DNA of 38,822 nucleotides, taken from the NCBI GenBank assembly GCA_002709075.1, contig PAPV01000025.1, forward strand, positions 1 to 38,822, in the 5' to 3' direction. Source of the stretch: Rhodospirillaceae bacterium. Lineage in GTDB: Bacteria > Pseudomonadota > Alphaproteobacteria > MPNO01 > UBA2964. This document shows, piece after piece, positions 1-38,822 of the stretch (within the stretch, counting starts at the first letter, position 1; every line of letters starts with the position of its first letter). The notes beneath the pieces were generated by a model. That model was not told the DNA's origin. It saw only the letters and a list, made by a program, of their open reading frames with translations, and searched no databases. A program made the translations under genes and the position numbers.

Positions 1-949
1 ATCTCTTTAACATCCGTAGATCTTTGTGTCCTGTTATTGTTGATACCTCCATCACATTGAGACCTAATTCAAAGAACCGTGTCGTAGCTTCATGTCTTAG
101 GTCATGGAACCTCAGATCTTCAAGCCCTGTTCTTCTCATGGTTCTATCCCACAATCCTCTAACTGCTGTAGCTGATAGTGGAAAGACCCTTCCAGATATA
201 TCTATAGGCATTGTTTTTAGTTCTTGAATGGCTCTTGTAGATAGTGGAACAGTTCTAGAATCTCCATTCTTTGTTATTGCTAGATAGGCTGTCCTATCTG
301 TTAAGTTTATGTGCTTCCACTCCAGCTTTAACAGCTCTCCTCGTCTCATAGCTGTTTCTATTGCTACAACTACCAGATGTTTCAGGTAAGGGTTGGTGGA
401 TTGACTACAGCCTTCTAACAGTAGTTTTTCTTCTCCAGCCTCTAATCTTCTGTCTCTAGGTTTATTCTCTCTAGGTTTGCTGACTTGCCTTAAAGGATTT
501 CCAATTAAAGCCATATCCCATTCTTTAATTGCAGTTTCAAAAACATGACTAAGAAGATTAAGTTCTTTTTTTACCGTACTGGCTGTAACTTCTTTTAATC
601 GTTTGTTTCTGTAAGTGATTACGTGATGTGGCTTTAAGTATCCAAACTTTACTGAGGCAATAGAGTCACGCATTAATTTCTTGAGTCTGACTTTTTCAAC
701 ATGATACCCTTTTTTATTTGGAGTAATTTCAGCAAGATATTTCTCAAGGACTTCTCGTAATGTGTCTTCTGTCCTCTCGTAGCCAGAGCTAAATAGACCT
801 TTTTCTATTTGTATTTCTGTTTCTTTCGCCCACTGCAATGCATGAGTTTTACGGAGAAAGGTTTTGGTTATTGGATTATGATTAGTAAGTCTAATTCTGA
901 CTTGCCATTTGATGGTGGTTTTTGTTTTTTTTCTTGTGATAGTGGCCAT
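1..949 (-). CDS. Tyrosine recombinase (phage/island integrase), 3' end cut by window edge
   Basis: Site-specific recombinase of the tyrosine (phage integrase) family; such enzymes integrate and excise prophages or genomic islands. The reading frame opens at ATG 947-949 and stays open for 316 codons to the window edge. Visible catalytic residues: Arg in TAMRRGELL, Lys in AITKNGDSR, the His-x-x-Arg box in FHDLRHEATT, and the second His in TITGHKDLRM. The last complete codons read MLKR and the next codon starts with T, as expected for the catalytic Tyr of the usual RY(T/S)H motif, which falls just outside. The N-terminus (about residues 1-55, basic, with WQVRIRL) resembles the short AP2-like arm-binding part of these integrases, followed by a SAM-like core-binding domain. 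It is divergent from the ThDP enzyme at 1155. The family call is secure; the element it belongs to is not visible. Confidence 0.93.
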   Translation of the reverse strand, partial: MATITRKKTKTTIKWQVRIRLTNHNPITKTFLRKTHALQWAKETEIQIEKGLFSSGYERTEDTLREVLEKYLAEITPNKKGYHVEKVRLKKLMRDSIASVKFGYLKPHHVITYRNKRLKEVTASTVKKELNLLSHVFETAIKEWDMALIGNPLRQVSKPRENKPRDRRLEAGEEKLLLEGCSQSTNPYLKHLVVVAIETAMRRGELLKLEWKHINLTDRTAYLAITKNGDSRTVPLSTRAIQELKTMPIDISGRVFPLSATAVRGLWDRTMRRTGLEDLRFHDLRHEATTRFFELGLNVMEVSTITGHKDLRMLKR

Positions 950-957
950 TTTTTACT

Positions 958-983
958 CCAATTGGTGCGAGATTGGTGCCAAT
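958..983. repeat. Short repeats just upstream of the integrase start
   Basis: Ten bases ahead of the integrase ATG lie two direct copies of ATTGGTGC (961-968 and 972-979). The first overlaps the palindrome CCAATTGG (958-965) and the second is part of the near-palindrome ATTGGTGCCAAT (972-983). Clustered short repeats here could be recombinase arm sites or an operator of the integrase promoter. This is inference from position; there is no matching copy elsewhere that would define an attachment site. Confidence 0.3.
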
Positions 984-1154
984 GGAAATAAAAATCTTAA
1001 TTTTAGTTGAGTGATGATCATCTAAACCCAAAGAAACTGCGGTATTCAGAGTGTAGACTTTAACTTCAACACTCTGCCGTCATAGTCCAATAAGGGGTTT
1101 CGCTATTTTTTTTGGCAGAGCATAATACACGTATTTATCGAAGCATGAGGTGCG

Positions 1155-2891
1155 ATGATGGCTCTTAAAAATATCCAAGCTGAGACAACGGCTGAAGCTT
1201 ATCTAGCACTACTTGCAGATCGTGGAGTTGATTACTTATTCGGAAATGCTGGTACTGATTTTGCGTCCCTCATAGAAGCTTTTTCAAAAGTCCAATTAGG
1301 TAAGGGTAAAGCTCCGATACCTGTTACAGTTCCACATGAAAATGTGGCTGTTGCGATGGCGCATGGGTATTATCTTGTTACATGCAGACCGCAAGCAGTA
1401 ATGGTGCATGTAAGTGTTGGTACAGCAAATGCAGTTTGCGGTATTATGAATGCAGCCCGTGAACGAGTACCCATTTTATTTTCTGCAGGTCGTACGCCAA
1501 TAACAGAGAGTGGACTGAAGGGTTCGAGATCAATTTATATTCATTGGGCACAAGAAATGTTCGATCAGGCAACGATGGTACGTGAATTTGTAAAGTGGGA
1601 TTACGAACTTCGTAACTTAGAACAACTTGCGCCGGTTGTTGATCGCGCTTTAAGCATTTCAATGTCACATCCACGTGGTCCAGTTTATTTGCAACTTCCA
1701 AGGGAAGTATTAGCTGATAGTTTGGACGGTTATACGTTTGATTCACCGTCGGTTATTAACCCGGCAAAAATGCCTAGCGCAAACACAGTTGCGGTAGATC
1801 AAGCGGCAGCCTATATTTCCAAGGCAAAAAACCCACTTATAATCTCATCATCGTTTGGACAGGACCCTACAAATGTGTCTATATTAGAAGTATTCTCTGA
1901 AAAGTACGCAATTCCTGTGGTAAGTTATCGGCCCCGATATATTAATTTGCCATTAGGACACCCAATGCATGCTGGTTTCGAACCTGGCGAGAGATTGGGA
2001 GAGGCCGACTTCGTTCTTATTTTAGAATCTGATACGCCTTGGATTCCATCACTTCACAGAATAAATCCAGATGCTAAGATTGTGCAGGTGGGAGTTGATC
2101 CTTTGTTCGTTAATTATCCAATTCGTGGTTTTAACAGTGATTTGACTGTTGCTGCAGATCCAGCAGAATTTTTAAATGCAATCGATAGGGCAATTTCAAC
2201 GCCGATGGGTGTGGGCGAGCGAAGAAAGGCAATGGATCACATAAAAAATAAACGAACTGAGCGCATCGCGGCAATTATTCATAAACAGCGCTCTGGTAGG
2301 CCGATCGGTTATGAGTGGTTGGCCCATTGCATTGGTAACGTCATGAATGAAAATGATTGTTTGGTAAGTGAGTCACAGTTACCTCAGGAATTTTTAGGTT
2401 CACGAAAGGCAGGTACATTTTTTGGCACAAGTCCGGCAGGTGGCCTTGGTTGGGGGCTTGGAGCTGCGCTTGGCGTGAAGCTTGGCACACCAGATTCCAG
2501 AATAATCTGCGTGGTTGGTGATGGTTCTTACATGTTCGGTAATCCGACACCTGCGCATTTTGTTGGTGCATCTTTATGCTTGCCAATTCTCACAATAATT
2601 TTGAACAATCGGATGTGGGGGTCTGTTCGCAAAGCAACTTTGGGAATGTATCCGGATGGTGCTGCCTCCCGATTGAATAGATCCCCGTTGACATCACTTG
2701 ATCCAAATCCTGAATTTGAGAAAATTGTAGAGGCTAGCGGTGGATATGGGGAACGAGTAAATAATGCCGAAGATCTTCCGGGAGCCCTGGATCGAGCATT
2801 GAAGATTGTCGACGTCGAAAAAAGGCAAGTGGTTTTGAATGTTCAAACCATTTATGATGATAAACAAGCTCTTGCTGACGCCAAACGTTAA
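1155..2891 (+). CDS. Thiamine-diphosphate-dependent enzyme (acetolactate synthase / benzoylformate decarboxylase-like)
   Basis: 578-residue member of the ThDP-dependent decarboxylase/synthase superfamily, which acts on 2-oxo acids or related carbonyl substrates. The three expected domains are present: an N-terminal pyrimidine-binding domain with the catalytic Glu in VPHENVAVAMAHGY (about residue 62), a central domain (about 200-340), and a C-terminal PP-binding domain with the Mg/ThDP motif starting at GDGSYMFGN (about residue 455) and closing at LNN about 27 residues later. The start is ambiguous: ATG 1155 is followed at once by ATG 1158, and GAGG at 1147-1150 is better spaced for the second. 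It stands alone on the plus strand, divergent from the integrase and convergent with the UbiD operon. It lacks features that would single out acetolactate synthase, so its substrate is unknown; a role in the nearby catabolic genes is inference. Confidence 0.88.
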   Translation: MMALKNIQAETTAEAYLALLADRGVDYLFGNAGTDFASLIEAFSKVQLGKGKAPIPVTVPHENVAVAMAHGYYLVTCRPQAVMVHVSVGTANAVCGIMNAARERVPILFSAGRTPITESGLKGSRSIYIHWAQEMFDQATMVREFVKWDYELRNLEQLAPVVDRALSISMSHPRGPVYLQLPREVLADSLDGYTFDSPSVINPAKMPSANTVAVDQAAAYISKAKNPLIISSSFGQDPTNVSILEVFSEKYAIPVVSYRPRYINLPLGHPMHAGFEPGERLGEADFVLILESDTPWIPSLHRINPDAKIVQVGVDPLFVNYPIRGFNSDLTVAADPAEFLNAIDRAISTPMGVGERRKAMDHIKNKRTERIAAIIHKQRSGRPIGYEWLAHCIGNVMNENDCLVSESQLPQEFLGSRKAGTFFGTSPAGGLGWGLGAALGVKLGTPDSRIICVVGDGSYMFGNPTPAHFVGASLCLPILTIILNNRMWGSVRKATLGMYPDGAASRLNRSPLTSLDPNPEFEKIVEASGGYGERVNNAEDLPGALDRALKIVDVEKRQVVLNVQTIYDDKQALADAKR

Positions 2892-3004
2892 TCGATCCTT
2901 TTATTTTTATAATTAGAAATTGCTAGATATATGATATCACTGAATTGATCGCCTTGTTCATAAACCCTCTGTTAAGCCCCTGCTTTTTCGATTAAGGCAC
3001 ATTG

Positions 3005-3027
3005 AAAGTTTACCTGCAGACTTTTTT
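3005..3027 (+). terminator. Possible weak intrinsic terminator after the ThDP enzyme gene
   Basis: AAAGTTT (3005-3011) can pair with AGACTTT (3018-3024), giving a seven-pair stem with one G-T pair and a six-base loop, followed by a T run ending at 3027. The stem is poor in G and C, so the call is weak. It lies 114 bases past the stop at 2891, in the convergent gap before the UbiD gene end; I see nothing else in that gap. Confidence 0.3.
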
Positions 3028-3102
3028 AGGCTCATTATCGGAATCAATTCGTAAGACGTGAGATTGTATATAAAACTCTAAAAGCGGTTCTCCTCAAAGT
3101 CC

Positions 3103-4584
3103 CTATTTACGTCCTCGCATTAGGTATCCATATTTTTTAGCAGATTTTTTTGATGTTTCAGGACTTGGAGCATTCGCCATTGGAAATTTATCTTTCCAGT
3201 GAAAGGGAATGCATGCATCGATCACAGCAACGGAGTGTGTTATGTCACCCTCTGCGCGTTTCTTGGGTGTCAATATTGGGTCGGCAGGGCTATCCCAAGC
3301 TCCGGTAATAAAATCGATTGACTCTTTTGGATCAGTTCGCACCATCATTGCCCAAATTAATTGGTCAAGCCGAGTAACATCCACATCGTCGTCAACAACA
3401 ATTACATATTTTGAGGCATAGGCCGCTGCACGGCACTGTGCAGCAATCTGTCCAGCTTGTCTTGCGTGACCAGGATAGCGCTGTTTTATCGATACTCCAT
3501 GGAGCATACGTGATCCACCAGTTTCATGGCACCAAACCTGGTGTACATCAGGAATTCCTGCATCAAGCATATTCTGTTTTAGGTTTGCTGACCGCATTAC
3601 TGCTCTGTAGCGTGCTAATTCATCGGGTCCTTGACCCATAGGAGGGACGCCGAGCAGAATTGGGTCATTGCGATGGTAGATTGCCTCAACTGTAAGATAG
3701 GAGCGTTCTTCAATACCTCCTGCATAGTGTCCGGTCCATTCCCCAAAAGGTCCTTCTTCAAGTTTCTTTTCATGGTAAACATAACCCTCTAAAACAATCT
3801 CCGCGTTAGATGGAAATGGTAAGCCGGTTATTTTTCCTTTAACAAGTTTCATTGCCTTCCCGCGCATGCCGCCAACAACATCCATTTCAAAAGTTCCAAA
3901 TGGTGCTTCGGTACCACCAAAGTAAAAGCTGATCGGATCGCCACCAAGAATCATGCAAACAGGCATTTTTTCTTTTCTTTCTTCGTATTTTTGACGATGG
4001 ATCCATCCATGATGTCCACGCGCAGTCAGCAGACCCACTTTGTCCTTGTCGAATACTTGGGCCCTATAAGCTCCTGCATTCAGCCATCCATCCTCGGGAT
4101 CTTTTGTGATTGAGTAGGTTCCGGTGCCAATATATCTACCCCCGTCATTTTCATGCCAAATTGGTGCCGGAAACTTCGTTACGTCTACCTCTTCATTCAG
4201 GAGAATATTCTCAAAAATTGGACCATCCTGCACAATTTCATGGGGTATAATCTTCTGTTCGGCAAGATACTCCTCACGATAAGCATTGGATAATTCCCAC
4301 TTATTTAAATGATCAGGAAAACCAAGAGTCATATTACGCCTTTTTCCAGCAAACATATTCATTAATAAGCGAAAACCTTTTGGGCACCCCTTTACATCCT
4401 CAAAAACTACGCAAGGACCATTTTCCTCACGGAGCACTGCCTCAGCAGCTAAACCAATGTCTTCCTGCCAGCTAGCACCTTTTACGTATTCAACTTCACC
4501 AAGGCTATCGGCTAGACTTAGCCATTCACGTAGGTCGTCATATGCAACCTTTGCCCTAATATTGCTTCCTGATGCCGTCCTCAT
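3103..4584 (-). CDS. UbiD-family prFMN-dependent (de)carboxylase
   Basis: 493-residue UbiD-family enzyme, normally a reversible decarboxylase of aromatic or alpha,beta-unsaturated acids that uses prenylated FMN made by UbiX. The family catalytic set is visible: the Asn-x4-Arg pair in LNAGAYRAQ (counterpart of Fdc1 N168/R173), the metal-binding Glu region in NAEIVLEGYVY, and both Glu residues of EGPFGEWTGHY (counterparts of E277/E282). It is therefore probably active. Length fits UbiD/VdcC-type proteins (about 470-510). It is the last gene of a minus-strand operon, starting 5 bases after the PhyH stop. No UbiX lies in the window, so cofactor must come from elsewhere. It is unlikely to be ubiquinone UbiD itself, given the catabolic neighbours and a second homologue at 13726-15126. 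Confidence 0.9.
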   Translation of the reverse strand: MRTASGSNIRAKVAYDDLREWLSLADSLGEVEYVKGASWQEDIGLAAEAVLREENGPCVVFEDVKGCPKGFRLLMNMFAGKRRNMTLGFPDHLNKWELSNAYREEYLAEQKIIPHEIVQDGPIFENILLNEEVDVTKFPAPIWHENDGGRYIGTGTYSITKDPEDGWLNAGAYRAQVFDKDKVGLLTARGHHGWIHRQKYEERKEKMPVCMILGGDPISFYFGGTEAPFGTFEMDVVGGMRGKAMKLVKGKITGLPFPSNAEIVLEGYVYHEKKLEEGPFGEWTGHYAGGIEERSYLTVEAIYHRNDPILLGVPPMGQGPDELARYRAVMRSANLKQNMLDAGIPDVHQVWCHETGGSRMLHGVSIKQRYPGHARQAGQIAAQCRAAAYASKYVIVVDDDVDVTRLDQLIWAMMVRTDPKESIDFITGAWDSPADPILTPKKRAEGDITHSVAVIDACIPFHWKDKFPMANAPSPETSKKSAKKYGYLMRGRK

Positions 4585-4589
4585 ACCAG

Positions 4590-5456
4590 TTACTCCAGTG
4601 TATAATTGTTAGTTTTATTCGCGCGATCAAATCTTTCAATTGTCTGATTACCCATCTCTCTTACTTTGGCCCTGTAAAGTGCTACTGCTTTGTGATATCG
4701 ATCCATAGTGTTCTGAGAATCATTATGCTCTGGGGCTTTTTCATGATAGAAATTTCTAAATAGATCTTTTCCACGTACTAAAAGGGCACTGGTTTTGACC
4801 TTTCCACTTTGCTGAAGGTGAGTGGGGTGATAAATCAATGTCATACCTAATCTTCGTTCTTTTGAATTATTTTGTTCTGATGAGTGAACTAAAAAGGCGT
4901 GGTGTATAGAGGCTTGTCCAGGCTTTAATTGCACTGGAACCTTTTTTGAATTGGATACATCATAATCGACTGTCTGCCCGCTAGATAGTAAGTTGCCATT
5001 CTCTATATCGGGTGAACCTAAAGGTAATTCTCCCAGTTTATGAGTACCTGGAAGAAACTGCATACAACCACTTTCAATGGTTACTGTAGAAAGTGCGATC
5101 CAGACTGTTACAACTTTGCAAGGAGTGTGTCCAAAATATGTATTATCTTGGTGCCAACTAACATAAGAACCATCTCCACCATCCTTACACCACATTGTGT
5201 TGTGATATAACATTAGATTTGGACCAAGAAGATCCTCTACTGGGTCTAAAACGGCGTCGCTTGTTGCAAGGTCGTGTACCCAAGGAAATCGTAAATAAAA
5301 TTTTGTTTGGCCTGAACCAGTGAGTTTTCCATCTGCTTGTGTGCGCTCAAGTTTTTCTCTAAATGCTGATGCGTCATCTTCGGACATTATGGTTACGGGA
5401 AATATGAACCCATCCGTTTCAAATTGTTTGACTTGGTTTTTGCTAAGAACCTTCAT
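4590..5456 (-). CDS. Phytanoyl-CoA dioxygenase (PhyH) family Fe(II)/2-oxoglutarate oxygenase
   Basis: 288-residue member of the PhyH family, non-heme iron oxygenases that hydroxylate a substrate while decarboxylating 2-oxoglutarate. The facial triad can be read: His and Asp in VSWHQDNTYFGH (about residues 121-123) and the distal His in HHAFLVHSSEQ, followed by Arg in ERRLGMTLIYHP, the likely 2-oxoglutarate anchor. The start overlaps the end of the alpha/beta hydrolase gene by 14 bases, and GAAAGAG lies just upstream as a ribosome site, so the two are translationally linked. The UbiD gene follows after 5 bases. The substrate is unknown; bacterial PhyH proteins act on very varied small molecules. 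Confidence 0.87.
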   Translation of the reverse strand: MKVLSKNQVKQFETDGFIFPVTIMSEDDASAFREKLERTQADGKLTGSGQTKFYLRFPWVHDLATSDAVLDPVEDLLGPNLMLYHNTMWCKDGGDGSYVSWHQDNTYFGHTPCKVVTVWIALSTVTIESGCMQFLPGTHKLGELPLGSPDIENGNLLSSGQTVDYDVSNSKKVPVQLKPGQASIHHAFLVHSSEQNNSKERRLGMTLIYHPTHLQQSGKVKTSALLVRGKDLFRNFYHEKAPEHNDSQNTMDRYHKAVALYRAKVREMGNQTIERFDRANKTNNYTLE

Positions 5457-6240
5457 TATACTCTTTCGATTGTGAGTCCAAAAATATTTTTATCGTTTCA
5501 TTAAATTTTTTGGGATTGTCAATATTAGATAGATGGCCTGCGTTTGGTATTTCTATTATACTCGAAGTATAAATACTATCGCGTATGTATTCGCTTTCAG
5601 ACATTGGTGTGACATCATCAGAGTCTCCAATTATAATAAGCGTTGGTCTCTTGATGTTAGAGAGATCAGCACGACCATCGTATGTGAGAACTGTTTGGAG
5701 TGTGTCAACATACGCCTCTGATGGACATTTAGAAATTTCGAAAGCTAATTCATCAAGTTTTTCTATTGGTGTTGTCGGCATCAATCTATCCCCAGCATAT
5801 TGACTTCCAAATTCATGCATTGATAAATAGGCAACTGCCTCTCGTGTCGCACAAATGTGGTCTTCAACCCCAGCAGGAGTACGGGCGTAAGAGTCGGCAA
5901 TAATAAAGGATATTCCAATATCTGGCCATTTTGAATTAAAATGGAGTAATATTAAGCCTCCCATAGACAGGCCAATTATATGGCATCTTTTTATGTCAAG
6001 ATGATCCAATACAGCTTTATGATCAGAGATAAAATCTTTCAAGGTCAACGACCCATTGCATGAACTATTTCCATGACCTCTGCAATCCGGAGCAATACAT
6101 CGATACGAATTTTTTAAAACAGCAATTTGGTCACGAAATAGATACGAATTTGTTCCAAGGCTGTGAAAAAATAAAACGGGTGGGCCATCCCCTACATCCT
6201 CAAAATATATAGACTCGCCGTTAGCTTTGATAACAGGCAT
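5443..6240 (-). CDS. Alpha/beta hydrolase (enol-lactonase/esterase-like)
   Basis: 265-residue alpha/beta-hydrolase-fold protein. Catalytic triad candidates are Ser in the nucleophile elbow GLSMGG (about residue 93), Asp in IIIGDSDDVTP (about 207) and His in PNAGHLSNID (about 236); the oxyanion-side motif is FFHSLGTNS. Overall it resembles 3-oxoadipate enol-lactonases and C-C/ester hydrolases of aromatic pathways, but single members cannot be assigned by sequence. AGGAGC lies 8-9 bases before ATG 6240. It is cotranscribed with the downstream PhyH gene (14-base overlap) and probably with the TauD genes upstream, although a 258-base gap separates it from them. Confidence 0.88.
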   Translation of the reverse strand: MPVIKANGESIYFEDVGDGPPVLFFHSLGTNSYLFRDQIAVLKNSYRCIAPDCRGHGNSSCNGSLTLKDFISDHKAVLDHLDIKRCHIIGLSMGGLILLHFNSKWPDIGISFIIADSYARTPAGVEDHICATREAVAYLSMHEFGSQYAGDRLMPTTPIEKLDELAFEISKCPSEAYVDTLQTVLTYDGRADLSNIKRPTLIIIGDSDDVTPMSESEYIRDSIYTSSIIEIPNAGHLSNIDNPKKFNETIKIFLDSQSKEYNEGS

Positions 6241-6244
6241 AAAT

Positions 6245-6352
6245 TCACGCTCCTATAAAACGGGCTTGTTTTAAGTGATCATCTAAAGTCACCTCTGAAA
6301 ACACTACCTCCAGGATAACGCCAACCGTTTTGTGATCGGACTTCAGAGGCAT
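6245..6352 (-). other. Short reading frame of 35 codons between dioxygenase and hydrolase genes, doubtful
   Basis: The 258-base gap between the TauD stop (6499) and the hydrolase start (6240) is long for an otherwise tight operon. It contains a frame from ATG 6352, preceded by CAGGAA, ending 5 bases before the hydrolase. Its middle, VGVILEVVFSE, is reminiscent of the first strand of small monooxygenase-like (ABM) domains, but the frame is far too short for one. The frame stays open upstream to 6484. It may be a remnant or chance; I see no function. Confidence 0.2.
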
Positions 6353-6498
6353 TTTCCTGTACAGAGAATACAGGCTTTTTCTAGTAAGAAAAAACAACAA
6401 CATTACCAATATTGAATGCAATAATTTTTCTGTTATCTCTTTCAGTATTGTCTCCTGCCAGTGAATTTGAAAATCTCTCTGCATGTAATTTCAATGGT

Positions 6499-7368
6499 TT
6501 ATGCAACCGCATCAGCAGAAATCATTGGACCACCTTCAACAGTGCAACGACGCAGTACTCGTCGCTGTTCCGAGGGAAAAGTTTTTCTTGCATGAATTGA
6601 GCAACGGTTATCCCACATCAAAAGATCACCTTTCTGCCAACTATGTTCGTAAACAACACTACGATTTTCAGAAATTTCATAAAGTTGTTCAAGTATTTCA
6701 AAACTTTCTGTTGGTTCTAAACCTTCTATGCTCGCAGAAATGAGTCGGCTGACATACAGCGCTGTGCGTTTGGTCTCTGGGTGAAGAATGCAAATGGGTT
6801 GCCATTGATGCTGGATATTCTCAAGTCCTTTTTCACTTAAGTTTACCCGTCCTCTTAAAGCAAAATCATATGCCTGAAGTACTTTCTTATTTATAATTTT
6901 TGTTTTTAGCTTAGATGGTATTTGTTCATAGGCTAAATACATATTTGATAACTGTGTTTCACCTCCATGAGAGGGTATTTCCAGTCCATGTAGAAATGTT
7001 GCTTTATGGGGTTCCGGACGATAACTCATATCGTGGTGCCACCACATTTCACCGTCAGGCAATGATCCGGTATAGTTTCCTGCCTTATCACGATCATTGC
7101 TGACCATCATTATTGTACCGTCGTAACCATGCTTATCTTCATTGCGCCGTTTTTTTGGAGTGGCCCGTTCACCAACCTTTCCAAAAATTGATGCAACATT
7201 TATTTGTTCATCTTTTGTAAGGTTCTGGTTACGAAAAACTAGGCAAATATTATCTAACCAAGCTTGATAGAGTGTTTTCTTATCATCCTCACTTATTGGA
7301 TTGCACAAATTAATGCCAATTACTTCTGCTCCTAAGGGTGCATCTATTTTTCTGATTTCTAGGCTCAT
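6499..7368 (-). CDS. TauD/TfdA-family Fe(II)/2-oxoglutarate dioxygenase, copy 1
   Basis: 289-residue TauD/TfdA dioxygenase. Iron ligands are the His-x-Asp of MWWHHDMSYRPEPHK (about residues 107-109) and the distal His in WDNRCSIHARKTFP, with the 2-oxoglutarate-binding Arg in QRRVLRRCTVEGG. The start is placed at ATG 7368, where the protein aligns with its neighbour's N-terminus (MSLEIRKIDAPLGAEVIGI); an upstream Met at 7482 would overlap the previous gene by 100 bases. It follows the second copy after 14 bases. The two proteins share long blocks (GSLPDGEM, HHDM, PEPHK, KRTALYV) and are clearly tandem paralogues. The family includes taurine, 2,4-D and alkyl sulfate dioxygenases; the substrate here is unknown. 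Confidence 0.9.
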   Translation of the reverse strand: MSLEIRKIDAPLGAEVIGINLCNPISEDDKKTLYQAWLDNICLVFRNQNLTKDEQINVASIFGKVGERATPKKRRNEDKHGYDGTIMMVSNDRDKAGNYTGSLPDGEMWWHHDMSYRPEPHKATFLHGLEIPSHGGETQLSNMYLAYEQIPSKLKTKIINKKVLQAYDFALRGRVNLSEKGLENIQHQWQPICILHPETKRTALYVSRLISASIEGLEPTESFEILEQLYEISENRSVVYEHSWQKGDLLMWDNRCSIHARKTFPSEQRRVLRRCTVEGGPMISADAVA

Positions 7369-7382
7369 AGCTTTTCTCTTGT

Positions 7383-8246
7383 TTATGCCGAATTTTTTGC
7401 AGCGATCATTTTTCCTCCTGCGGTTGTACAGCGCCGCATTACTCGTCTTTCTTCCGAAGGAAAATCTGTTCTCGCATGACATGAAGCGAAATTATCCCAC
7501 ATAATTAAATCGCCAACACTCCATGTGTGCTCAAAAATATTGTCAGGAGCTTCTGAAATTTGATGAAGTTTATTTAAAATTTCATCGCTCTCCTCTCTAT
7601 CAAACCCATCTATTATTGCAGTCATTAATCTGTTTACATAAAGCGCTGTGCGTTTGGTGTCGGGGTGCTCGATAAATATAGGTTGTGATCTGTGATGAAT
7701 TCCTTCAAAACCTTTTTTTAGATCTGGTGTGCTGGTCAAACCATAATCATACACCTGCACGGCAGTTTTTTCTTTCAGAAGAAGCTTTAGTGAGTCTGGA
7801 AGCCTATCGAATGCTTGATACATATTCGTGAATTGTGTATTTCCACCTATTGAAGGTACTTCAATTGCATATAGGTATGTCCCCTTGTGGGGTTCGGGCA
7901 TATAACACATATCATGATGAAAATACATTTCTCCGTCAGGCAAAGATCCAATATATTCTCCTTTTTCATTTTTAAGATTTGATACCATCATTATGCTCGG
8001 ATTAAATTCAACGCCCTCAGGCCTGGCTTTTGCGGTTCTTGAACGTGTGCCGAGTCTTCCAAAATTGGAGGCGAATGAGAGTTGTGCCTTTTGAGTTAAA
8101 TTTTGATCGGGATAAATCAGAACAATGTGCTCGTGCCAGGCATCGAGTATCTGATTTTTTATTTTGGGATCAATCGGATCATTTAGGTCAATGCCGTGGA
8201 CATATGCGCCTAATGCTGCCCCCGTTGGCTCTATTGAGATATCCAT
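7383..8246 (-). CDS. TauD/TfdA-family Fe(II)/2-oxoglutarate dioxygenase, copy 2
   Basis: 287-residue dioxygenase, first gene of the minus-strand operon that runs to 3103. Triad: His-x-Asp in MYFHHDMCYMPEPHK, distal His in WDNFASCHARTDFP, and Arg in ERRVMRRCTTAGG. It is a paralogue of the next gene but well diverged, so the pair may act on two successive intermediates, or on two positions of one substrate, rather than being a recent redundant copy. The start at ATG 8246 gives the normal N-terminus (MDISIEPTGAALGAYVHGID). The 38-base gap to the oppositely oriented gene at 8285 must hold both promoters or parts of them. Confidence 0.9.
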   Translation of the reverse strand: MDISIEPTGAALGAYVHGIDLNDPIDPKIKNQILDAWHEHIVLIYPDQNLTQKAQLSFASNFGRLGTRSRTAKARPEGVEFNPSIMMVSNLKNEKGEYIGSLPDGEMYFHHDMCYMPEPHKGTYLYAIEVPSIGGNTQFTNMYQAFDRLPDSLKLLLKEKTAVQVYDYGLTSTPDLKKGFEGIHHRSQPIFIEHPDTKRTALYVNRLMTAIIDGFDREESDEILNKLHQISEAPDNIFEHTWSVGDLIMWDNFASCHARTDFPSEERRVMRRCTTAGGKMIAAKNSA

Positions 8247-8284
8247 AATTAATTATATCCTTCCAACAAAAATATCCAAATACT

Positions 8285-9052
8285 ATGCTAGAGTATAAAC
8301 AAATGGTCGAATTCGGAAAACCATATCCTAAAAAGATCTTACAACGCTTATTTTACTTGCAAATGAGTTGTGGCTCAGATCTTAATACTAACGATGCATT
8401 ACAGGAAATGTTAGATTTTTTGTGTATGGCGAGAGGAATAAAGCCAGTGTTTGTTGCAGGTCGCGGCATTGACAATCCATGTTGGGTCTCGGGTATTATA
8501 CAACTCGCACAAGAGTCAGGTTTTTATTTAGAACATGGAAATTTTTGGGATGCCTACGAGTGGCCAGAAGACATTCCTACTTGGTATGTAAAAGACACCT
8601 TGGCCCTCTTGGAACCCTTCAACGCAGTATACATCACTAGGATTAAAAAGATAAAAAATGAGGTAAAAGAAATTTGTTCCCGAAATGGGAAAATCACCAT
8701 GGAAGATGAAGCTCGCCTTCTTGCTTATCCAAAATGCTGTGTGCAGTCACATTATCTCAGATTGGAAGGCTGGTATCGAGCTATACTATCAATTCTTGAT
8801 CGCCATTGTGACGGAAACGAAGTACTTATGCAAAAACTGTTTGCTTCTGAAAAAATACCGCCACCTGAAACGGACGAAGAAAAATTAGTTTTCTCCTCTG
8901 CTTACAATGTGTTTCCAGCAAAATTTGGTAGTTGGAATATGTGTGCAAAATGTCGCAGCATGAAACATTCGCCGTCGGCTCTCCAAATAAAAAAGAACTA
9001 CAATGTCGGCATGTTGATCGGTTCTAAACTGATAGAAATGTTAACAGCTTAA
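8285..9052 (+). CDS. Hypothetical protein with Cys-rich motifs
   Basis: 255-residue soluble protein that I do not recognise. Distinctive points are the motif YPKCCVQSHYLR near residue 149 and WNMCAKCRSMKHSP near residue 220, four cysteines that could bind a metal or an Fe-S cluster together. The YP-x-CC-V element recalls archaeal/bacterial DUF483-type proteins, but that is memory of a pattern, not a match I can test. The start could be ATG 8285 or ATG 8303. It is divergent from the TauD operon and converges on the methyltransferase with only 8 bases between stops. Its place inside the catabolic block suggests a linked role, which remains unproven. Confidence 0.7.
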   Translation: MLEYKQMVEFGKPYPKKILQRLFYLQMSCGSDLNTNDALQEMLDFLCMARGIKPVFVAGRGIDNPCWVSGIIQLAQESGFYLEHGNFWDAYEWPEDIPTWYVKDTLALLEPFNAVYITRIKKIKNEVKEICSRNGKITMEDEARLLAYPKCCVQSHYLRLEGWYRAILSILDRHCDGNEVLMQKLFASEKIPPPETDEEKLVFSSAYNVFPAKFGSWNMCAKCRSMKHSPSALQIKKNYNVGMLIGSKLIEMLTA

Positions 9053-9060
9053 TTAATTTT

Positions 9061-9849
9061 TTAACGACGCCTACCAAAGACAAAATTTGCTGTGGTAAGA
9101 ATCCTTACTCCTTCATTCTCTGCGTTTGACTGGAGCTCTTTTGTTACATACTCGATAACTGTTTCAAGATTATCGTTTTTTAATTTTTGAAAGTCCGATT
9201 CAATAAATGGATCGCTATTTGCAAAAGTTTCCACAAAAAAACGGGATGATAAAAATTTAGTTTCTAAAGTTTTTCTTACAACAGAGACATCCTTGAATCC
9301 ATAGGCCGCTATGCAATCTCCGATTGCTATTGGATCACTTTGTGCAAAAAATTGTTTTAGGTTGGTTGCGTCAACGTTGCATGTTTCTAGCCCTTTAATT
9401 AGTGCATTGTGACCAGGGCACAATTCCTGACGACTAAAAATATTCAGCACCATTCGTCCTCCCGGTTTTAATACTCTATGGCATTCCCGCAGCGCCAAGT
9501 CTCGATTGAACAAAAACTGATATATTTGACTTCCAATCACTGCATCAAACTCTTCGTCCACAAATGGTAGATTTGAAAGTTCAGTTTCAAGCCATTTTAC
9601 AGAACTCTGTGGATCAAGCTTTTGCGCTTTTAAAAGAAGTTTGGCTTCGCAATCGACTCCATAAACAGAACCATTAGCTCCTGATAATTTAGCCGCATAA
9701 CGCGCAGCTTCTCCCGTGCCACAGCCAATATCAAGTATGCTCTCATTTTTTTGTACCTGAGTATGTTTAACCATCTTTTCCGACCAAGGGCCATAGAAAT
9801 TCGAAAATACAATATTTTGGCAGGATTCTGCGGACTCTAAATCGAACAT
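9061..9849 (-). CDS. Class I SAM-dependent methyltransferase
   Basis: 262-residue methyltransferase of the UbiE/type-11 kind. Motif I is ILDIGCGTGEAARYA (about residues 38-52), the acidic residue that binds the SAM ribose is in VYGVDCEAK, and the later motif LKPGGRMVLNIFSR is present. The methyl acceptor cannot be told from sequence; small molecules or quinone-like compounds are common for this group. It is the last gene of the minus-strand run that begins with UbiD at 15126, 72 bases after the DHDPS-like gene. In this setting O-methylation of a phenolic intermediate, or of a toxic by-product, is a reasonable guess. Confidence 0.88.
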   Translation of the reverse strand: MFDLESAESCQNIVFSNFYGPWSEKMVKHTQVQKNESILDIGCGTGEAARYAAKLSGANGSVYGVDCEAKLLLKAQKLDPQSSVKWLETELSNLPFVDEEFDAVIGSQIYQFLFNRDLALRECHRVLKPGGRMVLNIFSRQELCPGHNALIKGLETCNVDATNLKQFFAQSDPIAIGDCIAAYGFKDVSVVRKTLETKFLSSRFFVETFANSDPFIESDFQKLKNDNLETVIEYVTKELQSNAENEGVRILTTANFVFGRRR

Positions 9850-9921
9850 TATGTAACCTCTATCAAAATTTAAATAACCTTGTGAGTGTTAGAGCTAATG
9901 AAGTTTGCTTTTAAAGCATAT

Positions 9922-10848
9922 TCAGACCATGTATTTTTTAATACGGGCTTTGTGCTCTTCTTCGAAAAGATAGGTTTTTTTGAGAAGGTCTTTCAACTCT
10001 ATGAGTTGGCTCCCTTCCACAGCTTTAAAAGGCGGATAAGGCTTACCTATTGGTAGCCCAATAATTTCCATTGCCGCTTTGAGTGCAGGGGTTAGGCCAA
10101 AATTCATCCAACATGCTGGGAAGAGACTGAATTGTTTCTGAAGCCTGCATGCTTCTTCATATCTTTTATCTTTAAACGCAATGATTAGAGCGTTTGCGAT
10201 ATAGGCAATTGGCGGGGGCATTGTTGCGCCGGATCCCCCAATAGATATCGACGCTAAAAGCATTTGCACAGTAGTAAAATAATGCGCATAGCCAGAATTA
10301 TCGATTTCTTCGATTAATCGGGCACATCTGGATAGATCGCGCGAACTCTCTTTGACCCATTTAATTTGGTTCATTTTAGCAAGTTCAATTGTCCAAAGTG
10401 GGCTCACTTCACAACCAGGACCAGGATTAAGGTACAGCATAATGGGAAGATCTATCTCAATTGCAATAGCATCGTAATAAGCCATAAGATCTTCTAATGT
10501 AGGCGTACCTCCAAAGGGTCGGAGCGGAGCAAGAATCTGCACCCCTGCAGCTCCAAGTTTTTGCGCTTTGCAGGAGAGCTTTATTGCAATATCAACATTA
10601 GAATGAGAAACCCCAACGATAACAGGAACACGATTGTTTACGAACTCGATAGTCCTTCTGATTAATTCACACCGTGATTCGTATGTAAGGTATTGGTATT
10701 CTGTTGCTTCCACACCAGCAGCCGACACCATTGCAGCGTTACATTCTTCAACAATGTAGTCTACTTCACGTTCAAGGGTGGAATAATCAACTGAACGATC
10801 ATCTAAAAAAGGCGTCAGCGGAGGAACAATTAGGCCTGGTAAATTCAT
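9922..10848 (-). CDS. DHDPS/NAL-family lyase (dihydrodipicolinate synthase-like), copy 1
   Basis: 308-residue (beta/alpha)8 Schiff-base lyase of the DapA family. The Schiff-base Lys is in IKWVKESSRDLS and the catalytic Tyr in LPIMLYLNPGPG. ATG 10848 is chosen because AGAGA stands 7 bases upstream and the protein then begins with the family pattern MNLPGLIVPPLTPF; Met codons at 10863 and 10890 lack ribosome sites. It probably does not serve lysine synthesis: two divergent copies lie together among catabolic genes. Members of this family include aldolases of aromatic degradation (for example hydroxybenzylidenepyruvate hydratase-aldolases) and sugar-acid lyases, usually using or releasing pyruvate. 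Confidence 0.87.
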   Translation of the reverse strand: MNLPGLIVPPLTPFLDDRSVDYSTLEREVDYIVEECNAAMVSAAGVEATEYQYLTYESRCELIRRTIEFVNNRVPVIVGVSHSNVDIAIKLSCKAQKLGAAGVQILAPLRPFGGTPTLEDLMAYYDAIAIEIDLPIMLYLNPGPGCEVSPLWTIELAKMNQIKWVKESSRDLSRCARLIEEIDNSGYAHYFTTVQMLLASISIGGSGATMPPPIAYIANALIIAFKDKRYEEACRLQKQFSLFPACWMNFGLTPALKAAMEIIGLPIGKPYPPFKAVEGSQLIELKDLLKKTYLFEEEHKARIKKYMV

Positions 10849-10923
10849 GATAGTTTCTCTCATCAATTTTATTCTATTTTTGCGTTGCAAATTGATTCTT
10901 CATTAGTGGGTATCTACGACCAT

Positions 10924-10943
10924 AATTTCTGTATCTAGAAATT
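10924..10943. repeat. Inverted repeat between the two DHDPS-like genes
   Basis: AATTTCT (10924-10930) and AGAAATT (10937-10943) form perfect 7-base arms around 6 bases. The repeat sits in the gap of over 100 bases separating the two lyase genes, upstream of the 10848 gene on the minus strand. It could be an operator or a small RNA hairpin. AT-rich repeats of this size also arise by chance. Confidence 0.25.
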
Positions 10944-10991
10944 TTACTCAAGAGCTTTGTTATCACTTAAAGAGTAATGTTTGTGGCAAGA

Positions 10992-11864
10992 TTAAATTAA
11001 TTCGGCCCTGGATAAAACTTTGTCAAGCCGCGCCCGCAGTTTCTTATCTGCAGCAACCATCGGAAGACGATGTTCATTATGAGGAATAATTCCGATCCGT
11101 TTCATCATGTATTTCATCGGAATGGGGTTTGTATCATAGAAAACTGCCTGATTGATTTCAAAGAGTTCGTAGTGAATTCTTTTAGCTAATTTTAAGTTCC
11201 CCTTCCAAATAGAATCACATAATTTAACAAGTTTTTGTGGCATTAAATTTCCAACTGCGTTCATTAGTCCACATGCTCCAACAGACATCATAGGATATGA
11301 CAAATCTTCCAAACCCACGAATATTCGGAAATCAGACCCGAAATGTTCAATGCACTTGGAAACAAAGCCAATATCATCAACGGCGTGTTTCATACCTACA
11401 AAATTTGGACAATTTTTACTGATTTGATCAAGTGTTTCCAAAGAAACACTGACCGCAGCTCGGCCAGGTATATGATAAATCATCCATGGAAGCGTGATGT
11501 GTTTGCCAACTTCTGTATAGTAATTTACTAGGCCGCGTTGTGGGGGGCGGATATAATAAGGGGTTACAATCAGAAGTGCGTCAGCGCCAGATCTCTCAGC
11601 ATGAGTGGATAGTGCAATTGTTTCTTCAAGACTTTGCGAACCGGTAGCTGCAACTACAGGTATTTTTTTGTTGGCAGCTTCCACAGCGACATCTACACAT
11701 TTATTGCGTTCATTAACAGTCAAAGTAGATGGCTCAGAAGTGGTGCCAGTAACTAGAACACCATGTGAACCATTCTTAATTTGGAATTCAACTAATTCAG
11801 CATAAACCTTATAATCCACCGTATTTTTGTAAAAAGGTGTTATGAGGGGCGGAATAGAACCCAT
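10992..11864 (-). CDS. DHDPS/NAL-family lyase (dihydrodipicolinate synthase-like), copy 2
   Basis: 290-residue Schiff-base lyase. It carries the substrate loop VTGTTSEPSTLT, catalytic Tyr in WMIYHIPGRAA and Schiff-base Lys in FVGMKHAVDD, so it should be active. It is closer to true DapA than the neighbouring copy (GTTSE loop and YxIPGR), yet its location after a bicupin dioxygenase and before another lyase argues for a catabolic aldolase or decarboxylating lyase. ATG 11864 gives the family N-terminus MGSIPPLITPF; an in-frame ATG at 11891 directly abuts the cupin stop and could be used through coupled translation, adding nine residues. Neither has a strong ribosome site. Confidence 0.87.
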   Translation of the reverse strand: MGSIPPLITPFYKNTVDYKVYAELVEFQIKNGSHGVLVTGTTSEPSTLTVNERNKCVDVAVEAANKKIPVVAATGSQSLEETIALSTHAERSGADALLIVTPYYIRPPQRGLVNYYTEVGKHITLPWMIYHIPGRAAVSVSLETLDQISKNCPNFVGMKHAVDDIGFVSKCIEHFGSDFRIFVGLEDLSYPMMSVGACGLMNAVGNLMPQKLVKLCDSIWKGNLKLAKRIHYELFEINQAVFYDTNPIPMKYMMKRIGIIPHNEHRLPMVAADKKLRARLDKVLSRAELI

Positions 11865-11891
11865 TAGTGTTTCTGTTTTTAGACATAGCAT

Positions 11892-13013
11892 TTAGGTCGC
11901 AACTTTTGATCTATTTGTATTGAAGCCGGTTTCTGCACCCAAAACACTCCAAGGCTCCTTCAAATCCTCTTGCCAAAGAAGAGACTCCATAACGATATTT
12001 AGTGGTTGGTCCTGTATTGTTAGCTCATATACAGGTTCATTCCCCGTCGAAGCGTGGTTATGTATTCCCCAACCTGGTGCAGTCAATAGTAAATCCCCCG
12101 ATTGCCACTCGTACACCTTACCTTCCACTGTTGATCTACCTTGTCCACCAAAGATGTAATTCATTGCTGCAGAAACATGTCTATGCGGTTTATCAACTAT
12201 TCCTGGTGGTCTAACAGTAATGGTTGCAAAAAAATTTGGCGTGGTGCCGTTTGTGCGTCCCGTCATCGGATTCCACAAAAGATACAGTCTGCGACCGACA
12301 TAATCCGACCCTAGTGCTGTAAGTTTGTCGAGTTCTTTTTTTACTTTTTTCCATGGCCAATGAAGCGCTTTTGACTCGACAGACTCCGGCGAAACGAGGA
12401 TTTCATAGGGCATCAACCAAGCACCTTGTTTAGTTAGTTGAAAAGTACCGTACGGGCTTTTCCTTTTGGAATCATCACAACCATCCGTATTCGGGTCCGA
12501 GGTTTTTTCAACATCCGTTGTATTATCGGATGGATTTTCTTCGACAATATGTACATTCATTTTCTCAAGAAGAGGTGCGTTAGTATAAGTCAATCTTGCT
12601 TGAATATCATCCGTATGATTTGCATGAACGTATGTCTGCATAGACGGGAAATTCCACAAATCATATTGTTCAAAATCAATACGTTGTCCTCCAACGATAG
12701 AATGACCTTCGCCTTCTATGCAGAAATTTACCTGGGTGGAGTTATGCCGAATAGGCGCTGTTTGTTCGCCAGGGTTTAACACCTCTAAAATTGGCCGAAT
12801 GCCGGGAGCAAGTCCGAGGCCAGGCCCTAATTTGTGGGAGTCTGGATGTACAATCCACGATTGGCGGCGACCATTATTGGGTGTGGGTAATTTCGAAAGT
12901 CTCTCTATTTCAGCCCGAAAATCGGCACCCTTTATTATAGCAGGCTCCCAAAGTTCAGGCTGTGGTTCAGTGAGACCAGAACGATCCAGAAAGATTGCCT
13001 TTTGTTCAGACAT
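11892..13013 (-). CDS. Bicupin, gentisate 1,2-dioxygenase-like
   Basis: 373-residue two-cupin protein resembling gentisate and related ring-cleaving dioxygenases. The C-terminal cupin has the metal-ligand pattern in KPHRHVSAAMNYIFGG and GWGIHNHAS. The N-terminal cupin has PIRHNSTQVNFCIEGEG and a later His-rich turn (VHANHTDD). Between them lies an unusual acidic, low-complexity linker (about residues 175-205, rich in Asp, Asn, Thr). The start is ATG 13013, with a clear GGAG 7 bases upstream; the longer frame to 13064 has no support. Ring cleavage of a hydroxylated aromatic acid is the family role, but the exact substrate is open. It is followed immediately by the DHDPS-like gene and preceded by the MarR gene, so autoregulated control of this unit is likely. 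Confidence 0.83.
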   Translation of the reverse strand: MSEQKAIFLDRSGLTEPQPELWEPAIIKGADFRAEIERLSKLPTPNNGRRQSWIVHPDSHKLGPGLGLAPGIRPILEVLNPGEQTAPIRHNSTQVNFCIEGEGHSIVGGQRIDFEQYDLWNFPSMQTYVHANHTDDIQARLTYTNAPLLEKMNVHIVEENPSDNTTDVEKTSDPNTDGCDDSKRKSPYGTFQLTKQGAWLMPYEILVSPESVESKALHWPWKKVKKELDKLTALGSDYVGRRLYLLWNPMTGRTNGTTPNFFATITVRPPGIVDKPHRHVSAAMNYIFGGQGRSTVEGKVYEWQSGDLLLTAPGWGIHNHASTGNEPVYELTIQDQPLNIVMESLLWQEDLKEPWSVLGAETGFNTNRSKVAT

Positions 13014-13220
13014 GTTACAACTCCGCCGAAAAAATAGGTTTAAAACAAAAAATAAACCGTACAATTTTGTAAGACCCTAATAATTAATCTTACCCTCAGT
13101 CAAGTGAGGCTAGGGTTAAATTACATTTGTTAAGCATCAACACCCTCGGGAGCCTTAAAAAGCTGATGCCTAAAAAAACGTTTTATTGTGCAAAGCGGGC
13201 GGAGGGTAAACCATCATATT

Positions 13221-13232
13221 TGTTCTAGAACA
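13221..13232. promoter_or_regulatory. Perfect 12-base palindrome upstream of the cupin gene, possible operator
   Basis: TGTTCTAGAACA is a perfect palindrome located between the MarR stop (13244) and the cupin start (13013), in a 230-base gap that probably holds the cupin promoter on the minus strand. MarR proteins bind AT-rich palindromes of about this size near the genes they control. About nine perfect 12-base palindromes are expected by chance in a window this long, so position is the only real support. The same gap holds an inverted GCATCA/TGATGC pair near 13134-13178. Confidence 0.3.
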
Positions 13233-13243
13233 TTGTTGTTTGT

Positions 13244-13726
13244 CTAACTAGAATTTACGTCCGCATCCAGATTTGTTTTCATTGCACGCATAAGCCGTTT
13301 AACCTCTTTTAAATCATGATCAGAAAAACCATTGGTCGCTATCTCATTGATACCAATTGCCATATTGAGAAGTTCATTTTTTAGTTCCCTTCCTTTTTGA
13401 GTTGGGAAAACATTTATGGTACGACGGTCTTTTTTGTTTCTTATTCTTTGAACTAAACCATTTTTTTCAAGTAGGCGAAGAGCACTCGCGGTCGTGGGTT
13501 CGGTGGTCCCTACTCGTTTACTTAATTGGCGTTGGCTTAAACCCTCCTCGACCCATAGAGCCCGCATGAAATAATATTGGCCTAACGTCATTCGATAAAC
13601 GGACAATCTTTGGCGCAATGCATTACCCACAGCGATATTAGTTTCGCGTACAATAAATCCGGGACTTTCGTTTGGATCTAACCAAATATCGTCCATTCTT
13701 TTAGTTGCCGTAATTGTTTCTTTCAC
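13244..13726 (-). CDS. MarR-family transcriptional regulator
   Basis: 160-residue MarR/SlyA-type winged-helix repressor. The DNA-binding part is visible at about residues 60-125: the recognition helix region LSQRQLSKRVGTTEPTTASA, then LEKNGLVQRIRNKKDRR, the wing with its conserved Asp-Arg pair, flanked by dimerisation helices. MarR proteins commonly sense small aromatic acids, which fits the neighbours. The start is GTG at 13726, whose first base is the last base of the UbiD stop TAG, so translation is coupled; an internal ATG at 13696 is the alternative. Being cotranscribed with UbiD and just upstream of the cupin gene, it is the obvious candidate local regulator of the whole block. Confidence 0.9.
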   Translation of the reverse strand: MKETITATKRMDDIWLDPNESPGFIVRETNIAVGNALRQRLSVYRMTLGQYYFMRALWVEEGLSQRQLSKRVGTTEPTTASALRLLEKNGLVQRIRNKKDRRTINVFPTQKGRELKNELLNMAIGINEIATNGFSDHDLKEVKRLMRAMKTNLDADVNSS

Positions 13727-15126
13727 TAGATGAAATCCTCCAGACTGACGCTGTCGAAGTTCTTCGGCATAGCTTGTAAGAATTTTGACCGCTCTTCAGG
13801 ATGACTAGTCGGTGGACGGGTAGCATCAATAAGTGTTTTAGTCCCAATGCGGTACATTGCGCTCATTCCGGGTACAATATCTGAAACATTATCAAGTGAC
13901 CAAATACGGGTGTTAGGTATCTTTATTACATCTACCTCTGCATGCACGCGAGTGGTCATTGACCAGAATACCTGCCGCAGGTCAGACGGGTCAACATCCT
14001 CATCAACTGCAATAGCTAGCTTGGGATGCATATACGGGCTAGAGAGCGCTGCCATAAGAGCCGTTTTTGCTTGTCCTTTAACTTTGGGTCTTAGTTTAAG
14101 GACAACAGCCATTAGCCCGGAAACACCAAGACAGCGAATGTCGATTATATCCATCCCACCTTCAACCCTTGATAAATGTTCATGAAGTGCTGCTTCTATA
14201 CAAGTCCCAGTAATTGACTGGGGATCACCCATTGGAGCCCCAGAGTGCATACCATAAAATATTGGTTTTTTTCGGTGTGTGATACACGAGAGTTCAAATA
14301 TTTCGGTTGAACCCTCCATCGCATATCCTCCTGTAACCTCCCCAAAGGGTCCTTCAGGGGTCATGGCATCTGGAAGAATTTTCCCCTCTAAAATAATCTC
14401 CGCTTCGGCTGGAACCTTGATATCGCAGGTCTCACATTTTACCAGTTTTATTGGCTCGTTGATCAACCCACCAGCTATAGCCAGTTCGTCGGTTCCAAAA
14501 TTTGTGGTGAAACCTGAAGCAAAAAGAATCGCAGGGTGTGTTCCAATAACAATTGCTACAGGCATTGCCTCTCCTCGTTTTTGGTATTTGCGATAAATAC
14601 GTTGAGTATGTCGGGGGCAAATTAGAAAACCAGTGCGATCTGAAGCTAAAATTTGTTGTCTATGATATGAGATGTTTCTTTTTCCTGTTTCCGGGTCTGT
14701 TACAACTGCCATTCCTGAAGCTATATATGGGCTTGGGTCTAACTCGGAGGTCCACATGGCCGGAATACTATTTAGATTTGCTTGTTTTTCTTTAAGCACA
14801 ATCTCTTTTACGGGAGCATCAGTATGCTTGACGTAGATAGGATCTATTGGGGTTTGGATCCGCGCAATCAATTGTTGCAACAAATTATCTTCGGAGACGT
14901 TTAACCCAAGTGCCCACTTTCGTCTGTCTGTAACAATCTGACTGCATAGTTGCCAGTTGGGAAACCCTTTGAGATTTGTAAAAAGACTGGATTTTCCTAA
15001 CTGATCATAGGTTTTCCAACCGATTGCCGACACATTTTCCGCCGGATCAGTCTCGCTCTCAATGCGGATTAGTTCCCCTTGTTGCTCAAGCTTACTTATG
15101 TGCTCACGAAGCGATTGGCCGCTCAT
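13726..15126 (-). CDS. UbiD-family prFMN-dependent (de)carboxylase, second copy
   Basis: 466-residue UbiD-family enzyme. The Asn-x4-Arg pair is in RNISYHRQQ, the metal-side Glu in AEIILEGKI, and both Glu of EGPFGEVTGGYA are present, so it should be catalytically competent. It is clearly not a duplicate of the 3103-4584 gene, sharing little beyond the motifs. ATG 15126 is chosen because the protein then begins MSGQSLREHISKLEQQGEL, the standard family opening; the frame extends to 15225 but that extension is Cys/Ile-rich and unlike UbiD. It is the first gene of the minus-strand run, coupled to marR. The UbiD plus bicupin dioxygenase arrangement suggests decarboxylation followed or preceded by ring cleavage. 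Confidence 0.89.
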   Translation of the reverse strand: MSGQSLREHISKLEQQGELIRIESETDPAENVSAIGWKTYDQLGKSSLFTNLKGFPNWQLCSQIVTDRRKWALGLNVSEDNLLQQLIARIQTPIDPIYVKHTDAPVKEIVLKEKQANLNSIPAMWTSELDPSPYIASGMAVVTDPETGKRNISYHRQQILASDRTGFLICPRHTQRIYRKYQKRGEAMPVAIVIGTHPAILFASGFTTNFGTDELAIAGGLINEPIKLVKCETCDIKVPAEAEIILEGKILPDAMTPEGPFGEVTGGYAMEGSTEIFELSCITHRKKPIFYGMHSGAPMGDPQSITGTCIEAALHEHLSRVEGGMDIIDIRCLGVSGLMAVVLKLRPKVKGQAKTALMAALSSPYMHPKLAIAVDEDVDPSDLRQVFWSMTTRVHAEVDVIKIPNTRIWSLDNVSDIVPGMSAMYRIGTKTLIDATRPPTSHPEERSKFLQAMPKNFDSVSLEDFI

Positions 15127-15401
15127 AATCTTTTCAATTCCGTTAAAGTTACTGTATATTGTCTTCAGTTGGCCAATTGCGCAACAGATTCGGCCTAAAT
15201 TACTAATTCTTATTCTGAGTGGCAATAAAATGATAGTGAATTAAACTTAATTTTCACCAATTTTCCACGACTTATGTTTGGTCAACACGTGCAAAAACGC
15301 AAATCAGGTGTAAAGTGGCAGGACCTCTTCATTGAGAGTTCAACTATGCTTTGCTATAAGTCGAAAAATTATTCGATCGATAATATGCTGTAGTAATATT
15401 A
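15127..15401. promoter_or_regulatory. Divergent intergenic region between UbiD and aminotransferase
   Basis: A 275-base stretch separating two divergently transcribed genes, so it must hold the promoters of both the UbiD-marR unit (minus) and the aminotransferase (plus). It is AT-rich with the small palindrome TCGATCGA at 15374-15381. No RNA gene and no further convincing frame are visible; I could not pick promoter boxes with confidence. Confidence 0.45.
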
Positions 15402-16580
15402 ATGAACACTAGTGTTTACCCTCAATCACGACATCTAATGGGCCCCGGTCCATCAGACGTGCATCCGCGCGTGCTCGCGGCGATGGCTAATCCTACGGTT
15501 AGTCATTTGGATCCAGAATTCATTCTTATGATGGATAATTTAAAGGATATGCTAAGGTACGCTTTTCAAACCGAAAACGAACTCACAATTCCGTTGTCAG
15601 GACCAGCGTCAGTAGGTATGGAAAGTTGCTTCGTGAATCTTATTGAGCCTGATGATAAAGTTATTGTTTGCCAAAATGGCGCCTTTGGTGGTCGTATGCG
15701 GGAAAATGTAGAACGTATCGGAGCAAAGGCCGTCATGGTTACGGATGACTGGGGATGTCCCGTTGATCCACAAAAAGTCTCAGATGCGTTGAGTTGTAAT
15801 CCAGATACAAAAGCTGTAGCTTTTGTTCATGCTGAAACGTCGACAGGAGTTCAATCAGACGCGGCGACCATTTGTGCTATTGCTAGACAGAATAATGCGC
15901 TTTCAATTGTAGATTGCGTAACTTCACTCGCAGGCTCTCCCGTTCTAACAGATAAATGGGAAGCGGACGCTATTTATTCTGGATCTCAAAAATGTCTATC
16001 ATGTACACCTGGTATTTCGCCCCTAACTCTAAGTCCGCGTGCTGTTGACGTATTGCGCAACCGCAAAAAAAAGGGCCAAAGTTGGTTCATGGATTTAAAT
16101 CTCTTGATGGATTATTGGGGTGAGGGGTCCTCTAGATCCTATCACCACACTGCGCCAATAAATTCATTATATGGATTGCATGAATCTCTGACACTGTTGC
16201 AGGAAGAGGGAATAGAGAATGCTTGGCAAAGGCATTCATCTATGCATTTAGCTTTGCGGCATGGAATTGAGGCTCTTGATCTGAGTTTCTTAGTAGCTGA
16301 GAATGATCGCTTGCCGCAATTAAACACCATATGTATTCCAGACAGTGTAAATGAGGCTGATGTGAGAAGTTATTTGCTCTCAAAATATAACTTGGAAGTC
16401 GGGGCAGGCCTCGGTATTTTGGATGGTAAGGTATGGCGAATAGGAGTTATGGGTCAGAGTGCTAAAAAAGAAAATATTATTTTATTTCTTTCGGGGTTAG
16501 AAGATGCGCTAGAAAAACAGGGTCTTAGGATAAAGAAGGGTGAGTCTGTCTATGCAGCACAAAGAGCATTAGGTTCTTAA
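15402..16580 (+). CDS. Alanine-glyoxylate-type aminotransferase (class V, PLP)
   Basis: 392-residue fold-type I aminotransferase of the AGXT/serine-glyoxylate family. The opening LMGPGPSDVHPRVL, the AETSTGVQSD segment, the PLP-binding Asp in SIVDCVTSLAG and the Schiff-base Lys in YSGSQKCLSCTPG (about residue 197) are all family hallmarks, as is YHHTAPINSLYGL. It transfers amino groups to glyoxylate or pyruvate from alanine, serine or a related donor. The start ATG 15402 lacks an obvious ribosome site but gives the normal N-terminus. It is monocistronic and divergent from the UbiD-marR unit, so it may share its control. It could process a nitrogen-containing or glyoxylate-like pathway product; this is inference. 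Confidence 0.89.
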   Translation: MNTSVYPQSRHLMGPGPSDVHPRVLAAMANPTVSHLDPEFILMMDNLKDMLRYAFQTENELTIPLSGPASVGMESCFVNLIEPDDKVIVCQNGAFGGRMRENVERIGAKAVMVTDDWGCPVDPQKVSDALSCNPDTKAVAFVHAETSTGVQSDAATICAIARQNNALSIVDCVTSLAGSPVLTDKWEADAIYSGSQKCLSCTPGISPLTLSPRAVDVLRNRKKKGQSWFMDLNLLMDYWGEGSSRSYHHTAPINSLYGLHESLTLLQEEGIENAWQRHSSMHLALRHGIEALDLSFLVAENDRLPQLNTICIPDSVNEADVRSYLLSKYNLEVGAGLGILDGKVWRIGVMGQSAKKENIILFLSGLEDALEKQGLRIKKGESVYAAQRALGS

Positions 16581-17098
16581 ATCTATAAATTAGCTACGCG
16601 GTAATTTGTGATAAAAATATCATTTTTATGCTGGATTGTAATTATAAACTCGAGTGCTGGCGAACCGATTGTATGTCTTGCATTTTCAAATATCACTTCT
16701 AACCTTTTTCGGACAAAGAGCAGAATAACCTAATTCTTGATAAAAATACATTTTGCTATAAAAATTCGTAGATAATCCCACCCTTTTTTCTCTCTCGTTA
16801 AAAGAAATTACATTCTCTAATTTTTTCCCGATCTGCATTGCTCACAATAAAAATCATTTTATGATTTGTGTGTAATTGAGACACTGCCTAATCCTATTAA
16901 ATCGCCAAGGTCTCAGCAAAAGATATGATATTTTGCATCCGCGGGATCTAACCATTGTCGAATATAAATCCTACCCAGGATTTGGTTCCTCACCAACAAA
17001 AGAGTAAATATAAAACTTATACCAATTATTAGTGCGCGAAATAGATCTAGAAATAGGTTAGTCGATCTAAAGTCGTTATCGGATATTTTTTTCTATGA
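16581..17098. other. 518-base stretch without a convincing gene
   Basis: Lies between the aminotransferase and the convergent Bax-like gene. Near its left end, ATAAAAAT (16611-16618) and ATTTTTAT (16622-16629) form an 8-pair AT-only hairpin with a 3-base loop, which could be a weak terminator for the aminotransferase. On the minus strand, 16913-17089 is an open stretch described separately. No tRNA, CRISPR or insertion-sequence structure is visible. It marks the right edge of the catabolic block. Confidence 0.5.
16913..17089 (-). other. Open stretch encoding a possible small membrane peptide, no normal start
   Basis: Directly behind the Bax-like gene stop, a minus-strand frame runs to TGA at 16913-16915. 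It reads like protein: a hydrophobic segment LIIGISFIFTLLLV, then RNQILGRIYIRQWLDPADAK. It has no ATG, GTG or TTG in a useful place, and a TAG lies in frame at its upstream end, just past the Bax stop. It could be a decayed third gene of the dmsC-like/bax-like operon or chance. Confidence 0.22.
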
Positions 17099-18037
17099 CT
17101 AGTTCGCCAATCTTGCATTATCCAATGCTAAAAGATCATTTTGCTTGATTATTCTATCAATTAATTCAAGGTAACTTTGCCCTTGTTGAGAATATTTTTT
17201 TAGCGTTTTAATCAATAGTAGAACAGAAAAAATTTCCCCGGAAAGAATTTGTTTGGATCGTTCTCTTCTGAAATCAGAATAAGCCCAGTGAGTGTTAAGA
17301 TTACGCGCATAATCCCAAACCGAATTTATCAAAGTTGTGAATGCTTTTACCTCATATTTTTTCCCAGAATCACGATTTTTAGGAATTATTCCGCTCCCTG
17401 GTTTCCAGGTCCATTGGCCAAAAAGTGCATTCCCCTCTTTTGCAAAACGAGAGGTCCCCCATCCACTCTCAATAGCTGATTGCGCTAAAAATAATGATAC
17501 TGGAATCGGGGCTAGCTGTTCTAACAAAAGGTTGGTTTCATTTATTTTTCTATTGTGTAACTTGGCTATTGAAGTAAGCCATTTCTCTTCTTGTCCATTA
17601 AGGTTATTCTGGCGCTTAGAGAGGGTCAAGACAGCATCCCGGTAGGTCTCGATTCTCCTATTTACGGCTAGTGCCATTGGGAGCACGATTTTAATAAACA
17701 GTTTTTTTCGCTTTTCTACTTGTTTTATTTTATGAAAATTATTTGGAAGAGTTTCTAACAACAAAAATGGGACTGGTGTTTTCCCATTTTTTATATTTTC
17801 TAAATTATAGTTATACTCCGAAAAAATCTTTTTTAGTTCTTCTGTAGTATTTGCGCTTATAGATTTTCCCCATAAAAAAGAAGGAGAAATTGACGGTAGA
17901 CTTGGGGTGTAGATGGTTTGGGCCAGAAAGTAAACGAACAGAACGACGAATTGAATTAATGTAAGTATGCCAATCGGGCTAGGAATGACCCGCTTCCAAT
18001 TGCAGCATTTTGTATGAATACTTAAAAATAGGTTCAT
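17099..18037 (-). CDS. Bax-like glucosaminidase-domain protein
   Basis: 312-residue, membrane-anchored peptidoglycan hydrolase of the Bax/FlgJ glucosaminidase (GH73-like) group. One N-terminal membrane segment is visible (about residues 22-44, LTLIQFVVLFVYFLAQTIYT), followed by a periplasmic region. The catalytic domain holds the conserved Glu in FLAQSAIESGWGTSRFA (about residue 190), then GNALFGQWTW and YEVKAFTTLINSVWDYARNLN, the pattern shared with E. coli Bax. It should cleave the glycan backbone of the cell wall. It starts 4 bases after the stop of the DmsC-like gene, so the two are one operon, an unusual pairing. Confidence 0.88.
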   Translation of the reverse strand: MNLFLSIHTKCCNWKRVIPSPIGILTLIQFVVLFVYFLAQTIYTPSLPSISPSFLWGKSISANTTEELKKIFSEYNYNLENIKNGKTPVPFLLLETLPNNFHKIKQVEKRKKLFIKIVLPMALAVNRRIETYRDAVLTLSKRQNNLNGQEEKWLTSIAKLHNRKINETNLLLEQLAPIPVSLFLAQSAIESGWGTSRFAKEGNALFGQWTWKPGSGIIPKNRDSGKKYEVKAFTTLINSVWDYARNLNTHWAYSDFRRERSKQILSGEIFSVLLLIKTLKKYSQQGQSYLELIDRIIKQNDLLALDNARLAN

Positions 18038-18041
18038 AAAA

Positions 18042-18989
18042 TTACTTTAGTTCAAAGTGTTTTGCCTCCGCAAAAAATAACCAACGTTCAATCGCCACCC
18101 CTGCAACAACAGAAAATGCGCCAATGATTGATGCTGACACACTTACCCAAGCTGTCAATTCTACGGGCATTGTCGCGGCACAAAAAGGTAATAAAAAGTA
18201 TAGAAGGAAGGCTCTTCTGCGCAACATTTCAATCTTCAACCGATCAATGTTCTTGGTTAAATCAGGATAAACGCAATATTCTATCATGCGAGGTTGAAAC
18301 CTGTTTTTATCTTTCGATGAGTTATTGTTTTGCAAAAATTTTTTTTTGTAAGTGTCAATAAAAATCCAGTATTTTCTTTTAAATATCAAAGTCGCGATTC
18401 CAATTATTATTAAAACTATACCAATTACAGGGGTATGAAAATTAAAGATTTGGGTAAACATGTTCAGCCATACTATGCCAGTCCAAAGTCCCATTGAGAT
18501 ATAAATTCTTACAGTATGTGGGTTCGACCAAGGTAAGATTGTTCTGTGGGCAACAAAACTCATTGCCATCCCCATCAACGCACCGATAAATAATAATGAA
18601 GTTAAGCCCCCTAAAAAAAGCCAAATATCATTGTATTTTGCAACTGCTATCCACCCAATGAAAAATAATAGTCCGGTTATGCAACCGCAGACCAAACACA
18701 AAGCTTGCCTGATCTCCCAGGATGTTTTCCACCAACGAATTTTAGAATAAAAAACCCTTCTGTAACGCGGATTTGACATCACGCACCATGAGCCAATAAT
18801 TATTAGAAAATAAGCGAAAACTGAGGTACTTACTGCGAACCATAGATCTGGCGGTATTACTTCAAAGAAAGCAAAAAATACAGTCCATATTATGATACCA
18901 AAACCAGTGCTTGCGAATGTCGTGAAAGCTATAGACAAATGAATGTTTTTTTTACTCACAATGAATTTGCCTAAAAAGACTGAATGCAT
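18042..18989 (-). CDS. DmsC-like DMSO-reductase-type membrane anchor, orphan
   Basis: 315-residue integral membrane protein with about eight hydrophobic helices (roughly residues 17-40, 48-72, 93-115, 120-145, 155-172, 178-196, 255-272, 275-297). The opening LSIAFTTFASTGFGI, the IRWWKTSWEIRQA segment (compare the QWRxSWLSREG of DmsC) and the ending VAIERWLFFAEAKHF match the DmsC/NrfD-like anchor that passes quinol electrons to a DmsAB-type molybdoenzyme. No DmsA or DmsB gene is in the window, so a partner must be encoded elsewhere or is lost. A basic cytoplasmic insert (about 200-245) is longer than usual. It is cotranscribed with the Bax-like gene. Confidence 0.75.
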   Translation of the reverse strand: MHSVFLGKFIVSKKNIHLSIAFTTFASTGFGIIIWTVFFAFFEVIPPDLWFAVSTSVFAYFLIIIGSWCVMSNPRYRRVFYSKIRWWKTSWEIRQALCLVCGCITGLLFFIGWIAVAKYNDIWLFLGGLTSLLFIGALMGMAMSFVAHRTILPWSNPHTVRIYISMGLWTGIVWLNMFTQIFNFHTPVIGIVLIIIGIATLIFKRKYWIFIDTYKKKFLQNNNSSKDKNRFQPRMIEYCVYPDLTKNIDRLKIEMLRRRAFLLYFLLPFCAATMPVELTAWVSVSASIIGAFSVVAGVAIERWLFFAEAKHFELK

Positions 18990-19104
18990 ACATAGTTTCC
19001 AATTTCTGGTTAGTTAAGACTGAAATACCACTACTGGCAGTGTTATTTTTCATAAAATAATTTTTAAGTGCAACATCTATCAAACACTATTAAGCTGTTT
19101 TTAT

Positions 19105-22100
19105 TTAATTTTCAGCTGTGTTTGTTCGCCTAGAGCCTATTTCACGTTTCAGCAACGGTGAGAAAAAACTCAATAATGGAGGAATTATTAAGAGCGTTAA
19201 GACTGCGGATAAGGCTAATCCTCCCAGTACGACTGAGCCAAGTCCACGATAGAGTTCAGATCCTGCACCTGGCGTAAGGACTAGCGGCAACATTCCGAAG
19301 ACACTTGTTAAAGTTGACATAAAGATTGGGCGAATCCGGTTACGCACAGCTTCGCTTATTGCCTCAATGGGTTGCATCATTTCGGCGCGGACATGTTGCA
19401 ATGTCTGATGGACTAAAAGAATTGCGTTGTTAACTACTGTACCAATCAGTATTACAAATCCAAGCAACGTTAACATATCAAGAGGTTGAAATTGGTAAAG
19501 GTTTAGTATCGAAAGACCGGCCACTCCGCCGGCAGTGGCAAGAGGAACAGAAAACATAATTACCATTGGAAAAACAAAACTTTCAAACAAAATTGCCAAA
19601 ACTAGATAAACAATTACCATCGCAATAATTAAATTAAATACCATAGCATCCCATGTTTTGTTTAGTTCATCTGCAGTACCCGCAATACTTAATCTGACAC
19701 CTGCCGGCAACCCTTCTTCTGTCATTGGTTGAATAATCTCTCTTTTTACACGATTGATAGAGGTTTCGAAAGCAACACTATCGGGCGGTCGAATTTGAAT
19801 TTGCACAGTGCGCTGTCGTTCGAAATGACGTATCTGAGTCGGCCCCTCCGTCACCTCGATTTTAGATAACATATAAGCGGGAAGAATTTGGCCCGTTCGA
19901 GTTACTACCGGCAGGTCACCTATGCCTTGTGTAGTTTTGACCTGGCGGTCGGGTCCCATAAGAGTTAGGTCAATTTTTCTTGAACCATCTGTAACCTCCG
20001 CTATTCTCAAACCGTCGTTGAAAGCATCAATCGAAATCCCGAGGTCACGGGCTGTTAATCCAACATCGGCCAGTTTTAAAAGATCCGGAACAATTCTTAC
20101 CTCAGGCGCTCCTAGCTCCAACCCTGGCCGCGGGCGATATTGTGTACCGTTTCGTCGTGGCATCGATCGTGACAGACGTAACATGGCATCACGGGCGACT
20201 TCTAGTAATGTTTCTAAATCTGGACCAGTGATATTTAAATCGATAACCTGAGCCCCTCCCAAACCTCTTCCAAAAATAGATGTCTGACGAGCAAAACCGA
20301 AAGTACCTGGTTCTGAAAAAATAGTTCGTCGGAGAATTGGAACTAATTCCTTAGCACGCGTTGGATCAGTGGCTGAGGTCCCAATAAAAGATGATGTTGT
20401 CCGAGACACATACCAGAATCTCGCCATTCTAATTTGTCCTGTGTCGCAGGATTTTAAATAAATTGGTGTCCAAGCCGCCCGGATTTTTATTCTGTTAAAC
20501 CAAGATGGGCATTTTTTTAGCTTTTCGCCTTCTGCTGCCCAAAATTTCCTTGTTTTCTGCTCTGCACGCTCAGCCATCTTTGTTAATTGCGAAAGATTGT
20601 AACCTGGTGGTGGCTGCGCAATCGCAAGGACAAAATTTCTATTACCATCAGGGAGATAGGATAATTTTGGAAGAAATAGCCAAGTGCCAATTGCTGTCAA
20701 GCCACATACGGTAAACACTACCGTTAGCCCAGCATATCTGTTGGATATTGTAATCTTTGTGAAACTACAAATTAAGTCCTTAAACACACTAGCGGCTTTG
20801 TCAAAAAATGGGATTTTACGCTTCGCTGCCAACTGATGCGTTTTCTCTCCCAAAAACCACCTTGCGAGAGTTGGTATCAAAGTAATAGAGACAATCAAGG
20901 ATAAAATAACCGCTACAGAGATAGCGATGGCAATGTCTCTAAATAACTGCCCAACAACAAGATCCATTACGAGGATTGGAACAAAAACTATCACGGTTGT
21001 GACTGCTGAGGCCATAATTGCACCCCACACTTCTCTGGCGCCACGAATCGACCCATCTATTGCACTTTGTCCCATCTCTCTATGACGAAATATATTTTCT
21101 AAAACCACAATTGCTGCGTCAACCACCATTCCAACAGCAAATGCGAAGCCCGCGAGTGAAATTACGTTTATGCTCCGTCCCATTCCAGCCAAAACTACGA
21201 AAGACCCAATTATAGAAACAGGTATCGCAATTGAGACTATTGCAGTTGCGCCAAAAGATTTGAGGAATAACAAAAGCAATAAAGCAGCCAAAGTTCCCCC
21301 TACGTATATATTTTGGCCTACCAGGCCAACGGCTGCTTTGATATAAACAGTGTCATCATGAACCTGTTCCATAACCAATCCAACCTGTGGTAATTCATTT
21401 TTATTAAGTTCCTTAAGAAGAGATTTTATTTCCTGCATTGTCTCAATAACATTAGCGCCGGAATTTCGAACTGCATTTACAATTATGGCATCTCGTCCCC
21501 GGTCGCGCCGTCGTGACGTCCGACGTTTGAATCCCTTTTCGACCTGTGCAATGTCTCCAACGCGAACACGCAATACTCTGCCGCTGGAGGAATCGCGAGT
21601 GGATCGGATGATAACCTCACGTATCCGAGCAACTGAATTCAGTCCACTCTCTGTTCGAACCGTATACTCCCGTTTACCTTCTTCTACTTCACCAGCAGAT
21701 AGGTTAATATTGGTGCCTCGAAGGGCACTGCTGAGATCCGCTACAGTCAAGCGGTAATGTGCTAGGCGTTGTGGGTCTATGATGACACGAATTTCGGACT
21801 CATTGCCGCCGTAAACATTGACTAATGCAACCCCTTCTAGTCTTTCTAATCTATCCTGCACAACATCCCTGACGAAGTCGCCATACTCAGCAATCTTTCT
21901 GGTATTACTTTTTGCCGTTCTTATAGAAAAATAGGCAATAGGGTTGTCATCAGAGTCTCTCGTACGCAGGCTGGGCTCATCAGCTTCCGCGGGCAAATTA
22001 CCAACTTGTTGTAAACGATTATTAATTAAAAGTATCGAACGATTTCGATCTGTATTAATGTTAAATTCAAGGGAGATTCTTGCTCGACCTCTGCTTGCCC

Positions 22101-22347
22101 AAGATTCCATATTTTCTAAACCCTCAAGCCCTTTTAATGCCTCCTCCTGCGGGATAAGGATTTCGCTCTCTACTTCGAGTGGGGAGGCACCTCTCCAATT
22201 TGTCTGAATTTGAATTAACGGTTTGCGTACATCGGGAGTTAACTGGATCGGTATTGCTTGAAGAGCAACCCAACCCATTAGTACAACCATCAACACCAAA
22301 GATAGGACGGCGACAGGCCGTTTTACCGCAAATTCTACAGGTGTCAT
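19105..22347 (-). CDS. RND efflux permease (AcrB/HAE-type)
   Basis: 1080-residue inner-membrane RND transporter with the standard layout: helix 1 near residues 12-32, a large periplasmic loop, helices 2-6 (about 335-480), a second loop, and helices 8-12 (about 870-1060). It uses the proton gradient to expel substrates. In helix 4 the usual Asp pair is GMVVDAAIVVLENI, with a single Asp, and helix 10 has GTVVNNAILL with Asn where AcrB has Lys; this pattern is common in one RND subgroup, so the pump should still work. It overlaps the adaptor gene by 4 bases (ATGA). No TolC-type channel gene accompanies it. Confidence 0.93.
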   Translation of the reverse strand: MTPVEFAVKRPVAVLSLVLMVVLMGWVALQAIPIQLTPDVRKPLIQIQTNWRGASPLEVESEILIPQEEALKGLEGLENMESWASRGRARISLEFNINTDRNRSILLINNRLQQVGNLPAEADEPSLRTRDSDDNPIAYFSIRTAKSNTRKIAEYGDFVRDVVQDRLERLEGVALVNVYGGNESEIRVIIDPQRLAHYRLTVADLSSALRGTNINLSAGEVEEGKREYTVRTESGLNSVARIREVIIRSTRDSSSGRVLRVRVGDIAQVEKGFKRRTSRRRDRGRDAIIVNAVRNSGANVIETMQEIKSLLKELNKNELPQVGLVMEQVHDDTVYIKAAVGLVGQNIYVGGTLAALLLLLFLKSFGATAIVSIAIPVSIIGSFVVLAGMGRSINVISLAGFAFAVGMVVDAAIVVLENIFRHREMGQSAIDGSIRGAREVWGAIMASAVTTVIVFVPILVMDLVVGQLFRDIAIAISVAVILSLIVSITLIPTLARWFLGEKTHQLAAKRKIPFFDKAASVFKDLICSFTKITISNRYAGLTVVFTVCGLTAIGTWLFLPKLSYLPDGNRNFVLAIAQPPPGYNLSQLTKMAERAEQKTRKFWAAEGEKLKKCPSWFNRIKIRAAWTPIYLKSCDTGQIRMARFWYVSRTTSSFIGTSATDPTRAKELVPILRRTIFSEPGTFGFARQTSIFGRGLGGAQVIDLNITGPDLETLLEVARDAMLRLSRSMPRRNGTQYRPRPGLELGAPEVRIVPDLLKLADVGLTARDLGISIDAFNDGLRIAEVTDGSRKIDLTLMGPDRQVKTTQGIGDLPVVTRTGQILPAYMLSKIEVTEGPTQIRHFERQRTVQIQIRPPDSVAFETSINRVKREIIQPMTEEGLPAGVRLSIAGTADELNKTWDAMVFNLIIAMVIVYLVLAILFESFVFPMVIMFSVPLATAGGVAGLSILNLYQFQPLDMLTLLGFVILIGTVVNNAILLVHQTLQHVRAEMMQPIEAISEAVRNRIRPIFMSTLTSVFGMLPLVLTPGAGSELYRGLGSVVLGGLALSAVLTLLIIPPLLSFFSPLLKREIGSRRTNTAEN

Positions 22348-23708
22348 GGTTGCTGAATACTCTTTATTCCTCTTTTAAGAATAACCTTTCTTCCAGAATC
22401 TTTTTCAGGAATTTTTAGATTGTTTTGTTCCTGTTGATCTTTACTGACTTTTCGACTGAAAATTGGTTTTAGCGTTTGATATAAGATTTTTTGATTTGGA
22501 CGCAGTCTTTCATTCCCTCTTACAGCGACTTTCTCGCCTTGTTTTAAGCCTTTAATTACTTCGAAACGTGAACCAAAAGTTTCCCCTAATTCCACTTCTC
22601 GAATCGAAACATTCATCTCACTTTCATTTACCACGAAAACCACTTTTTTCCCTCGTCGCAAAGTAATTGCATCTTTATGAACAGTAACTGCAACTCGTCT
22701 TGGGCCGGCGGGTATTCGTAGCCGCACACTTTGATTAGATGCAACATTTGTATTATCGCCCGCAATTTCCGGAATAAAACGTACTATTCTAGTCCGAGAC
22801 AAGGCATTTTCTTCTGGGACGATTGCTCTAACAAAGGCTTTGAATTTTGACCCATATTCGGGGAGGACATCAACAAGTTGGCCTTTTCCAAGTCCACTGA
22901 TCCGGTTTGCAGGTACTTCGGCTTCCACTTCGAGTGTCCGGTCATTTACGATTGTCACAATATCGGCACCAACGGTTACGTAATTGCCGACTGCAACATG
23001 AAGCACGGTCACTACTCCATCAAAAGGCGCTATAATTTTGGAGTTTGAGAGGTTTATGTCGGCCATTCGAAGTTGCGCTTGTGCTTGTTCAGCTTTGGCT
23101 TCCGCTTCTGCTTTGACACTTTTATGTTTCTCAACATCTTGAAGTTTATCATTGTAACGTGCCATAGAGAATGCCACAGACTTACGTAACCTTTGCAGTC
23201 GTTTTAGTTCTTGTCTGGCGAGTGCTAATTGTGCATTAGCACGTTTAATTGAGGCGCGGTGTTCTTTTAATTCTGCTTTTTTAAGATCTCTCTCAGCGAT
23301 AAGCATCTCAGTGACCAGAAGAGCGAGGGGCTGACCATTTGTTACCCGATCACCAACTTGGACCAATATTTTTTTTACTGCACCCCGTGTTCGTGTAGCA
23401 ATAACGCTAGCCTCCTTTGGGATTGTCCTACCATAGACTAGAACCGTTTCAAATTGCACATCTTGAGTGACTGGATCAACAATAATTTTAGCTGGCCCTC
23501 GCCGTCCTCGACGCTTTTTAAATCCTTTTTTATTTGCTTCAAATTTTTTTAATATACTCTTCTCAGTTTGATTAATTTTTTTGGTCTCAGCAAAAGCTTT
23601 TTTATAAAAAATATCGTAAAAACAAGTAACAATTAAAAACGTGAAAATGCAGAAGATATGGCAGTGCAAAAATATGTTGCTGAGAAAAATATTAATTATT
23701 TTTTTCAT
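22344..23708 (-). CDS. RND periplasmic adaptor (membrane fusion protein)
   Basis: 454-residue adaptor that links the RND pump to an outer-membrane channel. The N-terminus has Lys-Lys plus a long hydrophobic stretch and an Ala-x-Ala site (KKAFAETKK, about residue 40), a likely signal peptide. Then come a biotinyl/lipoyl-like strand (GAVKKILVQVGDRVTNGQPL), a coiled-coil hairpin (about 135-215, rich in Ala, Glu, Lys, Arg), the second lipoyl half (IIAPFDGVVTVLHVAVGNYV) and beta-barrel domains. The tail after about residue 415 is basic and disordered. The region before residue 75 is unusually rich in Lys and Arg. It is first in a two-gene operon and divergent from the deacetylase gene at 23860. 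Confidence 0.9.
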   Translation of the reverse strand: MKKIINIFLSNIFLHCHIFCIFTFLIVTCFYDIFYKKAFAETKKINQTEKSILKKFEANKKGFKKRRGRRGPAKIIVDPVTQDVQFETVLVYGRTIPKEASVIATRTRGAVKKILVQVGDRVTNGQPLALLVTEMLIAERDLKKAELKEHRASIKRANAQLALARQELKRLQRLRKSVAFSMARYNDKLQDVEKHKSVKAEAEAKAEQAQAQLRMADINLSNSKIIAPFDGVVTVLHVAVGNYVTVGADIVTIVNDRTLEVEAEVPANRISGLGKGQLVDVLPEYGSKFKAFVRAIVPEENALSRTRIVRFIPEIAGDNTNVASNQSVRLRIPAGPRRVAVTVHKDAITLRRGKKVVFVVNESEMNVSIREVELGETFGSRFEVIKGLKQGEKVAVRGNERLRPNQKILYQTLKPIFSRKVSKDQQEQNNLKIPEKDSGRKVILKRGIKSIQQP

Positions 23709-23859
23709 TTTAAAAATGACCCCGATAAGCGCCGTTGTTCCTGCTTACGCATTTGCAGTGATTTACATATAGTAAAATGTAATTTTGTAGAAAAACAGTC
23801 AATAAAGTTTGATTGCACAATTGAATAATTTTATCATAGTTCCCAGAGAAGGGATGTAA

Positions 23860-24810
23860 ATGACCACTGGTCTTTTTAGCCACCAAAGTTTCGAAAGCCA
23901 TGTAACAGGTTTTGGGCATCCTGAGAGCCCTAATAGAATCCGTGCTGTGCAAAAGGTTCTCTCAACGAAAAAGTTTGATGTTTTGCAGCGATATGTTGCC
24001 CCACCTGCAACTATTTCTCAGCTATCACTTGTGCATGATGTGTCGTATATAAGAAATATATTAAGTTTAATACCAACAAAGGGTTTGGAAAGGATTGACT
24101 CCGATACTATTCTCTCACCAAACAGTGGTGAACCCCTAAAACGTGCCGCGGGGGCAGTGGTAGCTGCAGTTGACTCGGTATTAGGCGGTGATTGCGGTAA
24201 TGCTTTTTGTGCTGTTAGACCTCCAGGGCACCATGCTGAAAAATATAATGCGATGGGTTTTTGTTATTTTAACAATGCAGCAATAGGCGCGCGGTACGCG
24301 CAATTTAAACATGGTTTAAAAAAGGTAGCGGTTGTAGATTTCGATGTGCATCACGGTAATGGCACGCAGGCAGCATTCTGGAACGATCCATCAGTTTTCT
24401 ATGCTTCATCTCATCAATTTCCTTTGTTTCCTGGCACGGGTGCGGAGCATGAAACGGGGGTGGGGAACATTTTTAATTTACCCCTACATTCTAACACGAC
24501 TTCAAGAGTTTTCCGTGACGGTTGGGAAGCTCGGATCTTTCCTGCGCTGAAATCATTCACGCCAGAATTAATTATTATTTCTGCAGGTTTTGACGCACAT
24601 TACCGCGACCCTTTGGCGTCTCTTAATCTTGAAGAAGATGATTTTGCATGGATAACAGAAAGATTACTCAATATAGCCAATGAGCACTGCGCAGGCAGAG
24701 TGGTTTCAACTCTTGAGGGAGGTTACGATCTTGATGCTTTGCAGGAAAGTGTGTCAGTACATGTTTCGGAGTTGATGAGGGCTGGGACCGCAAATTCAAG
24801 TGAATTTTAG
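23860..24810 (+). CDS. Histone-deacetylase-family amidohydrolase
   Basis: 316-residue zinc hydrolase of the HDAC/acetoin-utilisation/acetylpolyamine amidohydrolase superfamily, which removes acyl groups from amines. Active-site elements: the His pair in VRPPGHHAEKY (about residues 125-126), zinc ligands Asp and His in VVDFDVHHGNGTQ, the further Asp in SAGFDAHYRDPL and the closing STLEGGYDLDAL. The start ATG 23860 has AAGGG about 6 bases upstream. A gene of this family directly before xseB-ispA-dxs is a familiar alphaproteobacterial arrangement. The natural substrate of this subgroup is not established. Confidence 0.92.
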   Translation: MTTGLFSHQSFESHVTGFGHPESPNRIRAVQKVLSTKKFDVLQRYVAPPATISQLSLVHDVSYIRNILSLIPTKGLERIDSDTILSPNSGEPLKRAAGAVVAAVDSVLGGDCGNAFCAVRPPGHHAEKYNAMGFCYFNNAAIGARYAQFKHGLKKVAVVDFDVHHGNGTQAAFWNDPSVFYASSHQFPLFPGTGAEHETGVGNIFNLPLHSNTTSRVFRDGWEARIFPALKSFTPELIIISAGFDAHYRDPLASLNLEEDDFAWITERLLNIANEHCAGRVVSTLEGGYDLDALQESVSVHVSELMRAGTANSSEF

Positions 24811-24887
24811 TCTTTTAAGCATGCTACCTTGCTCTTGGCACCCACTATATTTAAACTTAATGTTGAAAAAACTTTGGTGGAACTGAT

Positions 24888-25154
24888 ATGAAACAATCAA
24901 GAGAAGGCTCAACTAATTCAACGTTGGATATTAATGCCCTGGCATTTGAAGCTGCTCTCTCGGAATTAGAGAATATAGTGCGTCGACTTGAACAGGGTCA
25001 GATCAGTTTAGATGATGCAATCAATTCCTATGAACGGGGTGTATTGCTTAAGCAACATTGCGAAAAGAAACTAGAACAAGCTCGGATGCGGGTTGAAAAG
25101 ATTTCCTTCGGTCCCAAAGGCGCTGAAGGCACGGAGCCGATGGATTTTGAATGA
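24888..25154 (+). CDS. xseB: Exodeoxyribonuclease VII small subunit
   Basis: 88-residue helical protein that matches XseB, the small subunit that binds several copies to XseA and supports single-strand DNA degradation in mismatch repair and recombination. The hallmark is FEAALSELENIVRRLEQGQ followed by SLDDAINSYERGVLL and a charged helical tail. GGTGGA precedes ATG 24888. No xseA gene is in the window, which is normal as the subunits are usually unlinked. It is in one operon with ispA, dxs and tlyA. Confidence 0.95.
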   Translation: MKQSREGSTNSTLDINALAFEAALSELENIVRRLEQGQISLDDAINSYERGVLLKQHCEKKLEQARMRVEKISFGPKGAEGTEPMDFE

Positions 25155-25155
25155 C

Positions 25156-26052
25156 TTGAATACTAGTAACCAGTTGCTTCAAGAGATGTCAAGGTGTGCC
25201 GACGCGGTAGAACTGTTTCTTAATAAGATGTTAACCGCTCCAAAGGGTATGGAATCAACTGTTTTTGAGGCGATGCGTTATTCATCCCTTGGCGGCGGGA
25301 AACGTATTCGGCCATTCTTGGTACAAGAATGCGCTCGCTTATTTGGCATCTCTGACTGCAGAGCAATTAGGGCTGGAGCAGCGGTGGAATTAATACATTG
25401 TTATTCTCTTATTCATGATGATCTGCCCGCAATGGATAATGATGACTTTCGCCGCGGAAAACTAGCCTGTCATATAGCATTTGATGAGGCTACTGCAGTT
25501 CTGGCTGGTGATGGTTTGTTAACGTTAGCTTTTGAAGTTCTGGGTCATAAAGATACGCATCCTGATGGCAATGTGCGCAGTGATCTTATTTATAGCCTGT
25601 CTCAGGCAGCTGGTGCCAGAGGTATGGTTGGAGGACAAATGATAGATTTAATGGCTGAAAAATTGGATGCAGACATATCATTGATATCTCGAATACAAAG
25701 ACTTAAAACAGGTGCGTTAATAAGTTATGCTTGTGAAGCTGGTGCAATATTGGGAAAAGCGACTGATGAGCAGAAAAAATCGTTGAGGCTATATTCAGAT
25801 GATGTGGGTCTTGCATTTCAAATTAAGGACGATTTGCTTGACATGCTCGGCAAAGCAGAGGATGTCGGCAAGGCTACACGAAAAGATGCGGATGCGGGCA
25901 AGGCAACATTTGTAGGATTGCTTGGTGTGCGAGAGGCACAGCAGCGCGCAGAAGCTCTCTGCAAACAAGCTATTTCTCAGCTCGAGATGTTTGATGAAAA
26001 GGCTTCTAATTTGCGTAGAATAGCAAGATTTGCGATTGAACGACAAACGTAG
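25156..26052 (+). CDS. ispA: Farnesyl/geranyl diphosphate synthase
   Basis: Short-chain polyprenyl diphosphate synthase of about 298 residues that condenses IPP with allylic diphosphates. Both Asp-rich motifs are present: HDDLPAMDNDDFRRG (FARM) and FQIKDDLLDMLG (SARM), along with SLGGGKRIRPFLV. The start is uncertain: no well-placed ATG exists. TTG 25156 directly follows the xseB stop and gives the normal length; TTG 25147 has GGAG 10 bases upstream and would overlap xseB; ATG 25186 would shorten the N-terminus. An upstream ATG at 25093 lies well inside xseB and is unlikely. The end sits 10 bases before dxs. Confidence 0.93.
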   Translation: MNTSNQLLQEMSRCADAVELFLNKMLTAPKGMESTVFEAMRYSSLGGGKRIRPFLVQECARLFGISDCRAIRAGAAVELIHCYSLIHDDLPAMDNDDFRRGKLACHIAFDEATAVLAGDGLLTLAFEVLGHKDTHPDGNVRSDLIYSLSQAAGARGMVGGQMIDLMAEKLDADISLISRIQRLKTGALISYACEAGAILGKATDEQKKSLRLYSDDVGLAFQIKDDLLDMLGKAEDVGKATRKDADAGKATFVGLLGVREAQQRAEALCKQAISQLEMFDEKASNLRRIARFAIERQT

Positions 26053-26062
26053 GGAGTAAATT

Positions 26063-27985
26063 TTGGCGGATAAACAGGACACACCTTTTTTAGATAAGGT
26101 CTCACTTCCGGCCGATCTTCGCAAACTTAATGAAAAAGATCTTCGGCAGTTGGCGGATGAATTGCGTGCTGAAACTATTGATGCCGTCTCCGAAACTGGA
26201 GGACATCTTGGGGCTGGGCTAGGTGTAGTGGAATTGACGGTTGCTTTGCATTATGTATTTGATACGCCAAAGGATAAACTTATCTGGGATGTAGGTCATC
26301 AGGCATATCCGCATAAGATTCTCACGGGTCGTCGAGACCGAATAAGGACACTTCGTCAGAGTGGAGGGCTTTCTGGTTTTACGAAGCGTTCAGAAAGTGA
26401 ATATGATCCGTTCGGTGCCGCCCATGCTGCCACCTCAATTTCCGCAGCCTTGGGATTTGCAGTGGCTCGAGATTTATCAGGTCATAATAATAATTGTATT
26501 GCCGTCATTGGCGATGGATCAATGACTGCAGGTATGGCTTATGAAGCAATGAATAATGCGGGATCAATGAAATCTCGGCTCATTGTGGTGCTAAATGATA
26601 ATGATATGTCAATTGCACCTCCTGTCGGCGCTATGAGTGCATATCTTTCGCGGCTTGTTTCATCCAGGTCATATCGTTCACTCAGGCACCTCATGCGTGA
26701 CCTTGCAAAGAAATTTCCACGCAGGCTGGAGACTGTTGCTACACGAGCTGAAGAATATGCGCGAGGGATGGTTACCGGTGGTACTATGTTTGAAGAATTA
26801 GGGTTTTATTACGTAGGACCGATAGATGGTCACAACCTAGATCACTTATTGCCAGTGTTGAAGAACGTACGTGACTCGACTGAGGACGGCCCGGTTTTAA
26901 TTCATATAGTAACGAAAAAAGGTGGGGGGTATCCACCAGCGGAAGCATCAAAAGATAAGTACCACGGTGTTGGGAAATTTGACGTGGTAACTGGGACACT
27001 CGCAAAATCTCCGCAGGGTCCGCCTGCGTTCACAAGCGTATTTGCGAATGCGCTTATCAAAGAAGCTGAGAGAGATAATAAGATTGTTGCTGTTAATGCG
27101 GCAATGCCTTCTGGTACCGGGCTTGATAAATTTGGGGAGGTGTTTCCAGACAGGACTTTCGACGTTGGTATTGCTGAACAGCACGCGGTAACATTTTGCG
27201 CCGGTCTGGCGGCAGAGGGTTTTAAACCATTTGCCGCAATATATTCTACATTTTTACAACGAGCGTACGATTCTGTTGTACACGATGTTGCAATTCAGGG
27301 CCTTCCGGTAAGATTTTGTATGGATCGAGCAGGAATGGTTGGAGCAGATGGAGTCACGCATCAGGGGGCCTATGATATTGCTTATCTTGGTTGTCTTCCT
27401 GGCATAGTATTAATGGCTCCATCTGACGAAAGTGAACTCGTTCATATGATTGCGACAATGGTTAACTTAAATGATAGACCTAGTGCGATAAGATATCCTC
27501 GCGGTAGTGGTACCGGTGCAGACTTTCCACACGTTGGAAAATCAATATCTATTGGCAAAGGTCGTTTAGTAATGCAAGGCACAAAGGTTGCATTATTGTC
27601 ATACGGAACTAGGCTCTCAGATTGTTTAACAGCTGCAGAAGAATTGGGCGCTAAGGGGCTTTCAACCACAGTGGCGGATGCAAGGTTTGCTAAACCTATT
27701 GATGAGGAACTTGTTGAGATGTTAGCAATGCAGCATGAAGTATTAATTTCCGTTGAAGAAGGATCTATCGGTGGCTTTGCAACTCAAGTAATGCACTTTC
27801 TTGCCTCCAAAGGTCTATTAGACTCTCGCATAAAATATAGACCTATGTGCCAGCCCGACATATTTATAGACCATGCATCACAACAGTCCCAAAATCAAAT
27901 AGCTGGCTTGCACTCAGATGCAATAGTAAAAATGGCTTTATTTGCTCTTGGGCAGGAAGTATCTGAGAGTACCGTGCGCGCTTAA
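26063..27985 (+). CDS. dxs: 1-deoxy-D-xylulose-5-phosphate synthase
   Basis: 640-residue ThDP enzyme that joins pyruvate and glyceraldehyde 3-phosphate, the first step of the MEP isoprenoid pathway. Seen: [18 protein letters not shown] near residue 75, the ThDP motif [20 protein letters not shown] (about 148), [16 protein letters not shown], and the catalytic region [18 protein letters not shown] (about 372). The start codon is TTG at 26063 with a strong GGGAG 6 bases upstream, overlapping the end of ispA's stop codon. The rare start may restrain translation. It lies next to ispA, giving both ends of short-chain isoprenoid synthesis in one operon. Confidence 0.97.
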
Positions 27986-28002
27986 ATGCAAGGTGTAAGT
28001 AG

Positions 28003-28785
28003 ATGGCAAGTAAATCACGGTTAGATTCATTGCTTGTTTCACGAGGTCTTGCAGAAAACCGGACTCGCGCTCAAGCCTTGATACTATCTGGTGTAGTTTT
28101 TTCTGAAGGAAATCGACTTGATAAGCCAGGATATAAAATTTCAGAAGGGGCACTGATTAATGTCAGAATGAAAAAGAGCCAATGGGTCTCGCGAGGAGGT
28201 GAAAAACTCTTCCACGCACTTAATCATTTTGATTTGCCTGTGAATGGATTGCATTGCCTCGATATCGGATCTTCTACCGGTGGATTCACAGAAGTGTTGC
28301 TTCAGAAAGGAGCAGCTCATGTAGATTCTGTTGATGTTGGACGAGGTCAGCTCGATTGGAATCTACGCAATAACGAACGCGTGAAAGTTCTAGAGGGGAT
28401 CAATGCACGTTATTTGACCAGGGATCAGATCAGCACAAAACCTCACGTGGTTGTCTGCGATGCGAGTTTTATTGGCTTGCGCACTTTGTTACCTGCTGCT
28501 CTTACTTTGGCGGAGGCCAGCGCTTTTTTGATTGCGTTGATTAAGCCTCAATTTGAAGTTGGAAAAGGTCGTGTGGGAAAGGGTGGTGTTGTTCGTGATC
28601 CAGATTTACATATAGAGGTTTGCCAAAATATTGAGCACTGGCTTGTTGAAGAAATGGGTTGGCATGTACATGAAACTATTGAGAGTACTTTACAGGGACC
28701 CAAGGGAAATAAAGAATTTTTCATTTGTGCACAGAACACAGCTAGTAATCATGATACAGACTTATGGGGCAAACAACCGAGCTAA
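28003..28785 (+). CDS. tlyA: TlyA-family rRNA 2'-O-methyltransferase
   Basis: 260-residue protein with an N-terminal S4 RNA-binding domain (about residues 3-60, SRLDSLLVSRGLAENRTRAQA) joined to an FtsJ-like SAM methyltransferase domain whose motif I is CLDIGSSTGGFTEVLLQKGA (about 86). The tail motif LIKPQFEVGKGRVGKGGVVRD is typical. TlyA methylates 16S/23S rRNA cytidine 2'-hydroxyls; many homologues are annotated as hemolysins without real support. AAGGTG is about 11 bases ahead of ATG 28003. In many relatives the next gene is an RNA uracil methyltransferase; here that place holds a decayed copy overlapping the tlyA end. Confidence 0.93.
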   Translation: MASKSRLDSLLVSRGLAENRTRAQALILSGVVFSEGNRLDKPGYKISEGALINVRMKKSQWVSRGGEKLFHALNHFDLPVNGLHCLDIGSSTGGFTEVLLQKGAAHVDSVDVGRGQLDWNLRNNERVKVLEGINARYLTRDQISTKPHVVVCDASFIGLRTLLPAALTLAEASAFLIALIKPQFEVGKGRVGKGGVVRDPDLHIEVCQNIEHWLVEEMGWHVHETIESTLQGPKGNKEFFICAQNTASNHDTDLWGKQPS

Positions 28786-30007
28786 AAATCAGGGTCAGTG
28801 ATGTGGTATCCCAAGTGCCTGCCATTGTAGAACGAGATGGTACATTTTTTTATTCATTCACTGTGATGGGTAACTTGGTAAAGTATTAAATACTATAGAT
28901 AAGAACTTTCTTTTTAGAAATTTTGGTCGACGGTTAGGAGTGAGTGTTCGTGCCTGAAAGTATTTTGAAAAGTGTTGTGGATAAATGATCAAATATCTTT
29001 CCCCCGAAACTTACATAAAATGCAGAAAATTAATTATTCGGTGTGCTTCGGAGGTAAAAAATCATCCCTCAAGTTTTGCTGCTAATTGGGTGCATTGAGC
29101 CTGATAACTGTCGTCAATTTAGGCTTCAAAGCCGTTCTACTTAATCTGGAAACTTCATTGGATTTCACCCTTTACAAAACCTAAGTGTTATTGAATTGGA
29201 TGTTTGTCGTTTAATACCGACCAAATAATGAAATTAATTCCATCCCTTCGTGCTAAATCGAATAATTGGTTGCAGAATGGGGTCCATGGCGAGGCAACTC
29301 TGATGGATAGGGATAACGGGTTCGATTTGATTATTTTTACAAATAGCAGCCTCATCTTCAAATACGAATTTTATTTTTTGGATTGGCAGAGAAATTGAAT
29401 TTGGCAAGAGTTCGAGGGAGGCCTAGAGAAAGGAGAACAAAAAGCGAGGCAGAACCTAGTATTGCACTTCGGTTATTATTTGTTTGGAGTATATTGAGAA
29501 TTCTGTCCTACCAAATGCTTTCTCCAACTTTTGAAAAAGGGAGAAAATGCATCTCATTCTATCAGATTTAATAGGAAAAAACAAAATGCTACACTTGTTT
29601 CCATCTGCGGAACTTTCGCATTTCCAATTAATTGAAAAGGTTATGCTGTACATGCGATAGGTGGAAATGCATATCATATTAATTCTATAGAAAAAATTGC
29701 TCTATGAGGCAGTTACTGTTAACGCGCTAAGAGTGAAGCTCGCTATTTGAACCAACGGCCACCTCGAGCTCCCACAAAAAAAGTGTTTTATGTAATTATT
29801 TTGGACCTGCATTGTTCCGGCTCTCAAAGGCAAATGAAACTGATAACTAATTTAATATCAAGGATAGCATTTATGTGTCGTCCAGCAGTTGAAGGTTTAT
29901 TTTCGATACGCGTTTATTAAAAATATGTTAACAAACCAGCGTTTTTGCCTATCTATCAGTTTTTGCGGTCATCTTACCTTGAGCATATCGCAGTTCTCAG
30001 GAGAAGT
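28764..30007 (+). pseudogene. Decayed RlmD/RumA-type RNA (uracil-C5)-methyltransferase
   Basis: No intact gene exists between tlyA and aroC, but a full methyltransferase can be read by switching frames. ATG 28764 opens TTELKIRV..IVERDGTFFYSFTVMGNLV, a TRAM-like start, with a stop at 28887. From 28955 a second frame gives YFEKCCG, stop, MIKYLSPETYIKCRKLIIR, matching the CGGC-x-x-QHLxPExY iron-sulfur segment. From 29109: CRQFRLQSRS, stop, GNFIGFHPLQNLSVIELDVCRLIP. From 29228 a single frame runs to 30007 with about six stops: LIPSLRAKSNNWL, DNGFDLIIF, TKCFLQ, LVSICGTFAFP (motif I), RYLNQRPPRAP, VFYVIILDLHCSGSQRQ (the DPPRAGA region), ISRIAFMCRP (SCNP) and PIYQFLRSSYLEHIAVLRR (the normal C-terminus). 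The catalytic Cys and Pro-Pro-Arg are damaged. RlmD versus a sister RNA methyltransferase is not resolved. Confidence 0.85.
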
Positions 30008-31083
30008 TATCTGTATCCGCACTGCCCTTGTTGGCGGAGTATGTGATCCGCAAGAACACAGGCCATCATAGCCTCGCCCACCGGTACGGCTCTGATTCCA
30101 ACACACGGATCATGGCGTCCTTTTGTAAGTATAGTACTATTCCGATTTTTTTTGGTGATAGTTTTACGTGGAGTAAGGATAGAGCTCGTAGGCTTAACCG
30201 CGAATCTAATTATTAAATCTTGGCCGGTAGAAATGCCGCCTAGTATGCCACCCGCTCTATTAGATTGAAATTCAATTTTTCCATTTTTGATACGCATCTC
30301 ATCTGCATTATCCTCTCCAGAGAGCTCTGCTGAGTGAAATCCTGATCCAATTTCGACTCCCTTTACTGCATTTATTCCCATCATGGCGCTGGCTAAATCT
30401 GCATCTAGTTTTCCATATATGGGTTCGCCTAAGCCCGCAGGTATTCCAGATGCATGGATTTCAATTATTGCTCCCACTGAAGAACCTGCTTTCCGAACTT
30501 TTTTGAGGTATTCTGCCCAATGGACTGCACTTTCTTTATCGGGACACCAAAATGGATTCTTGTCTATTTCACGCCATTGCCATCTCCGTTTATTTATTTT
30601 CTTCGTGCCAAGCTGGATCATGGCTCCACGAATTTTTATCTTTTTACCAAGAATTTTTCGAGCTACACCACCGGCTGCAACTCGCATAGCCGTTTCTCTG
30701 GCGGAAGCGCGTCCTCCACCGCGATAATCACGAATTCCGTATTTGTACCAATAGGTGTAGTCTGCATGTCCCGGTCTGAATTTTTCTTTGATTTCAGAAT
30801 AATCTTTTGATCTGGCATCGTTGTTCTCGATAAGTAAGCCAATAGGAGCACCTGTCGTTTTTCCTTCGAATACACCAGATAGAATTTTAACTTTATCCGG
30901 CTCACGCCTCTGCGTTACAAACTGTGACGTTCCTGGTTTCCGCCGGTTTAGCCATGATTGCAAATCATCTGCTTGAATTTTTATTCCCGGCGGTGTGCCG
31001 TCTATCACACAACCAATGCTGGGGCCATGACTCTCGCCCCAAGTGGTGACCCTGAAGAGCTTTCCAAAGGTATTGTGTGACAT
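30007..31083 (-). CDS. aroC: Chorismate synthase
   Basis: 358-residue enzyme that converts EPSP to chorismate using reduced FMN, the last shared step of aromatic amino acid synthesis. Family signatures are complete: [15 protein letters not shown] near residue 15, [20 protein letters not shown] near 120, the Ser/Gly-rich [16 protein letters not shown] (about 270) and [18 protein letters not shown] near the C-terminus. It follows fabI after 7 bases on the minus strand. Its stop meets the last recognisable codon of the decayed methyltransferase on the other strand, so the two converge without spacer. Confidence 0.97.
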
Positions 31084-31090
31084 TAAATTT

Positions 31091-31912
31091 TTAGTTCTTC
31101 ACTACGGCGTTGATGTCAGGTGCATCAACAGATTTCATCCCAATCACGTTATAGCCGCAATCGACGTGGTGAATTTCTCCACTTACACCTGCTGAAAGAT
31201 CAGATAACAGATACAAACCTGCTCCACCAACATCATCAATGGTCACGTTTCTTCGAAGTGGCGCATTATATTCATTCCATTTTAGGATATATCGGAAGTC
31301 ACCAATTCCGGATGCGGCTAAAGTGCGTATTGGCCCAGCAGAAATAGCGTTAACTCGGACGTTTTGTGCCCCTAGATCGACAGCTAAATACCGAACGCTG
31401 CATTCTAATGCAGCCTTAGCAACTCCCATCACATTGTAATGGGGTACCACTCTCTCTGATCCAGCGTATGTGAGTGTAAGAATAGAACCACCATTTTCCA
31501 TCAATGGGGCAGCAGCTCGGCAGATGGCAGCAAATGAATAGCAGGATATTGACATGGTCATCGCAAAATTTTCAGCGGATGTATCCAAGTAACGTCCGGT
31601 CAATTCATTCTTGTCAGAAAAAGCAATTGCGTGGACTAAAAAATCTAATTTGCCCCATTTTTTTTCTATTTCCTTCATGGTGAGAGTGATACTTGAAGGA
31701 TCACTGACATCACATTCAAAGATGAGGTCGCAATTCAGTTTTTCAGCTAGAGGACGAACACGCTTTTCCAATACAGGATTTTGATAAGTTAATCCTATAT
31801 TTGCACCATGATCTGATAAAGCTTTTGTTATTCCCCATGCTATAGACCGTTCGTTAGCAACTCCCATTACGAGGCCTTTTTTGCCTGTCATCAGTGGTGC
31901 ATATTCGGTCAT
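31091..31912 (-). CDS. fabI: Enoyl-[acyl-carrier-protein] reductase (NADH), FabI type
   Basis: 273-residue short-chain-dehydrogenase-fold enzyme that completes each fatty acid elongation cycle; target of triclosan. Seen: the nucleotide-binding pattern [16 protein letters not shown] (about residue 17), the first active Tyr and the Tyr-x6-Lys pair in [16 protein letters not shown] (about 155-165), and the [12 protein letters not shown] loop (about 192). The start ATG 31912 gives the normal N-terminus. It leads a two-gene minus-strand operon with aroC, an arrangement found in related alphaproteobacteria. Confidence 0.96.
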
Positions 31913-32022
31913 AGTAATTTTAACTCCACAAAGTAAACTTTAAGAAGTCTACACCAAAGGTTTTAAAGGGAAAAGAAGTACTAACAAAACAAACAACAAT
32001 GTACAATTTTGCGTTCACTTAT

Positions 32023-32511
32023 TTAACTAACTATACGCCACGTACCATCCGATCGCCTGCAAGCAGTGCCACGCGCTATTTCAGTTCGACCTCTGACAGT
32101 AATGGTCTGTTCATATATGCGGCAAATCTTACCGTCACGTGCTGCAGTATGAGTGGTTCGTTTTGGGGTAACAGATCCAGAATGACCTGTATCAGGGTTT
32201 AACCAAGTCGAGGTTTGTCCAATCCGGTTATTTTCCAGCGCATTATTTGCAGCCCGAGCAGCATATATACGATCCGCTCTATCCAGTGAACTCCCAATTT
32301 CGCTACCTATAAGTAAGCCTGCAATAGCACCTATTGCAGTGGCTGCCAGTTTTCCATCCCCTCGGCCAATTTTTGAACCGAGGAGGCCTCCAACAGCACC
32401 ACCCATTATACTCCCGAACTGTTGTTTCTCGCCCTGACTATTAGTCTGACAGGACGAAAGACTAATACTCAACACAGCAATGATGAAAAAAGAACAAATT
32501 TTTTTAAACAT
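32023..32511 (-). CDS. 17-kDa-antigen-type glycine-zipper lipoprotein (RT0821/Lpp0805 family)
   Basis: 162-residue predicted lipoprotein. It has a signal peptide of about 20 residues with lipobox LSSC (Cys about 21), a glycine-zipper segment (about 34-74, with MGGAVGGLLGSKIG and AIGAIAGLLIGSEIG) that can insert in membranes, then a small C-terminal domain with CRIYEQTITVRGRTEIARG and CRRSDGTWRIVS, the pattern of Rickettsia RT0821-like surface proteins. Two C-terminal cysteines could form a disulfide. It is divergent from pdxH. The function of the family is not established; an outer-membrane or envelope role is likely. Confidence 0.88.
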   Translation of the reverse strand: MFKKICSFFIIAVLSISLSSCQTNSQGEKQQFGSIMGGAVGGLLGSKIGRGDGKLAATAIGAIAGLLIGSEIGSSLDRADRIYAARAANNALENNRIGQTSTWLNPDTGHSGSVTPKRTTHTAARDGKICRIYEQTITVRGRTEIARGTACRRSDGTWRIVS

Positions 32512-32681
32512 CTACAACCCTCAAAAAAAATAACTTATTTTAACACAAATAACCTCTTAAAAAAAACACCATTATATATTTTTTTAAAAATAAAAGTAAA
32601 AAAATGTTAAAAAAGTCAAGTTATCATATATACTTTTTGATACAGCTTTAAACCATTAACGTGAGAATTGGGTACGAATTA
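32512..32681. promoter_or_regulatory. Very AT-rich divergent promoter region
   Basis: This 170-base gap between the lipoprotein gene (minus) and pdxH (plus) contains many A and T runs and almost no G or C from about 32520 to 32640. It must hold both promoters. The runs resemble intrinsically bent or UP-element-like DNA. I could not choose promoter boxes, because too many AT-rich hexamers fit. Confidence 0.4.
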
Positions 32682-33266
32682 ATGACTGACAAGCTAAATC
32701 CAATAGATCTTTTTCATGAGTGGTTTGCCGATGCCAAAAAAAGTGAACCATTGCTTCCTGAGGCAATGTCACTTGCAACTTCAGGAAATGATGGCAACGT
32801 ATCGTCTCGAATGGTGCTTATGAAGTCAGCAACCGAGTCCGGTTTTGTGTTTTACACCAACACGGGGAGTCAAAAAGTAATGTACTTTAATCAAAACCCC
32901 CATGTTTCTCTTCTTTTTCACTGGAAATCCTTGTCAAGGCAGGTACGTGTAAATGGTGGTGTAGAACAAATTGACGAGGCCGCCTCAGATGCATATTTTG
33001 CTACTCGACCACGGGCGTCACAAATAGGAGCTTGGTCTTCAAAACAATCAAAACCGATGCGTAATGAGGAAGTGTTAAGAAAGGAAATTGAATTTTATAC
33101 AGCACGGTTTGGCACAGAACAAATACCGCGCCCCTCTTTTTGGGGGGGATATCGGGTGTTGCCAACCCGTATGGAGTTTTGGGAGGAAGGTGAGTCTAGG
33201 CTCCATAAACGCCGATTATACACCAAAACCCAAACAGGCTGGTCAATTCAACTGCTTTATCCATAA
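32682..33266 (+). CDS. pdxH: Pyridoxamine/pyridoxine 5'-phosphate oxidase
   Basis: 194-residue FMN enzyme that oxidises PNP or PMP to the cofactor PLP. Seen: the FMN-binding SSRMVLMKSATESGFVFYTN near residue 42, FHWKSLSRQVRVNGGVE (about 86), FATRPRASQIGAWSSKQS (about 108), and the family C-terminus RLHKRRLYTKTQTGWSIQLLYP, ending in the expected L-Y-P. ATG 32682 (MTDKLNPIDLFHEW) is preferred; a GTG at 32661 would add seven residues without a ribosome site. PLP made here would serve the aminotransferase at 15402, among others. Confidence 0.95.
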   Translation: MTDKLNPIDLFHEWFADAKKSEPLLPEAMSLATSGNDGNVSSRMVLMKSATESGFVFYTNTGSQKVMYFNQNPHVSLLFHWKSLSRQVRVNGGVEQIDEAASDAYFATRPRASQIGAWSSKQSKPMRNEEVLRKEIEFYTARFGTEQIPRPSFWGGYRVLPTRMEFWEEGESRLHKRRLYTKTQTGWSIQLLYP

Positions 33267-33360
33267 ATCGACATTATTATTGCCTTCAGAAGTTTTGAAA
33301 ATTATGGTTGAGACGCAAAAGCTACTGTAAATTTATGAATATCCGTAACTGGGGTTTTGA

Positions 33361-34227
33361 ATGACTATTTCAACAATACTCGCATCTGTCAGCACTGACT
33401 CGTTTACCAATACAATTTTAGAGGTGGTGCATAGTACCGGAAAGCATTTTGGTTCCCATATTGAAGTTCTTCATGTTCGTGCTGATCCGAAAGCACTGGT
33501 TCCTTATACCGGTGAAGGTATGGATAGTGCTATGATTGAAGAAATTATGGATGCAACTGAGAGGGAGAGCATGGAACGCGCCCGACGGGTGCGACAATCG
33601 TATACGGAATTTTGTGACAGCCATAATGATATTACTGAGGGCAAGTCAGCTATTTCATCTGGTACAACTTTTTCTTGGCGAGAGGAAATTGGAAGAGAGG
33701 ATGAAGTCATATCTATTCGGGGAAGGTTGTTCGATCTTATTGCTGTAGGCCGGCCGGTCAAGGATAGCTCTCTGCCATCTCCGATTACTCTTGAGGCGGC
33801 ACTTCTTGATACGGGCCGTCCTGTCTTGCTGGTTCCACCTAAGCCGCCTATTTCAATAGGCCAAAATATCGCTGTAGCGTGGGAAAGTAGTCCAGAAGCA
33901 ACCCGTGCTATATCAAGCGCTCTTCCGATATTACAGAACGCGAATAAGGTAATGTTGCTTGTTCGTGACCCAATGGAACCACCTGAAATAGATGCAGCAG
34001 ATTGCTTAGAGAGGCTTTCTTGGTCAGGTATAAATGCCGAGATATTGCGTTTTAGTGGAAATGAGGAAGAAATTGGCGCCGCATATTTGCGTTGGTCGAA
34101 AGAAGTGGGAGCAGATATGCTTGTTAAGGGAGCTTATGGCCGAAGCAGGGTGAGGCAGATGATTCTGGGAGGTCGGACCCGGCACATTATTAGTAATGCC
34201 GACATACCTGTCCTGTTGAGTCGTTAA
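33361..34227 (+). CDS. Universal stress protein (UspA family), two-domain type
   Basis: 288-residue protein that looks like a tandem Usp protein. The N-terminal half (about 1-150) begins TISTILASVSTDSF with a typical beta-strand start; the C-terminal half (about 160-288) ends with KGAYGRSRVRQMILGGRTRHI, the Gly-x2-Gly-x9-Gly-Gly nucleotide-binding pattern of ATP-binding Usp proteins, then ADIPVLLSR. The first half lacks that motif and may be regulatory. ATG 33361 follows GGGG by a short spacer. The downstream SDR starts 13 bases after the stop, so the two are probably cotranscribed. Confidence 0.85.
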   Translation: MTISTILASVSTDSFTNTILEVVHSTGKHFGSHIEVLHVRADPKALVPYTGEGMDSAMIEEIMDATERESMERARRVRQSYTEFCDSHNDITEGKSAISSGTTFSWREEIGREDEVISIRGRLFDLIAVGRPVKDSSLPSPITLEAALLDTGRPVLLVPPKPPISIGQNIAVAWESSPEATRAISSALPILQNANKVMLLVRDPMEPPEIDAADCLERLSWSGINAEILRFSGNEEEIGAAYLRWSKEVGADMLVKGAYGRSRVRQMILGGRTRHIISNADIPVLLSR

Positions 34228-34240
34228 GGACTTTACAATT

Positions 34241-34987
34241 TTGTCTATAAGTGAAAATCAAATGGTAGTTGTGGTAACTGGCGCCACGCGCGGGATTGGG
34301 CTGGCAGCGGTACACAGATTTACTCGAGATGGATGGAAGGTAATTTCCTGCTCTAGAGGGAAACCCCCGCCGGCTTTTATCAAAAACCCCCTATGGATTG
34401 AACATTTTGAGGCGGATCTCTCTGTTCGCGAAGAAGTGGCTGATTTCACAAAAAAGGCTGTTGCCCTTGTTGGGAAAACTGGACTAAATGCATTAGTTAA
34501 CAATGCAGCGGAGTCACCCAAGGCCGAATATCATGAAAGACTTGGTTGCTTAAATGGTGATTTAGATGCATGGCGTGAGGTATTCGAATTAAATTTTTTT
34601 ACGCCATTGCTGTTATCTCGTGGGTTTGCATCAGCTCTTCATAAACAGTTGGGAGCAATCGTGAATGTAACCTCAATAGCTGCTCATGCTATTCATCCTT
34701 TTGCTGGTTCTGCATACTCCACTTCGAAGTCGGCTCTTTCGTCACTCACGCGTGAAATGGCGAATGAATTTGCAGAACTTGGAATAAGGGTCAATGCTGT
34801 GGCACCAGGAGAAGTCCGGACTCAAATGATAGGACCTGAATACGATGCACTAATTCCTCGTATTCCACTCAACAGGATGGGAACTGCAGAGGAGGTCGCC
34901 GCGGTAATTTATCAACTTTGCAATAATGAATTTAGTTATGTTACCGGAAGTGAAATTTTTGTTACAGGTGGCCAGCATCTTTTTTAA
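34241..34987 (+). CDS. Short-chain dehydrogenase/reductase (SDR)
   Basis: 248-residue classical SDR. The cofactor pattern is VTGATRGIGLAAVHRF (about 12-27), NNAAES (about 88), catalytic Ser in NVTSIAAHAI (about 143), the Tyr-x3-Lys in YSTSKSALSSL (about 158-162), and the C-terminal VTGSEIFVTGGQ. It resembles 3-oxoacyl-ACP reductase-like and sugar-alcohol dehydrogenases, but substrates of SDRs cannot be set from sequence. The proposed start is TTG 34241, with AAGGA 11 bases upstream; ATG 34262 is the alternative and removes seven residues. It is cotranscribed with the Usp gene. Confidence 0.87.
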   Translation: MSISENQMVVVVTGATRGIGLAAVHRFTRDGWKVISCSRGKPPPAFIKNPLWIEHFEADLSVREEVADFTKKAVALVGKTGLNALVNNAAESPKAEYHERLGCLNGDLDAWREVFELNFFTPLLLSRGFASALHKQLGAIVNVTSIAAHAIHPFAGSAYSTSKSALSSLTREMANEFAELGIRVNAVAPGEVRTQMIGPEYDALIPRIPLNRMGTAEEVAAVIYQLCNNEFSYVTGSEIFVTGGQHLF

Positions 34988-35219
34988 ATATAACTGTTTT
35001 GTAATTTTGCGAAAAATAACATGAATTTCCTGGGTTTATTTGAAATTCCCAAATTAATGTTATTGAATTATTGTTTTCGGATAAACCAAGTTACAAGTCA
35101 GTGTCCTGGAAAAATTAAATAAAGAATTTGTTGAAGATACTAATAAGACGCAAAATCTATAAATAATCAACCCTATAACTTAATTTGTGGCACTGCTAGA
35201 AACTTAGGAAAAAGGATAA

Positions 35220-36461
35220 TTGGCAAGATCAATGTCAGCAGAAACACTTAAACTTGATGATCCAAAGGGTTGGGTTGTTGTGGCCGCATTATTTCTAATG
35301 CTTTCTGTGGTGATAGCGGCGCGTAGTTCAATCGGTTTGATGATGCCATTTTGGAATCAGGATTTAGGGTGGAGTATTGGATTCATTTCTACCGCAGGTG
35401 CTGTCATGTTAGTTCTGATGGCTGTTTTCGCTCCAATAGGGGGGTTTTTAATCGATTATTATGGGTATCGATTGATCTTTGGAGTGGGTATGTCCCAGAT
35501 AAGCTTGGCGTTTATTCTATGTGCTTTTATGAATGAGCCGTGGCAGCTAATCCTTTTATTTAGCGTCATAGGGGGTATAGGTTTTGCAATAATATCACCC
35601 TCTTTAGTTGCTACCGCAGTGGCTCAATTTTTTAATAGAAAATTTGGACTTGCAGCCAGTATTGCAACCGCTGGTAGCACAGGTGGGCAATTAGCACTAA
35701 TGCCCTTGCTTGGTTTTTTAGTAGTTAGTATTTCCTGGCGCCCCAGTTTTGTTTATGTTGGGCTTTGTATTTTGTTTACAATGTTTGTGGTTCAGTTTCT
35801 TGTCCGTGGGCGTCCACCCATTAAGAAGTCCACCGCAGAACAATTAAATTATCAATCGGTAATTAATACTTTAGCTTTTCTTCTCAGGGATCGAACATTC
35901 TGGTTGCTCGCGATTGGCTTTTTTATCTGTGGCTTTACAACCGTGGGTGCAGTCAAAATACACCTAATACCTTACGCTGTATTTTGTGGATTTCTTCCCT
36001 TAGAAGGAACATTTGCGTATGGAATTCTGTCCGCATTTAGTCTTGTAGGAATGATTTTGTGCGGGCATTACTCTGACAAATTTAACCGTCCAGCACTATT
36101 GGCAACTATTTATTTTATGCGGGCCTTGACTTTTATTTTGTTATTGTACGCAACTGATAATTTGATAATGCTGTATGTATTTGCGGCACTATTCGGTATT
36201 TTTGATTATGCTACCTTCCCCATAGTGGCTTCTTTGGTTGCAACCAATATTGGCCGAAAAGTGATGGGAGTCAGTATGGGTATGATATTTGCTAGTCATT
36301 CCTTTGGGGCGGCTCTAGGTTCATTTTCAGGAGGTTTTCTATTTGAAATCTTCAATCGTTATGATTGGGCCTGGATTGTTTCTTTTGGGCTTGCATTAAT
36401 CGCTGCAATATTAAGCCTGATCATCCGTGAGACTCGTAACTGTAGGGTCGTTGCCACCTAA
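35220..36461 (+). CDS. Major facilitator superfamily transporter (monocarboxylate-type)
   Basis: 413-residue protein with about 12 hydrophobic helices in two halves separated by a basic cytoplasmic loop (RGRPPIKKSTAEQ, about residues 197-209). Loop motif A-like sequences follow helices 2 and 8 (GGFLIDYYGYRLIF and GHYSDKFNRPALL). The overall look is that of the OFA/MCT-type carboxylate carriers, though substrate is uncertain. The start is TTG 35220 with AGGA 10 bases upstream; ATG 35232 is the alternative. The 232 bases before it are AT-rich and hold no other gene I can see. Confidence 0.88.
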   Translation: MARSMSAETLKLDDPKGWVVVAALFLMLSVVIAARSSIGLMMPFWNQDLGWSIGFISTAGAVMLVLMAVFAPIGGFLIDYYGYRLIFGVGMSQISLAFILCAFMNEPWQLILLFSVIGGIGFAIISPSLVATAVAQFFNRKFGLAASIATAGSTGGQLALMPLLGFLVVSISWRPSFVYVGLCILFTMFVVQFLVRGRPPIKKSTAEQLNYQSVINTLAFLLRDRTFWLLAIGFFICGFTTVGAVKIHLIPYAVFCGFLPLEGTFAYGILSAFSLVGMILCGHYSDKFNRPALLATIYFMRALTFILLLYATDNLIMLYVFAALFGIFDYATFPIVASLVATNIGRKVMGVSMGMIFASHSFGAALGSFSGGFLFEIFNRYDWAWIVSFGLALIAAILSLIIRETRNCRVVAT

Positions 36462-36512
36462 TAAATTACAACCCTTATTATATGTGAATGAAGGTGAATT
36501 GTTAAAATTGCT

Positions 36513-37280
36513 CTAATCTTCAGTAACTTTTAAGCGTCTATATGTACGAATAGAAAAAGGGATAGTAAGAACATAGCTTATGATAATACCCGCCAAGGTT
36601 AGTCTGGGTTCGGTAAACATAGCAGCAGCTAAGAAAGCAATTCCTGCCATTGCAACGGTCACAAATTTAGATGGAACACGCAGTCGTTTGAAAGACCAAG
36701 TTGGTATACGGCTTATCATTAGGATAGCAACCATTAGGGACCAGGGTCCGGTAAGCCAGGGCGATTGCAACCAATCCCAATTTGTTTCAGCAAAAATGAT
36801 TAGTGGTAGTAAGAGCAATCCCGCTCCTGCGGGTGCGGGGACCCCGCTAAAGAAGCTTGTTGCCCACATAGGTGTACTTGTTCCGGCAGAAGAAACATTG
36901 AATCTAGCAAGCCGCAGAACACAACAAACTGGGTAAAGAAGAGCTATGGACCAACCGATTCCTCCGGCGTTTTGTAGTGACCAAATATAGATCATAAATA
37001 CAGGAGCAACGCCAAAAGCAATTCCGTCTACCAATGAATCAAGTTGACCACCAAACTCAGTGGGGCCTCCCATTAGCCTTGCTATTCGACCGTCTAAAGT
37101 ATCCATAAGTGCTGCACCTGCCACAAGAAAGATTGCGATATTCCAGCTGTCTTCCAATGCGAAACGGATTGCGGTCAAACCGGCGCACAGGCCAAGCATA
37201 GTAAGCGCATTAGGTAATAATTGATTGATGTGTTCCCGTCTTAGCCTTCTTCTTCTTAATCTGTCGCCTCCAAGAGCCAT
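36513..37280 (-). CDS. pssA: CDP-diacylglycerol-serine O-phosphatidyltransferase
   Basis: 255-residue membrane enzyme that makes phosphatidylserine. The CDP-alcohol phosphotransferase motif is intact: DTLDGRIARL, then GGQLDSLVDG (about residues 60-87), giving the D-x2-DG-x2-AR-x8-G-x3-D-x3-D pattern. It has six to eight hydrophobic helices and a basic N-terminus (GGDRLRRRRLRREH). Its start codon shares one base with the psd stop (TAATG), so the pair is translationally coupled. Together they give the two-step route to phosphatidylethanolamine. Confidence 0.94.
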   Translation of the reverse strand: MALGGDRLRRRRLRREHINQLLPNALTMLGLCAGLTAIRFALEDSWNIAIFLVAGAALMDTLDGRIARLMGGPTEFGGQLDSLVDGIAFGVAPVFMIYIWSLQNAGGIGWSIALLYPVCCVLRLARFNVSSAGTSTPMWATSFFSGVPAPAGAGLLLLPLIIFAETNWDWLQSPWLTGPWSLMVAILMISRIPTWSFKRLRVPSKFVTVAMAGIAFLAAAMFTEPRLTLAGIIISYVLTIPFSIRTYRRLKVTED

Positions 37281-37972
37281 TATCGTGTTTCTCCTTTGCG
37301 ATCTTCTCTATCCGCTTTTAAATCAGCAATAACGGTCTCTCCGGCCACCGCTCGCTGTCCTACCACAGCTAATATTGTTGCAGTATTTTGAAGGTAAACG
37401 TCCACACGGCTTCCAAAACGAATCATCCCAAAACGTTCTCCGGTCTTGAGTTCAGTGTCGTCAGACTTCCAACAAATAATTCGACGAGCCACAAGACCTG
37501 CTATTTGAACTATCACTAGGTCGTCTCCATTGACTGTTGTCATCCGCATAGCTCGGCGTTCATTGTGGATACTAGCTTTATCAAGCGAGGCATTAAAAAA
37601 TTTCCCCGGGCAGTATGAAGAACTTATTAACTTACCATCTATTGGGCTGCGGTTAATATGGCAATCGAAAACGTTCATAAAAATACTGACACGCCGCATT
37701 GTATTCAAATCTAAACCTAGCTCCGGAGGAGGTGATGCATCCGTCACAGATTGTATTACGCCGTCTGCAGGACTTATCACCAAGCCCTCTTCGACTGGGG
37801 TCACACGGTCGGGATCTCGAAAAAAATAAACACACCATAGTGTTAGTATTGCCAAGACAAAGCCGGCAAGCATCCACGCCCACCCGTCTAGCAAAAAGAA
37901 TATCAAAGTTGTAAAAGCAAAGGCAGTTATAAAGGGATAGCCTTCTTTGTGTACTTTAATTGAGGGCATCAT
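37280..37972 (-). CDS. psd: Phosphatidylserine decarboxylase proenzyme
   Basis: 230-residue pyruvoyl enzyme of the short (archaeal/alphaproteobacterial) type. The self-cleavage site is the Gly-Ser of IRFGSRVDVYLQ (about residue 186-188), which yields a pyruvoyl alpha chain. Also seen: VISPADGVIQSV (about 65), the NVFDCHINRSPIDG block (about 98), and two N-terminal hydrophobic segments (about 14-50). It converts phosphatidylserine to phosphatidylethanolamine at the inner membrane and is first of the psd-pssA pair. Confidence 0.94.
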   Translation of the reverse strand: MMPSIKVHKEGYPFITAFAFTTLIFFLLDGWAWMLAGFVLAILTLWCVYFFRDPDRVTPVEEGLVISPADGVIQSVTDASPPPELGLDLNTMRRVSIFMNVFDCHINRSPIDGKLISSSYCPGKFFNASLDKASIHNERRAMRMTTVNGDDLVIVQIAGLVARRIICWKSDDTELKTGERFGMIRFGSRVDVYLQNTATILAVVGQRAVAGETVIADLKADREDRKGETR

Positions 37973-38005
37973 ACTTAATTTTCCGTTTCTATTTTTCGAA
38001 AAAAT

Positions 38006-38797
38006 TTACCTGTTCATTAAAACTGAAATCGGAGTGCCAGTTGTTATTCCAAGTGCATCGGCACTACCTTTGTTAATTGCTATTTCAATTAGTCCATTTG
38101 AATTTTCGTACCAAAAACATTCGCCTTGCGTGACATCGGAGAAAACACGTGCATAACTAATGCTGTATTTGCCAAATTTTAATATTGATTTTGGGTTAAG
38201 GAAAGACGACCGAAGACCGGTTATAGCATTGCCAAAACTATCAATGTGCAAGACGACCGGAATATCATCAGGCCAATTGGGTTTAAGAATATGCTTTGTG
38301 TTTAAAGTTTCACTGATTGGCATCACTCCATCTGCTATTCTAGCTGCCACAGGGGCAAATATATCACGCCCATGGAAACTCGCAGAGAGAGAAGTTGGTT
38401 GCCAGTTAATTTTCCACGCTTCAATAGCTTTTGCGCGCCGAATTACCATTTCAAAAAGCCCATTATTTGGTCCAACAAACCATTTTCCATCAGCTCGTAT
38501 AATAATCGGATAACGGTCACCCCCAACTTCTGGATCTACGACTGCAACAAATATTGTCTCTATTGCGAAGCACTGCGAGTAAGCAGCCAGCAAATAAGAA
38601 GAAAATTTTGGATTAAATTGTGGAGCATCGTGCATTAGGTCGACTATTCTTGTTTTGGGGGTGATTGAATGTATAGCGGCTTTCATCTGTCCAACATATG
38701 GACCGATTATACCAAAATCAGTAAATAAAACGATCAGACTTGAATTTGGTTCGTCTTCAGTCTCCTTAATAGTTTTTCGTGAATAGTTCTTGTGCAT
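38006..38797 (-). CDS. SAM hydroxide adenosyltransferase (SAM hydrolase, DUF62 family)
   Basis: 263-residue member of the SAM hydrolase/halogenase family. Seen: LFTDFGIIGPYVGQMKA (about residues 25-41), VVDPEVGGDRYPI (about 87), GPNNGLFEMV (about 108) and the family signature SFHGRDIFAPVAARIADG (about 140), then a C-terminal beta-barrel domain with YENSNGLIEIAINKG. These proteins split SAM into adenosine and methionine with water; the halogenase branch carries an extra loop that I do not see here. It lies 33 bases upstream of psd on the same strand; a direct functional link is not known. Confidence 0.9.
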   Translation of the reverse strand: MHKNYSRKTIKETEDEPNSSLIVLFTDFGIIGPYVGQMKAAIHSITPKTRIVDLMHDAPQFNPKFSSYLLAAYSQCFAIETIFVAVVDPEVGGDRYPIIIRADGKWFVGPNNGLFEMVIRRAKAIEAWKINWQPTSLSASFHGRDIFAPVAARIADGVMPISETLNTKHILKPNWPDDIPVVLHIDSFGNAITGLRSSFLNPKSILKFGKYSISYARVFSDVTQGECFWYENSNGLIEIAINKGSADALGITTGTPISVLMNR

Positions 38798-38822
38798 TTT
38801 TAAAAGTCTTCTTCTCCATGTC

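Follow-up and report, generated by a model that had tools for sequence, protein, structure and literature searches.

UbiD enzymes carboxylate or decarboxylate aromatic and unsaturated acids, and a number of them cannot be isolated in an active form. Two proteins dedicated to their maturation offer the closest described systems. LpdD, a small protein whose gene neighbours one of the UbiD family, is a chaperone that binds prFMNH2 and activates UbiD enzymes; it is similar to the proteasome chaperone Pba3/4 and possesses a site that binds Mn via two histidines and an aspartate (PMC10865409). Its authors anticipate that UbiD maturation is considerably diverse and that more factors exist (PMC10865409). 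PhdC is an HpaC-like flavin reductase acting as a prFMN maturase that activates a UbiD enzyme, and YclD is related to it (PMC13040415). In a separate study, what ties DUF483-like proteins to radical-SAM modules and to DNA modification is their gene context alone (PMC11437467). Among the partial texts returned by our literature search, no publication ties the four-cysteine protein described below to UbiD.

The window analyzed here is a stretch of 38,822 nucleotides from a Rhodospirillaceae bacterium (contig PAPV01000025.1). The gene of interest, at 8285..9052 on the plus strand, runs from ATG to TAA and encodes a 255-residue DUF483-like protein, as judged from the ORF, its homologues and their alignment. 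The first-pass annotation had regarded it as a full-length, protein-like gene, and this was borne out: a homologue from the same genus is 57% identical and homologues are present in 26 of the 27 genomes of the home order, so that the ORF is more than a chance one. It lies in a catabolic block whose other genes listed here are on the minus strand. On one side are two divergent TauD/TfdA-family dioxygenase genes (6499..8246, Pfam), a PhyH-family dioxygenase and an alpha/beta hydrolase gene (4590..6240, Pfam) and the second UbiD-family gene of the block (3103..4584, Pfam and NCBIfam), which does not belong to the UbiD-T branch defined below. On the other side are a convergent SAM-dependent methyltransferase gene (9061..9849, Pfam), two DapA-family genes with a cupin (gentisate-dioxygenase-like) and a MarR regulator gene (9922..13726, Pfam and NCBIfam) and finally UbiD2 (13726..15225), the UbiD-T copy proposed as partner, which was identified by Pfam, by a score over the NCBIfam TIGR00148 cut-off and by co-occurrence. 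The divergence from the TauD-family genes, with 38 bp between the facing starts, and the 8 bp separating the stop from that of the methyltransferase gene are as first described. The strong selection on gene packing that had been read from the latter spacing is, however, a weak inference, since intergenic gaps in the same block span -100 to 258 bp as called and a gap of 8 bp is thus not special. The TauD-family gene 6499-7482, which is called from 7482, has a 100-bp overlap with its neighbour; a start about 38 codons inward would abolish it.

The four cysteines occur in two pairs, within a YPKCC motif (8726..8740, plus strand, residues 148-152) and a CAKC motif (8942..8953, plus strand, residues 220-223). 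We aligned 26 proteins and then added three homologues from another order and one from a viral contig. A further carrier, G012 (locus L036), was omitted from the alignments and from the UbiD tree because its sequence contains unknown bases. C151, C152, C220 and C223 are unchanged in all 30 rows, including the viral one. The window protein has nine cysteines, and exactly the four paired ones are invariant among the 26 proteins, the remaining five being kept in 1 to 11 rows. P149 in the YPxCC region is likewise invariant in 30/30, as are D44, K53, P54, G85, W88, W100, E142, A143, L146 and V153, while H156 is found in 26 of 30 once the four more distant homologues have joined the alignment. The first-pass annotation had proposed that the paired cysteines could bind a metal and had staked this idea on their conservation in homologues; they are conserved and the idea survives. 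A candidate metal site at these positions is plausible. The other adverse outcome named there, a clear match to a known unrelated enzyme, did not emerge from Pfam, profile or fold searches.

DUF483 (PF04467) is the sole Pfam match of the window protein up to E 1, which leaves no flavin reductase domain at this threshold. It covers residues 135-156, that is, the YPxCC region, and scores 15 bits where the family threshold is 25 bits; 20 of the 26 family members match DUF483 at E 1 or better, with a best E value of 0.0013. The YPxCC motif is common to the window protein and to DUF483, including the protein of the Thermus phage Cumys annotated as DUF483 (PMC11437467), which itself scores below the Pfam cut-off. 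When the family profile was compared with the Cumys protein by hhalign, 110 columns ending at YPxCC were aligned (E 1.4e-4, probability 53%). Unlike the window protein, the Cumys protein lacks the CxxC pair and is encoded next to a radical-SAM gene. We thus describe the window protein, from its sequence, as DUF483-like, DUF483 being its nearest Pfam family, below cut-off and without formal membership. No usable match to it came from NCBIfam, PHROGs or PADLOC, and no significant one from a profile search against solved chains.

The AlphaFold2 model of the window protein is confident and globular (mean pLDDT 92.5, pTM 0.87). Foldseek found no match under E 0.001 in the PDB and BFVD. The top row of the VIA-align list, well above all others, is 2guk, a Porphyromonas gingivalis protein of unknown function that is 12% identical to the window protein. 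It aligns over residues 23-161 (Z 7.5, rmsd 3.9, 105/111 residues), and with the domain modelled alone it gives Z 6.9 and rmsd 5.0 over 104 residues. With Z under 8, this resemblance between a model and a structure is below the level at which a shared fold could be claimed and may reflect a common arrangement only. 2guk may be a member of DUF1893; a literature search for that family returned no paper, and nothing here is based on this possibility. NleE, which appears in the VIA-align lists with Z 3.8 and 4.2, was taken as noise.

In the home order, the gene is present in one copy per carrier, the single miss being G026, a genome 67% complete; all 11 genomes with a completeness of 90% or more and a contamination of 5% or less have it. 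A single-protein query against public genome contigs returned no relatives, whereas a profile query of the same contigs returned 24 loci, all titled as alphaproteobacterial, Rhodospirillales, Defluviicoccus or 'Proteobacteria' MAGs. The plasmids searched gave no match to the protein, and among annotated phages no hit was better than E 2. When 299 genomes of the phylum were searched for DUF483, a single match was obtained, below the cut-off.

Among the genes of the block, the genome-wide co-occurrence test covered the four-cysteine gene and UbiD-T. By UbiD-T, a label coined here, we mean one branch of the UbiD family of prFMN-dependent decarboxylases, defined as sequences at least 50% identical to UbiD2 of the window. 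Their scores all exceed 500 bits, apart from that of a fragment in G010, and the threshold was drawn after the gap in scores had been seen. In the class sample, where, as in the phylum sample, scoring was limited to the best 4 to 8 candidates of each genome, 7 of 385 genomes have a convincing copy of the gene and the same 7 have UbiD-T, the best UbiD2 score in the other genomes of the class being 226 bits. Beyond the home order, convincing copies occur in this sample in G086 and G612 alone; a match in G571 (E 8.8e-4, 68 profile positions within a 1,274-codon frame) was considered a chance one and dropped. In the phylum sample, both genes are found in 1 of 319 genomes, that of the window. In the order of G612, the 3 genomes of 23 that carry the gene are also the ones with UbiD-T, and they make up one whole genus; in the order of G086, 1 genome of 43 carries the gene and is again the one with UbiD-T. 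The next-best UbiD2 scores there, 315 and 310 bits respectively, come from genomes that lack the gene. In the latter order, two genomes that lack the gene encode a UbiD of 39-40% identity, which argues against the partnership; they lie outside UbiD-T by virtue of a cut-off set after the gap had been seen.

In the home order itself, UbiD-T is found in 25 of the 27 genomes, against 26 for the gene. G026 lacks both; G011, which is 71% complete, has the gene, and its contig begins inside the cupin gene, next to the position of UbiD-T in its relatives. If genomes are treated as independent, the chance of such a coincidence is 4e-15 (7 of 385), and if genera are, 8e-11 (5 of 277), both values being far too strong because the genomes are related; within the order of G612 it is 6e-4 (3 of 23), ignoring that all three genomes belong to one genus. 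About three independent lineages stand behind the co-occurrence.

The loci outside the home order bring the two genes together. In all four carriers, G086, G612, G721 and G722, the gene is immediately 5' of UbiD-T and on the same strand, with predicted stop-to-start gaps of 3, 5, 5 and 7 bp, respectively; the downstream gene is assigned to UbiD by Pfam in G086 and G612. When 34 other genes of the home-order loci were used as queries, UbiD2 alone was recognized in all four loci, and one amidase-type match was also found in G086. The gene is thus linked to a UbiD-family gene, as one would expect for a role of the LpdD or PhdC kind. In G612 (L076:2712-7297), the pair is found beside genes resembling those for an NrtR-type regulator and nadA, nadB and nadC, an assignment made from sequence likeness. 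Outside family f1 of the home order, on the other hand, 11 of 13 carriers have the gene on one contig and UbiD-T on another, which counts against the partnership, as do two viral contexts. The viral homologue has no UbiD among the eight neighbouring ORFs scanned, the part covered being 10.7 kb of a 191-kb contig, and in Cumys the DUF483 gene is beside a radical-SAM gene. Weighing these points, we consider it likely that the gene is partnered with UbiD-T, and the protein, found almost only in bacteria with UbiD-T, is probably a helper of this enzyme.

The two viral loci deserve a few words in their own right. The viral homologue (L074:4947-10380) is near PTH2, R2K ATP-grasp and RlaP-type genes, a neighbourhood that hints at tRNA or RNA repair. 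A search of viral contigs with the Cumys protein as query returned no relatives. In Cumys (L083:9446-12676), the DUF483 and radical-SAM genes have as a neighbour the gene for a 343-residue protein consisting mostly of H-x-D repeats, with tail and baseplate genes alongside. This protein could be a substrate of the radical-SAM module, as an alternative to the DNA-modification role put forward by the authors.

In a quick tree of UbiD sequences, UbiD-T is on a long stem and comprises three home-order groups and a fourth one formed by the sequences of G086 and the G612 genus. The EGPxGE motif is present in 48/48 UbiD-T sequences and the [HY]RxQ motif in 41/48; we take these regions to hold catalytic residues of UbiD. 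A degenerate second UbiD of G086 (L038:11646-13052), encoded after UbiD-T, lacks EGPxGE and falls inside UbiD-T on a very long branch, a placement that we distrust. The UbiD-T protein of G612 (L076:23-1852) contains an extra UbiD_C-like stretch, and the same second match is seen in G721 and G722. It may be that UbiD-T acts together with a non-catalytic UbiD subunit.

Several other roles have to be weighed against that of a UbiD-T helper. A metal-dependent enzyme that catalyzes the reaction preceding or following that of UbiD-T in an aromatic-acid pathway would also be co-inherited with UbiD-T. Such an enzyme would agree with the globular model, in which the invariant D44, K53, W88, W100 and E142 could line an active site, and with the position of the gene within a catabolic block in the home order. 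However, no enzyme family was recognized with Pfam, NCBIfam or the profile search against solved chains, and the 25 UbiD-T genomes of the home order have one to three UbiD-T genes for a single copy of the gene, which fits a single helper acting in trans better than a pathway enzyme. The window genome also carries, on another contig, a second UbiD-T (L108:10197-11735) in a different catabolic locus that lacks the four-cysteine gene. By their sequences, its neighbours resemble genes for an FAD-dependent hydroxylase, a GMC-type oxidoreductase, an enoyl-CoA hydratase and an aldehyde dehydrogenase, with a further UbiD. These other catabolic neighbours and the missing gene favour a trans helper while leaving room for a pathway catalyst, which we regard as rather unlikely.

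The remaining proposals draw on the neighbours of the gene in the home order. The first-pass annotation had suggested that the protein may handle a cofactor or iron for the oxygenases, here the TauD, PhyH and cupin ones. This would be in keeping with the four invariant cysteines and with the TauD-family genes that share the retrieved locus with it in 24 of the 26 home-order carriers, the exceptions being G022, with a 7.3-kb contig, and G019; in family f1, the gene is divergent from TauD-family genes in 13 of 13 genomes, and the fullest f1 locus, G005, has alpha/beta hydrolase, PhyH, methyltransferase, DapA-family, cupin, MarR, UbiD and tripartite-transporter genes too. Yet the four carriers outside the home order adjoin UbiD-T, and TauD, PhyH or cupin genes were not recognized in their flanks, which span 9.6 kb to either side in G086, 1.9 plus 17 kb in G612, 9.5 plus 3.0 kb in G722 and 7.7 plus 0.2 kb in G721. 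The suggestion does not stand as worded and appears improbable to us; its "cofactor handling" part may be right after all, but for a prFMN-dependent UbiD enzyme. In 11 of the 13 home-order carriers outside f1, an MFS gene comes immediately before the gene. This MFS gene is preceded by an HlyD gene in 10 of the 11, the G022 contig ending there, and in 5 of the 11 loci a MarR gene is ahead of the pair. One could therefore think of a component or regulator of an HlyD/MFS efflux system. We give this very little credit: no transporter gene of this kind was recognized in any of the 13 loci of f1 or of the four beyond the home order, all of which keep the gene, and since the MFS/HlyD pair is not recognized in f1 loci that retain the gene, the transporter is not its constant partner.

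We propose that the four-cysteine protein is a trans-acting accessory factor for UbiD-T, involved in maturation or insertion of the cofactor or serving as a subunit, and we would give this proposal about an even chance. A specific role in handling prFMN is a more tentative part of it. The protein would dock on apo-UbiD-T and aid the loading or the oxidative maturation of the prenylated flavin; alternatively, it could be a weakly bound subunit of UbiD-T. The CC...CxxC set would form either a structural zinc site or a site of redox-active cysteines. Physical contact with UbiD-T, prFMN handling and metal binding are what we infer; what the sequences show is the gene and its conservation, its co-occurrence with UbiD-T, the same-strand pair outside the home order and the single copy per carrier next to usually one to three UbiD-T genes.

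Seen beside the described factors, the protein resembles LpdD and PhdC by analogy, in genomic logic and not in sequence. Like LpdD, it would serve UbiD and has a putative metal site, but instead of histidines and an aspartate it has four invariant cysteines, and its predicted fold has no clear relative in our searches. Like PhdC, it would be dedicated to UbiD-family enzymes, but it gives no flavin reductase match. It is conceivable, though we hold it doubtful, that the protein represents a UbiD maturation factor of a third kind, unrelated to the other two: DUF483-like, with a four-cysteine site, serving a whole branch in trans and obligatory for its activity. If this is true, such an obligatory factor would help explain why some UbiD enzymes are not activated by UbiX alone. 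The four-cysteine protein is a concrete candidate maturation factor tied to one branch of UbiD, and it provides a functional lead for DUF483-like proteins.
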